This document shows, piece after piece, positions 1 through 64,000 of a stretch of 64,000 bases of DNA. The notes under the pieces were generated by a model, which did no database searches, was not told the DNA's origin, and saw nothing but the letters and a program-made list of their open reading frames with translations. The stretch's first letter is position 1, and every line of letters begins with the position of its first letter. The DNA is from Candidatus Zixiibacteriota bacterium (GTDB taxonomy: Bacteria; Zixibacteria; MSB-5A5; DG-27): the NCBI GenBank assembly GCA_030605835.1, contig JAUWHO010000035.1, forward strand, positions 62,001 to 126,000, given 5' to 3'. Made by a program: the position numbers and the translations under genes.

Positions 1-425
1 CGGATTTTACCGGAGGTCTCCAGCCAGCCGACTCCGGCATCGATTCTGTCGACACTAACGCTCAGATAGGTTTTGGTGTCGCGCACGTCCGGCTGCAAAG
101 ATATCCGCCCTTCAATGGTGACTCTTCGGTTCAGGCCGGCGAAGTTCTTTATATGATTGGAGGGGAACTCCCGGGTCTTGATTTCGTAACGCAAGAGCCC
201 TCCCACTACGATTATCAAAGGGATGAGGATTTTCAGGGATAGGGATTTATCCCTTAGATAAAGGAGTACGGCAATGAATAGTGAGAGGACGAGAAGAACC
301 CAGCACAGGAAGATGGAGGGATTTGAGTAATTCCCGAGGAGAATCCCAAGCAGGAGAAAAACTAAGACATATAAGGCCGGTCGCCGGGGGAAGGTCTGAG
401 GTAGTGACGTTACAGATTCGCACAT
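1..425 (-). CDS. comEC: ComEC/Rec2-like DNA uptake protein, N-terminal part (runs off left edge)
   Basis: Own minus-strand translation from ATG at 425: MCESVTSLPQTFPRRPALYVLVFLLLGILLGNYSNPSIFLCWVLLVLSLF...LLRYEIKTREFPSNHIKNFAGLNRRVTIEGRISLQPDVRDTKTYLSVSVDRI...; N-terminal TM segments followed by a DUF4131-like OB region; open to window edge. Confidence 0.6.
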   Translation of the reverse strand, partial: MCESVTSLPQTFPRRPALYVLVFLLLGILLGNYSNPSIFLCWVLLVLSLFIAVLLYLRDKSLSLKILIPLIIVVGGLLRYEIKTREFPSNHIKNFAGLNRRVTIEGRISLQPDVRDTKTYLSVSVDRIDAGVGWLETSGKI

Positions 426-758
426 AAACACTGCTGGTCGTTGCCCCAAATATACAGAATTATGTTCTGAATAAGGAATAGAAATGTAGAGCCAATTACC
501 TCTTGAAGGCCACTGTTGACAATGCGATCTAGGAACTGTAACATCTAAAAGGTGCAGGAAAGCTACCGCCGAGAACAACAGGTAAAGGAGGAACTCCTGA
601 CGACGCAGAAAGAGAGAATTAAAAACGGCAACTGACAGCGTATTTGCGGTTCGCACCGCTCCCCCTGATATCTTTTCCCCTCTGGCGCAAACTTCAGATA
701 CGCGCCAACTGTTGGGCAAGATTGGCGAATCAGAGATAAACTAAAGAGGAGGTTACAA

Positions 759-1772
759 TTGAGAATCGATCCCAAAATTGAGTCTATTCTGGATAAGACC
801 CTGTCAGGAGAAGAGATCTGTCGTGAGGAAGCAGTGGAACTGATGAAGGCTGATAAAAACTCGCACGATATGTATGCTCTCATGTCAGTGGCAAACGCAT
901 TGACCAGACAGCAATTCGGTGATAGGGGCGAAGTATACGCTCAAGTGGGCATAAACCTGTGGCCGTGTCCCAAGAGCTGCGCTTTCTGTTCCTTTGGCGA
1001 GAAATGGAATATGATCAAGTCACCCACAGAGTTCGGCCTTGAGGAGGTTGTTCTCAGGGCGAAGGCATTCGAAGATGCCGGGGCAAATGCCATCTTCTTG
1101 ATGACTACCGCAGACTATCCGCTTGACCGTTACCTCGAGATTGCAAAAGCTGTGCGGAAAGCCATTTCGCCAGACATGCCAATGGTTGCCAATATAGGAG
1201 ATTTCGGGCCGCAGCAGGCCAAGGAGTTACTGAACGCAGGATTCCAGGCTGTCTACCATGTGTTTCGGTTGCGTGAAGGTAAGGATACCGAAATAGACCC
1301 TGGGGCTAGACTGCGGACTCTCAAAGCCACAAGAGATTGTGATCTTGACCTCGGATACTGCGTCGAACCCATCGGGCCAGAACATTCTCCGGAAGAACTG
1401 GTTGAGGAGATGTTTCGGGGAAAAGAATACGGTGCCATTAATCACGCATCTATGTGGCGAGTTCCCGTTTCCGGAGTTCCCCTTGCAAAATTCGGGAACA
1501 TATCTCAGTGGAGCTTAGCTAAGGTGGTCGCCGTTACAAGAATAGTTGCTGGGGACTCCATAAGAGCCATGGGTGTTCATGAAGCAAGGATACTGCCCTT
1601 GCGAACAGGGGCGAATCAGATTTACGCTGAAACGGGCCCCAATCCCAGGGATACGATTGAGGATACTTCAAAAGGGATAGGTTTCTCTGTAGAGGCCTGT
1701 AAAAACTTGTTGAGGGAAGCAGGCTACACCCCTCTGGAGGGCCCCACCAGAGTATTTCAAGGGCGTTTTTGA
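759..1772 (+). CDS. Radical SAM protein, biotin synthase-like (TTG start, GGAGG upstream)
   Basis: CPKSCAFCSFG (CxxxCxxC) 4Fe-4S motif in a BioB-like TIM barrel context; aggaggttacaaTTG. Confidence 0.75.
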   Translation: MRIDPKIESILDKTLSGEEICREEAVELMKADKNSHDMYALMSVANALTRQQFGDRGEVYAQVGINLWPCPKSCAFCSFGEKWNMIKSPTEFGLEEVVLRAKAFEDAGANAIFLMTTADYPLDRYLEIAKAVRKAISPDMPMVANIGDFGPQQAKELLNAGFQAVYHVFRLREGKDTEIDPGARLRTLKATRDCDLDLGYCVEPIGPEHSPEELVEEMFRGKEYGAINHASMWRVPVSGVPLAKFGNISQWSLAKVVAVTRIVAGDSIRAMGVHEARILPLRTGANQIYAETGPNPRDTIEDTSKGIGFSVEACKNLLREAGYTPLEGPTRVFQGRF

Positions 1773-1840
1773 ACTGGCAGCTTTATCTTGACGTAGAATC
1801 ATTCTGTAACTCTCGATAGTATCACGCTGACGATTCAACA

Positions 1841-1874
1841 CGTCAATTTCCAGCGGCGGTGGGGCCAGAACCAT
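1841..1874 (-). pseudogene. 34-bp copy of the 3' end of the lpxL-like acyltransferase gene (WFWPHRRWK + stop)
   Basis: 32/34 nt identical to 3705-3738, same orientation; in-frame minus reading ...LWFWPHRRWKLTC*. Confidence 0.6.
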
Positions 1875-2252
1875 AAGACTATATTCCCCTTGACAATTAT
1901 CTGTTAAAGCAGTATTAGTTGTAACAAGGCGAGTAAAAATACTTTTCAAACAGAAAAAAATGCGACTCAGGGTGCACAAAGAAAGTGGACGGTGTGAGGA
2001 CCGTGGAATGCGTCAGATAAGAAGTGCTTTGCGGTTTGCATGTTCGGGATTCTACGTACGGAAGCGTAAGTACATCCCACTCAGCCTCTTAGCATTCTAA
2101 CCTTCTGGCATCCAATAGAGAAAGGAAGCCACCTGACGACGTTCACACTGAGGCACATACGTGTCGTGCAGAGCGGGAATGCAGCCAAATGTCTAGGGCT
2201 TGACCAGGTCGAGTGAACATACAGAGAGCTGCGTAGTCTAGGAGGAAGCAAT

Positions 2253-2837
2253 ATGCTGTCAATTAATTCGACGAGACTAGACATGAAGTCTGTAGATGTT
2301 TCTGTCCGATTCGAGTCACTTCTTTGCGCCGTGCTAAGCGCGCGCATGTGGAATACTCATGGGCCGGTGCGGGAAAAGGACTGGAAGGGAATTCTCAAAC
2401 GGCTGGTATCCGCCATCGAGAAGTCTATTCAGAGGACTGTGACCACTGATGGATTTCACAGATCCCAACTAGATCGGTATCTTGGCAATTTAAAGGAGGC
2501 CTCGAAGTCTAAGCAGGTCGCGGACATCGAGGTAATTCACGCTCTTGTGGGAATAGTGTTCGAACTGCTAGGTGGTGTTCCGAATTACAGCCGCAGGAGG
2601 GTAATCAACAGGCAAGATGATTACGTGTTGACGAAGCTCCGAACTCTCCATTACTCTCAATGGCCTTGGCAGAAAGTCAACACTATTCTGGGAGCGGCCA
2701 ACCGTCTGCCCTTTTCTAACTACCATAAATACGATGACCTTTTCTACACTTATGTACGCAACTACAATGGAGATGCAGAAGGTTTCATCAATTGGTACAA
2801 GAAGGAATATCCAGATGCATACTTGGAGATGTTCTGA
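2253..2837 (+). CDS. Hypothetical protein
   Basis: 194-aa ORF with strong SD (aggaggaagcaatATG); no recognised family. Confidence 0.6.
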   Translation: MLSINSTRLDMKSVDVSVRFESLLCAVLSARMWNTHGPVREKDWKGILKRLVSAIEKSIQRTVTTDGFHRSQLDRYLGNLKEASKSKQVADIEVIHALVGIVFELLGGVPNYSRRRVINRQDDYVLTKLRTLHYSQWPWQKVNTILGAANRLPFSNYHKYDDLFYTYVRNYNGDAEGFINWYKKEYPDAYLEMF

Positions 2838-2953
2838 TATCACCTTTCTGCGGAGATCAAGCAGTATTTGCACTACATGGTTTGGTGTTTTGGGTAAGCC
2901 ACGTAAGCTTAGGGCACAGTGCTTAGTGAACTGATAGGACCATAGGAGGTAAC

Positions 2954-3151
2954 ATGAAAATCCCTGCAACGTGCCAGCAATGCAAGAAAACGTTTGAGTT
3001 CGAAACACAACGAACCCCACAGCTTTTGCTGGAGGAGGTGCAAAATAAGCCCAAAGACAAATTTGTCGTGGCTTGCCCGCACTGCGGGGCTGAAAATGTT
3101 GTGGAGATTGACCGTCGAGGCACAGATGCAAACACAGACGAAACGTCTTGA
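2954..3151 (+). CDS. Small zinc-ribbon protein
   Basis: Two CxxC knuckles (CQQCKKTF ... CPHCGAEN); SD aggaggtaacATG. Confidence 0.6.
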   Translation: MKIPATCQQCKKTFEFETQRTPQLLLEEVQNKPKDKFVVACPHCGAENVVEIDRRGTDANTDETS

Positions 3152-3536
3152 AGGGCGCCCGCCATCCCCTGAGGAAGTTTTCTATCTCCAGTGGGGACGT
3201 GAAGCACTCAAGAATAACATCAACCTCTTAAACGACGTACTCCGGCAGCTTGTCACTCTAGATACTGCGTTGCTGGCTGCATTGATCGGGTTTCTTCATG
3301 AAATCCAGATACCGGAATGGTCAAAAGCTATTGTGCTTTCTTCTGTCTCTATCTCTCTACTCCTTGCCTTTATTGGGGTCTTACCGTACAGGGCAGAGGT
3401 TGACTTACGAAAGCCTGAACACATTAGAGTTCACAAGGAAAAGGCTTTGTCTTACAAGAGACGCTTCCTGACTGTTGCGGCTATCTTTTTTTTCCTAACG
3501 TTTGCCTTTTCAATCTTGGGCTTAATCACCGGATAG
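3126..3536 (+). CDS. Small membrane protein with two to three predicted TM segments
   Basis: Start reassigned to ATG 3126 (MQTQTKRLEGRPPSPEEVFY...), overlapping the 3' end of the zinc-ribbon gene; hydrophobic segments LVTLDTALLAALIGFL, IVLSSVSISLLLAFIGVL and FLTVAAIFFFLTFAFSILGLI. Confidence 0.55.
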   Translation: MQTQTKRLEGRPPSPEEVFYLQWGREALKNNINLLNDVLRQLVTLDTALLAALIGFLHEIQIPEWSKAIVLSSVSISLLLAFIGVLPYRAEVDLRKPEHIRVHKEKALSYKRRFLTVAAIFFFLTFAFSILGLITG

Positions 3537-3698
3537 CTAAAAACAAAAGGTATCGATGAGTCGACCGAATACCCTGTTTTTACTCCAGAGCTCGTAATTG
3601 GAGAAGTAGGCCTTTGGCTTGTGTATGCAGACGGCAGAAACGGGCGAAACCCTTCAACATACATCAGGTCCTTATTCTGGACACTATCGCAGTGTAGC

Positions 3699-4589
3699 CT
3701 AGCTCGTCGATTTCCAGCGGCGGTGCGGCCAGAACCATTGGTCGGGATGTTCTCTGATTATCTCTTCTAATTTCGAAGTATAAGCCTGGGTGAGGTCTTT
3801 AATATCCTTTTCCTTATCACCGCTGGGTTCACAATTAAAGGGCGGATAGATAACGATATGATGTCTGTATTTCCCTTTGCGAACCACAAAGCCGGTGAAT
3901 AAAGGGGATCCGGCTTTAAGGGCGAACGCCGCCGGTCCTTTGGGGGTGGAAACGGGTCTCCCGAAGAAATCTACAATGGCCCCATCACTTCCGGCATCCT
4001 GATCCGAGAGCATCGCCACCAAGTGATTATTCTTCAACGATTTGAGAATCCCTCTAGCCGCCGTTCCCATCTTTATTATCCCGATCCCCATCCTCTGGCG
4101 CTGCTTGTTCATCAGGTTGTCAACTCTCAGGTTGTGTTGCTCTCCGACGAGGAAGTCAATCGGGTAACCTCTTTTGGCCAGATAAGCCCCGGCCAGCTCC
4201 CAGCTCCCGAAATGTCCGGTGACCCAAATAGCCCCCTTCCGCTTCTTTCGGACCTCATCGAAATATTCAAAACCTTCCTCCGTGATTATCCCCTTCATCT
4301 TCTCGAGGCTCAATTTGTCGTATAAAGCATATTCCACCACCGAGCGGCCGAAGTTACGATAGGCATCGAGTCCAATCCTCTGCAACTCCTCTTCAGAGTA
4401 TTTGTCCCCGAAAGAGTCCCGGAGGTTCTTCAGGGTTACCTCCCTGCGAATTCCGATGACTTCGTAAACGACATATCCCAGGAAAGCGCCGAGAGAGATC
4501 GCCAACCTGTAAGGAACCAGCCTGACGAGGAAAATCACGCTGACAGTGAATATATACTCAATCAGATGCTTAATCTTTCTGGTCATCAT
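3699..4589 (-). CDS. LpxL/HtrB-family lysophospholipid (lipid A) acyltransferase
   Basis: HFGSWE (HxxxxE) motif, SDQDAGSDG, C-terminal WFWPHRRWK. Confidence 0.85.
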   Translation of the reverse strand: MMTRKIKHLIEYIFTVSVIFLVRLVPYRLAISLGAFLGYVVYEVIGIRREVTLKNLRDSFGDKYSEEELQRIGLDAYRNFGRSVVEYALYDKLSLEKMKGIITEEGFEYFDEVRKKRKGAIWVTGHFGSWELAGAYLAKRGYPIDFLVGEQHNLRVDNLMNKQRQRMGIGIIKMGTAARGILKSLKNNHLVAMLSDQDAGSDGAIVDFFGRPVSTPKGPAAFALKAGSPLFTGFVVRKGKYRHHIVIYPPFNCEPSGDKEKDIKDLTQAYTSKLEEIIREHPDQWFWPHRRWKSTS

Positions 4590-5523
4590 ACGGGAATTCC
4601 CGACCTAATCGTTCCATCCTTTCCCACTCTTTAAGCCTTTTCCGGTTCTGCCTCTTCTTCCAGATGAAAGCCATAACGAAAAGCAACACCAACAAAAGCC
4701 ACAAGATCGAGGGGTCGGTCAGGACAAAGAGAATGTGATATTTGTGTTTGGCGTGACTCTCGAAGAGCTTTTGAAACTCCCAGTAGGAGAGGCCGGTGGC
4801 TCGGAAGAAGCTCTCCTTGAAGGGACTCTCCTCCCTCATGAGGGTCACAAACTCAACGAAACCCTGTCTGCCGAATTCGTCCACAAAGAAATTTAGAGCC
4901 AGGAAGCTCTCGGTGTAGGCCAATCCTGCCTTGGCCCGATGGAACTGGTTGACCTCGTCCAACTCCGAAAGGGGGATGAAGGAGCCAGTCAAGAGCGCCT
5001 TGGCTAAGAGGAGATCTTGCCCCAGCCTCCATTCGTGAGATTGCCACATGGCGAAGCCCTCATGAATCCACCTTGGCACCCAGCGATAGCCACTGGCGAC
5101 CTCCAGGCCGAGGTGAGCGGACTCGTGAATCAATATCCTCTTGAACTCCGGACTCACGATGAGATTTTCAGGTTGCCTCATAACGATGCTTTTGGAGCCA
5201 AGCAAAGCTACCCCCACCCCCCATTCGGGAACCCGGCCTCTGGTGAGACTAGCAAATTCCGACTCCGATTTTGCGATGTATATGCGAAAGGTGTCACTGT
5301 ATTCGTAATCGAAGAAGGTCTCAAAATACTCGAATTTCTCTTCAGCAATCCTTTCGACCTCCTGCCTCAAAGTAGGGTCTTGACAAAAGATCTGAAGAGA
5401 GAAACCTAGTCCTGTTGCGACCAACCCGCAAAAAAAGAAAAAAGCCCCGGAGAGAAATATCAACCTAATCTTGTCCGGGGCCATAATTCTTTTGAGGCTG
5501 TTAGCCCAACTCGTATGTTTCAC
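4570..5523 (-). CDS. Gluzincin-like (peptidase MA-type) membrane-anchored metalloprotease
   Basis: ILIHESAHLGLEVASGY..PRWIHEGFAMW (HExxH plus downstream E); N- and C-terminal TM segments. Confidence 0.7.
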   Translation of the reverse strand: MKHTSWANSLKRIMAPDKIRLIFLSGAFFFFCGLVATGLGFSLQIFCQDPTLRQEVERIAEEKFEYFETFFDYEYSDTFRIYIAKSESEFASLTRGRVPEWGVGVALLGSKSIVMRQPENLIVSPEFKRILIHESAHLGLEVASGYRWVPRWIHEGFAMWQSHEWRLGQDLLLAKALLTGSFIPLSELDEVNQFHRAKAGLAYTESFLALNFFVDEFGRQGFVEFVTLMREESPFKESFFRATGLSYWEFQKLFESHAKHKYHILFVLTDPSILWLLLVLLFVMAFIWKKRQNRKRLKEWERMERLGREFPYDDQKD

Positions 5524-6193
5524 CGATCCCTAAGATAATTCCCTTCGCGGACAGACCCTTTATCCCCTCGACGAACTCCTTGGGGTCCTGCTTGATGACG
5601 TCGAAGGTATCATAGTGCATCGGGATGGCAACCTTGGGCTTCAAAAACTCCGTAGCCTTGATTGCCTCTCTTATTCCCATGGTGAAGTTGCTTCCGATGG
5701 GGAGCAAAGCCAAATCTAAGGGATAAAGCTCGCCGATAAGCTTCATATCGTAAAAGAGCCCGGTATCACCGGCATGATAGATTCGCTTGCCGCCGAGTGA
5801 GACCACAAAGCCGACCGGATTTCCCATGTAGAGGATGGAGTCGCCTTCGACCATTCCGGAGCCGTGGTGCGCAATAGTCAGCGTAACCTCTCCAAAGGGG
5901 AACATGAAACTCCCTCCGATGTGCATCGGATGGGCTTTCGCTCCCTTGTTCTCGAAATAGGTGGCTATCTCATATGGCGCGATAACGGTGGCACCCGAAC
6001 TCGTGGCGATGCTGAGTCCGTCACCGATATGATCCCCGTGACCATGGGTTAAGAGCAGGTAGTCGGGCTTCAACTCCTCCGGGGAGGCTTTCGCCAACGG
6101 ATTGCCGGTCAGAAAGGGATCGATTAGAAGCTTGTATTTACCATCGTCAAAGAGGAATCCAGAATGTCCCAGATATGTTATCTTGACCATCAT
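5501..6193 (-). CDS. UPF0173-type metal-dependent hydrolase (metallo-beta-lactamase fold)
   Basis: MMVKITYLGHSGFLFD...THGHGDHIGDG...YHAGDTGLF; start set at the MMVK methionine rather than the ORF start at 6295. Confidence 0.85.
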   Translation of the reverse strand: MMVKITYLGHSGFLFDDGKYKLLIDPFLTGNPLAKASPEELKPDYLLLTHGHGDHIGDGLSIATSSGATVIAPYEIATYFENKGAKAHPMHIGGSFMFPFGEVTLTIAHHGSGMVEGDSILYMGNPVGFVVSLGGKRIYHAGDTGLFYDMKLIGELYPLDLALLPIGSNFTMGIREAIKATEFLKPKVAIPMHYDTFDVIKQDPKEFVEGIKGLSAKGIILGIGETYELG

Positions 6194-6341
6194 CTCTCCT
6201 TCACCTCTAAGCCTATTCTTCCTTAATTTAACGGTGGTTGAATGTATTGTCAACTGAAACGGACGAGGGGCAAACGGTTCTCCACCAATTTTCAACTTTC
6301 CTGAGCGAAGAAGTCAGAACATATCTCAGAGAAGGATAGAC

Positions 6342-6390
6342 GACTCACCATTCACTACTAACCACTAACTACTCACCACTCACCAAAACC
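6342..6390. repeat. Heptamer-period degenerate repeat array HR1
   Basis: gactcac|cattcac|tactaac|cactaac|tactcac|cactcac|caaaacc. Confidence 0.75.
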
Positions 6391-6425
6391 GGCTTGATTG
6401 ACAAAGCATGTGAAAAAGATTATCA

Positions 6426-7880
6426 TTGTCCAAAATCATTGTTTTTCCCGAACGTTCGTCCACCTTCGAGGAGAAAGAAGTGTCCCGGAGTAGATCGAAC
6501 AAGCTTCGCAACGACATTGCCGGAATAAACGTCAAAGTTCCGGTGCTGGGCGGCTCCTATAAGAGATTCATATATTTTGACAACGCCGCCAGCACCCCAC
6601 CTTTGAAGTCGGTTCTGAGGGCGGTCGAGGAGTTTATGCCCTATTATGCCAGTGTTCATCGGGGAAGCGGATTCAAGTCGTTGGTGTCAACGAAGGCATA
6701 CGAGGAGGCTCACCGCTTGGCCGGGGAATTCGTCGGCGCCGACCTGGACAATCAGACCGTGATCTTCTTGAAGAATACCACCGAGGCTTTGAATAAGTTG
6801 GCTAATCGATTACCCCTGAAGAAAGATTCGATAGTCCTTTGTTCCCTTCTGGAGCACCACTCCAATGATCTCCCCTGGAGGTTCAAAGCCAAAGTAGTCC
6901 ACATTGAGATAGATGGGGAGGGGAGGCTTGACGAGCAGGACCTCGAAGGCAAATTTGAGAAATATTATCCTAGGGTGGCACTTCTGGCGATGACCGGGGC
7001 CTCCAACATCACCGGCTTTTTACCACCAATCCACAAATATGCCCGCCTGGCTCATCAGTATGGCTGCCCTATCGTGGTGGATGCCGCTCAGCTTGCGCCT
7101 CATCGTCCCATAAACATGAAGAAAGCCTCAGACCCGGAGCATATCGATTATCTGACTTACGCTGGTCACAAGATGTATGCCCCCTTCGGCACTGCGGTTT
7201 TGATTGGCGATAGGGAGACCTTCCTTTCCGGGGATCCGGATCAGAAGGGCGGGGGAACAGTCTCGATAGTTGACCGCAAAAAGGTGGTCTGGGCTCATCT
7301 TCCGAACAAGGAGGAGGCCGGCAGCCCGAATGCGGTTGGTGCGGTGGCATTGGCTGCCGCGATCAAGTATTTCCGTAGAGTCGGCTTCAAAAAAATCGTC
7401 TCCCACGAGCGACAGTTGGTGAAGTACGCCCTTAAGAGAATGCAAGAGATTGACGGCATCCGCATATACGGGGATAAAAGAGCGAGCCTGCCCGAAGACC
7501 GTCTCGGCTCCGTCCCCTTCCTCATGGAGGGGGAGCCACACGGGAAAGTGGCCGCAATTCTCAGTTATGAGGGCGGAATCGGGCTGCGCAACGGCTGTTT
7601 CTGCGCCAATCCATTTATGCAGGCCCTGTTGAAAATCCCCCCTAAGAAATTGAAGCAAATCCAGCAGCAAATTAGAGAATCTTACCGCGCTGAAGTTCCC
7701 GGGACGGTGCGGGTGAGCTTCGGGCTTCAGAACACCACAAGAGAGATTGACCACTTGATCAAAATGCTAAACATCATCTCCGAGGGGAAATACAAGGGCA
7801 AATATGTAGTCAATCCTCGCACCGGCGAGTATCGCCCCAAGGGCTTCAAGCTTGATCTGCACGCTTTTTTGCCTTTTTAA
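6426..7880 (+). CDS. Class V aminotransferase / cysteine desulfurase-like protein
   Basis: FDNAASTPP..., LEHHSNDLPWR, DAAQLAPH, YAGHKMYAPFG, GIGLRNGCFCANP. Confidence 0.85.
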   Translation: MSKIIVFPERSSTFEEKEVSRSRSNKLRNDIAGINVKVPVLGGSYKRFIYFDNAASTPPLKSVLRAVEEFMPYYASVHRGSGFKSLVSTKAYEEAHRLAGEFVGADLDNQTVIFLKNTTEALNKLANRLPLKKDSIVLCSLLEHHSNDLPWRFKAKVVHIEIDGEGRLDEQDLEGKFEKYYPRVALLAMTGASNITGFLPPIHKYARLAHQYGCPIVVDAAQLAPHRPINMKKASDPEHIDYLTYAGHKMYAPFGTAVLIGDRETFLSGDPDQKGGGTVSIVDRKKVVWAHLPNKEEAGSPNAVGAVALAAAIKYFRRVGFKKIVSHERQLVKYALKRMQEIDGIRIYGDKRASLPEDRLGSVPFLMEGEPHGKVAAILSYEGGIGLRNGCFCANPFMQALLKIPPKKLKQIQQQIRESYRAEVPGTVRVSFGLQNTTREIDHLIKMLNIISEGKYKGKYVVNPRTGEYRPKGFKLDLHAFLPF

Positions 7881-8036
7881 ACAAATCCCGCCCCAATCTG
7901 TTAGATAGCCAAGATAATTGCGTTCACCCACAAAGAATTGAAGATTCTCTCTTCCTTACTGATTTCTCTTTCACAGCTGAAGTAGCTCGGGTTCCAAACA
8001 GAACACCGTGGAGCAAGAAACCCGACACAGCTGTGC

Positions 8037-8060
8037 CGTCAGGTGTTTCCACCTGACGGG
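8037..8060. repeat. Perfect hairpin H1 (10-bp stem, 4-nt loop)
   Basis: ccgtcaggtg-tttc-cacctgacgg; identical copy at 44688-44711. Confidence 0.85.
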
Positions 8061-8064
8061 AATC

Positions 8065-8088
8065 TGTCGGGAGGAAACTCCCGACAGC
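8065..8088. repeat. Perfect hairpin H2 (10-bp stem, 4-nt loop)
   Basis: ctgtcgggag-gaaa-ctcccgacag. Confidence 0.85.
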
Positions 8089-8120
8089 ACCGCTTAAATA
8101 GTCCGGCTAACCTAACACAA

Positions 8121-8142
8121 CCCCCTGGCGGAGGCCAGGGGG
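8121..8142. repeat. Hairpin H3
   Basis: ccccctgg-cggagg-ccaggggg followed by ctaccc. Confidence 0.8.
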
Positions 8143-8178
8143 CTACCCAGATATTGAAACTTAAGAAACCAAGGGTAG

Positions 8179-8200
8179 CCCAGTGGCCTCTGCCACTGGG
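8179..8200. repeat. Hairpin H4 (cccagtggc-ctct-gccactggg)
   Basis: Perfect 9-bp stem, preceded by ggtag; related copies at 11852 (inverted) and 45183. Confidence 0.85.
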
Positions 8201-8233
8201 TTCAGCTCCCTGAGCACAGAATACTGGAAAGAC

Positions 8234-11200
8234 CTAATTTGAAAAAGAGCGGCTATTTTTCTCCAGGCGGACGTTCTCTTCCCCTAAGATCAATCTTGCT
8301 TGCTCGATCCACTCTCCAGTGGCGTCCACCTTTTTATCCTTAAGATCGACCAGAACCTCACCGCTTTCGGTTTTCAGGTGCAAGAGGATGGGAGATTCAC
8401 CCGGTTTGGAAAGTATGTGCTCGAGAAGGTCCTTGCCTCCGGCAGAGTCCCAATTGGACACTGGCAGGTACAGATTCACGGTGGTTCCAAACTCCTTGGC
8501 GGCGGCAGATAGCAGGGTCAAATCGGAGGCGATAATTTTGGCCTTTTCCCCCTCCCGGGTGGAGGTGCGGCCTCTGACGATGATCATCGCATCCGGCTGT
8601 AAGATCGGCTCTCTCCTCCCGAAGAGGTCCGAGAAAACAATCACCTCCACGCCGCCGGTGAAATCCTCGACGTTGACGAAAGCCATCCGCCCCCCCTTCT
8701 TATCGATGTTGGTTTTCACGCTGGTGACAATTCCCCCCACACCGACCACTTTATTGTCAGCCACCTCCGAAAGGGCGTCGGTAGAGTGAGTGGCGAAGAC
8801 CTTCAGCTCCTCCTCATACTTGTGCAGTGGATGTCCGGAGATATAGAATCCCAAAATCTCCTTCTCCTTGGATAAGATTCTGGCTCTATCCCAGGGAGGC
8901 ACCTCCGGTAAGCCGGGAGCTAAAAGGGAGGAGGTCGCACCGGAGGAATCGCCTCCGAAAAGAGAGGTCTGACCACGTCTTTTCTCATCCTGAAGTGCCT
9001 GACCATAGGAGACCGCGGAATCGACCGCCGCCACCAACTGCGCCCGATGTCCCCGGGTGGAATCGAAGGCTCCGGCGGTGATCAAGCTCTCTAAAGCGCG
9101 CTTGTTAATCTGCTGCATATCCACTCGCTCGCAGAAATCATAGATGCTTTTGAAGGCACCGCCGGTCTCCCGAGCCTGGGTGCTGGCGCTCACTGCACCC
9201 ACCCCAACGTTTTTCACGCCTAAAAGCCCGAAACGAATGGAGTTCCCGATGGGACTGAAAGTCGCCAGACTTTCGTTGATGTCTGGTGGCAAAACCTCGA
9301 TCCCCATGCGACGGCACTCCTCCATCAAGATAAAGATGCGGTCGGAGTTCCCCATCTCCGAGGTCATGGCGGCGGCCATAAATTCCACCGGATAGTGGGT
9401 CTTTAAATATGCGGTCTCGTAGGCGATGCGGGCGTATCCGACGGAGTGCGATTTAACGAAACCGTAACGTCCGAAGGTCTCAACGTGGTTGAAGATCTTC
9501 TCGGCGGCTCTTTTGGGAACACCTTTCTTGTGGGCGCGGTCGATAAACTCCTTCCGCTGTTGCGCCATTATCTCGCCGATCTTCTTCCCCATGGCCTTAC
9601 GCAATAGGTCGCCTTCTGCCAGAGTGTAACCTGCCAGCTGGTGCGCGATCTGTAAGACCTGTTCCTGATAAACGATAACGCCGTATGTGTCCTTCAAGAT
9701 CGGCTCCAGCAGCGGATGTTCGTATTTTATTTTTTTGCGTCCCTGCTTCCTGTCGATGTATTCGGAGACCATGCCGGCATCTAAGGGCCCAGGGCGATAG
9801 AGAGCATTCATGGCGGTCAAATCTTCTAAGTTTTCGGGCTTCAGCTTCTGCAGATAGTCACGCATCCCCCGACTTTCGAACTGAAAGATGCTGACGGTTT
9901 CACCTCGGGCGAAAAGTCCATAGACTTCCCGGTCGTCTAAAGGGATATCATTCATGTCGATCTTGATACCTCTTATCCTCTCCAGCAGCTTCACGGTCTC
10001 GTCCAAGACTGTAAGGGTCCTCAGGCCCAAAAAATCCATCTTGATTAGACCGATGGCCTCGATGCCGTGCATATCATACTGGGTGGTGATCTCATCCTTG
10101 TTGGACTTAAACAGCGGCACGAAGTCGGTCAATTTCGAGGGGGCGATCACCACCCCGGCGGCATGGGTGGAGGCATGTCTCGACAGACCTTCCAGGGTTT
10201 TAGAGAGGTCGATCAGTTTCCCCACCCGGGGGTCCTCCTGATAGAGGCTTCTCAGGGTGGGGTGGGAGTCAACGGCTTTGCTCAGATTCATATGCCAGTC
10301 GAACGGTATCATCTTGGCGATGCGGTCGACCTCGGAATAGGGCATCGAAAGCACCCTGCCGACATCTCTGATCACCGCTCGAGCCGCCATCGTCCCGAAG
10401 GTGATGATCTGACACACGCTGTCTTGACCATACTTGTTCGTGACGTAATCGATCACCTTGTCTCTTCCCTTGTCGGAGAAATCGATGTCGATATCAGGCA
10501 TGCTCAGACGCTCCGGATTGAGAAAGCGCTCGAAGATGAGCCCGTATTTTAAGGGGTCTATGTTGGTGATTCCCAGACAGTAAGAGACCAGGCTGCCTCC
10601 GACAGAACCTCTGCCGGGACCGACCGGGATGCCGTTCTCCCTGGCGTAGTCGATGAAATCCTTGACGATGAGAAAATATCCGGCATAACCCATCTGGATG
10701 ATTACCTTAAGCTCGTAGTTTAACCTCTCTTCAAGCTTTTTGGTAACCCTGGAGTAGCGCCTTTCGAGCCCTTTGTGAGCCAGATCCTCTAAGTAGGCCT
10801 CGGGAGTGTCAAATCCTGCCGGGAGGGGAAAGCGGGGAACGTGGGTCTTTCCGAACTCTAGCTCCAGGCTGCACTTGTCGGCGATGCCGACGGAGTTCTC
10901 TATCGCCTCCGGGTAGTCTTTGAAAACCTCCTTCATCTCCTGGGGGGATTTGAAGTAGATCTGGTCGGTGGCGTATCTCAGGCGGTCGGTATCGGAGATG
11001 CTCTTTCCGGTCTGGATGCAGAGCAGGGCGTCGTGAGCCGGATAATCCTCCCTGTAAAGGTAATGACAATCGTTTGTGGCCACGATCGGAAGGTCGAGCT
11101 CGCCTGCCAATTTCACCAGCTGGGGCAGGACCTTAAGTTGAGCCTCGATGCCGTGATTCTGGATTTCGATAAAGAAATTCCCCTCCCCGAAGATCTCCAA

Positions 11201-11698
11201 ATATTCGAGGGCCGCTTTCTTTGCCCCCTCTTTGTCCTCGCGGAGTAGGCGATGAGGGACCTCCCCCTTAAGACAGCTGGAAAGAGCGATTAAGCCTTCG
11301 GAATGCTTTCTCAGGAGCTCCTTGTCGATACGGGGCCTGAAATAGAAACCCTCTAAGTATCCGGCGGTGGATAGTTGAATCAGATTCTGATAGCCCTGGC
11401 GATTCTTGACCAGGAGTATCAGATGATAGCCGGAATCGGGCAGCCCTTTGATTGGTTCCTTTTTCAGGCGGGAGGTGGGGGCTATATAAGCTTCAGTGCC
11501 GATAATCGGTTTGATCCCCTGAGATTTCGCCTTCCGGTAAAATTCGATGGCACCGAACATATTTCCGTGGTCGGTGATCGCCAGGGCGGGCATCTTCATC
11601 TCTTTGGTCAGCTCCAGCACCAAATCGATGCGGCAGGCACCATCCAGGAGGCTGTACTGGGTGTGATTATGCAGATGGACGAAATCGGCGAAGCTCAT
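8234..11698 (-). CDS. dnaE: DNA polymerase III alpha subunit
   Basis: FVHLHNHTQYSLLDGA PHP domain, VGPGRGSVGGSLVSYCLGITNIDP, PDIDIDFSDKGRD, 1154 aa. Confidence 0.97.
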   Translation of the reverse strand: MSFADFVHLHNHTQYSLLDGACRIDLVLELTKEMKMPALAITDHGNMFGAIEFYRKAKSQGIKPIIGTEAYIAPTSRLKKEPIKGLPDSGYHLILLVKNRQGYQNLIQLSTAGYLEGFYFRPRIDKELLRKHSEGLIALSSCLKGEVPHRLLREDKEGAKKAALEYLEIFGEGNFFIEIQNHGIEAQLKVLPQLVKLAGELDLPIVATNDCHYLYREDYPAHDALLCIQTGKSISDTDRLRYATDQIYFKSPQEMKEVFKDYPEAIENSVGIADKCSLELEFGKTHVPRFPLPAGFDTPEAYLEDLAHKGLERRYSRVTKKLEERLNYELKVIIQMGYAGYFLIVKDFIDYARENGIPVGPGRGSVGGSLVSYCLGITNIDPLKYGLIFERFLNPERLSMPDIDIDFSDKGRDKVIDYVTNKYGQDSVCQIITFGTMAARAVIRDVGRVLSMPYSEVDRIAKMIPFDWHMNLSKAVDSHPTLRSLYQEDPRVGKLIDLSKTLEGLSRHASTHAAGVVIAPSKLTDFVPLFKSNKDEITTQYDMHGIEAIGLIKMDFLGLRTLTVLDETVKLLERIRGIKIDMNDIPLDDREVYGLFARGETVSIFQFESRGMRDYLQKLKPENLEDLTAMNALYRPGPLDAGMVSEYIDRKQGRKKIKYEHPLLEPILKDTYGVIVYQEQVLQIAHQLAGYTLAEGDLLRKAMGKKIGEIMAQQRKEFIDRAHKKGVPKRAAEKIFNHVETFGRYGFVKSHSVGYARIAYETAYLKTHYPVEFMAAAMTSEMGNSDRIFILMEECRRMGIEVLPPDINESLATFSPIGNSIRFGLLGVKNVGVGAVSASTQARETGGAFKSIYDFCERVDMQQINKRALESLITAGAFDSTRGHRAQLVAAVDSAVSYGQALQDEKRRGQTSLFGGDSSGATSSLLAPGLPEVPPWDRARILSKEKEILGFYISGHPLHKYEEELKVFATHSTDALSEVADNKVVGVGGIVTSVKTNIDKKGGRMAFVNVEDFTGGVEVIVFSDLFGRREPILQPDAMIIVRGRTSTREGEKAKIIASDLTLLSAAAKEFGTTVNLYLPVSNWDSAGGKDLLEHILSKPGESPILLHLKTESGEVLVDLKDKKVDATGEWIEQARLILGEENVRLEKNSRSFSN

Positions 11699-11807
11699 CT
11701 TTCTCAGTAACCTAATCTATGACGAAAGCTCACGTGACAAACCCTCTCTAATTTAACCTTCTGGTGGACATTTTCAACAGCATTTTGAGGAAAGCAATCC
11801 TATTTGT

Positions 11808-11833
11808 GGTGTCAGGAGTTTGCTCCTGACACC
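11808..11833. repeat. Perfect hairpin H5 (11-bp stem, 4-nt loop)
   Basis: ggtgtcaggag-tttg-ctcctgacacc. Confidence 0.85.
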
Positions 11834-11851
11834 TGCCGTCGCGAAGCAATT

Positions 11852-11873
11852 CCCAGTGGCGGAGGCCACTGGG
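11852..11873. repeat. Hairpin H6 (inverted copy of H4 family)
   Basis: cccagtggc-ggag-gccactggg followed by ctaccc. Confidence 0.85.
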
Positions 11874-11947
11874 CTACCCTCTATTGGTTTGAGGACCATT
11901 GTCAACACGAACAGCGGTGATGAATTCACCACCCTACGGGGACTATC

Positions 11948-12010
11948 GCCGTAGCGGGCGGAATTTATCCGCCCAAAATAATGTCGGGGATAAATTCCCC
12001 GACCTACAGG
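11948..12010 (-). repeat. Composite two-hairpin element, copy B
   Basis: Reverse complement cctgtaggtcggggaatttatccccgacattattttgggcggataaattccgcccgctacggc; near-identical to 44832-44895 and 50338-50400. Confidence 0.85.
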
Positions 12011-12181
12011 CCAATTGGATTCTTGAAAACTTGAAGGCCATACTCCGTTGTGAATACACTCTAAGGCGGTATGAATTCACCGCTCTACGGGTTGAACGAT
12101 GAGGGGTGTCGGGTCTGGCGTATGACGCCACGATGTTACCGTGAGGAGGAATCTAAAAATACAAGCGACTGTATTCTGAGA

Positions 12182-12463
12182 TCACTCTCTTTCTCGAGAT
12201 TTGAGGAATGAAACCAGCCTCTTTTTGCAGTCGACACAGAGGAGCAACTCGAACTTCTGATAGACCTCCTCTTCCAGTTCTTTCCCCGATTTGTCCTTCA
12301 GGGCTTCGACGGTATCCTTGATCTCCTGGGCGTAATTCTTCTTCTCGTCGTATGGGACAGATAGGTATCCATCGAAATCGGAGATGAGCTCGGCTTTCAG
12401 ATGATATTTCAATCCCCCCTTTTTGAACCTTTTTCCGCAGAGATGACAACGTCGTTTCTTCAT
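12182..12463 (-). CDS. Small zinc-finger-like protein (two CxxC pairs)
   Basis: CHLCGKRFKKGGLKYHLK ... LLCVDCKKRL; sits immediately downstream of the rhomboid gene. Confidence 0.6.
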   Translation of the reverse strand: MKKRRCHLCGKRFKKGGLKYHLKAELISDFDGYLSVPYDEKKNYAQEIKDTVEALKDKSGKELEEEVYQKFELLLCVDCKKRLVSFLKSRERE

Positions 12464-12475
12464 CGAGAATAATTA

Positions 12476-13159
12476 TCAGTGGCGATGATACCCTCGTTTG
12501 CGGCGCAGCCTCCTCTCCCAGAAGGGGAAGAGCAAAAGCCCCGCGATGAATCCGCCAATATGAGCGAAGAAGGCGATCCCTCCCATGCCCCGCAGAGCCA
12601 GGCTCGGTAGTCCATAAAGGAGTTGCAGAATGAACCAGAATCCCAGAAAGAAGATCGCCGGAATTCTCACCAGCCGAATGAAAAAACCAAACCAGATGAG
12701 AGTCAATATCCGCGCGTTCGGAAACCTGATGAGGTACGCTCCTAAAACCCCGGCGATGGCTCCGGAGGCTCCCACCATCGGAATCGAGGAGTGAGGTGTA
12801 ACCATTATGTGCGCCAGGGAAGCTAGCACCCCGCATATTAGATAGAAAATCAGGAAGCGGAGATGTCCTAGCTGGTCTTCGATGTTTTTGCCGAAGATCC
12901 AGAGAAACAGCATGTTTCCGATCAAGTGAAACCAGCCCCCGTGGAGGAACATCGCCGTTAGAACCGTCAGGGGCGCGGGGAAGTCGGTCATTCGGAAGGA
13001 GGTCACCGCCTCGGGGACCGCACCGTAGGTGAAAACAAATCCGGTAGCAGCCTCCCCCAGCGTCTGCTGATAGAAGAATATCAGACTGTTCAATACGATT
13101 ATGCCGATCGTGAAGAGGGGGAAAGTTGAGGTGGGATTGTCATCTTTGAGGGGAATCAT
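12476..13159 (-). CDS. Rhomboid-family intramembrane serine protease
   Basis: HGGWFHLIGNMLFLWIFG, MVGASGAIAGVLGAY (GxSG), FFAHIGGFIAGLLL. Confidence 0.92.
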   Translation of the reverse strand: MIPLKDDNPTSTFPLFTIGIIVLNSLIFFYQQTLGEAATGFVFTYGAVPEAVTSFRMTDFPAPLTVLTAMFLHGGWFHLIGNMLFLWIFGKNIEDQLGHLRFLIFYLICGVLASLAHIMVTPHSSIPMVGASGAIAGVLGAYLIRFPNARILTLIWFGFFIRLVRIPAIFFLGFWFILQLLYGLPSLALRGMGGIAFFAHIGGFIAGLLLFPFWERRLRRKRGYHRH

Positions 13160-13218
13160 CTACAATAATCGACAGTTTCGAGTGCAGAAATACAGTGATA
13201 AATGATGGTAGGTGACGC

Positions 13219-15297
13219 TCATTTTGACTCTACAATTGTGAAAACCGACCTGCGAACGGTTTTGTTTCCGCAGACATCGGTGGCAGAGACCACCAGAGTG
13301 TGTTTCCCGTATTTCAACGGTTGCCGCACCCGATAGGACAGCTTTTCGGTCTCGTAATCGTATTCCGCTGGAACCCAAACCCCGTCGATGGTAACTTCGA
13401 TATCCTCCTCCCTCACAATTCCGCTCAAATCATCCCGGAGCTGAGCGAAGATCCTGGGGGTCCTACTGGTGAGTTTACTTCCGGAGCTGGGATAAAGGCG
13501 CGATATTCGCGGCGGCTCTGAATCCTCTAAGAGGACGAAAGTCGCAAAGTAATCGATCTTTGCCGAGATGGTCATAGACTCGCCATCGAACTCATTTCCC
13601 TTGAAGTCAAAAGTGGTATCCTGCTCCAGTTCATAAATGCCGAGCTTGGAGCGCTCCCCTTCGTAGGAGCTTAGGTCGTATGAGAGCTTTGCTCTCTTTA
13701 CGAAGGGGACAGTCTGCGGGAAAAACGCATAAGCGGACGAACCCAGTTTACCTGAAGGTGGAACTTCAACATCTTCGATTTTGCACTTTGGTCCAATTCC
13801 GAAATAAAGAGACCCCGCGTCGAATTCGACCGAGACCATTCCATCGTCTGACTGATAAACCCCTCCCGGAGGACCAATTGACTTGGTCTCTCCACCGTCA
13901 TGATCATCCTCGATGGTGATTTTACTTTTCCAAGCAGTGTCACTCGGGCTATATGCGAAGAGAGTGTCGGGGATGATGGCTCTGAGAAGATAAGCGCTCC
14001 TGGTCTCCCAGATATCGAGAGCGCTCACCCGGAACTGGAAGGTGTCGGTGGAATCTTCGACCCAGTCTATTCTATAGACCACACTCTTCCCCTCTCCGGG
14101 CAGTGATCCCAGATATTCCCAGTCTCCGTCTCTTCGGATTTCGAATTCCACCATCCAGATTGCGAAGTCGCCAGCGTTGATGTAAGCTCTGGCGGAGAAG
14201 CTATTGTTTCCCTTAAATGAAAGTTCGAGGCTGACCACCTGTGGCGGGCGATCCACCAGAAGCTCGAAGTTCAACTCCGAGAAGTTATCGTTGCAATCGT
14301 AAGCTCTGATCATGCCTCTATGTTTGCCCGGATGGAGAGCCTTCTGAACCTCGGTATCCAGAACTCCCCGACAAGGTTCACGGACCAAGTCGTAAAGATT
14401 GTAGTAGGTGTGATAGTCGAGATCGTCCTCAGAGGTGGCCAGTTGGCGCCGTAATCCAAAGTCCTTGAAAAGCTCCTGCTGCCTGGTGGTCTCAAAGGAA
14501 GTCTTGTCGAATCTCTCGGAGAAAATGAGACTATCGTCGAGGAAGAACTCCAGAGCATACACGCCGTAAGAATCTGTCGCCCTATAAATCCTATCGATGA
14601 CGTTTACCTCCACTCCGAAACGACCGGAAACCGCCGGCGCCTCTATGAGTTCATAACGCTCCTCCGCTCGCTCGTAATAGGCCGGTATGATCTCACAGCT
14701 TCCGCTGTCCCGCCAGGGAGTCCGGGGGGGTAAATCCCGAATGGCTAAATTCAGAAATCTCGGGGGGAGAGTGTCTTCGATCTTGTAACCGTTTTTCAGT
14801 GGATTGATGGGATTGTTACTCTGGTCTCGCATCTCGAAGTGGAGGTGGGGACCACCGGAGCCGGTCTGGCCGGTGTAGCCGATCAGCTGCCCCTTCTTTA
14901 TAGGCACCTCCCCGGGCTCGTAGAAGAGGTTTGTGTAATAGGTGCGCTTCTTCACCTGCTCCCGGAAAACCCTCTTCTCGATCTCAGAATTGAACCTCGA
15001 CAGATGACCGAAAACTAAGATTCGACCATCATTCAGACGTATGTAAAGTGCCCTGCCGTAACCCCAGAAGGAGGTATAGGTGCGATAGAGGTGACCATCT
15101 CCGGGGGCATAGACCCGCACTCCGACCTTCCCACCGGTCCTAAAATCCAGGCCGGAATGATAATGGAAGGATCGATAATCACAGAAAATGGATGAGAGGG
15201 AGACCTCCCGTTTTAGAGGCCACTGTAATTCTGCCCCCGACGAGAACTGAACTGGAAAGAGAAGCAGGAAGAGGAGATATTTAGCGAGTCTGGACAC
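13219..15297 (-). CDS. M23/LytM-domain peptidase with C-terminal Ig-like region
   Basis: FHYHSGLDFRTGGKVGVRVYAPGDG..., GGPHLHFEMRD; long beta-rich C-terminus. Confidence 0.85.
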   Translation of the reverse strand: MSRLAKYLLFLLLFPVQFSSGAELQWPLKREVSLSSIFCDYRSFHYHSGLDFRTGGKVGVRVYAPGDGHLYRTYTSFWGYGRALYIRLNDGRILVFGHLSRFNSEIEKRVFREQVKKRTYYTNLFYEPGEVPIKKGQLIGYTGQTGSGGPHLHFEMRDQSNNPINPLKNGYKIEDTLPPRFLNLAIRDLPPRTPWRDSGSCEIIPAYYERAEERYELIEAPAVSGRFGVEVNVIDRIYRATDSYGVYALEFFLDDSLIFSERFDKTSFETTRQQELFKDFGLRRQLATSEDDLDYHTYYNLYDLVREPCRGVLDTEVQKALHPGKHRGMIRAYDCNDNFSELNFELLVDRPPQVVSLELSFKGNNSFSARAYINAGDFAIWMVEFEIRRDGDWEYLGSLPGEGKSVVYRIDWVEDSTDTFQFRVSALDIWETRSAYLLRAIIPDTLFAYSPSDTAWKSKITIEDDHDGGETKSIGPPGGVYQSDDGMVSVEFDAGSLYFGIGPKCKIEDVEVPPSGKLGSSAYAFFPQTVPFVKRAKLSYDLSSYEGERSKLGIYELEQDTTFDFKGNEFDGESMTISAKIDYFATFVLLEDSEPPRISRLYPSSGSKLTSRTPRIFAQLRDDLSGIVREEDIEVTIDGVWVPAEYDYETEKLSYRVRQPLKYGKHTLVVSATDVCGNKTVRRSVFTIVESK

Positions 15298-15312
15298 GGT
15301 CGGTTGTTTTGC

Positions 15313-16218
15313 TCACTCGTAAACTTCCCGTATCAATAGACTGAAGTCCAACGTTTTCGAGGAGTGAGTTAGTGCCCCCACGGAAATGAAATCGACCCCG
15401 GTTTCGGCGATCTCTCTCACGTTTTTCAGATTCACACCGCCGGACACCTCCAGCTTGGGTGCCTCGCCTTTTTCAACCTCTGATCTTTTGACGATCTCAA
15501 CTCCCTCTTTAATCTCCTCGACATCGAAGTTATCCAACATTATTATGTCGGGTGAGAATTTCAGCGCCTCTTTGAGCTCCTCGGTGTTTTTCACCTCAAC
15601 TTCGATCTTGAGACTATGCCGACCCTTGGTTTGCCCCTCGTATTCATCAACGTAGAGTCTGGCAGCCCTCAATGCCGCCTCTATCCCGCCGCAAGCGGCG
15701 AGGTGGTTCTCCTTGATCAAGATCATGTCGTATAGCCCGAAGCGATGGTTTTCGCCGCCGCCGACGGTGACGGCGTATTTCTCCAACAGGCGCATACCCG
15801 GGGTGGTCTTGCGGGTATCCAAAATCTTGCTTTCGGTTCCCTTGATTCTCTCCACGAACTTGGAGGTCAAAGTGGCTATGCCGGAGAGCCGGCCCAGGAA
15901 ATTCAAGGCCACCCTTTCGCCTCTGAGGATCGGCTCCAGTTCTCCTTCAATGGTCAGAACCACCTCCCCCTCTTTTATCTTTTGACCATCCTGGAGCTCA
16001 GTCTCGATTTTCAGGTCTTTATCCAGTTTTTTGAATAGGTTCTGAGTGAACTCTAACCCCGCGATGACGCCTCCATCCCTGGCAATCACCTCCGCCAGAC
16101 CCTTCCTCCCCTTGGGAACCACCGCCGCAGTGGTGACATCTCCGACTCCGACATCCTCGGTAAGAGCGACGTCTATCAGGCCATCCAGGTATTTCTCTTC
16201 TTCCCGCACGATCTTCAA
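15313..16218 (-). CDS. nadC: Nicotinate-nucleotide diphosphorylase (carboxylating)
   Basis: ALTEDVGVGDVTTAAVVP, LDTRKTTPGMRLLEKYAVTVGGGENHRFGLYDMILIKENHL. Confidence 0.95.
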   Translation of the reverse strand: MKIVREEEKYLDGLIDVALTEDVGVGDVTTAAVVPKGRKGLAEVIARDGGVIAGLEFTQNLFKKLDKDLKIETELQDGQKIKEGEVVLTIEGELEPILRGERVALNFLGRLSGIATLTSKFVERIKGTESKILDTRKTTPGMRLLEKYAVTVGGGENHRFGLYDMILIKENHLAACGGIEAALRAARLYVDEYEGQTKGRHSLKIEVEVKNTEELKEALKFSPDIIMLDNFDVEEIKEGVEIVKRSEVEKGEAPKLEVSGGVNLKNVREIAETGVDFISVGALTHSSKTLDFSLLIREVYE

Positions 16219-16254
16219 GTTATCTGAATCGGCCTCTCAGTCAAGTTCTTTGTG

Positions 16255-16338
16255 GGGATTGGTTAGTGGTTAGTAGTGAGTGGTGAGTTGTCCTTCCCTT
16301 GTTCCCTGTCTCCCGTTTCCTGTTTCCTGTTACCTGTT
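16255..16338. repeat. Heptamer-period degenerate repeat array HR2 (12 units)
   Basis: gggattg|gttagtg|gttagta|gtgagtg|gtgagtt|gtccttc|ccttgtt|ccctgtc|tcccgtt|tcctgtt|tcctgtt|acctgtt. Confidence 0.85.
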
Positions 16339-16444
16339 TTGCAATACGGTCTGTCGTTTGGCTTGACATAGGTTAACGGATAGCTCAAATTATAGGCTCG
16401 ATGAGATAAAGAAGCGCGTTGACTTTCATTTTCGGTGAATTAGT

Positions 16445-17506
16445 ATGAAAAAGATAGCAGTAATCCCCGGCGACGGCATCGGGATTGACGTCACGGGCGA
16501 GGCCCTCAAGGTTCTGAACGTCTTCCAGGAGCACGGCGGAGTTGAGCTCGATTTGGTCCATTTCGATTTCGGCGCCGAAAGGTACCTAAAAACCGGCGTA
16601 AGCCTCCCCCCGGAGATGATTACAGAGTTCCGCGAAAATTTTGATGCCATCTTCATCGGGGCTCTGGGAGACCCAAGAATACCGGATATGGCCCACGCCC
16701 GAGACATCCTCTTGGGCTTGCGCTTCAACTTAGACCTGTATGTGAACTATCGCCCGGTGAAACTTCTGGATGAGAAGCTCTGCCCCCTTAAGGACAAGAC
16801 CTGCAAGGAGGTGAACTTCGTCGTATTCCGCGAGAACACCGAGGGAACGTATGTCGGAATTGGGGGCAATTTCAAGACCGGGACTCCCGATGAGGTTGCC
16901 GTTCAGGAGAGCTTGAACACCCGCAAGGGAGTGGAGCGAATCATCCGCTACGCTTTCGAGTATGCTCAAAAGAATGGACATCACAAGGTCACCATGAGCG
17001 ACAAGAGCAACGCCATGCGCTTCGAGGGGGACCTGTGGCAGAGAGCTTTTCAGGAGGTCGGGGAAGAGTATCCGGAGATTGAAAAACAGCACCTCTTCGT
17101 CGACGCCCTGGTGATGCAGATGGTGAAGCGCCCGGAGCAGTTTGAGGTGATTGTGACCTGCAACATGTTCGGGGACATCGTTACCGACCTGGGAGCACAG
17201 CTTCAGGGGGGATTGGGCATGGCGGGCTCTGGAAACATCAACCCCGAAGGCACCTCCATGTTCGAGCCGGTGCACGGCTCCGCTCCCAAATATGGCGGCA
17301 AGAACATCGCTAATCCTTTCGGGGCCATCCTCACAGTTCAATTAATGCTTGAGTATTTAGGTTATCCCTCCCAGGCGAAAATGGTCGAGGAGGCGGTCAT
17401 CAAAGCGATTCGAGAGAATCAGACCACCAGAGACCTCGGCGGAGGTTTAGGAACTAAAGAAGCCGGGGATTACATCTGCCAGGAGATCAAGAAGCGTTTG
17501 AGCTGA
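16445..17506 (+). CDS. Isocitrate/isopropylmalate dehydrogenase family protein
   Basis: [56 protein letters not shown]. Confidence 0.9.
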
Positions 17507-17513
17507 CATCCAT

Positions 17514-18773
17514 ATGGGAATGACTATCACCGAAAAGATCTTTGCCGCCCACTCCGGAAGGGATTCAGTTAAACCCAGCGAGCTGGTCTTCGCCAAAGTC
17601 GATCTGGTCATGGGAACTGATGTAACTGTCCCCCTCTCGGTGGAGGTCTTTAACCGGATGGGGGCAAAGGAGGTGTTCGACCCCAAAAAGATCGCCCTGG
17701 TCAACGACCATTTCGTCCCCGCCAAGGATGTCAAGGCCGCGGGGCTGTCGAAGATCATGCGGGAGTTCGCCCGAAAGCAGGAGATCGATAACTACTTCGA
17801 GGTAGGACGCTCCGGAATATGCCATGCCCTTCTGCCGGAGAAGGGTTTAGTCTTGCCCGGAGATTTAGTCGTCGGCGCCGACTCCCATACTTGCACCTAT
17901 GGGGCTTTGGGGGCTTTCGCGACCGGTGTGGGAAGCACCGACATGGCGACCTCCTGGGCTTTGGGCGAGAACTGGTTCCGGATACCGCCCTCAATCAAAA
18001 TCGTTTACAGCGGTAAATTGCCGGAGATGGTCGGCGGCAAAGACTTGATTCTTTACACCATTGGACAGTTAGGAGTGGATGGCGCGGTTTACTGCAGCTT
18101 AGAGTTCACCGGAGAGGTGGTTAGACAGCTCCCGCTTTCGGACCGCTTCACCATCTGCAACATGGCCATTGAGGCCGGCGCCAAGGGGGGGATCATGGAG
18201 GCTGACGAGAAGGTTACAGATTATGTCACCGAGCGATCTACCAGAGAGTTCACCATTTATGAGTCCGATGAGGATGCCTCTTATCTAAAGACATACGAAT
18301 TCGATGTCTCCGATCTGGAGCCGCAGGTGGCTTCGCCCTATCTCCCCAGCAACGTGAAACCGATCTCGGAGGTGGAGCCGATCAAAATCGACCAGGTGGT
18401 CATCGGTTCCTGCACCAACGGACATCTGGAGGATTTCCGGAATGCGGCTCAGATTCTCAAAGGCAAGAAGGTCCATCGGGACGTTCGTTTGATCGTCATT
18501 CCCAGCACTCAGCTAATCTTGCAGGAGATGATCTCGGAAGGCCTGATTCAAGTATTCATCGAGGCCGGGGCAGTGATTAGCCCCCCGACCTGTGGACCCT
18601 GCATCGGTGGACATATGGGGGTTCTGGCGGAGAATGAGGTGGGGCTTTACACTACAAATCGGAATTTCAAGGGGCGAAACGGGCATCCCACAAGTAGAGT
18701 TTACCTCTGCAGCCCGGTGGTTGCCGCCGCCTCCGCCATAAAAGGGGTGATTACCGATCCGAGGAAGCTGTAG
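17514..18773 (+). CDS. 3-isopropylmalate dehydratase large subunit / aconitase family (LeuC-like)
   Basis: GADSHTCTYGALGAFATGVGSTDMA, VIGSCTNGHLEDFR, PTCGPCIGGHMGVLAENE, TTNRNFKGRNG. Confidence 0.92.
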   Translation: MGMTITEKIFAAHSGRDSVKPSELVFAKVDLVMGTDVTVPLSVEVFNRMGAKEVFDPKKIALVNDHFVPAKDVKAAGLSKIMREFARKQEIDNYFEVGRSGICHALLPEKGLVLPGDLVVGADSHTCTYGALGAFATGVGSTDMATSWALGENWFRIPPSIKIVYSGKLPEMVGGKDLILYTIGQLGVDGAVYCSLEFTGEVVRQLPLSDRFTICNMAIEAGAKGGIMEADEKVTDYVTERSTREFTIYESDEDASYLKTYEFDVSDLEPQVASPYLPSNVKPISEVEPIKIDQVVIGSCTNGHLEDFRNAAQILKGKKVHRDVRLIVIPSTQLILQEMISEGLIQVFIEAGAVISPPTCGPCIGGHMGVLAENEVGLYTTNRNFKGRNGHPTSRVYLCSPVVAAASAIKGVITDPRKL

Positions 18774-19083
18774 AGGGGAAGAGTTACAGTTCCTCAAGAA
18801 GCCGACACCGCTTTAGCACGCCTTTTTAATCTGAACCGTTTCAGTCCTTATGGGAACCCCGATTGCAGCTCGATGTTTCTATTGCTGGGTGAATGGATAT
18901 AACGAGAACCCATGGGAGGATGACTGATTAAGTAAGCTACCGCAGTGCCAGGCCTGACGATACACGTTGTCGTAAAGTCCTCCCCTCATAGAGACGAATT
19001 AGATTAAAGAGCTTGATATGTTTTTCACAAGCTGTTAGATTTGATTTTGAACCATTTGGGAATATCGGAAAGAGGATATCATT

Positions 19084-21201
19084 ATGCACGATAGGGAATT
19101 AGATGCTATTTTTCGGCCCCGCTCCATTGCGGTTATCGGGGCTTCGACCAAGAAGCATACGATCGGGCGGGAGATTCTTCACAGCATCATCGATTTCGAG
19201 TTCAACGGCAAGGTCTTCCCGGTAAACCCCAAGGCTCCGGTCATTCACAGCATTAAGGCTTATTCTACTATACTGGACGTCCCCGATGCCGTCGATTTGG
19301 CCATAATCATCGTTCCCAGGGATCATGTCAAACGGGTGGTGGAGCAGTGTGGAGATAAAGGGGTGAAAGGGTTGGTCATTATCACCGCTGGCTTTAAAGA
19401 AACCGGACCCGCAGGCGCCAAATTGGAGCAGGAGATCTTAGAGGTCGCCAGAAGTTATGGGATGCGCATGATCGGCCCCAACTGTTTCGGGGTCTTGAAC
19501 ACCGAGCCAAACGTCCAGATGGACACCACCTTCAGCAAGGTCCGGTCGCTTCCCGGGCGGATAGGGTTTGTCTCCCAGAGCGGCGCTTTGGGGCAGGTAA
19601 TCATAGAATACGCCAGGAATCTGGGGTTGGGTTTCTCCATGTTCGCCTCCGTTGGCAACAAGGCCGACATCTCCGGCAACGACCTCCTCAGATACTGGCA
19701 GGACGATCCCTCCGTGGAACTGATACTCCTGTATCTGGAGAACTTCGGTGACCCTCGCACCTTCACCCAGATCGCCCGTCAGGTCACCAAGAAGAAACCG
19801 ATCATCTGCGTGAAATCGGGAAGGACCACCCCCGGGGCACGTGCCGTTTCCTCCCACACCGGCGCCCTGGCGAATCTTGACGTCGGTGTCGATGCCCTCT
19901 TCGATCAGTGTGGAGTTTTGAGAGTAGACTCAATCGAGGAGATGTTCGACTTGGCGCTGGCACTCTCCAGTCAGCCAATTCCTAAAAATAACAAGGTCGC
20001 CATAATCACCAATGCCGGGGGGCCAGCAATTCTGGCAACCGACGCTTGCGTTAACTGGGGTCTGGAGGTGCCGCGCCTGAAGGAGACCACCAAGAGGTTC
20101 TTGCGTCAACACCTCCCGGAACAGGCCTCGGTCGAAAACCCCATCGACCTGATTGCCTCCGCGGGGCCGGAGGGATACAGCTTAGCTCTCGAAGCCGTGA
20201 TGAAGGATGATAGCATCGGCTCGGTCCTGGCCATCTTCGTTCCGCCGGTGATGATAGATCCCAAGGCTATCATTGACGTCATCGTCGAGGTCCGCAAGAG
20301 ATATGAAAAGACCCTCCTGACCTGCTTTATGGGTCCGGCGGAGGTGATTCACGGGAGCGAGGGTCTGCTTCAGAACAGAATCCCGATGTATATCTTCCCG
20401 GAGGCCGCCGCCAAAGCTTTAGCCGATATGGTCAAATATCGGCGTTGGGTGGAGAAAAAACCGGGCAAGACCGGCAAATACCCGGGAGACCGCTTAAAAG
20501 TGTCGGATATTATAGAAAAGAGCCTGGAGAGCGGGAAAACCCGCCTGGTGGGGGAGGAGGCCTTAGAGCTGTTCGGGGCTTATCGGATTCCGATTGCCGC
20601 ATACGCCCTGGCCACAAAGCAAGCCGAGGCCGTCACCAGGGCGGAGAAGTTAGGCTACCCCCTGGTTATGAAGATCAACAAGCCGGAGGTCTTGCATAAG
20701 ACCGACATCGGAGGTGTCATCGTCGATATCAGAAATGCGAAGGAGGTCAAAACCGCCTACGGGAAACTCATCAAAAGCCTGAGCCGGGGAAAGAAAAAAC
20801 AGAGGGTGACCGAGGTGCTTCTGCAACAGATGTTGAGGGGCGGAGTTGAGACCGTCTTCGGGATGACCCAGGACCCCAGCTTCGGTCCCTTGATGATGTT
20901 CGGTCTGGGAGGCATCTACGTCGAGGTGATGAAGGATGTCAGCTTCAAGATTCATCCTTTGACCGATAAAGATGCAGAGGAGATGATTCAGTCGGTGCGC
21001 GGCTATCCCCTTCTGACCGGCTTCCGCGGCTCCAAGCCGGTCGACATGGAGATCTTAAAGGAGATCCTGCTTAGGCTTTCGCAGCTGGTCGGCGACTTCC
21101 CGGAAATCGAGGAGTTCGACATCAATCCTTTCTTTGCCGCTCCGGAGAGAGCGCAATGTAAGGCCGTTGACGCCCGGATCATCTTGAAGAGCCCGAAATA
21201 G
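19084..21201 (+). CDS. ADP-forming acyl/acetyl-CoA synthetase, alpha-beta fusion (acetate--CoA ligase family)
   Basis: FRPRSIAVIGASTKKHTIGREIL, SQSGALG, SHTGALA; C-terminal ATP-grasp (YPLVMKINKPEVLHKTDIGGV). Confidence 0.93.
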   Translation: MHDRELDAIFRPRSIAVIGASTKKHTIGREILHSIIDFEFNGKVFPVNPKAPVIHSIKAYSTILDVPDAVDLAIIIVPRDHVKRVVEQCGDKGVKGLVIITAGFKETGPAGAKLEQEILEVARSYGMRMIGPNCFGVLNTEPNVQMDTTFSKVRSLPGRIGFVSQSGALGQVIIEYARNLGLGFSMFASVGNKADISGNDLLRYWQDDPSVELILLYLENFGDPRTFTQIARQVTKKKPIICVKSGRTTPGARAVSSHTGALANLDVGVDALFDQCGVLRVDSIEEMFDLALALSSQPIPKNNKVAIITNAGGPAILATDACVNWGLEVPRLKETTKRFLRQHLPEQASVENPIDLIASAGPEGYSLALEAVMKDDSIGSVLAIFVPPVMIDPKAIIDVIVEVRKRYEKTLLTCFMGPAEVIHGSEGLLQNRIPMYIFPEAAAKALADMVKYRRWVEKKPGKTGKYPGDRLKVSDIIEKSLESGKTRLVGEEALELFGAYRIPIAAYALATKQAEAVTRAEKLGYPLVMKINKPEVLHKTDIGGVIVDIRNAKEVKTAYGKLIKSLSRGKKKQRVTEVLLQQMLRGGVETVFGMTQDPSFGPLMMFGLGGIYVEVMKDVSFKIHPLTDKDAEEMIQSVRGYPLLTGFRGSKPVDMEILKEILLRLSQLVGDFPEIEEFDINPFFAAPERAQCKAVDARIILKSPK

Positions 21202-21207
21202 CAAAAG

Positions 21208-21319
21208 AGGTAACAGGAGACAGGGGACAGGGATTAGGAGGTAGGAGTTAGGAAGCCCAAGAGCCAAGAGGTGGTCGGGAGGTCACTCACCACTAACCAA
21301 TCACCACTAACCACCAGCT
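21208..21319. repeat. Heptamer-period degenerate repeat array HR3
   Basis: aggtaac|aggagac|aggggac|agggatt|aggaggt|aggagtt|aggaagc ... actcacc|actaacc|aatcacc|actaacc|accagct. Confidence 0.85.
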
Positions 21320-21526
21320 TCCTTTTTCCTTGACAACCGAGGGGGTTTAAGTATATTGGTGATGAATGAATAGTTGTGAACTTCACTTGTAGGCTCTTGA
21401 GGTGTTGCCTCTGTTCTCTAAAACCCCTTGGATAAATCATCCGCATAGAAGGTATCTGTAACGGAAATTCCACCGCTTCTAAATATCAGTTGTTTGGGGT
21501 TATCCAGCCCCTAGGAGGAAGTTTTT

Positions 21527-21730
21527 ATGCCTACCGGCACTGTTAAATGGTTCAACCAGAAGAAGGGTTACGGCTTCATCATCCAAGAGGAGGGAGGTGA
21601 AGAGATTTTCGTTCACTTCTCCGCCATTTCTGGTGAAGGTTACAAGACCTTGGAGGCTGGAGACAGAGTGCAATTCGAAGTAAGCTCGGGCGATAAGGGA
21701 CCGCAGGCCACAAACGTGGTCAGGTTATAG
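21527..21730 (+). CDS. Cold-shock protein (CspA family)
   Basis: [32 protein letters not shown]. Confidence 0.96.
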
Positions 21731-21772
21731 AGCTTCTCTTCGAAGGCTCACTTCTGGGGGAAGAAAACTCAA

Positions 21773-21803
21773 GGACCCCGTGAGGCAGGCGGGGCCTTTT
21801 TAT
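21773..21803 (+). terminator. Rho-independent terminator after the csp gene
   Basis: ggaccccg-tgaggcagg-cggggccttttt. Confidence 0.75.
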
Positions 21804-21944
21804 TTGGACAGATTATAGGGAGGCGATCTCTAAGCAGTGAATTCGCCACCTCAATTCGTGTGAACCAACCGCTGTGCTGGACAAATAGTTGAACAATTCG
21901 TCCTCCCGCTTTGGGGGGACTTTGCAGATGCCGATAGAATTTAG

Positions 21945-23450
21945 GTGAAAATGAAGTCCGCGAAGATTCTCTCCAACCTGCTCACCATGGCTATTTTCGG
22001 CCTGTGGCTTTTCTCGATGGCGCTGGTTTTCAACGAGAGCTCCGGCACCGCCGGGGACTTCCCGGCCGCCTTCCTGGGAAAGCCCCTGGAGGGAGATACA
22101 GAAACCTGGATGGGTGTTTACAGCAGCGGGCACAAAATCGGCTATGCCATGCAGTCTCTAAGAAGGACCAACCTAGGTTACGTGCTCAAGGAGTACACCT
22201 ATCTGAAGATAGTCTTAGGAGGGGTGGAAAAGGAGATTATGATGTACGGCCATTCAGTTCTTGACGATTCCTTCGCCGTCAAGAGCTTCAGCTTCGGTTT
22301 GGCCTCCGGAGATTACGAGACCGACCTTTTCGGCACCGTCCAGGGCAATCTGTTAGAGGTCGAACTTAAGACCTCCCCGAGGCAGTCGAAACTGACCTTT
22401 CCGTTGAAGAGAAAAATCTATCCCGTCGGGGCGGTACCCCACCTATTGGTCTCTCAGGATTTCTCTCAAAGGCAGTTCAGCCTCTCGACCTTCGATCCCA
22501 TGAGCTTAAGCTCGGGAGAATTATTGGTCGCCATTGAGGCTCAAGAAGAGAGGAAGTTCAAAGGCAAGAAGCTCTTAGTCTACGACCTCAGCCTCTCTTT
22601 TTTGAATGTGGAGACCCGGATGAAGATAGACCAATTCGGCAACGTTCTGTGGCAGGAGGAGCCGGGGGGGATGACGATGAGGTGGGAGACGAAGGAGGAG
22701 GCCCTAAGGATGCCGTTGGAGACAAGTCAGTCTCCGGATCTCTTGATCCAGTTGGCGGTCAAGTCCAACGTGGAGCTGCCCCATCCCCGAGAGCTCTCTT
22801 ACCTGAAGGTTGAGCTAAAAAACATCGAGGCCGTCAACTTCCAGCTCGCTGGCGACCTTCAGAAGGTCATATCGGAGGAACCGCTGATAGTCGAGATCAA
22901 CAACGAGCGCAGAGAAAACCTCTCCGGCCGGACTCTGACTGAAAAAGAAACCGAGCCCTCCCCGCTGGTCCAATCGGAGGATTTGAGGATCAAAAGACAG
23001 GCTGAAAAGATCGTCGCATCTGAGAATGATCCCTTGAAGAGAGCAGAGAAGCTCTGTTTGTGGGTTTTCGAGAACGTGAAGAAGGATTTCGCGGTGTCCA
23101 TCCCCTCCGCCATAGAGGTTCTGAGGGTGAGAAAGGGGGATTGCAACGAACACACCACTCTATTCGTGGCTTTGGCCCGCTCCATCGGAATCCCCTCCAA
23201 GATCTGCGTCGGTCTGGTTTACAAGGACGGCTATTTCTACTATCACGCCTGGCCGGAGGTCTGGATCGGCGAGGATCTGGAAGACGGCTACTGGCTCCCG
23301 ATGGATCCCACTTTCGGTCAGACCACCTCCGACGCCACCCACATCAAGCTTTTGGAGGGGGATTTGGAGAAACAGGTGGAGATCGCCCGGGTGGTGGGCA
23401 AACTCGAAGTCGAGGTCTTAGACTATGATAACCATCAGGAATTTAACTAA
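21945..23450 (+). CDS. Transglutaminase-like domain protein
   Basis: RKGDCNEHTTLFVALARSIGIPSKICVGLVY...YHAWPEVWIG...WLPMDPTFGQ (Cys-His-Asp). Confidence 0.85.
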   Translation: MKMKSAKILSNLLTMAIFGLWLFSMALVFNESSGTAGDFPAAFLGKPLEGDTETWMGVYSSGHKIGYAMQSLRRTNLGYVLKEYTYLKIVLGGVEKEIMMYGHSVLDDSFAVKSFSFGLASGDYETDLFGTVQGNLLEVELKTSPRQSKLTFPLKRKIYPVGAVPHLLVSQDFSQRQFSLSTFDPMSLSSGELLVAIEAQEERKFKGKKLLVYDLSLSFLNVETRMKIDQFGNVLWQEEPGGMTMRWETKEEALRMPLETSQSPDLLIQLAVKSNVELPHPRELSYLKVELKNIEAVNFQLAGDLQKVISEEPLIVEINNERRENLSGRTLTEKETEPSPLVQSEDLRIKRQAEKIVASENDPLKRAEKLCLWVFENVKKDFAVSIPSAIEVLRVRKGDCNEHTTLFVALARSIGIPSKICVGLVYKDGYFYYHAWPEVWIGEDLEDGYWLPMDPTFGQTTSDATHIKLLEGDLEKQVEIARVVGKLEVEVLDYDNHQEFN

Positions 23451-24174
23451 GAAGTTCGGCGAGAAACTCGCTGTCGACCATCTGAATTTAGAGGTCACCA
23501 GGGGCGAATTCTTCGGCTTTTTAGGGCCCAACGGGGCCGGGAAGACCACCACCATCAGGATGCTGGTGGGACTCTCGCAACCCACCCAGGGGGAGATGGA
23601 AATCGCCGGGATCGACCTCAAGAAAGAGCCGGTGAAGGCCAAGCTGAAGATCGGCTATGTCCCCGACAGTCCCTATCTGTATGACAAACTCTCTGCTCGG
23701 GAGTTCTTAAAGTTCATCGGGGGACTCTATCACATGCAGAGAAGGGAAATCGAAAGGGAAGCTGACTTCCTGCTCGACTACTTCGAGATGACCTCCTGGT
23801 GCGACCAGAAGGCGGAAGGTTACTCTCACGGGATGAGGCAGAAGACGGTCGTGACCGCCGCCCTGCTTCACAACCCGGAGGTCATCATAATCGACGAACC
23901 CCTAACCGGGCTGGATCCCCACAGTGGCAGACTTTTGAAGAATATCCTCAAGGAGAGGACCAAATCCGGGACCACCGTCTTCGTCTCCACTCACATTCTG
24001 GGGATCGCCGAGGAGCTATCCGACCGAATAGGGATATTGAACGAAGGGAGACTGATCGCATGCGGCACCGTCAGAGAGCTGATGGGCATGGCCGTGGCTC
24101 AAGAAGAGAATCTGGAGGGGCTGTTCCTACGCCTGACCCGACCGCAGCGCCCGGAATCGGTTCTGTCGACATGA
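23425..24174 (+). CDS. ABC transporter ATP-binding protein
   Basis: GPNGAGKTTTIRML Walker A, YSHGMRQKTVVTAALLHNPEVIIIDEP signature and Walker B. Confidence 0.96.
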   Translation: MITIRNLTKKFGEKLAVDHLNLEVTRGEFFGFLGPNGAGKTTTIRMLVGLSQPTQGEMEIAGIDLKKEPVKAKLKIGYVPDSPYLYDKLSAREFLKFIGGLYHMQRREIEREADFLLDYFEMTSWCDQKAEGYSHGMRQKTVVTAALLHNPEVIIIDEPLTGLDPHSGRLLKNILKERTKSGTTVFVSTHILGIAEELSDRIGILNEGRLIACGTVRELMGMAVAQEENLEGLFLRLTRPQRPESVLST

Positions 24175-25880
24175 AAGCGCTTGCCCTCATACTGAGATAC
24201 AAGATTCGGAATTCGAGGCGGGGCTTCTTTGTCCCCCGGCTGGAAAACCTTCTGCGGGTGGTGGTTAATCTGTCGGTGGGCCTCCTTCTTTTCGCGGGAG
24301 CCTACTGGTTTTTTCACTACATCTTCAACTACCTCGGAGGGCTTCACGAGATCGGTTCCCTTTTGATGGACAAGGTGGTCTCGCTGGCGATGCTGACGTT
24401 CTTTATGATGTTAATCCTCTCCAATCTGGTGATCTCCTTCTCCACCCTGTTTAAGAGCAAAGAGACCGAGTTTCTGCTCTCTTTGCCTACCCCGCATCTG
24501 AACACCTTCATAGCTCGTTTCCTCGACAATTCCGTCTACTCCACCTGGGCCTTCCTTTTTCTGGCTCTGCCCCTTTTGGCCTCCTACGGGGAGGTGCACC
24601 AGTTCCGATGGTGGCAATACCTCACGCTCTTCTCGCTGGGCCTAATTCCGTTTGTGCTCATTCCCGCAGCTTTGGGCGTCGGGTTCTCCCTTTTGCTTTT
24701 CTACTTGCGCCGTTTCACCAAACCGATCAACATAATCCTGGCCTTAGTGGCGCTGGTGGCTTTGGCCATGTGGCTATACCTCCAGGCAAACAACCCCCGG
24801 AGCCTCACTTTGAGCTCTTTAGAGGATTTCCGCATACTAAACAGCTATCTTTCCAATCTGAAGGCGGTGTCTTTCTCATATCTGCCCCATGTTTGGTTCT
24901 CCGAGGGCTTAAAGGCTCTGACCCTGAAGGATTTTCGGAGTGTTTCGGTTCACCTGCTGGCTTTGGCCACCACCACTGTCTTTCTTTTCAGGATGCTTTT
25001 CCTGCTTTCGGAGAAGGTCTATTTCAAAGGCTGGCTGGCCTCCGAGGAGAAAGGCACCGCCAAGAAAGCAAAGGAGAGAGTCTGGAGGAGAAGATTAGGA
25101 TCCCTGTTCAGATTTGATCCCCTCTTCTGGCTTCCCCCGGACACCAGGGCCCTGGTGGTGAAGGATATGAAACTCTTCGTGAGGGAACCAAGCCAGTGGG
25201 CGCAATTCACCATCCTTTTGATCTTGCTGGTTCTCTATCTGGTGAATCTGGGCCAACTTCCCCTCACCTTTGGAGGGCAACAACTCTGGGAGACGGTTAT
25301 CACTTTCGCGAATTTCGCCTTCTGTGGCTTCATATTGGCCACCCTGGCGGTGAGGTTCGTTTTCCCCTCCATAAGCATGGAGGGGGCCAACATCTGGTCG
25401 ATCGGGAGCTCCCCTCTCTCTTTGAGGAGGCTTTTCTGGGGCAAATTCGGAATCTCCTTCGTGATCTTTGTCGTCCTGGCGGAGATTTTGGCTTACTGCT
25501 CCAACAGGATGCTCTATCTCTCCGGCCTGATGATGGTTCTGACCGGCGTGGGGATTTTCTTGATGAGTTTGGGCTTGACCAGCTTGGCCACCGGGTGTGG
25601 AGCCATCTTCGCCAATTTCTCGGAGCGAAATCCGGGGAAGATCGCCTCCTCCTCCGGGGGAATGTTGACCGCGGTGTTGTCCCTGTTCTACGTTGCTTTG
25701 ATGGTCTTCATTGTGGCTCTGCCGGTGCATCGTTACACCCTGCATCTCTCCTCGGGACTCGATTTCTCCCCTCTGCAGGTCGTTCAGGCTTTAATCATGA
25801 TGCTGGCGCTCAACCTCGTTGCCATCTTTCTGCCCCTCAAATTGGGATTGTCCTCTTTAGAGAAGAGAAGCGATTTTTGA
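24171..25880 (+). CDS. Putative ABC exporter membrane protein
   Basis: ATGA overlap with the ATPase gene; many TM segments; start set at ATG 24171 (MKALALILRYKIRNSRRG). Confidence 0.8.
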   Translation: MKALALILRYKIRNSRRGFFVPRLENLLRVVVNLSVGLLLFAGAYWFFHYIFNYLGGLHEIGSLLMDKVVSLAMLTFFMMLILSNLVISFSTLFKSKETEFLLSLPTPHLNTFIARFLDNSVYSTWAFLFLALPLLASYGEVHQFRWWQYLTLFSLGLIPFVLIPAALGVGFSLLLFYLRRFTKPINIILALVALVALAMWLYLQANNPRSLTLSSLEDFRILNSYLSNLKAVSFSYLPHVWFSEGLKALTLKDFRSVSVHLLALATTTVFLFRMLFLLSEKVYFKGWLASEEKGTAKKAKERVWRRRLGSLFRFDPLFWLPPDTRALVVKDMKLFVREPSQWAQFTILLILLVLYLVNLGQLPLTFGGQQLWETVITFANFAFCGFILATLAVRFVFPSISMEGANIWSIGSSPLSLRRLFWGKFGISFVIFVVLAEILAYCSNRMLYLSGLMMVLTGVGIFLMSLGLTSLATGCGAIFANFSERNPGKIASSSGGMLTAVLSLFYVALMVFIVALPVHRYTLHLSSGLDFSPLQVVQALIMMLALNLVAIFLPLKLGLSSLEKRSDF

Positions 25881-25994
25881 CTCCCTCTCGAGCATCCTGA
25901 CATCCGACAATAGCGCTTGACAAATCTGGCGGCCTCCCCTTAATTCCGCAGCGGGAACCAACAATCTCTAACTGAGTTTCAGCTAAGGAAGCGG

Positions 25995-26654
25995 TTGCGA
26001 GAGCCTTCCGGTGGGCAGTCCGCCTCTTTAGCTGCTCCGCTGATGATCAAGAGAAAAGACTCTCCCGGCGCGCAGGCTGACAGCAGAAAGAAGCGGTTTG
26101 AGAAAGAGGCCCTTCTCCACCTGGATGCGGTTTATCGCTCAGCTTTGAGGATGACCAAAGAGCCGACTGAAGCGGAGGACTTGGTGCAAGAGACCTTTCT
26201 TAAAGCCTATCGCTTTTTCGATCGCTTCGAGTCGGGCACCAACTGTAAGGCCTGGCTCTTAAAGATTATGACCAATATCTACATAACAGAGTATCACCGC
26301 AAGTCACGAGAGCCCTCGGGGTTAGCATACGATGAGGAAGAGGTCTTTTCCCTTTACGAACAGATCGAGGGTAGAGAGGGCAAAAGGGCAGCCACCGATC
26401 CCGAGAGGCGGTTCTTCGATCGCGTCATGGACGTCGAGGTGAAAAAGGCGATCGAGGACCTGCCCCAGGAGTTCCGGGAGGTGGTGGTTTTGTCTCTCCT
26501 GGAGGATCTCTCTTACCAGGAGATAGCTGAGGCCCTGGGGATTCAACTGGGGACGGTTAAATCTCGATTGTTCCGGGGGCGGAAGCTCCTGCAGAAAAAC
26601 CTGTGGGAATATGCCAAAGCCCGGGGGATAGTCAGCGATTCCGAACAGAGATGA
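25995..26654 (+). CDS. ECF-type RNA polymerase sigma factor
   Basis: [67 protein letters not shown]; true start may be ATG 26043. Confidence 0.93.
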
Positions 26655-27436
26655 ACTGTAGCGAAGCCCAAAGACTTCTGTACGATTACCTCAATGGGGA
26701 GCTGGAGCAGTTAGATCTTAGTCGGGTTGAATCTCATCTGAAGGTGTGCTCCTCCTGCCTCAGGATATTCGAATTTGAGCGGCGTTTCCAGAGTCTCATC
26801 ATCGATAGAATCCCCGAAGAAACAGCCCCCCCAGACCTGAGGTCGGCGATACTCGACCGCATCGGTCAGCTGGAACAGCCCGGAACCTCGTTTCCCGCCT
26901 CCAAAAAACGTTTCTTCTTCCGCCCAGCGCTGGTCTTGGCCCCGATCGGTCTGGTGGTGGTTTTCCTGACGGTCGTCTTTTTCACCTCGCGGGAAAAACA
27001 GAAAGACCCGATCGCTATTCTGGTTCAGAATCACATGCGAGTAGAATCCTCGAATGAGGGACTGACCTATAACTCCTCTGACCCCCAATTTGTCTCCTCC
27101 CATCTGGAGCGGGAGCTGGGCCTCCAGGCCTCCTTGACCGCCTATACCTCCTCCGGAGCGGTTCTGAAGGGTGGTGAGGTGATCCCGGTATGCAACTGCA
27201 AGGTGGGGCTGGTATATTTCTCCAAAGAGGGGGTGGGGATTTCGCTTTTCCTTTGTCATCCGGGCGAGCTAACGTGTCCCATGATGGAGGCAATCTCTCA
27301 CCGCAATCGAAAATATCATTTTGCCAGGATTCGCGGATTCAATCTCTTGGTCTGGGATGATGCAGGTTTGAACTGCATCGTGGTTTCACGACTTCCGAGG
27401 GAGACACTCCTTGACTTCGCCAGCCGGCGAGCATAG
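26651..27436 (+). CDS. Anti-sigma factor with zf-HC2-type N-terminus and one TM helix
   Basis: [43 protein letters not shown] (H-x3-CxxC); ATGA overlap with the sigma gene; [18 protein letters not shown]. Confidence 0.85.
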
Positions 27437-27461
27437 GATCAGTCGACAGCTTCATCGACGG

Positions 27462-27510
27462 GAACAGAGAACAAGAGACTCTATTCACTATTTACTATCA
27501 ACCACTCACA
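27462..27510. repeat. Heptamer-period degenerate repeat array HR4
   Basis: gaacaga|gaacaag|agactct|attcact|atttact|atcaacc|actcaca. Confidence 0.65.
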
Positions 27511-27623
27511 GCTCCCCTTAATGTCGGGGGGATAGAACTTCCCTCTCCAATCCCAGTAGCTGTAACCGGAGGTGCATCTTGAACTCGATCTTCGAGAGAC
27601 CAATTTTTCTCTCCTCCCTCGTG

Positions 27624-27700
27624 GTTCAAAGTTCGTAGTTTACGGTTCACAGTTCACAGTGACTTCCTCTCCCCTATCTCCTATTCCCTGTTTCCTTTGA
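27624..27700. repeat. Heptamer-period degenerate repeat array HR5 (11 units)
   Basis: gttcaaa|gttcgta|gtttacg|gttcaca|gttcaca|gtgactt|cctctcc|cctatct|cctattc|cctgttt|cctttga. Confidence 0.85.
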
Positions 27701-27814
27701 TCTTGAGGTTTTCTGAAACTTCACCATACCACATTTTCTGCAGACCCACTTGCGCCTCTTGTGGAAGGAGCGTTTCTCCTCCTTCATCTTCGTCTTACAG
27801 CGGGGACAATGCAC
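27674..27814 (-). CDS. Tiny zinc-ribbon protein (46 aa, GTG start, absent from ORF track)
   Basis: Own translation: VHCPRCKTKMKEEKRSFHKRRKWVCRKCGMVKFQKTSRSKETGNRR*; two CxxC knuckles; C-terminal codons fall in heptamer array HR5. Confidence 0.4.
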   Translation of the reverse strand: MHCPRCKTKMKEEKRSFHKRRKWVCRKCGMVKFQKTSRSKETGNRR

Positions 27815-27917
27815 AGGGTCTAAACGGTTGACATATCCTCCAGAATGATATAATAAGTGATGACATTTTTATGTCAACCCTGAACGCTGGCGAGGCAATG
27901 GAAAGATAGGATGTCTG

Positions 27918-28901
27918 ATGACCGATGATTACTTAGGACAGCTTTTCATTCTGGGCCTCTCGGGAAAAGGGTTATCTTCAGAGTTTGAGGGTTTCTTCAG
28001 CGGGAACCGAATCGGAGGTGTTATTCTCTTCGAGGAGAACTTCGAGGACCTCGCCGATTTGAGGAGACTAACCAGCCATCTCCGCTCTCTGGGTGAGGTG
28101 CCCCCATTTGTAATGATTGACCAAGAGGTCCGGGGAGTTAACCGGATAACAGAAAACATGCCGAGCCTCACCAATGATGCCCTTTCCAACTCACTGAACA
28201 GCTCTCTGAAAGTGCAAGAGGCGTTTTCTCAAACCGCAAGAACTTTGAAGGATTCGGGCATAAATGTCCAGCTGGCTCCAGTTGTGGATCTCCCGGGGGG
28301 TGCTCGCCACCACGTTTTGAAGGGGCGCTGCTTGGGTGAGGATTCCAAGCTGGTGGCGCAGTTAGGCGCAGTCGCCGTCGAGGCGATTCAATCGGAGGGG
28401 ATTTCCGCCTGCGCCAAGCACTTCCCCGGATTAGGGGAAGCTCGTGAAGATCCCCATTTCAGGTTGGCCAGAGTAGAGACCTCCCGCGAGGAGTGGTCCC
28501 AGACGGATGCCGCCCCCTTCAGGGAGACGATCTCTTGCGGAGTCCACTTTGTAATGAGCACTCATGTGATTTGCTCCGCTCTGGATGAAAGCCTCCCGGC
28601 GACCCTCTCAGGAAAGGTAATCGATGATTGTCTGAAGAGAGAATTGGGATTTGAGGGTTTGGTTATCACCGATGATTTGACTATGAGGGGCATCACGGAA
28701 AAGCACTCTATCCCGGAGGTTGCGGTCGAAGCCCTGACCGCCGGGCATCACTTCTTACTTATATGCAAGGATTTCGAGGCTCAGAAAGAGGCCTTAGAAT
28801 TCGTTAGAAAAGCATATATGAACAGAAACTTGAATCGGGAAAGAGTTGACCAGACGATCTCTAAGATATTAGACTTCAAGAAAAAGTATGTCAACTCTTA
28901 A
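27918..28901 (+). CDS. nagZ: Glycoside hydrolase family 3, beta-N-acetylhexosaminidase-like
   Basis: IGGVILFEENFED, MIDQEVRGVNRI, ACAKHFPGLGEAREDPHF, VITDDLTMRGI. Confidence 0.88.
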   Translation: MTDDYLGQLFILGLSGKGLSSEFEGFFSGNRIGGVILFEENFEDLADLRRLTSHLRSLGEVPPFVMIDQEVRGVNRITENMPSLTNDALSNSLNSSLKVQEAFSQTARTLKDSGINVQLAPVVDLPGGARHHVLKGRCLGEDSKLVAQLGAVAVEAIQSEGISACAKHFPGLGEAREDPHFRLARVETSREEWSQTDAAPFRETISCGVHFVMSTHVICSALDESLPATLSGKVIDDCLKRELGFEGLVITDDLTMRGITEKHSIPEVAVEALTAGHHFLLICKDFEAQKEALEFVRKAYMNRNLNRERVDQTISKILDFKKKYVNS

Positions 28902-30063
28902 GAGATTACTGCGTAAGAGCGACAGATTGGTGGTGGGGCTGAACTCCGGAACATCTATAGACGGTGTCGATGCCTGTCTGGTGAGGTTCACTGGAGGCCG
29001 GGGAATATCGGGGATTCGCTTGTTGAGTTTCAGGAGCTTTCCGTTCTCGCCTGGTGTTCGAAGGGCGATCCTCAAGATCTGTGACCCCGATTTTCAGAAG
29101 TTGGACGAGACAATGAGGCTGAATTATGCCTTAGGGGAATACTTCGCCGAGGCTGCAATAAAGGTCGTCGAAGAGGCGGGACACAGCCTATCGCAGCTCG
29201 ACCTTGTCGGCAGCCACGGTCAGACGATTCGGCACCTCCCGCGCAAGGAGAGGAGTCTATCCCATTCTGTGAGGGCAACCCTGCAGATCGGAGAGCTGGC
29301 GGTCATTGCCAATCGCACCGGAGTCATCACCGTCGGCGATTTCAGAGCCTCGGATGTAGCCGCCGGAGGGGAGGGGGCACCCCTGACACCATACTGCCAT
29401 CATTTCCTCTTCGCACACAGAGCAAAGGATATCGCTGTCGTCAACATCGGGGGAATTGCCAACGTCACTTTTCTGCCGGCTGGTTGCTCCCCAAAGCAGA
29501 TGTTGGCTTATGACACCGGGCCCGGAAATATGGTGGTGGACTATCTCGCTGGGAAGCTCTTTGGAAAGAGCTTCGATTGCGATGGTAAAATCGCCTTGAG
29601 CGGCACGGTGTCACCGAAGCTCTTAAACTACCTTCTGAGAGACCCCTATTATCGGCGTAAACCGCCGAAGTCAACCGGGAGGGAAAAATACGATCGGACT
29701 TTCTGCGAGCGACTGATTGAAAAGTCCAAGTCTCTTGGTCTTGCTCCCAAAGATATGATCGCTACCAGCTCGGAGCTGACGGTGAAGACCATCGCTCAAA
29801 CCATAAAAGCTCTGAGTCGAACAGAGAGAATCATCCTCTGTGGGGGTGGCGCTCTAAACTTATATTTTCGCAAACGGCTCTCTGAGGAGTTGGAGCCCAA
29901 AGAGATTGTCACCTCAGAGGAATTTGGCATCCCGGTGAAGGGGATGGAGCCTCTCTGTTTTGCCATTCTCGCCAACGAGACCATAAACGGAAAAAGAACC
30001 GGGCTACCCAAAGTCACCGGTGCGAAGACTGAAACCATTCTGGGTAAAATCTGTCTGCCTTGA
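28888..30063 (+). CDS. anmK: Anhydro-N-acetylmuramic acid kinase
   Basis: GLNSGTSIDGVDACLV, GSHGQTIRH, NIGGIANVTFLP, AYDTGPGNMVVDYLA; overlaps the upstream CDS. Confidence 0.93.
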   Translation: MSTLKRLLRKSDRLVVGLNSGTSIDGVDACLVRFTGGRGISGIRLLSFRSFPFSPGVRRAILKICDPDFQKLDETMRLNYALGEYFAEAAIKVVEEAGHSLSQLDLVGSHGQTIRHLPRKERSLSHSVRATLQIGELAVIANRTGVITVGDFRASDVAAGGEGAPLTPYCHHFLFAHRAKDIAVVNIGGIANVTFLPAGCSPKQMLAYDTGPGNMVVDYLAGKLFGKSFDCDGKIALSGTVSPKLLNYLLRDPYYRRKPPKSTGREKYDRTFCERLIEKSKSLGLAPKDMIATSSELTVKTIAQTIKALSRTERIILCGGGALNLYFRKRLSEELEPKEIVTSEEFGIPVKGMEPLCFAILANETINGKRTGLPKVTGAKTETILGKICLP

Positions 30064-30066
30064 ACT

Positions 30067-31320
30067 ATGATACCACGTTCGATACTTCTTATCTTCTTGG
30101 GACTTCTTACAGTCTGCGGCTCATGCGGTCGCCCTCCCTATAGGACTGCTGAACCCTCCCCGGGCGTGCCTCCGACGGTGCGACTCAAGCTCGGGGAATA
30201 TTGGGGAACAGTTAGATTCTCCTCTCAGGGCCCGTCGTTGGTCGAATGCTGGAGAGCCGGACAGCTCGTGGACAGATTCTATGGCGCTTTCGAGCTCAAC
30301 GTTGCCCTCTCCGGGGGAGGGCTGTCATTAAAAGACGAAAACCTAGGAGGGCTTGCGAGGAGACTCTCGAAGATTGCATTCCTGCCCGGCTCGAATCCGG
30401 CGAAATTTCAGTTCCAGGGCAAGACCTATCGAGGGAACTTAGAAATCATCTGTAGTCGCGAAACCACAAGCTTCACCGCGATAAACGAGCTGGATATAGA
30501 GAGCTACTTGAAGGGGGTGCTCCCGGCGGAGATGGGAAAGCGCCTCCCGGAGGAATACGAAGCCCTGAAAGCTCAAGCGGTGGCGGCACGAACGTATGCC
30601 CTCTACAAGCTTCAGAACCAAAAAGGGGACAACCGCTATCTGCACGCAACGGTGTTGGACCAAGTATATCAGGGTTACGACTCGGAAATGCAGCTGTCAA
30701 ATCGGGCGGTGGAGGAGACCCGGGGGCAGGTTCTCACCTACCGGGGTCAGCTAATCTGCGCATACTATCACGCTATCTGCGGAGGTTCAACTGAAGATGT
30801 ATCGAACGTTTGGGGAGGAAAGCAAAAGGCCTACCTGACCTCGGTTCCGGATGGTGATTTGTGCAGCTGGGCCAAAAGTTACCTCTGGCAGGAGAGCTTC
30901 ACCGCGGAGGAGCTCTTGGAGAAGGTGGTCTCCCATTCAAGAGCAGAGAACCTCAAGTGGCCGAGAGAGAGAGACAGCCTGAAATCGGTCGAGATTCTCT
31001 CTCGTATGAGAAGCGGGAGGGTCAGAGAGCTTCTGATTGAAACCACAAGTCACAAATACATCTTGAAATCTGATGATATAAGGTGGGCTCTGAACAGAAC
31101 CGAAGAGGAAATCACGATTCTCGCCTCTACTCTCTTCGAGATGACATTGAGACGAGACTCAAGCGACAACATCATCTCCGTCGACTTCTTCGGGAGGGGG
31201 AAGGGGCACGGCGTGGGGATGTGTCAATGTGGTGCCATCGGTCGTTCCCGTAAGGGTTATGACTATGACCAGATTCTGAAATCCTATTATACCGGAGCAC
31301 ACCTGTCCAGGTTGTACTGA
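30067..31320 (+). CDS. SpoIID/LytB-domain protein, lipoprotein-like N-terminus
   Basis: ELDIESYLKGVLPAEMGKRLPEEYEALKAQAVAARTYAL, ICAYYHAICGGSTEDVSNVWGG, GRGKGHGVGMCQCGA. Confidence 0.92.
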   Translation: MIPRSILLIFLGLLTVCGSCGRPPYRTAEPSPGVPPTVRLKLGEYWGTVRFSSQGPSLVECWRAGQLVDRFYGAFELNVALSGGGLSLKDENLGGLARRLSKIAFLPGSNPAKFQFQGKTYRGNLEIICSRETTSFTAINELDIESYLKGVLPAEMGKRLPEEYEALKAQAVAARTYALYKLQNQKGDNRYLHATVLDQVYQGYDSEMQLSNRAVEETRGQVLTYRGQLICAYYHAICGGSTEDVSNVWGGKQKAYLTSVPDGDLCSWAKSYLWQESFTAEELLEKVVSHSRAENLKWPRERDSLKSVEILSRMRSGRVRELLIETTSHKYILKSDDIRWALNRTEEEITILASTLFEMTLRRDSSDNIISVDFFGRGKGHGVGMCQCGAIGRSRKGYDYDQILKSYYTGAHLSRLY

Positions 31321-31353
31321 TCCAACAGCGCCATTTCTTGATTTCACCAAAAA

Positions 31354-31378
31354 AGCCCCGGAGCAAATCACGGGGCTT
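31354..31378. terminator. Bidirectional rho-independent terminator between convergent genes
   Basis: aaaaagccccg-gagcaaatca-cggggcttctatttt. Confidence 0.75.
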
Positions 31379-31410
31379 CTATTTTCTGGTTTGAATAACG
31401 CTGGCAGCTC

Positions 31411-32490
31411 TTACAAACCCAGTCGCACCCGGAAGAGGTGATTCCACTGCTTATCGACCGTCGGGGCCGGGCCCAATTCCTCACCGTAATAAGTGTAATC
31501 CAACCCCAGGATGAACAGATTCAGTCCGATTCCACCGGAAAAGTAACCCTTGTGATAGCCCAGACGTAAGTCGAAAACCTCGAAGCTCGCGTTGGCGCCC
31601 AGGTAGATCTTGTTGAGAAGATGGTTGCCGCCGCGGTTGAAGGTATCATTGAGGTCAGCAGCCAAAGCCAGCCTGGGAAAGAGATAGTAGGCGATCCCCA
31701 GCTTCATGATGATGTCGGTCTTGCCGCCATCGATGGTTCCCAGAAGGTCCAGTATGGAGGCCCCCAGGGTGGTCTTGGAGTCGAGGTTATATAACGCACC
31801 AACGTCCAAGCCCCAGCCGGTCTTGGCCTTCTCAAGCCGGTCGATTGCCTTATCAACGATTTCTTTGCTGGACTCCATGTCCGAGGCTTTGATATGCACC
31901 AGACCGCTGTTGCGCCTGCTGATGATCTTCCCGTTTGCTCCCACCGCCAGCTTGTCAGTCAGGTAGCGGCCGTGTCCTGCGAAGTAGACTATGTCAGTTG
32001 TGACACTGGCGAAGAGCCGAGGCTCATAAATGCCGCGGTCGAGCTTGAATCTCGCCCGGGCGACATCGTAAACTCCGAAGGCGAAACCGTTCATCGTCAC
32101 CCCGACGGAGGGACCCAAATATACCGTTACCCAGCGGTCGTCGAATTCGGTCATGTCGTCGAGGAAATCCTGTTTCTCCTGGGTGGACAGATTCTCGAAA
32201 TTCTCGAAGCGTTCCTGGTTGTCCTTGGCGAATTTCAAAACATCGGTGGCGGTCTTGTCAAAGCCGAACTGCAAGTCCGGAACTGCTAAGTGAAAACCGG
32301 TATTGGCTAAAAGCGCCGGATTGTAAAGGAATGCTCCCCAGGTGTCTCCGTAAGCACAGTAGGCCCCTCCCATCCCTAAGGCTCTGATGTCGGGCTTGAA
32401 GGCCGGTCGGCTGGCAGCGTATAGTCCGGTGGTGACGAAAAGAAGAGAGAAAAGCACCACCAGGACAGCGAAAGGTTTTCTTATTGACAT
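31411..32490 (-). CDS. Outer-membrane beta-barrel-like protein
   Basis: Signal peptide; DIRALGMGGAYCAYGDTWGAFLYNPALLA (OmpP1/PorV-type N-terminus); alternating beta C-terminus. Confidence 0.6.
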   Translation of the reverse strand: MSIRKPFAVLVVLFSLLFVTTGLYAASRPAFKPDIRALGMGGAYCAYGDTWGAFLYNPALLANTGFHLAVPDLQFGFDKTATDVLKFAKDNQERFENFENLSTQEKQDFLDDMTEFDDRWVTVYLGPSVGVTMNGFAFGVYDVARARFKLDRGIYEPRLFASVTTDIVYFAGHGRYLTDKLAVGANGKIISRRNSGLVHIKASDMESSKEIVDKAIDRLEKAKTGWGLDVGALYNLDSKTTLGASILDLLGTIDGGKTDIIMKLGIAYYLFPRLALAADLNDTFNRGGNHLLNKIYLGANASFEVFDLRLGYHKGYFSGGIGLNLFILGLDYTYYGEELGPAPTVDKQWNHLFRVRLGL

Positions 32491-32508
32491 TATATTCCTC
32501 CGTTTGCT

Positions 32509-33438
32509 CTAAATATGATCGGTGTCCTCGTCGGTTCGACCGTCCCCGTCGTTATCAATCCCGTCCAATGTCTCCTCATCGATCTGACCATCGCCGTCAT
32601 TATCCAGACCGTCATCGTAGTAATACATCTGGACGGTGGCCTCAATGTCATCGATTAGATTCTCGATCTCCTCGAAGTTGAGTCCCGGCTCAATCCTGTC
32701 TATGATGTGATGGACTAAAGGTCGGGCCTCTTCGATTAAATTGAGGACGAAATCTATGAGGACATTTATCTGTTCGGGGTCAGGGGGACCACCGCCCGGT
32801 TTATACAGTCCGCCGGTTAAAAATTTGTAAAGCCTCAGGATCTCATAAATATCCCCGTAGGGGATAATCTCCAAGATGATGTCCTCCTCATCGATCTCCC
32901 CGTCTTGGTCGGTGTCCCGCAAACCCAAAATGGCACACAGAGTCGTTGCTACAGCGAGGTCCACGACGATGTCATCCGGTTTGAACTTTCCGGTGGCGCG
33001 CCCATCAATGATCCAGGTCAAATCCTCCCTGACTCCCAGGTTGGCTCGATAGATCGTATTCTTGCTGGCGATGTCTGCTGCGGTATCGGTACCTGCAACA
33101 GAGAAAATCGGCAAGCCCGGCTGGTTGCCGCGCTCAGCCTCGGTTTGATCTAACTGGTCGATCAGCCACGTAACGTCAATGTCGGCCGCCAGAACCAGTG
33201 CCTTGGAATGGTAATATCTCGCCTCCGAGTTGTGAGGGTCTTCTTCGATCGCTAGCGCCAGCTCGGCCTCCGCCTCCTGGTATTCCCCATCTCGAAGGAG
33301 CTGTTGCCCTTTGGCAAGGTGACCCAGGCCGGTGTCCTCCTCGGTCATCCACCCGAAGATGTTGCAGCCACAGAGGAGTAAGAGAGGGACAATGGCCAAG
33401 GCGAGCGCAAGAGTTAGGATGCTTAGGTTTCTCTTCAC
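32509..33438 (-). CDS. TPR-like lipoprotein with C-terminal D-N-D-G-D-G calcium-binding-like repeats
   Basis: LLCGCNIFGW lipobox; AKGQQLLRDGEYQEAEAELALAIEEDPHNSEARYYHSKAL; DDGLDNDGDGQIDEETLDGIDNDGDGRTDEDTD. Confidence 0.65.
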   Translation of the reverse strand: MKRNLSILTLALALAIVPLLLLCGCNIFGWMTEEDTGLGHLAKGQQLLRDGEYQEAEAELALAIEEDPHNSEARYYHSKALVLAADIDVTWLIDQLDQTEAERGNQPGLPIFSVAGTDTAADIASKNTIYRANLGVREDLTWIIDGRATGKFKPDDIVVDLAVATTLCAILGLRDTDQDGEIDEEDIILEIIPYGDIYEILRLYKFLTGGLYKPGGGPPDPEQINVLIDFVLNLIEEARPLVHHIIDRIEPGLNFEEIENLIDDIEATVQMYYYDDGLDNDGDGQIDEETLDGIDNDGDGRTDEDTDHI

Positions 33439-33796
33439 GGTGCCTCCTGATTGCTGTTTTTTATCTCGTTTACGCTTGTCTCCTTTTCAGGTAATATCAA
33501 TTGTCCACCATAATATTAAATTTCAAATCTCGGCGCAAGTTGTATGTGACCGGCCTCACAACCACGCCACACGCTTGCACAATGAATTAATCGACAAAAA
33601 GAGGGTTTTGTTTCTTGACAAAAGAAGTATCGCCGACTAAAGTTTGAAAACCAAAAGCTGAAAGCCGACAGAAGGAAATCTTTAGGTGATCAAGTTTATC
33701 AATATGATTCCGTCTGGGCTCAGCAGGGCTATTGCACCCAAAATCCGCCTGTGGCGAAGTAGGCTTACTTGAGAAGAATACAAAAATGGCAACTAA

Positions 33797-33830
33797 AGCC
33801 GTGGCCTCTAAAGTGAGCCACGGCTTTTCG
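33797..33830. terminator. Hairpin terminator-like element upstream of the truncated ABC gene
   Basis: agccgtggc-ctctaaagtga-gccacggctttt. Confidence 0.5.
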
Positions 33831-33846
33831 TTTATAAGGTGATACC

Positions 33847-34041
33847 GTGAAAAACATCGAAAAACACTCAATCGTGACTGAAGAGCTGAGCCGAATCTTC
33901 AAGAAGAGAAGATTCCGGAAAGATATGGAAAACGAGGTGGTGGCCTTAACCGGAGTCAACCTGAAGATCAGGGAGGGGGAACTTTTCGGGCTCTTAGGAC
34001 CTAACGGGGCCGGCAAGTTAGACCAAGTCACAAATTATTGA
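33847..34041 (+). pseudogene. ABC transporter ATPase fragment, truncated at Walker A (GTG start)
   Basis: ...[27 protein letters not shown] then LDQVTNY*; no Q-loop, signature or Walker B. Confidence 0.8.
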
Positions 34042-34042
34042 T

Positions 34043-34070
34043 CAGTAGACAGCAAACAGCAGACAGGGTT
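34043..34070. repeat. Heptamer-period repeat HR6
   Basis: cagtaga|cagcaaa|cagcaga|cagggtt. Confidence 0.55.
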
Positions 34071-34082
34071 CGCCCTCCTGTT

Positions 34083-34108
34083 GGTCACGGATGCCCTCAT
34101 CCGTGACC
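34083..34108. repeat. Perfect hairpin H13 (11-bp stem, 4-nt loop)
   Basis: ggtcacggatg-ccct-catccgtgacc. Confidence 0.85.
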
Positions 34109-34113
34109 TTCTG

Positions 34114-34138
34114 GGTGCCGGACGGGGCGTCCGGCACC
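34114..34138. repeat. Perfect hairpin H14 (11-bp stem, 3-nt loop)
   Basis: ggtgccggacg-ggg-cgtccggcacc. Confidence 0.85.
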
Positions 34139-34188
34139 AACGGGTTGAGGGGCATCCGCTTAATCCGTTTCATCTGCTGTGAATAAAC

Positions 34189-35973
34189 CTACTCCACCTC
34201 AAACACCACCAGCGTCACCTTCCCTGCCTCGACCTTCGCCTTAAGGGAATATCTTCTGCCGTTCACCTCTGTAAAGAGCAGATATTCGCCCGCGGGGACA
34301 TCCCCAATCACGAAATTCTCTTGATAATAAGGGTCTGGTGTGACCTTGTCCTGATACGTCACCGTGTATGAATAGGGTGTCTCCACCGGGCCAGGTTTCT
34401 CCACCCCATATATCTTGACGTCCGGGATATCTCTTCCCTTGATGTCGACGACTCTACCGACGATAGTGCCGCATGATGGGAGAGGTTGTATCCACAATTC
34501 GGAATTGCGGGTCCAGCTTTCGCGGTTGTCATCTTCCTTTTCGGAGAGGGAAACCTCGAAGTGGAGATGCTCATTTGTGACATTCCCTTTCTTACCAATG
34601 GAGCCGATTATCTCCCCCTGTGTGACTCTATCGCCCACCTTCTTCGTGATGTGATGCATGTGATGATAGTGATTGTAAAGGAAGTATCTGTCATACTTTT
34701 TGTCGTTTTTCAGAACCAGGTGGCCTATCTCCGGCTTGACGTACACAATCTCACCATCAGCGACCGCACGTAATGGTGTACCCTCGGGGTTATTGTATTC
34801 CACTCCCTGGTGCTGGCGGAATTCCCCGCCCATGGTAGTGCCATATAGATAGCATTGGTCTAGCTGGTTGTTATACTCCGCGCTCACCGGTCTTATCATC
34901 CAGCGATGCTCCGGCTCCTCTACTTTGTCAAAGACAGGTATGTTCGATTCCTCTGGTTTTGGAATCTCCGGCTTCTCCGTCGTGCTCTTGTATAGACCGG
35001 AGTTTGTCCCGACGTAGACAGCCCCGTCATTGTCCATGTGGATGCAGTTAATACCCCGGGAGGGGAGACCACTTTCAACTCCGAACTGTTGCCACGTCTC
35101 GCCACCATCAGGGCTGTGGACTAGACCTTTATATGTGCCCGCCCACAATTCACCCTTGGAAGTGACTGCAACAGATATGATATAGTCACTCGGTAACATA
35201 TCTGTCCCGATTCGTTGCCAAATCTCCCCCCCATCTGCGGATTTAAATAGACCTTTCGGGGTTCCCGCATAGACTATATCACCTTTTACGGCTATGGATA
35301 GCACCTTCGTTCTCGGTAAACCTTGCTCTGTGTAACTATTGTCGGGAGCGACTATCTTCCAACTTTTCCCACTATCAAACGAAAGAGAAAGACCTCTCAT
35401 ATTGCCGAGAAAGATCCTCTCACCATCTGTGTGCATACAGTATATGTACTGACTGGAAATTCCCAACGATTCATCGAGCACCCTCCAGTCTTTATCGTCC
35501 CTGAAAAACATCAAGCCGTCAGCGGAGCTGATAAGCGCCCTGTGTGAATCCACGTAGGCACCAGTGCAGTAAGTGTAAACCGGTCCAAAGAAGTTGTATC
35601 CGTATCGCTTCCATTTCTTGCCACCGTCTGAGGATATGTTTATCCCATCCCCCATGGTTACTAGAACGATCCTATCTCCGGTAAAGTCGATGTTGTGGAT
35701 GTAATTCCAGCTCAATCCGTCCTTCTTAGTTTTGTTTAACCAGCTCACACCATTATCGTGGGAAATCAAGAGCCCTCTCCCATAAGTGCCGAGCATCATC
35801 AGATTCCCCCTCTTGACAATGCATAAGATGTGGTCATCGCTATGCCCCGGACCCAAATCGACTTTCTCCCAGTATATCTTCATGCCCTCTTCTCCGCCTC
35901 CACAAGAAAGGAATAGGACCAATGACGCCAATATTGCTGTCTTAACCATGACTGGTTTCCTTCTCTTTTGCAT
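34189..35973 (-). CDS. BNR/YCF48-like repeat protein fused to a C-terminal M23-like domain
   Basis: Repeated S.DGG..W (SSDGGKKW, SADGGEIW, SPDGGETW) then HQGVEYNNPEGTPLRAVADGEIVYV...NEHLHFEVSL; carboxypeptidase-regulatory-like tail. Confidence 0.8.
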   Translation of the reverse strand: MQKRRKPVMVKTAILASLVLFLSCGGGEEGMKIYWEKVDLGPGHSDDHILCIVKRGNLMMLGTYGRGLLISHDNGVSWLNKTKKDGLSWNYIHNIDFTGDRIVLVTMGDGINISSDGGKKWKRYGYNFFGPVYTYCTGAYVDSHRALISSADGLMFFRDDKDWRVLDESLGISSQYIYCMHTDGERIFLGNMRGLSLSFDSGKSWKIVAPDNSYTEQGLPRTKVLSIAVKGDIVYAGTPKGLFKSADGGEIWQRIGTDMLPSDYIISVAVTSKGELWAGTYKGLVHSPDGGETWQQFGVESGLPSRGINCIHMDNDGAVYVGTNSGLYKSTTEKPEIPKPEESNIPVFDKVEEPEHRWMIRPVSAEYNNQLDQCYLYGTTMGGEFRQHQGVEYNNPEGTPLRAVADGEIVYVKPEIGHLVLKNDKKYDRYFLYNHYHHMHHITKKVGDRVTQGEIIGSIGKKGNVTNEHLHFEVSLSEKEDDNRESWTRNSELWIQPLPSCGTIVGRVVDIKGRDIPDVKIYGVEKPGPVETPYSYTVTYQDKVTPDPYYQENFVIGDVPAGEYLLFTEVNGRRYSLKAKVEAGKVTLVVFEVE

Positions 35974-35976
35974 TTA

Positions 35977-36786
35977 TCACCTTGGTTTTTCCGGATTCAA
36001 CGCTGAAGCGAGCTTTAAGAATCTTTCTATGGTGACCTCTTCCGGTCGGGTTCTTTTGTCCAAGCCAACGTCTGCTAAGATCTCCTCAAGTTCTGGTTTA
36101 GATATTTTCAAGCTACTGGAGATTGAATTCACAAGCATCTTCCTTCTTTGAGAAAATGCCGTCTTCACCAGCCAGAAGAAGAATTCCTCCTCTTCGGGTT
36201 TGACCAGTGGGATGGGACGAGTAGTCATCCTGACCACGGTGGAGGAGACCTTCGGTTGAGGCTTAAAACATTTTGGAGAGACCTGGAAAAGCTTCTCAAG
36301 TTTGGCGTAGACCTGAACGAATATCGAGAGAAGACCGTACGCTTTCTTTCCACTGGACGCGGACAATCTGTCCGCCACCTCCTTCTGAACCATAAACACC
36401 GCGGCTTCGATGACTTCCCGATCACCAACGATCTTGCGCATAACCGGTCCGGTGATTCTGTAAGGGAGGTTGCCCACCAACTTCAAGTTGCCCTCTTTGG
36501 CGGCGAGCCTCAGATCGAATCTGAGAAAATCTCCTCTAATGAGTTTCAGTTTTTTCCTGTCTCCGAGCCTTCTCTGCAGAGAGGAATAGAGCCCCCTGTC
36601 GAGCTCGACCGCCAAGAGCTTGCAGGGAAAATCCAGGATCTTCTCGGTCAAAATTCCCCGACCGGCACCGACCTCAACAACAATATCCCCTCTATTGATT
36701 TCCAAAGCCTCGACGATCTTAGAGGCGATGTTGCCATCAACTAAGAAATTCTGTCCTAAGAGCTTCTTGGGGAGCATTCTTACCAT
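35977..36786 (-). CDS. rsmA: 16S rRNA (adenine1518-N6/adenine1519-N6)-dimethyltransferase
   Basis: LLGQNFLVDGNIASKIVEAL, VVEVGAGRGILTEKIL, LVGNLPYRITGPVM. Confidence 0.95.
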   Translation of the reverse strand: MVRMLPKKLLGQNFLVDGNIASKIVEALEINRGDIVVEVGAGRGILTEKILDFPCKLLAVELDRGLYSSLQRRLGDRKKLKLIRGDFLRFDLRLAAKEGNLKLVGNLPYRITGPVMRKIVGDREVIEAAVFMVQKEVADRLSASSGKKAYGLLSIFVQVYAKLEKLFQVSPKCFKPQPKVSSTVVRMTTRPIPLVKPEEEEFFFWLVKTAFSQRRKMLVNSISSSLKISKPELEEILADVGLDKRTRPEEVTIERFLKLASALNPEKPR

Positions 36787-36804
36787 AGCCTCTCGTGGGC
36801 AGTT

Positions 36805-37566
36805 TCAGATTTTGAAGATTCCTCTGGCGTTCTTTGTGGTGATCTCATCCACATCTTTGAAGCTGAGAGGTGGCAAAATCTCCACCATCTTCTTTACAAC
36901 GTAACGGACATAACTGGGCTCATTCCTCTTACCACGGTGAGGGACCGGCGTGATGTAAGGACAGTCCGTCTCGGAGAGGATTCTATCTCGGGGAACATGC
37001 TTGATGATCTCTTGAACTCTCGACTTTGGGAAGGTGAGGCTACCTCCAAAGGCCAAATAGAAGCCGAGGGCAAGACCCCTCTTGGCGTCGCTGAGACTTC
37101 CCGAAAAGCAGTGCAGGACCCCTTGAAGTCTCCCGTCCTGTTTCTGTTCCAGAATATCCAAGCCTTCTCTGTGAGCGTTTCTGATATGGACTATCAGAGG
37201 TAAATTTAGCTCTTTCGCCAAATCAATCTGAGCCTCGAAAGCTCTTATCTGGGCCTCCCTGGGGGAGTAATCTCTGTAGAAGTCCAGACCGCTCTCGCCG
37301 ATGGCGACAACCTTCTTCTCGCCGGCTAATTTCCTCAACGATTCATGGGTATTATCATCGAATTTCCCGGCGTCATGGGGATGAATCCCGACGCTCGTGT
37401 AAATCTTTTCATGTTTTCTCGCAAGTTCGATTGATTTCGTGCAGGCGATCAAATCGACGCTGATGTTAATGAGGGCCTCCAATCCGGAGTCGAAGGCCCT
37501 TTTTATGACCTCTTCACGATCCTGGTCGTATTGCGGAAAATCCAGATGGGCGTGGGTATCGATCAA
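36805..37566 (-). CDS. TatD-family metal-dependent hydrolase
   Basis: MIDTHAHLDFPQYDQDR, GIHPHDAGKF, IGESGLDFYRDYSPREAQIRAFEAQI, LSETDCPYITPVPHRGKRNEP. Confidence 0.95.
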   Translation of the reverse strand: MIDTHAHLDFPQYDQDREEVIKRAFDSGLEALINISVDLIACTKSIELARKHEKIYTSVGIHPHDAGKFDDNTHESLRKLAGEKKVVAIGESGLDFYRDYSPREAQIRAFEAQIDLAKELNLPLIVHIRNAHREGLDILEQKQDGRLQGVLHCFSGSLSDAKRGLALGFYLAFGGSLTFPKSRVQEIIKHVPRDRILSETDCPYITPVPHRGKRNEPSYVRYVVKKMVEILPPLSFKDVDEITTKNARGIFKI

Positions 37567-37600
37567 AACTGAAGTCCAGCCGCCAGCCCGCCCTGGTAAG

Positions 37601-37642
37601 CAGTCAGGACTCGCCCGCCCCGGCGAGCTCCGGTCCTGACTG
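37601..37642. repeat. Nested palindrome
   Basis: Outer cagtcaggac...gtcctgactg with inner ctcgcc-cgcccc-ggcgag. Confidence 0.75.
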
Positions 37643-37698
37643 AACTGCAGAGGCTTGTGTGATCAATTGCATTCTGGGAATTTGATCCCCTTTGAGGT

Positions 37699-39597
37699 TT
37701 AGCTGACCTTTGCACCCAGCGGCAAGTCCTTATCCAGAGTCAATAGGGCTAATTTGTCTCCCTCGGTGGCGGCAAGGAGCATCGCCGTCGATTCCACTCC
37801 CCGGATCTTCACCGGCTTCATGTTGGTCACCACCACGATATTTCTGCCGGGCAAATCCTCGGGCTGGTAATATTCAGCGATTGCAGCCACAATCTGGCGC
37901 TGTTCGGTCCCCAAATCGATCTGCATCTTGAAGAGCTTGGCGGTTCCTTCGACTTTTTCGGCGGAGAGCACCTTCGCCACCCGCATATCTAATTTCTGAA
38001 AATCCTCGAAAGAGACAATCTTGACGCCTTCCGATTTTGCTTCCATCTTCGAAGTCACCTCCACTTTTTTAATTTCAGCACGAGGGAAAAGGGCTTCGCC
38101 GGGAGCGATCCGAATTCCTGCTGGCAACTCTCCCCAGGGCTTTGTTCCCTCTAAACTGACCTTATCCTCTTTCAAACCCAACTGCCTGCGAATCTCTGAG
38201 CATCTCTCCGGCATCACCGGATAAAGGAGGCTGGAGGCCAGGCGCAACGCCTCCGCAGAATTGTATAAGACATTGTTGAGCCTGACTCTCTCTCCCTGTT
38301 TGTGTAAATCCCAGGGGCGGTTCAACTCGATATACTTATTTGTGGCTCTCACGAACTGCAAAATGTCTTCCAGGGCGGAGTTTAGCTTGAAGTTCTCGAT
38401 CCCCTCCCTGACCCTGCTCGAGGTCTCCGATCCCAGCTTCTGAAGGGCTCTGTCCTCATCGCTCCCCTCTGCCGGTTCTGGAATCCTGCCGTCACAGTAA
38501 CTTTCAACCATCTTCAGAAGGCGAGAGAGCAAATTCCCGAGGTCGTTGGCCAGATCGGAGTTGTAGCGGGAAATGAAGCTGGGCTCGCTGAAGGTGGCGT
38601 CTTGTCCCAAGGTCATCTCCCGGATGAGGAAGTAGCGGAAGGGCTCGACCCCGTATTTGTCGATTATGTCCCAGGGGCGAATGACGTTCCCCTTGGATTT
38701 GGACATCTTGGTTCCCCCCTCAAGCCACCAACCGTGCCCCAAAACTGTCTTGGGCGAGGGGAGTCCGGCCGCCTTCAACATTATCGGCCAGTAGACACAA
38801 TGGGTGGTCAATATATCCTTGCCGATCAGGTGCAGGGCCTCCGGCCAATATCGCTCGAACCTCTCGGGCTTGGAGAGATAGCCGGGGGCGGTTATGTAAT
38901 TCAATAGGGCGTCGAACCAGACGTAGGTGACATAATTGTCATCAAAGGGGAGCTCAATACCCCAGGATAGCCTTTTCTTGGGGCGGGAGATGCATAAGTC
39001 TCCCAGTCCCTTCCGGAGGAAGCCAAGGATTTCGTTTTTGCGAGTCTCCGGTTTTATGAAGTCCGGATGCGACTGGATGTGCTCAATGAGCCACTCACGA
39101 TATTTCCCCATTTTGAAAAAGTAGTTCTCCTCCGTCAGCACATTCACCGCACCCCCGCAGTCGGGACACTTCCCCTCCAGCAAGTCCTTCTCGGTCCAGA
39201 ACCTCTCGCAGGGAACGCAATACCAGCCGGAATAGGAGTCCGTATAGATTTCGCCCCTCTGGTAAAGGTCGGAGAGAACCTTCTGCACCACCTGAACATG
39301 TCTCTCTTCGGTGGTGCGGATAAAATCGTCATAGGAGATCTCTAACTTTCTCCAGAGCTCTTTGAACCTCTCCACCATCATATCGCAGAACTCTTGGGGC
39401 TTTTTCTCAGCGTGAGCGGCGGTCTCCTGAAGCTTCTGGCCGTGCTCGTCGGTGCCGGTCAGAAAGAAGACCTCCTCCCCCCAGAGGCGATGATAACGCG
39501 CGAAAACGTCAGCGAGAATGGTCGTGTACGCATGCCCGATGTGGGGCTGGTCGTTGACGTAGTAAAGCGGTGTGGTTACGTAAAAGACCCCTCTCAT
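37699..39597 (-). CDS. metG: Methionyl-tRNA synthetase with C-terminal tRNA-binding domain
   Basis: YYVNDQPHIGHAYTT, CVPCERFWTEKDLLEGKCPDCGG, KMSKSKGN; C-terminal LDMRVAKVLSAEKVEGTAKLFKMQIDLG. Confidence 0.97.
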   Translation of the reverse strand: MRGVFYVTTPLYYVNDQPHIGHAYTTILADVFARYHRLWGEEVFFLTGTDEHGQKLQETAAHAEKKPQEFCDMMVERFKELWRKLEISYDDFIRTTEERHVQVVQKVLSDLYQRGEIYTDSYSGWYCVPCERFWTEKDLLEGKCPDCGGAVNVLTEENYFFKMGKYREWLIEHIQSHPDFIKPETRKNEILGFLRKGLGDLCISRPKKRLSWGIELPFDDNYVTYVWFDALLNYITAPGYLSKPERFERYWPEALHLIGKDILTTHCVYWPIMLKAAGLPSPKTVLGHGWWLEGGTKMSKSKGNVIRPWDIIDKYGVEPFRYFLIREMTLGQDATFSEPSFISRYNSDLANDLGNLLSRLLKMVESYCDGRIPEPAEGSDEDRALQKLGSETSSRVREGIENFKLNSALEDILQFVRATNKYIELNRPWDLHKQGERVRLNNVLYNSAEALRLASSLLYPVMPERCSEIRRQLGLKEDKVSLEGTKPWGELPAGIRIAPGEALFPRAEIKKVEVTSKMEAKSEGVKIVSFEDFQKLDMRVAKVLSAEKVEGTAKLFKMQIDLGTEQRQIVAAIAEYYQPEDLPGRNIVVVTNMKPVKIRGVESTAMLLAATEGDKLALLTLDKDLPLGAKVS

Positions 39598-39617
39598 TTC
39601 ACAAACCCTCTATCTTC

Positions 39618-40502
39618 TCAAATCGCTTTGGGTCGCTGTTTGAAGATCCCGAACCCCCTTTTCTTCTTCTTTTTGATCTCCGCCAAACCCACCTTCTGTT
39701 CGGTCCCATCCTCCAGGCTGACGATGATGTACTCCTTGAAAATGTTTATCTTCTCCACAACCCCGGCCCCTCTTTCAGTCTGGTAGGTGGTACCCAACTG
39801 GGGATAGTTCGGCAGTACCTGGGCGTAAACCTCCTTTTCGTAATTCAGACAGCACAGAAGCCTGCCGCAGTTGCCGGAGATCTTACTGGGATTCAAAGAG
39901 AGGTTCTGGTCCTTTGCCATCTGAGTCGAGATCGGATGGAACTCTCTTAAGAAGCTGACACAGCAAAGCGGCAGCCCACAAGAGCCGAAACCTCCCAAGC
40001 GTTTGGCTTCATCCCGGACCCCGATCTGGCGTAATTCTATGCGGGTCTTGTAAGTGTTAGCCAGATCCTTGACCAGCTCCCGAAAATCGACCCGCTTGTC
40101 CGCGGTGAAATAGAAAATGATCTTGTTGCAATCGAACTGATAGGCGACATCAGCCAACTTCATTTTCAGGCCATGCTTTTCAATCAGGGTCTGGCAGGTC
40201 TTGTGAGATTCCTGCTCCATTCGACGGTTGACCCTCATTCTGTCGATGTCATCCTTGTTCGCCGCTCGCAGGATGGGATGAACTTTGTCCCCCAGGGTCA
40301 ATATCTCCTTGAAATCCGCCCGGCGTTTGACCCTCCCGATGTCCTCGCCCCTCTCCACCTGAACGATCACGAAATCGCCGACCTTGAACTCCAGGCTATT
40401 GGGATCGGAGAAATGTTCCCGCCGGTTCCCCTTAAACTCCACTACCCAGAAGCTCTCCTGAGAGCTCTTGGCCGGCGATTCTTCATATTCCGGCATTTCC
40501 AT
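39618..40502 (-). CDS. PSP1 C-terminal-domain protein (RicT/YaaT-like)
   Basis: RVDFRELVKDLANTYKTRIELRQIGVRDEAKRLGGFGSCGLPLCCVSFL...GRLLCCLNYE. Confidence 0.95.
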   Translation of the reverse strand: MEMPEYEESPAKSSQESFWVVEFKGNRREHFSDPNSLEFKVGDFVIVQVERGEDIGRVKRRADFKEILTLGDKVHPILRAANKDDIDRMRVNRRMEQESHKTCQTLIEKHGLKMKLADVAYQFDCNKIIFYFTADKRVDFRELVKDLANTYKTRIELRQIGVRDEAKRLGGFGSCGLPLCCVSFLREFHPISTQMAKDQNLSLNPSKISGNCGRLLCCLNYEKEVYAQVLPNYPQLGTTYQTERGAGVVEKINIFKEYIIVSLEDGTEQKVGLAEIKKKKKRGFGIFKQRPKAI

Positions 40503-40532
40503 CGTTCACCTTCATCGAGCAGTAGACCGCTT

Positions 40533-41699
40533 CTACTCAATAACTCTGCCGCTGAAAAGGTCTTTCAACTTCAATATAAAATAAAGAAGAGAAAACTCCA
40601 AATCCAGGTTCAAGGTGAAATACCTCTCTTCCACCCGCGAGGTCAGGGTCATGGCCTCCTCCAAGGCTCCGGGCTTAGGAATGGAAAGGGCCATTCCCTT
40701 GAGTTGATCCTCAATATCGCAATTGATTAACCTGTTGTCTTCTCCTCCAGTCCTCAAGAAGTAGAGGTCGTGGAAAATCCACAGGAATGCGCCGAAGAGA
40801 TTCTCCGCCGTCGAGCCGCCCAACACCAAGGCCTGCGGCGGCGGCGTATGTCTCTGCCCGGACAGTAAATCCGAGATGACTCCGAGAGCCTCATCCCTTA
40901 TCTCCCACACTCTGTGTCGGCAGAACTTCTCTGCCAGACCCAGACTACAGTCGGCGGCTCGAATGACGAAACTTAGCCGCAGGGGGTCCAAATCGAGCCT
41001 GGAGGTGAGGACTGAAGCTATAATCTCCTCTTCCAGGGGCGCAAAATGGAGCACCTGACAGCGCGACTTTATGGTCGGCAGAATCATCCCGGAATTGCAG
41101 GTCGTCAAGATTATCAAAGTGTCGGGCGGCGGTTCCTCCACCGTTTTCAAGAAGACGTTGGCGGCCAAATGCGCCATCAACTCCAGCTCTAAGACGATCA
41201 CCGCCTTGTGCCGCGACAGCTGGGGCTTGAGCTTCAGATAGGCTCTCAGATCCTTTATCACCTCGATGGGGAGGTTCGGTTTCTTCTCAAAATCGATGAT
41301 CCGATAGGCATCCTCCCGCTTACTGCAGCGGAACTGCTCCACCTCCTTCAAGGTCTCTTCAGAGTAGCGAGCTCCGTTTTTGGCGAGGTGAGAGAAAGGG
41401 AAGACCGGGACCTTCTTCGACTCCGGCTTGAGGTTGGGAAACGGGAAAACCACCTGCAGATCGGGATGACTCCCCCGCTCGATTGCGGCGCAAGAGCGAC
41501 AGGCTCCGCAGCCTGGGTTTGGATAGTCTTCACACAGATAGGTCCTTGCGACCTCCAGGGCGAAAGCGTATTTGCCCATCCCCTTTTTCCCCTCGAAAAG
41601 ATAGGCGTGGGACAAGTGGTCGCTCTCAAAGGCGCAACCGAAGAGCTTCTTGAGGTGGTCCTGCCCGTAGATGTTGTCGAAGTAGCTCATCTCAACCAT
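40533..41699 (-). CDS. holB: DNA polymerase III delta-prime subunit
   Basis: MVEMSYFDNIYGQDHLKKLFGCAFESDHLSHAYLFEGKKGMGKYAFALEVA; CPNPGCGACRSC-type zinc module; start reassigned from 41810. Confidence 0.9.
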   Translation of the reverse strand: MVEMSYFDNIYGQDHLKKLFGCAFESDHLSHAYLFEGKKGMGKYAFALEVARTYLCEDYPNPGCGACRSCAAIERGSHPDLQVVFPFPNLKPESKKVPVFPFSHLAKNGARYSEETLKEVEQFRCSKREDAYRIIDFEKKPNLPIEVIKDLRAYLKLKPQLSRHKAVIVLELELMAHLAANVFLKTVEEPPPDTLIILTTCNSGMILPTIKSRCQVLHFAPLEEEIIASVLTSRLDLDPLRLSFVIRAADCSLGLAEKFCRHRVWEIRDEALGVISDLLSGQRHTPPPQALVLGGSTAENLFGAFLWIFHDLYFLRTGGEDNRLINCDIEDQLKGMALSIPKPGALEEAMTLTSRVEERYFTLNLDLEFSLLYFILKLKDLFSGRVIE

Positions 41700-42889
41700 T
41701 CTTCCGGATTGAGGCTTTTGCGACCGTGGCGCAGCTCGAAGTGGAGACAGGGCCCCAGGAAGGTGCCGCTCTCCCCCACTTTGGCTATAACCTGTCCAGC
41801 CACCACCCACTGATCCACTCCCACTATCGCCTCCAGGAGGTGTCCGTAAAGTGAGGTCAGCCCCTCCGGGTGAGAGATGATCACGAAATTCCCATAACCT
41901 CGCATCCAGCTTTCATAGACCACCCTGCCCGCGGCGGTGGCCTTCACCGCTGCCCCTAAGGGAGCCTTTATGTCGACTCCGTGGTTGGTGGTCTGGGTCT
42001 TGAAGACCGGGTGGGTCACTATCCCGTACGGAATGAGGATTTCCCCCTTCACTGGCCACTGCAATCTCCCCTTCAACTTCACAAAATCCCCGGCGGGCCG
42101 AAGCCTCCCTGGCGCTCCAACCCTTTTCTGTTCAGCCAGGATTTTCTCCTCTAGTTCCGCGATCAGGGCCCCCATCTGTTCAACCGAAGCCTCCAACTGC
42201 TTAACCGCCTTCAAGGCCAGTTTTCTTCTCCTCCGGACTTGTTCAATCTGTCTGCTTTCACGTTTCTGCTCGACGGCCAAGAGCGCGCCCTCTCTTTCGC
42301 TCTCCTGCTCTAAGGCCTCCAGTTTCCCCCAATCCTCCTTCAATAATCGCTCCCTCTCCTCCTGCGTTTTCTTAAGGGTTTCAACCTCCCGGATTTTTCT
42401 CGAGTCGTAAGCGGCAAGTCGCTCCAACAGATAGAGCCTGCGTCCCAGCTGCAGAAAACTATCGGCATCCATAAGGAGCTGGTAACGATGCCAGCGGCCC
42501 TGTTTGTAAATATTCAGGAGGCGGCGCTTCAAGTCCTCTCTTTTGCTCTCTAAAGAGTCGGAACTGGTTTTCTGGGCCACAAGCAGGCTGTCGATCTCCC
42601 CGCTCAACTGTTTGGCCCTCTGTCGGATCCGACTCAGAAGCTGTTGAGAGAGGTTGATTCTCTCCTGGAGGTCCATGAGCTCCTCTAAGACACCCTTCTC
42701 GGTCGCCTCCAGCTTTTCGACACTCTCTCGCTTATCGGCAAGCTCCCCTCGGAGCTGGTCGAGCTTCTCTTCCACCTCCTCCTTCTCACTCTTCAGGTCC
42801 TGGGAGCAAGCAATTGGGGGAGGGGAGAAAACCATCAGCAAAATGAGAAGGAAAACGCACTTTCCAAGATTTGAGGGGGTTTTTCTCAA
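41687..42889 (-). CDS. EnvC-like murein hydrolase activator (coiled coil plus LytM/M23)
   Basis: Signal peptide, long coiled coil, TNHGVDIKAPLGAAVKATAAGRVVY...PCLHFELRHGRKSLNPEEWL. Confidence 0.9.
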   Translation of the reverse strand: MRKTPSNLGKCVFLLILLMVFSPPPIACSQDLKSEKEEVEEKLDQLRGELADKRESVEKLEATEKGVLEELMDLQERINLSQQLLSRIRQRAKQLSGEIDSLLVAQKTSSDSLESKREDLKRRLLNIYKQGRWHRYQLLMDADSFLQLGRRLYLLERLAAYDSRKIREVETLKKTQEERERLLKEDWGKLEALEQESEREGALLAVEQKRESRQIEQVRRRRKLALKAVKQLEASVEQMGALIAELEEKILAEQKRVGAPGRLRPAGDFVKLKGRLQWPVKGEILIPYGIVTHPVFKTQTTNHGVDIKAPLGAAVKATAAGRVVYESWMRGYGNFVIISHPEGLTSLYGHLLEAIVGVDQWVVAGQVIAKVGESGTFLGPCLHFELRHGRKSLNPEEWLR

Positions 42890-42896
42890 TCGAAAC

Positions 42897-43760
42897 TCAG
42901 AATTCTACCTTGTGGGTGACATACCTGCTCGAGGATAGAAGCGCCCCCAGAAACCCGATGAGCGCCCCCCAGAGAAGATAAGACCAGAGAAGAGGCGTCG
43001 GCAGAAAGTCCATGGTGATATACCTTCGGGCGATATGAGTGAAGAGAAGATGAAGCAATAAAAGAGAAAAACCGGAGGCGAGAAGCCCCGAGAAAAGGCC
43101 CAAAAAGAGGTACGGAGCCTGAAGATAGAATCGGGTAGCACCCAAAAGCCTCATCACCTCGATCACCGTAATCCTGGAGGCGACCAAAAGCCTCGAGGAG
43201 CTGAAAACCACCATAATCACCGCCAAAAACGTCATCACCCCGAAGATGATGCCGGCATAGAGAATCAGGTCTTTGACCTTATCCAGCCGCTCCAGAAGGG
43301 AGCGGCCGTATATGACCTCGTCAATCCCCGCAGTGGACGTTAAGTGATTGAAAATAGCCTCGAATCCCTCCCGATCACGAAACCTCTCTTCGACCTCCAG
43401 GGAATAACCCGCCGGGAGAGGGTTCTCTCCTAATCCCTCTATGGCGGCCTCACCCAACTGCTTCTTCAGAGAGAGCAATGCCTCCTCTTTAGTGTGGAAG
43501 GTCACGCTTTCGATTCCGGGGAGATTTCTTATCTTGCGGTCAACCTCTTCCATCTCCGATTGGCTGAGCTCCACCTCGAGGAAGACCTCGATCGTCATCT
43601 CCGAGCGGAGGTTCTCCTCCAGCGCCCAAACGTTTAAAAGGATCAAGAGGTACAGTCCGAAGACTAACTGTGAGAGAAAAAGACCCAGAAAAGAGGTCAG
43701 GGTGGTGGCAAACTCATTCCTGAGATACCAGATTGTCTCTCTGAAAAGGTGAGCGATCAT
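42897..43760 (-). CDS. ftsX: Cell division ABC permease-like protein FtsX
   Basis: FtsX architecture: TM1, extracellular domain (VFLEVELSQSEMEEVDRKIRNLPGIESVTFHTKEEAL), three C-terminal TMs; next to ftsE. Confidence 0.92.
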   Translation of the reverse strand: MIAHLFRETIWYLRNEFATTLTSFLGLFLSQLVFGLYLLILLNVWALEENLRSEMTIEVFLEVELSQSEMEEVDRKIRNLPGIESVTFHTKEEALLSLKKQLGEAAIEGLGENPLPAGYSLEVEERFRDREGFEAIFNHLTSTAGIDEVIYGRSLLERLDKVKDLILYAGIIFGVMTFLAVIMVVFSSSRLLVASRITVIEVMRLLGATRFYLQAPYLFLGLFSGLLASGFSLLLLHLLFTHIARRYITMDFLPTPLLWSYLLWGALIGFLGALLSSSRYVTHKVEF

Positions 43761-43817
43761 AGTAGCTAGTAGATAGTAGGCAGTAATCAGGGGGAGAGGG
43801 GCCTGTTTCCTATCTCC
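43761..43817. repeat. Heptamer-period repeat HR7 filling the ftsE-ftsX gap
   Basis: agtagct|agtagat|agtaggc|agtaatc|... gcctgtt|tcctatc. Confidence 0.7.
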
Positions 43818-44468
43818 TTAAATCAGTTTTCCATTTTCCAATCTCAAAAGCCTCCCCGGCCACGTCTCCAGAAGGTCATCCTTGTGGGAACTGACAATGA
43901 CAGTAGTTCCCATCTGGCTGATGTGATGGAGAAGGTCAATGATCGCGGTGGCATTCCCGTGGTCGAGGCTACCGGTGGGCTCATCTGCCAGAAGCAGATA
44001 AGGGTTGTTCGCCAGCGCCCGGGCAATCGCCAGCTTCTGTTTTTCCCCGCCGGAGAGGCTGGAGGGGTTCTCGTGGCTTTTTGCGGATAACCCCACAACC
44101 CCTAACACCTCGGTGACTCTCTTGGTGGCCCGCCTCCCCTTAATCCCACAAATACCTAAAGCCAGATTGACGTTAGCGAAGACGTCACGGTCACACAGAA
44201 GCCGGAAATCCTGAAAGACTACTCCCAGACGACGCCGTAAGAGGGGCAACTGCCTGGGAGTTATCTCTTCAGTGGAGAAGTCCGCCACCCTTATCTCTCC
44301 CCGGGTCGGTCTCTCCTCCATATAGATCAACTTCAGAAGAGTGGTTTTGCCGGAGCCGGAGGGTCCCACCAGTTTGACGAACTCTCCCTTTCCCGCGGAG
44401 AAACTGACCCTCTCCAGAGCTACCCACTTTTCATCATAGATCTTTGTGATTTCAGAGACGGTGAGCAA
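43818..44468 (-). CDS. ftsE: Cell division ATP-binding protein FtsE
   Basis: VGPSGSGKTTLLKLIYMEERPTRG, LSGGEKQKLAIARALANNPYLLLADEPTGSLD. Confidence 0.95.
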   Translation of the reverse strand: MLTVSEITKIYDEKWVALERVSFSAGKGEFVKLVGPSGSGKTTLLKLIYMEERPTRGEIRVADFSTEEITPRQLPLLRRRLGVVFQDFRLLCDRDVFANVNLALGICGIKGRRATKRVTEVLGVVGLSAKSHENPSSLSGGEKQKLAIARALANNPYLLLADEPTGSLDHGNATAIIDLLHHISQMGTTVIVSSHKDDLLETWPGRLLRLENGKLI

Positions 44469-44658
44469 GTTCGACCTACTTTGTCAGCGCCGTCGAATTC
44501 AACCTTCACCGGCACGGATACGGCGATGCCAGCACATTTACCCCTAATTAAATTTTAAGATTGCCCTTAGGTGAAGTCAAGTCAATAGAAAATGCGTTTC
44601 TCGGGCAGACAGCAAACGGACAATTGTCACCAAACCACGAATCCCTGCAAAACCACAG

Positions 44659-44679
44659 GGCGGTGAATTCGTCACCGCC
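44659..44679. repeat. Hairpin H15
   Basis: ggcggtga-attcg-tcaccgcc. Confidence 0.85.
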
Positions 44680-44687
44680 ATCCAGTG

Positions 44688-44711
44688 CCGTCAGGTGTTT
44701 CCACCTGACGG
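44688..44711. repeat. Hairpin H16, identical to H1
   Basis: ccgtcaggtg-tttc-cacctgacgg. Confidence 0.9.
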
Positions 44712-44755
44712 TCCACCGGCTGTCATGCGAGCGCCGACGGGAATCCAACAGAGGG

Positions 44756-44777
44756 TGTCAGGAGAAAACTCCTGACA
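44756..44777. repeat. Hairpin H17 (H5 family)
   Basis: tgtcaggag-aaaa-ctcctgaca followed by gcac. Confidence 0.85.
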
Positions 44778-44831
44778 GCACTGTGGGGTTTCCCAGGGCA
44801 TAAGATCAATCCCTTAACATGTTAAAGCTCG

Positions 44832-44895
44832 CCCCGTAGGTCGGGGAATTTATCCCCGACACTATTTCGGGCGGATGAATTCCGCCCGCCACGGT
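44832..44895 (+). repeat. Composite two-hairpin element, copy D
   Basis: ccccgtaggtcggggaatttatccccgacactatttcgggcggatgaattccgcccgccacggt. Confidence 0.88.
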
Positions 44896-45120
44896 TACGG
44901 TAGTTCCGGCAGAGCAGTGACTTTATCACCACCACTTCTGTGAACTACGAACCAACCGGGGCTAACCCAGTGCCCTTCGGCAATGAGATTGAAAACAAAT
45001 GGGAAATATAGTAGATGGAGGATAAGGGTTGCAGCAAAGTCCATCCCTGCCCGCAAAAGAATTCACAGCAAATGAAACGGTTTATCCGCCTCTGGCGGGC
45101 TGTGAATGAGCATCTTAAAA

Positions 45121-45143
45121 GGGGCGGAGTATAGCTCCACCCC
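45121..45143. repeat. Hairpin H21
   Basis: ggggcggag-tatag-ctccacccc (one G-T mismatch). Confidence 0.7.
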
Positions 45144-45182
45144 TGGAAGTATAATCAGTTGAATGTGCGAGAACTGGGGTAG

Positions 45183-45204
45183 CCCAGTGGCCTCTGCCAC
45201 CGGG
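45183..45204. repeat. Hairpin H22 (H4 family)
   Basis: cccagtggc-ctct-gccaccggg preceded by ggtag as in H4. Confidence 0.8.
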
Positions 45205-45233
45205 CGCTGTTCTTCATCGAACCAGCAGCAAAT

Positions 45234-46160
45234 CTAGTATCCCAGGACCTTCAGCCAATCCTTATAGGTGGCTGCCGACTTCTGCAGGGATCCCAGATCC
45301 TCTTTGTTGAGCTTCAACTCGATGATTTTCTCAACGCCGCCCGCACCGAGGATGATCGGAACCCCGATGTAGATGTCCTTGATTCCATATTCCCCGGCAC
45401 AATACGCGGAGCAGGGGAAGAGTCTCTTGCGGTCCGAAAGGACGGCGTCCACCATCTCTGTGACTGCCGCCGCCGGGGCATAATAGGCCGAACCGGTCTT
45501 GAGGAGCTTGACGATCTCCCCGCCACCGTCTCTGGTGCGATCGGAGATAGCTTTAATCCTATCGTCGGGGATAAGCTCCGGTATAGGGATACCTGCCACG
45601 GTGGTGTAACTGGGGAGAGGCACCATGGTGTCTCCATGTCCGCCCAAGACCATCGCCTGAATGTCGGTCATGGAAACCCCCAGCTCCATGGACACAAAGG
45701 CCCGGAAGCGGGTGCTGTCCAAGATTCCGGCCTGCCCGAAGACCTTGTTGTGGGGAAACCCGGTGATCTTCTGGGCGTGGTAGGTCATAAGGTCCAGAGG
45801 GTTGGTGACAATAAGGTAGAAGGCGTCCGGGCAGTGCTCCTTTACCTTCTTGGCGCAGTCCTCCACAACCTTGGCGTTGCTGGTGATCAAATCCTCTCTG
45901 GTCATGCCGGGCTTACGGGGCAAGCCTGCGGTCTGCACCACCAGATCAGCCCCCTTCATGTCGGCAAAGTCGTTGGAGCCAATTACATTGACATCGTAAT
46001 TCCTGACCGGACCGGTCTGGAGAAGGTCTAGGCCCTTCCCTTTGGGCATATCCTCGATGATGTCAACCAGGACTATATCGGCGATATTTTTCTCCGCTAG
46101 ATACATAGCAGTGCATTCGCCAACATGTCCGGCTCCGATGATTGCGACTTTCTTCCTCAT
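45234..46160 (-). CDS. mdh: Malate dehydrogenase
   Basis: KKVAIIGAGHVGECTAMYLAEK, LVVQTAGLPRKPGMTREDLI, VTNPLDLMTYHA, VLGGHGDTMVPL. Confidence 0.95.
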   Translation of the reverse strand: MRKKVAIIGAGHVGECTAMYLAEKNIADIVLVDIIEDMPKGKGLDLLQTGPVRNYDVNVIGSNDFADMKGADLVVQTAGLPRKPGMTREDLITSNAKVVEDCAKKVKEHCPDAFYLIVTNPLDLMTYHAQKITGFPHNKVFGQAGILDSTRFRAFVSMELGVSMTDIQAMVLGGHGDTMVPLPSYTTVAGIPIPELIPDDRIKAISDRTRDGGGEIVKLLKTGSAYYAPAAAVTEMVDAVLSDRKRLFPCSAYCAGEYGIKDIYIGVPIILGAGGVEKIIELKLNKEDLGSLQKSAATYKDWLKVLGY

Positions 46161-46344
46161 AAAAACCTCCTGACTTGTTTATTTCACTTTGTTACAAAAT
46201 TCACAAAGAAGCTCAAAAAAAATTGCGGCGCCGTTGTGACTGTTTCAGGCTTGTTTGATAATAAATTCCCCGACTTTTATCAAGTGAAAAATGCTGCTGA
46301 GGGAAGTTTTTTTGCGACTCGATGCTTCCACAGTGCGGCAGATT

Positions 46345-46379
46345 ACTCACCACTCACTAATGACCACTCACTCATTACA
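46345..46379. repeat. Heptamer-period repeat HR8, overlapping the larA-like stop codon
   Basis: actcacc|actcact|aatgacc|actcact|cattaca. Confidence 0.7.
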
Positions 46380-47622
46380 GCACCGGAACCTGGTGACCGG
46401 CGTCCATCAAAACTAGGAGGTTGCAATCTCTCCCCATTATGGAGAGGGCGTCGTCAAGTCCCTTTTGCAAACTCTCTTTAGGTTCGATGTATACTCTGCG
46501 TAATATCTCCGACGGCAGGCTGGTAACTCCCCAGATTTGCGCCCAGCTTCTCAGCTGAGCAGTACGATAAAGCTTGTGAAACCCCAAATTCCACTCTTCA
46601 GAGGAAGTGAGCACCTCCTCCCAGGAGGGGAATTTCTCTGAGAGCTTCAGCCATTCATCGTTCCCAATCCCCTGATGGCAGGGCGATACTAAGATCACAA
46701 TCCCGCCCTCTTTTAGAGCCATCTTGGCGTGTTCCATCGATTTTTGAATCTGGTAGAGGTTTTTGTCCAGCGGAGGGCCGACCACAGCAACGACGATGTC
46801 GAACCTCCCTTCAACCTCTCTGGCGAAGACCTGTCTAGCCTTCTGGACTGCGGAGTGAAAAGCCTCCCGGATGTCCCCACAAAAACAGCCCTGCACATTT
46901 TCTGAGTTTGCGGAGACAACTTGAATTGAGAAGATTCTCTTGTCCCCAAGGAAATTCAAGGCCTCCTCCATGTCCTGGTGAACTGGATTCCCCCCTAAAG
47001 ATAGCGGTTGCGCTCGTTCGCTCAACGCCAGGGCATGGTTGTTCTGGGTTGCCCTTCGCGAGGAAACCCCCGGTAGAAACATCTTTCGTCCTCCGGTGAA
47101 GCCGGAAAAATAGTGGGGCTCCACGGAGCTGATGGTCAATATGTGAGAGGCTTCACAGACCAGCCTGTGGAGGTTGACCTCGCTCCCAAGGGAGGTTTTC
47201 CCAAAGCTGACCAACTGCTTGTCGTCATCGCAGTCGTGAGAGAGAATTCTCCCCCGGTAGCGCTCGAAATATTCACCGAAGATGGCCTTCAAATCCTCGG
47301 GTGATGGTTTGGGATGCAACCCTGTTGCCACCAGAAATCCTAATTGCGTAATGTTTCGTAGATAGGGGTCAAGCCCCCTCAAGATTTGCGCCGTTGGGGT
47401 GCGACGGAAAAGGTCGTTAACCAGGACTAAGAGGTGCTCGCAATCCTTGAGGAAATAATCGAGTGATTCCGCTCCGAGAGGGTGCCCCAAACCTTCTTTG
47501 AGAGCCTCCTGTAAAGGTAAACCCCCTTGCTCGGCAGGGGAGAGGATTGTCACCGCCGTCTCTGGCGGGAGGGAAACCGATAAGGTCCTCTTCCCGAAGG
47601 GGACTTCGAATTCCATTGTCAA
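46375..47622 (-). CDS. LarA-family (DUF2088, nickel-dependent lactate racemase-like) protein
   Basis: LLVLVNDLFRRTPTAQILRGL, ATGLHPKPSPEDLKAIFGE, SSVEPHYFSGFTGGRKMFLPGVSSRRATQNNHALAL. Confidence 0.88.
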   Translation of the reverse strand: MTMEFEVPFGKRTLSVSLPPETAVTILSPAEQGGLPLQEALKEGLGHPLGAESLDYFLKDCEHLLVLVNDLFRRTPTAQILRGLDPYLRNITQLGFLVATGLHPKPSPEDLKAIFGEYFERYRGRILSHDCDDDKQLVSFGKTSLGSEVNLHRLVCEASHILTISSVEPHYFSGFTGGRKMFLPGVSSRRATQNNHALALSERAQPLSLGGNPVHQDMEEALNFLGDKRIFSIQVVSANSENVQGCFCGDIREAFHSAVQKARQVFAREVEGRFDIVVAVVGPPLDKNLYQIQKSMEHAKMALKEGGIVILVSPCHQGIGNDEWLKLSEKFPSWEEVLTSSEEWNLGFHKLYRTAQLRSWAQIWGVTSLPSEILRRVYIEPKESLQKGLDDALSIMGRDCNLLVLMDAGHQVPVL

Positions 47623-47630
47623 CCTGGTTT

Positions 47631-47666
47631 ACCCGCCTCAGGCGGGTTTATCCGCCTCGGGCGGGA
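47631..47666. repeat. Paired hairpins of the cccgcctcaggcggg type
   Basis: acccgcc-tca-ggcgggt then tccgcc-tcg-ggcggga. Confidence 0.75.
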
Positions 47667-48079
47667 TTTTCGGAGAAAAAATCGGGAAAGAAAAACTCTA
47701 TCTCCCTCCTTGCGTTCTCGTTGGAGTCGGCGGCGTGGACTGAGTTGCGGGTGTGATCAACCCCGAGGTCTCTGCGGATGGTTCCCGGTCTGGCGTCGGA
47801 GGGTTTGGTGGCGCCGACTAAGTTCCTGAGAGCGGTCACGGCGTTGTATCTCTCCAGGGCCATCGGGACGATCGGTCCGGAGGTCATATATCCCACGAGG
47901 TCGTCGTAGAAATGTTTGCCGATATGGACCGCATAGAATTCCTGGGCTCTCTCCTTCGACAGAGTTAGTCTCTTTATGTCCTTGACGATGAACTGGTCGG
48001 CCTCCACCCGGCGGATGATCTCGCCGATGAGGTTGCGCTCCACGGCATCCGGCTTTATGATTAACAAGGTGTATCTCAT
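47648..48079 (-). CDS. ndk: Nucleoside diphosphate kinase
   Basis: MRYTLLIIKPDAVERNLIGEIIRRVE, SDARPGTIRRDLGVDHTRNSVHAADSNENARREIEFFFP. Confidence 0.96.
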   Translation of the reverse strand: MRYTLLIIKPDAVERNLIGEIIRRVEADQFIVKDIKRLTLSKERAQEFYAVHIGKHFYDDLVGYMTSGPIVPMALERYNAVTALRNLVGATKPSDARPGTIRRDLGVDHTRNSVHAADSNENARREIEFFFPDFFSENPARGG

Positions 48080-48090
48080 GATCCTCGACG

Positions 48091-48981
48091 TTACTTCCGC
48101 CGCTTTCTCCCTCCCTTGAGTTTTTCAGCGACCAGATCCGCAACCTGCGCAGGCAGCTCCGCCACCGGTATGCCCACCCTGTTGAAAGCCCGTATCTTCT
48201 CTTCGGCGGTTCCCGAGCCTCCCGAGATGATAGCCCCGGCATGACCCATCCTCTTTCCGGGAGGAGCGGTTCTACCGGCGACGAAAGCCACCACCGGCTT
48301 GGAGACGTGCTTCTTGATGTATACAGCTGCTTCCTCCTCATCGGTGCCACCGATTTCTCCTATTAGAACGATCGCCTCCGTCTGGGGGTCGGCCTCGAAA
48401 AGCTCCAGGCAGTCTATGAAATTGGTTCCGATGATGGGGTCGCCGCCGATTCCGAGGCAAGTGGACTGCCCCAAACCTTTGAGGGTAAGATGCCAGACCA
48501 CCTCGTAAGTTAGAGTGCCACTCCGGGAAACCACCCCAACGTTGCCCTTCTTGTGGATTTGACCCGGCATGATGCCAACCTTCGACAGCCCGGGAGAGAT
48601 CACCCCGGGACAGTTGGGCCCCACCATCCGAACCCCCTTGATCTTGAGATAATTATAAATCGTGAGCACGTCGGTGGTGGGAAGACCCTCGGTGACACAC
48701 ACGATGAGTTTGACGCCGGCATCGATGGCTTCGTAGATGGCGTCGGTGGCAAAGACCGGAGGGACGTAAATTACCGAGGTGTTAGCCTTAGTCTCTTTCA
48801 CCGCTTGCTCGACGGTGTCGAACACCGGTATGCCGTCGACCGACTGTCCGCCCTTTCCGGGGGTGACTCCGCTCACGACTTTGGTGCCGTATTTCTTCAT
48901 CTGCAGGGCGTGAAAGGAGCCATCACGCCCGGTTATCCCCTGAACCACAACTTTGGTTTTTCTATCGACTAAGATCGCCAT
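48091..48981 (-). CDS. sucD: Succinyl-CoA ligase alpha subunit
   Basis: [67 protein letters not shown]. Confidence 0.97.
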
Positions 48982-49064
48982 GTTGAACCTTTCAATCGTT
49001 TCTATTCGTTGCTAGGGAATTCTGACGGAAACCTAAAGGTTCCCTCTACCTCTACCGGTCTGCG

Positions 49065-50201
49065 CTAAGCCGCCTCCGCCAACTCGATTGCCCTTTTGAC
49101 TACCTCCTCCATGTTGGTAGTGGCAGTCAGATCAATCTCCTCTAAAATCTTGCGGGCAATCTCTTCGTTGGTGCCGGTGAGGCGGACGACAATCGGAACC
49201 TTCGGCTTCAGGCTTTTCACCGCCTGAACAATGCCGTTGGCGACATCGTCACAGCGGGTGATGCCACCGAAGATGTTTATCAAAATCGCTTTAACCTTCT
49301 TATCTCGAAGGACAATCTTCATTGCATTCAAAACCTTCTCCGGGCTGGAACTCCCGCCTATGTCGAGGAAATTCGCAGGCTCCGCCCCGAAATGCTTCAC
49401 CAGATCCATGGTCGCCATCGCCAGACCGGCGCCGTTGACAATGCAGCCGATATTCCCATCCAGCTTGACAAAGGAGAGATCGGCGTCCTTGGCTTTGGTC
49501 TCGGAAGGGTCCTCTGCCGAGAGATCGCGCATCTTTTCAATATACGGGTTTCTGAAAAGCCCGCTATCGTCAATGTTTATCTTAGCGTCTATAGCCCAAA
49601 CCTCCCCGTCGCCGGTAACCACTAAAGGGTTGATCTCGGCCAGAGAGGCCTCCGCCTCCCAGAAGGCCTTATAGAGCGCCAGAATAATCTTCATCGCGCC
49701 CCTCACAATCTTGGGGTCTTTGTAGACGAAATAGGCCAACTTTTTCGCCTGGAAGGGCTGCAGTCCCAGGAAGGGGTCAACGTGGAGTTTCATAATCTTC
49801 TCCGGGGTCTTGGCCGCAACCTCCTCGATGTCGATCCCACCGGCGGGAGAGACCATCATCACCGGCATCTTCTTGGCTCGATCGACGGTGACCCCGATGT
49901 AGGCCTCCGACTTTATATCGCACGCCTCCGTCACCAGCACTTTCTTGACCTTGAGGCCCTTGATGTCCATCCCCAAGATCTGGTTGGCAACCTTGTAAAC
50001 CTCTTCGGGATCCTTGGCATATTTGATTCCGCCAGCTTTGCCCCGTCCACCAACGTGCACCTGGGCTTTGACCATTACAGGCGTGCCGATCTCCTCCGCA
50101 ATCTTTCGGGCCTGCTCCGGTTTGGTTGCCACCTTGCCGGGAGGGACTGGCATGCCGTATTTTCTGAAAATCTCTTTGGCTTGATATTCGTGAATCTTCA
50201 T
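49065..50201 (-). CDS. sucC: Succinyl-CoA ligase beta subunit
   Basis: MKIHEYQAKEIFRKYGMPVPPG, VKAQVHVGGRGKAGGIK, NGAGLAMATMDLVKHFGAEPANFLDIGG. Confidence 0.97.
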   Translation of the reverse strand: MKIHEYQAKEIFRKYGMPVPPGKVATKPEQARKIAEEIGTPVMVKAQVHVGGRGKAGGIKYAKDPEEVYKVANQILGMDIKGLKVKKVLVTEACDIKSEAYIGVTVDRAKKMPVMMVSPAGGIDIEEVAAKTPEKIMKLHVDPFLGLQPFQAKKLAYFVYKDPKIVRGAMKIILALYKAFWEAEASLAEINPLVVTGDGEVWAIDAKINIDDSGLFRNPYIEKMRDLSAEDPSETKAKDADLSFVKLDGNIGCIVNGAGLAMATMDLVKHFGAEPANFLDIGGSSSPEKVLNAMKIVLRDKKVKAILINIFGGITRCDDVANGIVQAVKSLKPKVPIVVRLTGTNEEIARKILEEIDLTATTNMEEVVKRAIELAEAA

Positions 50202-50337
50202 CTAAACTCCTCTGGTGTTAAGTCATCATCTGATTAATTATTGGCTGCAGATTCTTCGAACTGCTTCCTCGCTTTCGATCGCTATCTCTTCTTCCCAATT
50301 AAACAGAAAGATCTCATCTCTATACTGTGAAACCTCC

Positions 50338-50400
50338 CCGCGTAGATCGGGGAATTCATCCCCGACATCATTCCGGGCGGATAAAACCGCCCGCTACGGC
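50338..50400 (+). repeat. Composite two-hairpin element, copy H
   Basis: ccgcgtagatcggggaattcatccccgacatcattccgggcggataaaaccgcccgctacggc. Confidence 0.88.
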
Positions 50401-50402
50401 GG

Positions 50403-51875
50403 TCACGGCTTTCGTTCACTGTCATTTTTCTTCTTCTCTCTATTATAAAAAGAAAAGGTCTCCTCAATCAACTTGTCTCGCTGGTTGAACTCCGGCTCGT
50501 CGAGCACCTTCTCTAACAGGTGATTCAGGATTTTGCCCACCATCGGGGAGGGAGAAATCTTGCACAGCTCCATCACATCGTGACCGTCGATCTCTAAGTC
50601 GCTGACGGAGAGCGGTGGTTTTCTCTCTAACTCCTCCTGGATTCTCTTCTTGAAGCGATCAACGTCCTTTCCGGTTTTCCCCCGTCCCTGTGCCTTGACG
50701 TCGGCGCGCCTCAGCTCCAAAAGATCAAAGATGAGGTCTTCGCCAACGTTTCTGATCAAGCGCCTCAGCCCCTTGTCGGTCACTCTGTCGGTGTACATAT
50801 GCCTTCGCACCAGGAGGACAACCTCTGAGATCAGCTGATAAGGGTAACGCAGCCGCTTCATCACCTTCTTTGCCACGCCCGCTCCTTTTCTCTCGTGGCC
50901 GTAAAAGGTAGCTCCCTCCGGGACCAGCTCCCGACATTGCGGCTTGCAAATGTCGTGAAAAAGCGCTGCCAACCGGATGCGGACACTCTTGGGGGTATGA
51001 TCTATCGTGAAAAGCGTATGCTCAAAAACGTCGAATTTGTGATAGCCGCCGGGTTGATTCACTCCGACACAGACTGCAAGCTCCGGCAGAATCTGCTCTA
51101 AGATTCCGGTTTCTCTCATCAGGCGGAAACCCAGGCTGGGCCGATCGGCTTGCAGCAAAAGCTTGCTCAACTCCTCCTGAATCCTCTCCGGGGAGACGGA
51201 GTTAATTAAGTGCGAGTTTTCCTTCATCGCCCTGAATGTAAGCGGCTCGATTTCAAATTCGAAGCGGGCGGAGAACTGTATTCCCCGCAGCATCCGCAGA
51301 GGATCCTCTTCGAAAGCCTTCGGAGAGGTCATCCGTAGGATTTTTCTTTCCAGATCCTCTTTGCCGCCGAGGGGGTCGATGATTTCTCCGGTGGCCAGAT
51401 CCTTCGCCATGGCGTTGATGGTGAAATCCCGGCGCTTCAAGTCATCTTCAACGGGCAAACTGTAGTCGAAATCGACCTGGAAATCCCGATGGGCCACACC
51501 GGTGGAGAATTCCTTCCGGGGCAGGGCGACATCATAAGTTGTCTTTTGCCTGTGAGGTGTGAATTTTATGATTCCAAAGGATTTTCCGACTAAATCGACG
51601 CGACCGAATTTGCGCAGAATCTTGGAGAGCTCCTCGTAAGGAATGCCAGTCACCAAAAAATCTCGATCCTTCTGGGTGACCGGTCGCTCAAGGAGACTGT
51701 CCCTGACCACGCCGCCGACCTCATATATCTGACCCCTTTCGAGGATCAGCTCGACAAGTTGAGCGTCAAGCCCGCCCCTCCGGGAAGTGCTCTTCACGGT
51801 TGGCTTTCTCTTTTTTCCAAATATAGCCACGGACCATGTCATATTCTTGATAGCGGGTGAACTCTCTGAGCTCAA
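50403..51875 (-). CDS. CCA-adding / poly(A) polymerase-family tRNA nucleotidyltransferase with HD domain
   Basis: IYEVGGVVRDSLLERPVTQKDRDFLVTG, RRDFTINAMAKDLATGEIIDPLGG, EDPLRMLRGIQFSARF, LFHDICKP. Confidence 0.93.
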   Translation of the reverse strand: MSSESSPAIKNMTWSVAIFGKKRKPTVKSTSRRGGLDAQLVELILERGQIYEVGGVVRDSLLERPVTQKDRDFLVTGIPYEELSKILRKFGRVDLVGKSFGIIKFTPHRQKTTYDVALPRKEFSTGVAHRDFQVDFDYSLPVEDDLKRRDFTINAMAKDLATGEIIDPLGGKEDLERKILRMTSPKAFEEDPLRMLRGIQFSARFEFEIEPLTFRAMKENSHLINSVSPERIQEELSKLLLQADRPSLGFRLMRETGILEQILPELAVCVGVNQPGGYHKFDVFEHTLFTIDHTPKSVRIRLAALFHDICKPQCRELVPEGATFYGHERKGAGVAKKVMKRLRYPYQLISEVVLLVRRHMYTDRVTDKGLRRLIRNVGEDLIFDLLELRRADVKAQGRGKTGKDVDRFKKRIQEELERKPPLSVSDLEIDGHDVMELCKISPSPMVGKILNHLLEKVLDEPEFNQRDKLIEETFSFYNREKKKNDSERKP

Positions 51876-52822
51876 CTGGGAACTATCGTCGTTCCGGCAT
51901 CACCGGTCACGGCCTCGTAACCCTCCTCAATTGAGCTGATGACTACCTCTTTGCCTCCCTTTTCTAAGAAACTGATGGCGGCTTCGATTTTGGGGCCCAT
52001 GCTCCCCGGAGGGAAGTGTCCTTGAGCGAGATATCCCTTCGCCTCCGCGACGGTGAGACGGTCAAGGGCTTTCTGATCTTCCTTCCCGTAGTTTAGGGCC
52101 ACCTTGTTGACATCGGTGAGATTCAGAAGCAAGCCGGCTCCGATGTCGGAAGCCATCACCGCTGCCCCCAAATCTTTGTCGATGACCGCATCCACACCTT
52201 CGTAGCTACCATCCTTTTGGGTGTAAACCGGGATCCCGCCTCCACCGGCAGTGATGACGATGGTTCCCTCCAAGACCAGTTGCTTGATGGTTTCGCCTGC
52301 GACCAACCTCAGAGGGTGGGGTGAGGGAACCACTCGCCTCCAGCCCCGGTCTGAATCCTCCTTGACAATCCAGCCAGACTCGTCTTCCATCCGCCGTGCC
52401 TGCTCTCTGGTGTAGAATTGACCGATAAACTTGGTCGGCTTGGACAATGCCGGGTCGTTTCTGTCAACGATCATCTGGCTGACGATGGTGACCACCGGGC
52501 GCTTTATCCCCTCCCGATGGAGACGGTTCTGAAGGGACTGAGTAATCATGTACCCCATCCCTCCCTGTAGGTCGGCGACACAGATTCCCAGGGGGAGAAT
52601 CGGCGCTTTGCCCCGAGCAAGCTCCACCCTCAAAAGGGCATTCCCCACCTGGGGACCATTGCCGTGGGTGATAGCCAACTTGTAGCCGTCTCTGATCAGC
52701 TTGACAATTGGCTCTAAGCTCCTCCGAGTGTTGGCAAACTGCCGCGCAATGGTGTCCTCCTGCCCCTTTCTGGTGATGGCGTTACCCCCCAAAGCAACTA
52801 CCGCAACCTTGTCACTTCTCAC
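51872..52822 (-). CDS. arcC: Carbamate kinase
   Basis: VVALGGNAITRKGQ, ITHGNGPQVGN, VITAGGGGIPV, DAVIDKDLGAAVMASDIGAGLLLNLTDV, FPPGSMGPKIEAA. Confidence 0.95.
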   Translation of the reverse strand: MRSDKVAVVALGGNAITRKGQEDTIARQFANTRRSLEPIVKLIRDGYKLAITHGNGPQVGNALLRVELARGKAPILPLGICVADLQGGMGYMITQSLQNRLHREGIKRPVVTIVSQMIVDRNDPALSKPTKFIGQFYTREQARRMEDESGWIVKEDSDRGWRRVVPSPHPLRLVAGETIKQLVLEGTIVITAGGGGIPVYTQKDGSYEGVDAVIDKDLGAAVMASDIGAGLLLNLTDVNKVALNYGKEDQKALDRLTVAEAKGYLAQGHFPPGSMGPKIEAAISFLEKGGKEVVISSIEEGYEAVTGDAGTTIVPS

Positions 52823-52908
52823 AGCTCTTTAGAACCTCTGTCTGAACTTCTCCGATGCTGCTGAACTGGATTGCTCAAATCCCCAGAAGAAAGACCGGCA
52901 AAGAGATG

Positions 52909-54246
52909 CTACCTGCGCTTCCTCTTCTGAGTTGCGAATCTATTCTTCAAAATCTCCTCTAAATCCGGCCTGCCGATCTCCTGGAGCTCATACCTGACTC
53001 TGGTGGAGGGTTTATTCATTTTCAGAAGCCGGCCTAAATCAATTGGGGTGGCGATGACTACCGAATCGCATCGCGCCTTGTTGATGGTCTTCTCCAGATC
53101 CGCAACCTGTTTTTTACCGTAACCCATGGCCGGCAATAGCGGTCCGATATCGGGATAATCGTTGAAGGTCTCCTTGATGCTCCCGACGATGTAAGGTCTG
53201 GGATCAACGATCTCCCGGGCGGAGTACTTCTGGGCCGCAAGCATCCCGGCACCGTAAGTCATCTCCCCATGGGTCAGGGTGGGGCCGTCCTCCACTACTA
53301 ATACCGACTTTCCAGTAATCAGCTTGGGATTGTCGACGAAAATCGGGGAGGCGGCGTCCACCACTAAAGCCTCAGGATTGATCCTGTTTACGCTGAAGCG
53401 CACCTCCTCGACATCCTCCGGGTCCGCGGTCGTGATTTTGTTAATCACCACCACATCCGCCATAAGAAGGTTGGTCTCGCCAGCATAATAGCTGTATTCG
53501 TGACCGGGACGATGGGGGTCCACCAGGGTGATCTGTAAGTCCGGCCTGTAAAACGAGGTGTCGTTATTCCCGCCGTCCCAGACGATAATCTCCGCTTCCT
53601 TCTCGGCCTCCTTCAAGATTTCAGCATAATCGACCCCGGCGTAAACTACCTGACCTCGACGGATATGGGGTTCGTATTCCTCTCTCTCCTCGATGGTGCA
53701 TTTGTGTTTGTCCAAATCCGAGAGTTTGGCGAATCGCTGGCAGATCTGCTTGCTCAAATCTCCATAGGGCATGGGGTGACGAACCACCACCGTCTTTCTG
53801 CCCATCTCTTTTAAGATCTCGCAGACCCTGCGGGTGGTCTGGGATTTACCACAGCCGGTTCGGACCGCCGTTATCGCTACCACCGGCCTTTTTGATTTCA
53901 GCATGGTGTGTCGCTGACCCAGCAGCACGAAATCGGCACCGGCGGTGTTGACCATGGCGGCCTTGCTCATCACATACTCGTAAGGGACATCGCTGTAACT
54001 GAAAACTACCTCGTCCACTCTCTCCTTTTGGATCAACTTGACGAGATCGCCTTCGGGGTGGATGGGAATCCCCCTGGGGTAAAGCTTCCCGGCCAGTCCG
54101 GAGGGGTATTTTCTGCCAGCGATATCAGGAATCTGGGTGGCGGTGAATGCCACCACTTTATAATCGCGATTGTCTCGGTAGACGGTGTTGAAATTGTGGA
54201 AATCCCTGCCAGCAGCGCCCATAATGACTACTTTTCTCGGTGACAT
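52909..54246 (-). CDS. Cyclic 2,3-diphosphoglycerate synthetase-like GTPase family protein
   Basis: RKVVIMGAAGRDFHNFNTVYRDN, AVRTGCGKSQTTRRV (P-loop), DGGNNDTSFYRPDLQITLVDPHRPGHE, GPTLTHGEMTYGAGMLAA. Confidence 0.8.
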   Translation of the reverse strand: MSPRKVVIMGAAGRDFHNFNTVYRDNRDYKVVAFTATQIPDIAGRKYPSGLAGKLYPRGIPIHPEGDLVKLIQKERVDEVVFSYSDVPYEYVMSKAAMVNTAGADFVLLGQRHTMLKSKRPVVAITAVRTGCGKSQTTRRVCEILKEMGRKTVVVRHPMPYGDLSKQICQRFAKLSDLDKHKCTIEEREEYEPHIRRGQVVYAGVDYAEILKEAEKEAEIIVWDGGNNDTSFYRPDLQITLVDPHRPGHEYSYYAGETNLLMADVVVINKITTADPEDVEEVRFSVNRINPEALVVDAASPIFVDNPKLITGKSVLVVEDGPTLTHGEMTYGAGMLAAQKYSAREIVDPRPYIVGSIKETFNDYPDIGPLLPAMGYGKKQVADLEKTINKARCDSVVIATPIDLGRLLKMNKPSTRVRYELQEIGRPDLEEILKNRFATQKRKRR

Positions 54247-54683
54247 AAACTCCTCTACTCAAAACATTGATAATTTTCCACCTGGTGCTGCCTCTCCTCG
54301 GAGCTCGGATGAGCCCCCCATAGATCCAACAGCCGCCTCCGTCAGATGTAGATGCCTGACAGCACACTGAGCTAGATATTATAACAAATGGGACAAAAAA
54401 GCAAATCTTCACCCGCTTGTCGTTGTTCACCTTAGGGTTTCAATCGGGGAGGACAACTTGCCTCAGTCAGAAAAAATCCTAAAGGCAGCAGGTTTTTTGT
54501 TCCATTTTTTGAACAGTATCGTTATAATAATGTGGAAGTGAACTGAACCCACTTTGCAAGATTGTGCGCAAATTGCTGGGGAAAGATCTGCCGGACTCCT
54601 GTATCTTTCAACCCTTCAAAGAGTTGTTTGCAGAAGAAGGCCGGGTATGTTTTTTGCGAAATAAATAGATCGAGGAGGGAAAA

Positions 54684-55670
54684 ATGAAAAGACTCAGGAT
54701 TTTCGCTCTCGTTTCTCTGTTTCTCTTGCTCTGTTCTCCACATGTAGAAGCCTCAGGAATCTTGATTTGGGACTACGGCTCCAATCCCGATGTTTTTGAA
54801 TATCAAAACCTCCTGGAGAAGATCGGGTATTCTACCGTCATCACCCAGGATCTGGTTGCCTATGTGGAAGAATACGGCTTGGAGGATATAGAGGCCATCT
54901 TTGCCATTCTGGTCTACGGGAACTGGGAGCTCCCAGAGGAGGAGGCCTCCATCTTAATGGACTTTCTCGACAGCGGAGGTGGAGTCTACATCGACGGCAC
55001 AATTTGCTGGCCCTTGAAGCTCTTATTTGAATATTTGCACGTCGGCTGTACCACCTGTGAGCCCTGGCGGTTTAAGACCTTCAGAGGTGTTGTCGGCACC
55101 TTTATGGAGGGGCTTCGTTACGGCTTCCCGGACTCGGTCTGGAGCTCCACCATAGAGCCTGATTACATCGGTGCCGAGGTGATATTTGAAGACGACGTCC
55201 TGTGCGGCTGTGTAACTTCTGCAACTACCAATCCCGACATCAAAGCGGTGGTCTCCACCCAGCCGGTCATGCGGGTGGTGAATGACGACCCTCCGAACAC
55301 TAAAGAGGAAATGCTCCGACGGATTGCGGAATGGTTGGGGGTCTTTCTTGGGGCAGAAGAGGAAGAGCCCGAGAGCAATCTCCCTGAAGTCACAAGCCTC
55401 AAGAACAACTTCCCCAATCCTTTCAACAGTTCCACCTCGATACAATTCCAGGTTCGTGCCGACCAACCCCTACCGATCAGCTTGAGGATCTACAATCTCG
55501 CCGGACAGCTGGTAAGGACTGTAACCGCCCAACGGTTTTCCTCCGGGGATTACACTCTCTCCTGGGATGGCAAGGACCAAGCCGGCGGAGCTCTCAGCAG
55601 TGGGATTTACTTCTGTAAACTAACCTGCCTCGATCTTCAATCCGTTCTGAGAATGACGCTGTTGAGATAG
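54684..55670 (+). CDS. Secreted protein with Por/T9SS type A-like C-terminal sorting domain
   Basis: Signal peptide; C-terminal FPNPFNSSTSIQFQV..ISLRIYNLAGQLVRTV...GDYTLSWDGKDQAGGALSSGIYFCKL...RMTLLR. Confidence 0.8.
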   Translation: MKRLRIFALVSLFLLLCSPHVEASGILIWDYGSNPDVFEYQNLLEKIGYSTVITQDLVAYVEEYGLEDIEAIFAILVYGNWELPEEEASILMDFLDSGGGVYIDGTICWPLKLLFEYLHVGCTTCEPWRFKTFRGVVGTFMEGLRYGFPDSVWSSTIEPDYIGAEVIFEDDVLCGCVTSATTNPDIKAVVSTQPVMRVVNDDPPNTKEEMLRRIAEWLGVFLGAEEEEPESNLPEVTSLKNNFPNPFNSSTSIQFQVRADQPLPISLRIYNLAGQLVRTVTAQRFSSGDYTLSWDGKDQAGGALSSGIYFCKLTCLDLQSVLRMTLLR

Positions 55671-55908
55671 CTGAGCGTCCGCCACAGTGCCGACCTCATT
55701 TTGTGGTGAGATAGACTACTCACCACTTGCCAACGATTACTGGTCGGTCAGTGCCCACCTTTCTAATCCACTCAAGCAATCGCACTCATTGACAGTTGAC
55801 AAAGGGAGGCGAAATGGTATAATTAAGAGTCCCCCGGAAGCAATCCAGGGCTTTATGTAGAAGGCAGCTCGGACTCAGACCTCAGCCCACTTCCGCGACT
55901 CACCAAGC

Positions 55909-58716
55909 ATGATGCGCTTACTTGTTTACACAATATTCTTTCTGTCAGGCATTGCCGGCCTGACTTACGAGATCGTCTGGGTGAGGCAGTTCGTTTTGGT
56001 CTTCGGCAACACCACCCAATCGATTACTACAGTGCTTTCGGCCTTCATGGCGGGGCTGGCATTGGGAAGCATCGTGGCCGGGCGCGCCGTTGATCGCCGA
56101 CCGGAGAAGGCATTTCTGCTCTACGGGCTTTTGGAGATCGGGATCGGTCTCTGGGGAATAGCCATACTTCTCCTCTTTCCTCTCGCTCGGATGTTCTACC
56201 CTCTGGTGGTGACTGGCCTATCGCCGGGCCTGACCATTATGACCACGGTCAAATTCCTCACCGTATTTCTCATCATCCTGCCCTCCACAACCATGATGGG
56301 CGCCACCCTTCCGGTTTTAGTCCGCTTTCTGGTGAGGCCCGGGGAACGTTTCTCGGTCCCCACCGGCCGTCTGTACGCGGTCAATACCCTGGGGGCGACT
56401 CTGGGTTGCCTCCTGGCTGGCTTCATATTGATCGAGCTTGCGGGACTGAGAGACTCCCAGCTTCTGATTGTAGCTCTGAACTTATCCTTAGGGGTGGCGG
56501 TGCTTTTCTTGAATAGAATGCTCACCGGCTCGTTGCCAGAAAAAGCTGAGAGAGTAAAGACTGCAACCCTAGAGAAACGTCCATTCTTCAAGGCCGAGGC
56601 CTTCAAAGAACCGATAATCTACCTCTTTGCCCTCTCCGGGCTGGCGGCCTTGGCTTATGAGATCATCTGGACCAGGATTCTGGTTTTAGCTCTGGTCGTT
56701 GATGCCTACGCTTTTTCGCTGATGCTATCGATATTCTTAGGGGGAATAGCGATAGGGAGCTACCTCGGATCCGCTCTCCTGAAAAGATATAAGGGCGGTT
56801 ATCTGCTTTTCGGAATCGTTCAAGCTCTCATCGGCACGAGCGCCATCATCTCCTTTATGCTGATGGATAGAATTCCGGCACTGCAAAGGGCGATATCCCT
56901 CGGCGACTCCCTTTACTGGCAGAAATCTATGCTCATAATGTTCGCCAAATCCAACCTCCTGATGCTCCTGCCGGTTCTCGTAAACGGGATGGCATTCCCC
57001 CTGGCGGTTCAGATATTCGTTCGGAAAATCAAGACCCTGGGGAGCCGAGTTGGAGAGTTGTATTTCGCAAACACCCTGGGGGCAATTGGAGGCTCTCTAC
57101 TGGCTGGCTTCCTCTTGATACCTCTGGTGGGAATTCAGAAGGCTCTGCTGATCATTGCCAGCCTATCGGTCCTCATCGGGATAGTGGCAATCCTCAAGGG
57201 TGGACCCAGGTTTCCAATTCTGAGATATGCAACCTCCGGCGGCTTCATCGTGGTGTTGGTGGTCTTGATTTCTCTTCTTGGTGAGGTTTCCGCTTACGGA
57301 TTTCGGCAAATCCCGACCTACCGGAACGCAAGGCTCTTGTGGTATAAGGAATGCTTCGACCACACCATCATGGTGACCGAGGATTTGGGACACGACAAGA
57401 CCCGGCGGCTTCTGATCAACCGCAACCAGGCCACCTCCACCGACCTCATCGGCCAGCGCAAGAATCAGATCCTGGGGCATCTGCCGATCTGGTTTAATCC
57501 CGAAGCCAGAAAAGCTCTGGTGATCTGTTTCGGAAGCGGCGGCACCGCCGGCACCATCGGTGCATACAGTGACATAAGCTCCATCGATTGTGTGGAGATC
57601 TGCCCGACGGTGATCGAATGCAACCACTTCTTCCGGGATTTCAACCGCGACATCGTGGCCGATCCCCGAATCAGAATCATCATCGACGATGGTCGTAACC
57701 ATCTGCAGACCACCAAGGAGAAGTATGACATAATCACACTAGAGCCGATGCATCCGGGCCTCTCCGGAGTCGTGTCTCTCTATACCGTTGAATTCTACCG
57801 AGGGTGCCAACGGAGGCTCAACCGCAGTGGGGTGGTTTGTCAGTGGGTGCCTCTTTACAGCATGTCCGTAAAAGATGCCAAAAGTATAATCCGCTCCTTC
57901 TGCCTTGCCTTCCCCCACTCCAGCTTCTGGATAGTAGGACAGGAGGGGGTTCTGTTGGGAAGCTCAGAACCCCAGAAAATGGATTTTGCCAAGCTCAAGC
58001 AGCTGTTTGACATTCCGGCGGTGAAAAGCCACCTGGCTCGGGTTTTGATCGACAATCCCGTGACGGTGCTATCCTATTTCGTCATGGGGGAAGAGGCTCT
58101 GCTCGCATATACCTCCGGGGCACCGGTGGTCACGGATGACTTCCCGGTGATCGAATACTCCATCCCCCGCAGCAAGAACCGCTTTCTCTACGAGGAGATA
58201 GCCAAACTGCAGCAGGATCAAGAGACCATCGCCACCTATCTCACCGGAGTTTCCGCCAAGGAAAAAGAAGAGCTTGAAATGAGAATTAAGAACGCCGGAT
58301 TGGGGCGCACTTCCATGCTGAGAGGTTTCGAGGCTTACAGGAAAGGAGATTACCGCCAGGCCTTCGAGCACTTCAGCCGCTGCCTGGAACTGGACTACGA
58401 TCAGGCTTACATCAAATACTTCATGAAAAGAATCTGTTATCGCTTCGCCGATGCTTATGCCGCCAGGGGAAAGTTCGAAGAGGCCCGGGCGTTTTGCCTT
58501 CAGGCGATGGTTCTTGACCCCGATGACCCCGAGACTCATCTGGCGCTTGGGGTAGCGAACAGAAGCTGTGGTGACCTTGAGGAGGCGCTCAAGCAATTCT
58601 CCCTGGCCTTAAAGATGAAACCGGATTACCGGAAGGCCCGAGACTGGCTTATGCGCACCACTTCTGAGCTGGTGCAACCAAAGCCTCCCTCTGAAAGACA
58701 AAAAAGCCAGCGCTGA
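55909..58716 (+). CDS. Fused MFS-like membrane protein / spermidine synthase-like domain / TPR
   Basis: N-terminal TMs (SGIAGLTYEIVWVRQFVLVFGNT, repeated as SGLAALAYEIIWTRILVLAL); methyltransferase-like ICFGSGGTAGTIGAYSDISSIDCVEICP and IIIDDGRNHL; C-terminal TPR. Confidence 0.85.
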   Translation: MMRLLVYTIFFLSGIAGLTYEIVWVRQFVLVFGNTTQSITTVLSAFMAGLALGSIVAGRAVDRRPEKAFLLYGLLEIGIGLWGIAILLLFPLARMFYPLVVTGLSPGLTIMTTVKFLTVFLIILPSTTMMGATLPVLVRFLVRPGERFSVPTGRLYAVNTLGATLGCLLAGFILIELAGLRDSQLLIVALNLSLGVAVLFLNRMLTGSLPEKAERVKTATLEKRPFFKAEAFKEPIIYLFALSGLAALAYEIIWTRILVLALVVDAYAFSLMLSIFLGGIAIGSYLGSALLKRYKGGYLLFGIVQALIGTSAIISFMLMDRIPALQRAISLGDSLYWQKSMLIMFAKSNLLMLLPVLVNGMAFPLAVQIFVRKIKTLGSRVGELYFANTLGAIGGSLLAGFLLIPLVGIQKALLIIASLSVLIGIVAILKGGPRFPILRYATSGGFIVVLVVLISLLGEVSAYGFRQIPTYRNARLLWYKECFDHTIMVTEDLGHDKTRRLLINRNQATSTDLIGQRKNQILGHLPIWFNPEARKALVICFGSGGTAGTIGAYSDISSIDCVEICPTVIECNHFFRDFNRDIVADPRIRIIIDDGRNHLQTTKEKYDIITLEPMHPGLSGVVSLYTVEFYRGCQRRLNRSGVVCQWVPLYSMSVKDAKSIIRSFCLAFPHSSFWIVGQEGVLLGSSEPQKMDFAKLKQLFDIPAVKSHLARVLIDNPVTVLSYFVMGEEALLAYTSGAPVVTDDFPVIEYSIPRSKNRFLYEEIAKLQQDQETIATYLTGVSAKEKEELEMRIKNAGLGRTSMLRGFEAYRKGDYRQAFEHFSRCLELDYDQAYIKYFMKRICYRFADAYAARGKFEEARAFCLQAMVLDPDDPETHLALGVANRSCGDLEEALKQFSLALKMKPDYRKARDWLMRTTSELVQPKPPSERQKSQR

Positions 58717-58753
58717 AGAAACCGCGTGTGCGAAATCTAGTTTCTGCCGCGAC

Positions 58754-59877
58754 CTATCTCTGCTCCAATCGGCGGCCGCGCCCCCCCTCTATATAGAAAC
58801 TGCTCGAGCTCTCTCTGGGGACAGACTCGACCTGCCCTCGCCTGCTGGTGGCTATGAAAACCTGTCCTCCGCTCAGCATCGAACTTAAGACTGCCCTCGT
58901 TCTGGTCTCATCCAATTCAGAGAAAACCTCATCCAAGATTAGAATCGGTGCTTCTCCCTTTATCTGGGCGATGTATTCCCCGGCGACGAGCTTTAACGCC
59001 AGGAGAGCTGAACGCATCTGCCCCTGAGAGCCAAATTGCCTAATGTCATGCCTCTCAATTTTCATTTCAAGATCGTCCCGATGGGGACCGACGGTGGTGC
59101 TCCCTAAGATCAGTTCCTTCTTGAGATTTTTTGCAAGCCTCTCGAGGATCTGCTCCCGCAAAGGTTCACGGGTGTTAAGCCTGCCGGAAATCTGATAGGA
59201 GATCTCCATCTTCTCTTCGGTGTCGGTAATCTGCTGGTAGAAGTCGGGGAGTTTAGCTCTCAGGAAATTTGTGAAGTTGTCTCTGGTGGAAATTATCTCC
59301 CCCCCGAATTCCGCCAACTGGTCTGACCAGCCGGACAACTGCTCGGTTAACTTCCTGGAGGTCTCCTCTCCACGGTGTTCCTTCAAAAAACGGTTTCTCT
59401 GGGATAGAACCCGCTGGTATCTGCTGAGGTTGGCGAGGTATCTTTTGGAAGTCTGAGAGAGAATAATATCCAGGAAAGTTCTTCTCTCTTCTGGAGGTCC
59501 TGAGATGATGGTAATCTCTTCGGGGGCGATTGAAACCACCGAAAAAATCCCCACCAGGTCGGATAACCTCCGGCGGGGAACTGAATTTATCTTCAGACTT
59601 CTTTTGTTATTTACATCGAACCCGTATTCAATGGTAACTTTTTTTTTTGAAAGTAACCACTCCCCACCAGGCGAGCATAGTTGCTCCCAAAGCTTATCTG
59701 CGTCTGTATTTTTGCACCTCTTTGGGATTTCCCCAGGCAGAGACAATGGATCGCCTCTAAAATATTAGTCTTGCCCCCAGCGTTTGGGCCCAGGAGAATA
59801 TTAACCTTCGGCGAGAAATCCAGTCGCTCGCTTTTGATGTTGCGGAAGTTCTCTATTTCGATCGACTCTATGTACAT
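58754..59877 (-). CDS. recF: DNA replication and repair protein RecF, split into two frames at an A10 tract
   Basis: N part MYIESIEIENFRNIKSERLDFSPKVNILLGPNAGGKTNILEAI (start 59877); C part VTIEYGFDVNNKRSLKINS...GSQGQMRSALLALKLVAGEYI...ILDEVFSELDETR; frames meet at 59639-59648. Confidence 0.88.
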
Positions 59878-59893
59878 TGAAGTACTTATCTCT

Positions 59894-60427
59894 TTAAGAC
59901 GGCTGGGCGAAGCCACACATCATGGAGAACAACAACAGAAACAGCAGCGCTTGAATAATCCAGCCGATCATACAGACGCCGACCGCCCGCAGGGTGCTGG
60001 TATAATCAAGAGCCTGTCTCACCGCAATCACCATCGCCACCAGCATCCAGACTGAGGCTATGAAAAAGACGACACCGGTCAGCCCCGGAATGATACCGAA
60101 CACCCGAATCAGCCCCGGGGAACTCGCAAAGCCGACGCTCCGCAAAAGCTGTCCGACATTCGCACGGGTCTGCGGCTCCGGAAGAAGTCTCGTGCCTATG
60201 AGGTAAGTCAGATACGCCCAGACAAACCAACTCATGAGCGCCATAATCGTTCCAGTAAAGATGCCGCCGGCGCCTCCCTGCGCAATGCTTCCTATCCCGG
60301 CGGCAACGCTGGAAAGAACGACAACCCCCATGGCTTGACGCATCGCAGTGGTGTCGGCCTCCACCTCTTCATACAGATGCACATCAAGCTTGGCGGCGCG
60401 GATTATACGATCTTTGAAATTAGCCAT
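59894..60427 (-). CDS. YIP1-family-like membrane protein
   Basis: MANFKDRIIRAAKLDVHLYEEVEADTTAMRQAMGVVVLSSVAAGIGS; several TM helices. Confidence 0.7.
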   Translation of the reverse strand: MANFKDRIIRAAKLDVHLYEEVEADTTAMRQAMGVVVLSSVAAGIGSIAQGGAGGIFTGTIMALMSWFVWAYLTYLIGTRLLPEPQTRANVGQLLRSVGFASSPGLIRVFGIIPGLTGVVFFIASVWMLVAMVIAVRQALDYTSTLRAVGVCMIGWIIQALLFLLLFSMMCGFAQPS

Positions 60428-60467
60428 TGGGTAATCCTGTCCAGTCTAATACTGTACTTCCTTTTGC

Positions 60468-61673
60468 TCACTTTCTTACTCTTTCCTTTTCTGCTTTAAA
60501 AGCCTCCAACCGGATAGAAAGGTGATACAGTTCATTTATGAATCTGTACTCACCCAGAATTTCGGTTTCACAAATAACACCCAATTTTTTCATTCTGGTC
60601 AGGAAATTATCAAAGCCCTTCCGCTCTTTCTCTGGAATCTTTGCCCGAACCTCCTTGCGCTGGAAAGTTGCTCCAAGTGGCACTTTCCCAATTTTCCTTA
60701 AGATTGAGCGATAAGTGTCACTTCTCAAGGCCCGGTATACCTGGCGGTCCAAGTACTTCATCCCCACTATCTCTGCTGCTTGAAGCAAGCCCTCTTTGGC
60801 ATCGTGTTTATCAATATTACCATCCCCATCCTTCCAGAATATAGCATCTCCAACCTCATGCATAAGCATAGGAAACCCCCCAGACAATCGCACCATTAAG
60901 GACAAAGCCTCCGGCTCGATAGACATACCTTGCTTGTCAAAAGTGTTCGTGAAGAACTCTTGTGATTCAGCCTCACTCATGGGACGTAATTCTATGATGT
61001 CGAAAATCCTGGCCACTGAGGGTTGGTGCTTAATCAGGTCATCCCTTCTTTCTGGAATTCCAACAAGAATAAGAAGGAGAGGCAGAGAATCACGCGCCGT
61101 CGCTAACTCATCAACAAAACTCTTCAGAAACTCTGAAAACTCTGGTATGGTGGTAATGCCATTTAAATCATCTAATATCAAAACTAACCCTTTTTTCGTA
61201 TCTTTGACTGTGTCATACACCTTCCTGACCGCAGGTTGAAAGTTCTCTAATAGTGTAAGTAACTCTGATTCATTCTTGGTGAAATCCACACCAAAACCGA
61301 AGAGTGTTACCCCTCTAATATATTGCCCGAAGACTTCTCTCAATTTCTCGAACAGTGACTTGTCCGTAAGTTCTTGGAAAAGCCTTTGAAAAATGACTCT
61401 GGTCATTGTCTCAAGCGTTCTTACTCCCCCCAGATAGCAATGACTTCCTATGAAATCATGCTCCTTCTCTGCTAGATAATGAATAATGCCTGCCAGAGAA
61501 CTCTTGCCTATTCCACGCTCCCCCATGATGAAAAGGTTCTGATTGCTACCGCCTTTGGTTTGCTTCACAGCTCGATCTAATCTCTGTATCTCTTCAGAAC
61601 GAGCTACAAAGTATTCAACGGAGACTGGTTTACCCGGGCTGAAGGGACTCTCCTTTGTCACAAGATTTGCCAC
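60468..61673 (-). CDS. AAA+ ATPase (Orc1/Cdc6 or archaeal ATPase-like, P-loop)
   Basis: YFVARSEEIQRLDRAV, IMGERGIGKSSLAGIIHYLA (Walker A), LVLILDDLNGI (Walker B), LSGGFPMLMHEVGDAIFW, wHTH-like C-terminus. Confidence 0.82.
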   Translation of the reverse strand: MANLVTKESPFSPGKPVSVEYFVARSEEIQRLDRAVKQTKGGSNQNLFIMGERGIGKSSLAGIIHYLAEKEHDFIGSHCYLGGVRTLETMTRVIFQRLFQELTDKSLFEKLREVFGQYIRGVTLFGFGVDFTKNESELLTLLENFQPAVRKVYDTVKDTKKGLVLILDDLNGITTIPEFSEFLKSFVDELATARDSLPLLLILVGIPERRDDLIKHQPSVARIFDIIELRPMSEAESQEFFTNTFDKQGMSIEPEALSLMVRLSGGFPMLMHEVGDAIFWKDGDGNIDKHDAKEGLLQAAEIVGMKYLDRQVYRALRSDTYRSILRKIGKVPLGATFQRKEVRAKIPEKERKGFDNFLTRMKKLGVICETEILGEYRFINELYHLSIRLEAFKAEKERVRK

Positions 61674-61752
61674 TCTGTTCCTCCGTTGTTAGTCACAAGA
61701 CTTGACATTTGTAAAAGGGCTCTGCCCAGCCCAGCACCCGTTTTTCAAGTTG

Positions 61753-61791
61753 GGTCGGGACCGAAGCCCGCCTAAGGCGGACGTGTCCTGA
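61753..61791. repeat. Nested palindrome
   Basis: Outer ggtcgggac...gtcctgacc with inner ccgcct-a-aggcgg; same architecture as 37601-37642. Confidence 0.65.
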
Positions 61792-61804
61792 CCGCCTTTG
61801 ACCC

Positions 61805-61831
61805 GGAAAACTAAACGTTTCCGCTACAATT
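61805..61831 (+). repeat. 27-bp element, copy 1
   Basis: ggaaaactaaacgtttccgctacaatt; 24/27 identical to 62231-62257. Confidence 0.8.
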
Positions 61832-61834
61832 AAG

Positions 61835-62137
61835 TCAACTCCTCTCTGCACGAATCCCTGAGAGTTCTAATACGCGTTCTGACCAGTCCTCTGCCTGTTC
61901 ACTTATCTCCTCGCTATTCAGATTATCTCGACTCCATAGTGCTAGCTGAAGCTGAAGCTCAACTAACTGCTCTTGTATTTCCAGTGAGACATTGGAGGCA
62001 ATCCATTCAATCATGAATTTGCTTTCCACTAAGAGACCGGAGACGGCCTTGGCGTTGGCAGGATTCTCGATGAAGCTTGACACTCGGGCTAAATTCGCGG
62101 CAAGCCCTGCCAATTGAATCTCAACCGGCTCTGACAT
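61835..62137 (-). CDS. Small hypothetical helical protein
   Basis: MSEPVEIQLAGLAANLARVSSFIENPANAKAVSG...; the ORF extension to 62227 translates repeat DNA (MGSLGASAPG), so the internal Met is preferred. Confidence 0.5.
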   Translation of the reverse strand: MSEPVEIQLAGLAANLARVSSFIENPANAKAVSGLLVESKFMIEWIASNVSLEIQEQLVELQLQLALWSRDNLNSEEISEQAEDWSERVLELSGIRAERS

Positions 62138-62230
62138 AAATCGCTGTCGGATAGTCTCAAGCCTTTCCGTTGAATCTAGATTGCTCACGACATGAATCCC
62201 TGGGGCAGAGGCCCCAAGGCTACCCAATCT

Positions 62231-62257
62231 GGAAACCTGAAGGTTTCCGCTACAATT
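62231..62257 (+). repeat. 27-bp element, copy 2
   Basis: ggaaacctgaaggtttccgctacaatt, perfect 8-bp stem ggaaacct-ga-aggtttcc. Confidence 0.8.
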
Positions 62258-62268
62258 CTGTTACGATG

Positions 62269-63384
62269 TTAATCCATCAACCTTAAGGGCATTAGGAGGA
62301 ACATATACTCCTCGTTCTCCTCGTAACGATTCGGCCTCGCCACGCCAGCAGTGGTAGGCGTGTCAAGCTCAAAGATGAGCTCATCGGAATCAACCTGCTT
62401 CACTACGTCCAGGAGGTAGCTGGCATTGTAGCCGATGTCCATTTCCTTACCGGAGTAATTCGCCGGCAGGGTCTCACGGGCCTCCCCACCGATGTCGAAA
62501 TTCGTGGCCGTGAGCTCCATCGAGGTCCCCTTCAAAGAGAGCTTGATCTGATGGGTGAGGGCATTCGAGAGAATCGCTACCCTCCTGACAGTCTGTCCGA
62601 AATCGTCCCTGGCCACTACCAGTTTATTCACGTTATCCTTGGGAATGACCTGATCGTAGTTGGGATACGGTCCCTCCAACAGCCGGGTGGTCAACAGGGC
62701 ATCACCGAAATCGAAGCTTAAATTACTCTCCCCGAAAATCACTCCGATATTCCCCTCATAGTCCGCAAATATCCTGACGAAATAGTCCAGGGCCTTGGGG
62801 GGGACGATTATATCATTGGTCAATCTCTTTATCTTGGTCTTCGCATGCTCTATCTTCGCCAGGCGGTGTCCATCCGTAGCGACCATTAGGAGCTTGTCAG
62901 CCTCGGCGTGCCACAATACACCGTTTAAGGCTGGCCGGGTCTCATCCTTTGAAACTGCAAAGAGGCTTTTTCGTATCATTCTCACCAAACGCTCGCCGTC
63001 CAACTTCACCGCTTTGCTCATATAGACTTCCGGCAAGGCCGGGAAATCCTCCGCCGGAATGCCAGAAATCTTATATCTTCCCCCCTTGCACTTAATATCC
63101 AGACGGTCCTCGGTGCTGGAAACATCGATTTTCCCCGAGGGGAGTTCCCTTACCAGATCCGCAAAGGGCCGCGCCGGAACCGCCAGCGCCCCCTTTTTGC
63201 TGACTGCCGCCTCCACATTAGCAGTCATAGAGACGTCCAGATCTGTGGCTTTGAGGCTGACCTGCTTCTCGTTAGTCTCCAGGAGAAAATTTGATAGAAC
63301 CGGCAACGTAGACCTGACCGGAACAACATTCAAGACTTTCTGTACGACCTCCGCTAACTTCTCTTTTTCCACCGCGAATTTCAT
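62269..63384 (-). CDS. dnaN: DNA polymerase III beta subunit (sliding clamp)
   Basis: MKFAVEKEKLAEVVQKVLNVVPVRSTLPVLSNFLLE...; C-terminal YMFLLMPLRLMD. Confidence 0.96.
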   Translation of the reverse strand: MKFAVEKEKLAEVVQKVLNVVPVRSTLPVLSNFLLETNEKQVSLKATDLDVSMTANVEAAVSKKGALAVPARPFADLVRELPSGKIDVSSTEDRLDIKCKGGRYKISGIPAEDFPALPEVYMSKAVKLDGERLVRMIRKSLFAVSKDETRPALNGVLWHAEADKLLMVATDGHRLAKIEHAKTKIKRLTNDIIVPPKALDYFVRIFADYEGNIGVIFGESNLSFDFGDALLTTRLLEGPYPNYDQVIPKDNVNKLVVARDDFGQTVRRVAILSNALTHQIKLSLKGTSMELTATNFDIGGEARETLPANYSGKEMDIGYNASYLLDVVKQVDSDELIFELDTPTTAGVARPNRYEENEEYMFLLMPLRLMD

Positions 63385-63714
63385 CTTATGGCCTCACTGA
63401 ATTTGCATTCTCTCACTGTATCGTTTTTGACCTGTTCAAAATATCCACACTAATCTAACTATAACATTATTCTAACACAATAACTTAAATAATTAATAGA
63501 GCTGTGGAAAGTGTTGAAATAAATGGCTTCCCCGGGAGTGTTTCTTGTTGCCTTTGAGCTTTCGCGGAGTGACGGTATTTTTTTCCGGTGGAGAACGTGT
63601 TCATTGAATACGCTGGTTGTGCACAGTATTTTGAACCCAGGTGATTAACCTTCATTACTCCACCTCCAAGAAACAGCTTGTGCATCTTTTCTTGAAATCT
63701 TGTTCAAAAATCAA
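63385..63714. other. oriC: Candidate origin-proximal region (dnaA-dnaN spacer) with AT-rich tract
   Basis: AT-rich 63451-63500; DnaA-box-like atatccaca (63441-63449) and ttgtgcaca (63617-63625), each one mismatch from TTATNCACA. Confidence 0.45.
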
Positions 63715-64000
63715 TCATGCGAAAAGGGAGTTGATGATACTGTCTATCTTATACTTGAAAGCGGGGTTCCGCTTGAGGTTTTCTTTGACCTGATTGCAGG
63801 CATGGATGACGGTGGAATGGTCCCGGCCTCCGAAGCGCAGACCGATCGATTTGAGCGGGCTTTTGGTGAGAATGCGTGCCAGATACATCGCCACCTGTCT
63901 GGCCAAGACCACCTCCTGGGTTTTCTTTTTTGCCCACATCATCTCTTCTGGGATCTCAAAGGTTTCCGCAACAAGCTTTTGAATCTGCTCGATGGAGACC
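63715..64000 (-). CDS. dnaA: Chromosomal replication initiator protein DnaA, C-terminal part (runs off right edge)
   Basis: VSIEQIQKLVAETFEIPEEMMWAKKKTQEVVLARQVAMYLARILTKSPLKSIGLRFGGRDHSTVIHACNQV, the domain IV signature. Confidence 0.97.
   Translation of the reverse strand, partial: VSIEQIQKLVAETFEIPEEMMWAKKKTQEVVLARQVAMYLARILTKSPLKSIGLRFGGRDHSTVIHACNQVKENLKRNPAFKYKIDSIINSLFA

Follow-up and report, generated by a model that had tools for sequence, protein, structure and literature searches.

A long A tract splits recF between two frames in three families of Candidatus Zixiibacteriota: a case for programmed recoding

To our knowledge, conserved recoding of cellular genes is rare and concerns prfB, dnaX and a few others. 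In bacteria, A tracts of nine or more residues give efficient slippage in vivo, and the dnaX gene of Thermus thermophilus uses an A9 tract; the presence of tRNA-Lys(CUU) is a condition that was invoked for the use of slippage over ribosomal shifting by this gene (PMC5009743). The two-ORF dnaX genes carry a tract that is mostly A10, and transcriptional realignment has been predicted for them (PMC3711429). According to Antonov et al. (PMC3711429), a single frameshift direction is a sign of ribosomal frameshifting and orthologs that differ in direction serve to classify a case as slippage, although this is not a strict requirement. It should also be emphasized that tRNA-Lys(CUU) is not an absolute bar to the use of A_AAA_AAG in insertion sequences (PMC4066793). 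No report of recF recoding (by slippage or by programmed or slippery frameshifting) was found in the open-licence literature, where a notice in supplementary tables is possible, and recF is not mentioned in the accessible parts of the main survey or of the main review. The present analysis strongly supports programmed recoding at an A tract of recF in some Zixibacteria.

The recF locus of the window

The analyzed window is a stretch of 64,000 nucleotides from a Candidatus Zixiibacteriota genome. Its recF gene lies on the minus strand (58754-59877) and is broken by an A10 tract (59639-59648, T10 on the plus strand), all the recF sequence past the tract being in the -1 frame. From its start at 59877, the gene reads MYIESIEIENFRN...GPNAGGKTN...GYFQKKK, then LPLNTGSM up to a stop at 59611. 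This zero-frame ORF (59611-59877, minus strand; MYIESIEIENF...GPNAGGKTN...FQKKKLPLNTGSM*) ends eight codons past the tract, carries the N-terminus of RecF with its Walker A motif and matches positions 1-71 of the family model TIGR00611 (E 4.5e-23). The -1-frame continuation (58754-59638, minus strand; VTIEYGF... to 58754) runs from RecF residue 81 to the end and matches positions 79-338 of the same model (E 1.3e-72); its ORF is open upstream to 59746. The sequence-only reading had described a recF split at A10 with the rest in the -1 frame, which direct reading and the matches of both frames confirm, and the codons that it gave for the junction (TTT CAA AAA AAA AAG TTA in the zero frame, FQKKKVTIEYG once joined) are exactly those found. 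The A_AAA_AAG heptamer to which it drew attention occupies the 3′ end of the tract, in the zero frame (59638-59644, minus strand; codons CAA AAA AAA AAG).

The solved RecF structure 5z67 can be aligned with the joined reading over residues 1-351 of the latter. The gene can be recognized as recF by the family model, which covers both parts, by the Walker A and later ATPase motifs and by its place at the origin locus. It lies downstream of dnaA and dnaN on the same strand: dnaN (62269-63384, minus strand; Pfam DNA_pol3_beta domains) belongs to the same origin cluster and the dnaA C-terminus (63715-63999, minus strand; Pfam Bac_DnaA_C) runs off the window. From this dnaA-dnaN-recF context, the gene is the orthologous recF locus, and no second copy or paralog of recF was found in the genome of the window. 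Three ORFs of the same strand as recF separate it from dnaN (59894-62227): a Yip1-like ORF (59894-60427), an AAA_16/nSTAND ATPase ORF (60468-61673) and an ORF without assigned function (61835-62227).

Distribution and constraint of the split

The survey concerned 133 genomes of Candidatus Zixiibacteriota, the searches by class and by phylum giving the same 133. The joined RecF protein used as a query found a match in 43 of the 58 genomes of relatives, many of which carry an intact recF. A two-frame split near residue 80 was found in eight genomes, including that of the window: one from the family of the window (f1), five from family f10 and two from family f14. In these three very diverged families, all the recF genes found (8/8) are split at the homologous codon, and the survey of all 133 genomes revealed no further case at this site. 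The comparison with relatives that the sequence-only reading had proposed thus showed the same site in seven of them. The junction tract is A9 (n = 1), A10 (n = 6) or A11 (n = 1), with junction codons.AA or CTA followed by AAA AAA AAG (last codon AAA in genome G057), and all eight genes continue in the -1 frame. In the 26 intact relatives inspected, there is no A tract at the junction site and the three lysines of the junction are absent. In the f10 and f14 genomes, recF appears to lie directly after dnaN and to be followed by a coaX-like gene.

Families f10 and f14 make up a single clade (100/99), which groups with the window and the intact family f3 (91/86). Therefore, the eight sequences are not independent and the number of independent origins is at most two. 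A single origin of the A tract is not rejected (p-AU 0.278); one gain followed by a loss in f3 and two separate gains both fit the data.

Elsewhere, a scan of named genomes returned full-length intact RecF, such a scan being blind to split cases. The split pattern, when sought in 82 genomes from the phylum to which a Calditrichota record belongs, had five matches versus seven for the reversed-pattern control, and none of them encodes RecF. About 30 of the 133 Zixibacteria genomes have no detectable recF, including whole families such as f9, f13 and f16, so that parts of the phylum can dispense with recF. One genome of family f7 has a full-length recF match with one internal TAA (G092:C62:2581-3657).

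The split genes are nonetheless under purifying selection. For the closest pair (G017/G048, dS ~1.1), the N part has a dN/dS of 0.11 and the C part one of 0.10; this equal constraint indicates that both halves are needed. Between genera with a split recF, synonymous sites are near saturation. The tract itself varies in length by substitution: CAA AAA AAA AAG gives A10, CTA AAA AAA AAG gives A9 (through CTA) and CAA AAA AAA AAA T gives A11 (through the change of AAG to AAA). No frame-restoring net indel was found in the tract among the eight split genes. Since in-frame reversion should be easy in a homopolymer but is never seen here, the off-frame state itself seems to be favored and kept. Furthermore, the codon preceding the lysines, which lies upstream of the -1 heptamer, ends in A in all eight genes (CAA in five, GAA in two and CTA in one), although CAA represents only 2/19 to 1/9 of the Gln codons in several split recF genes and CTA 5/41 of the Leu codons. 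The product of the codon frequencies for such an A-ending codon is 3.1e-6, or 3.5e-5 when thinned to one sequence per genus; as the rows are related, these values are guides and not exact probabilities. Overall, the tract is conserved in the orthologs beyond what the protein and codon usage need.

Long tracts are scarce in these genomes. The genome of the window (2.68 Mb) has only eight distinct A/T tracts of at least nine residues, two of them A10; this rarity, together with the same tract, codon and offset in seven relatives, argues for more than chance. Most of the split-recF genomes have few A10 runs: A tracts of at least 10 residues number two to five per f10 genome and two in the genome of the window, one of them in recF in each case. 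The genome with A11 in recF (G057) has several further tracts of at least 10 residues and the one with A9 (G043) has none. A general sloppiness of homopolymers was considered and rejected, as the other long A tracts lie between genes, at the ends of genes or within open frames. No second gene with a recurrent A10 split was seen in these genomes, and dnaX has no A tract longer than seven in the Zixibacteria genomes examined.

Besides these eight genomes with a junction homopolymer of about nine or more A residues, a ninth (G016, family f12) has a recF broken at a T9 tract (codons ATT TTT TTT TAA), the remainder being again in the -1 frame. The tract (288-296 of locus L046, G016:C1:275500-276950) is immediately followed by TAA and lies just past the Walker A helix, not at the site of the A tracts. 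Such a T tract, lying elsewhere in the gene, is more readily explained by polymerase slippage than by a ribosomal cassette that would have moved. This genome is a single-contig assembly, in which a homopolymer error at the T9 is possible, although three of its other A/T tracts of 10 residues sit inside long open frames.

Joining of the two frames

Some recoding of recF very probably occurs, and transcriptional slippage is probably what joins the frames, rather than ribosomal frameshifting. RNA polymerase would add (or remove) A residues on the A9-A11 tract in a fraction of the transcripts. Those mRNAs with one extra A (or two fewer) would join the Walker A segment to the -1 remainder and yield full-length RecF (...QKKKV...), in which KKK (or KK) would fall in an apparent variable loop before a strand, as judged from the alignment with intact relatives. 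Unslipped mRNAs would meet a stop 0-13 codons from the tract and give a dead-end fragment of about 80-100 residues, which is unlikely to work since it lacks the later ATPase motifs.

The frames could otherwise be joined during translation, by programmed -1 ribosomal frameshifting at A_AAA_AAG (dnaX/IS3 type), which we consider rather unlikely. In its favor, an X_XXY_YYZ heptamer is correctly phased in the zero frame of every split gene (A_AAA_AAG in seven out of eight, A_AAA_AAA in the remaining one), and few motifs shift as readily in E. coli as A_AAA_AAG (PMC4066793). The offset is also -1 in every split recF, which the classifier of PMC3711429 would assign to ribosomal shifting; however, if the tract has one common origin, a single direction is expected anyway and the classifier becomes uninformative. 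Conversely, the stimulators that usually would be sought, a downstream stem-loop or SD-like element, as the sequence-only reading had suggested, are not conserved among the split genes: the folds of the downstream 40-80 nt have z values of -2.1 to +1.5 and share no structure (pseudoknots being outside the model), and no consistent SD-like stimulator was found. All eight split-recF genomes and G016 encode tRNA-Lys(CUU), and tRNA-Lys(UUU) is not the only reader of AAG in these genomes. In addition, conservation reaches upstream of the heptamer, and the T9 of G016 is not the A_AAA_AAG motif. The dnaX-type heptamer is thus present as proposed from the letters alone, but as a mechanism it is not the better reading; the slippage that was then listed as an alternative fits better with a tract length conserved beyond the heptamer, the lack of conserved stimulators and the presence of tRNA-Lys(CUU). 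The genome of the window carries one tRNA-Lys(CUU) gene beside three for tRNA-Lys(UUU), of which two are in tandem (loci L154, L158 and L174; G000 C35:10415, C27:21696 and C51:357641-357797).

Reversible phase variation, in which the tract length would change in the DNA and the assemblies would have caught the OFF state, appears very improbable. Contingency by way of homopolymer tracts within genes is known (see PMC2831843), but in this between-genome comparison all eight genes are off by the same -1 and none is in frame, the tract lengths differ by substitution only, and purifying selection acts on recF, a housekeeping gene, across dS > 1. It is still harder to believe that the C part starts internally and that RecF works as a split protein made of two chains. 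Four of the five f10 genes do have a -1-frame ATG 22 and/or 33 codons past the junction, whereas both f14 genes lack any -1-frame start between the last stop (codon -23) and codon +40, and the window has its earliest -1-frame starts past the junction at codons +28 and +33; such starts would remove a conserved stretch of RecF, and an internal start, which is not conserved, was rejected. Finally, a sequencing or assembly error (one A missing, as also envisaged by the sequence-only reading) or a recent pseudogene would suit a homopolymer site in genomes that are mostly fragmented drafts, probably metagenome-assembled, but is refuted for the group by the same tract and -1 offset in eight genomes that belong to three families, in fragmented and single-contig assemblies alike, and by purifying selection on both halves of recF.

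Under transcriptional slippage, recF in these families would be a programmed, slippage-dependent gene whose output of RecF would be a fixed fraction, a proposal that we hold to be reasonably likely. In E. coli, too much RecF is harmful. The fixed fraction would act as a dosage limiter, and its most likely benefit would be a low, fixed RecF level. More tentatively, slippage on the conserved A tract (and independently on T9 in f12) may be an ancient selected switch that sets the RecF output of the clade, perhaps sensing nucleotide pools or polymerase state and so coupling transcription to recombination repair; a tie between RecF supply and nucleotide pools is speculation. If the proposal is true, the dosage of a recombination-repair protein is controlled by slippage across families, and the natural variants of the tract (A9, A10, A11 and T9) offer material for testing what keeps such sites. 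It should also be emphasized that annotation pipelines, when run on these genomes, will report recF as absent or as a pseudogene.

Comparison with known slippage and frameshifting systems

The nearest system is found in Thermus thermophilus, whose dnaX, slipping on A9, resembles recF by a long A tract in a replication/repair gene, by the presence of two lysine tRNAs and by slippage that is expected to fix the ratio of the products (PMC5009743). However, the long product of Thermus dnaX is read in the zero frame and its short gamma product is functional, whereas the zero frame of recF gives the short fragment and the protein would require slippage. The two-ORF dnaX genes with A7-A10 tracts (Chlorobium and others; Antonov et al. 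2013, PMC3711429) share with recF the need for a -1 transition (in the DNA) at an A tract, but they concern another gene and their truncated product functions as a subunit of the clamp loader. Like E. coli dnaX and the IS3 family, which use -1 ribosomal frameshifting, recF has A_AAA_AAG in the right phase; it differs from them by stimulators that are not conserved, a longer tract and the presence of tRNA-Lys(CUU). Lastly, poly-A tracts mask a frame break in recF as they do in the slippage-rescued indels of Buchnera and Blochmannia. These indels reflect decay in reduced AT-rich genomes, whereas the hosts of the split recF have genomes of 2-5 Mb with few A10 runs (G+C is about half in the window) and several families share the site.
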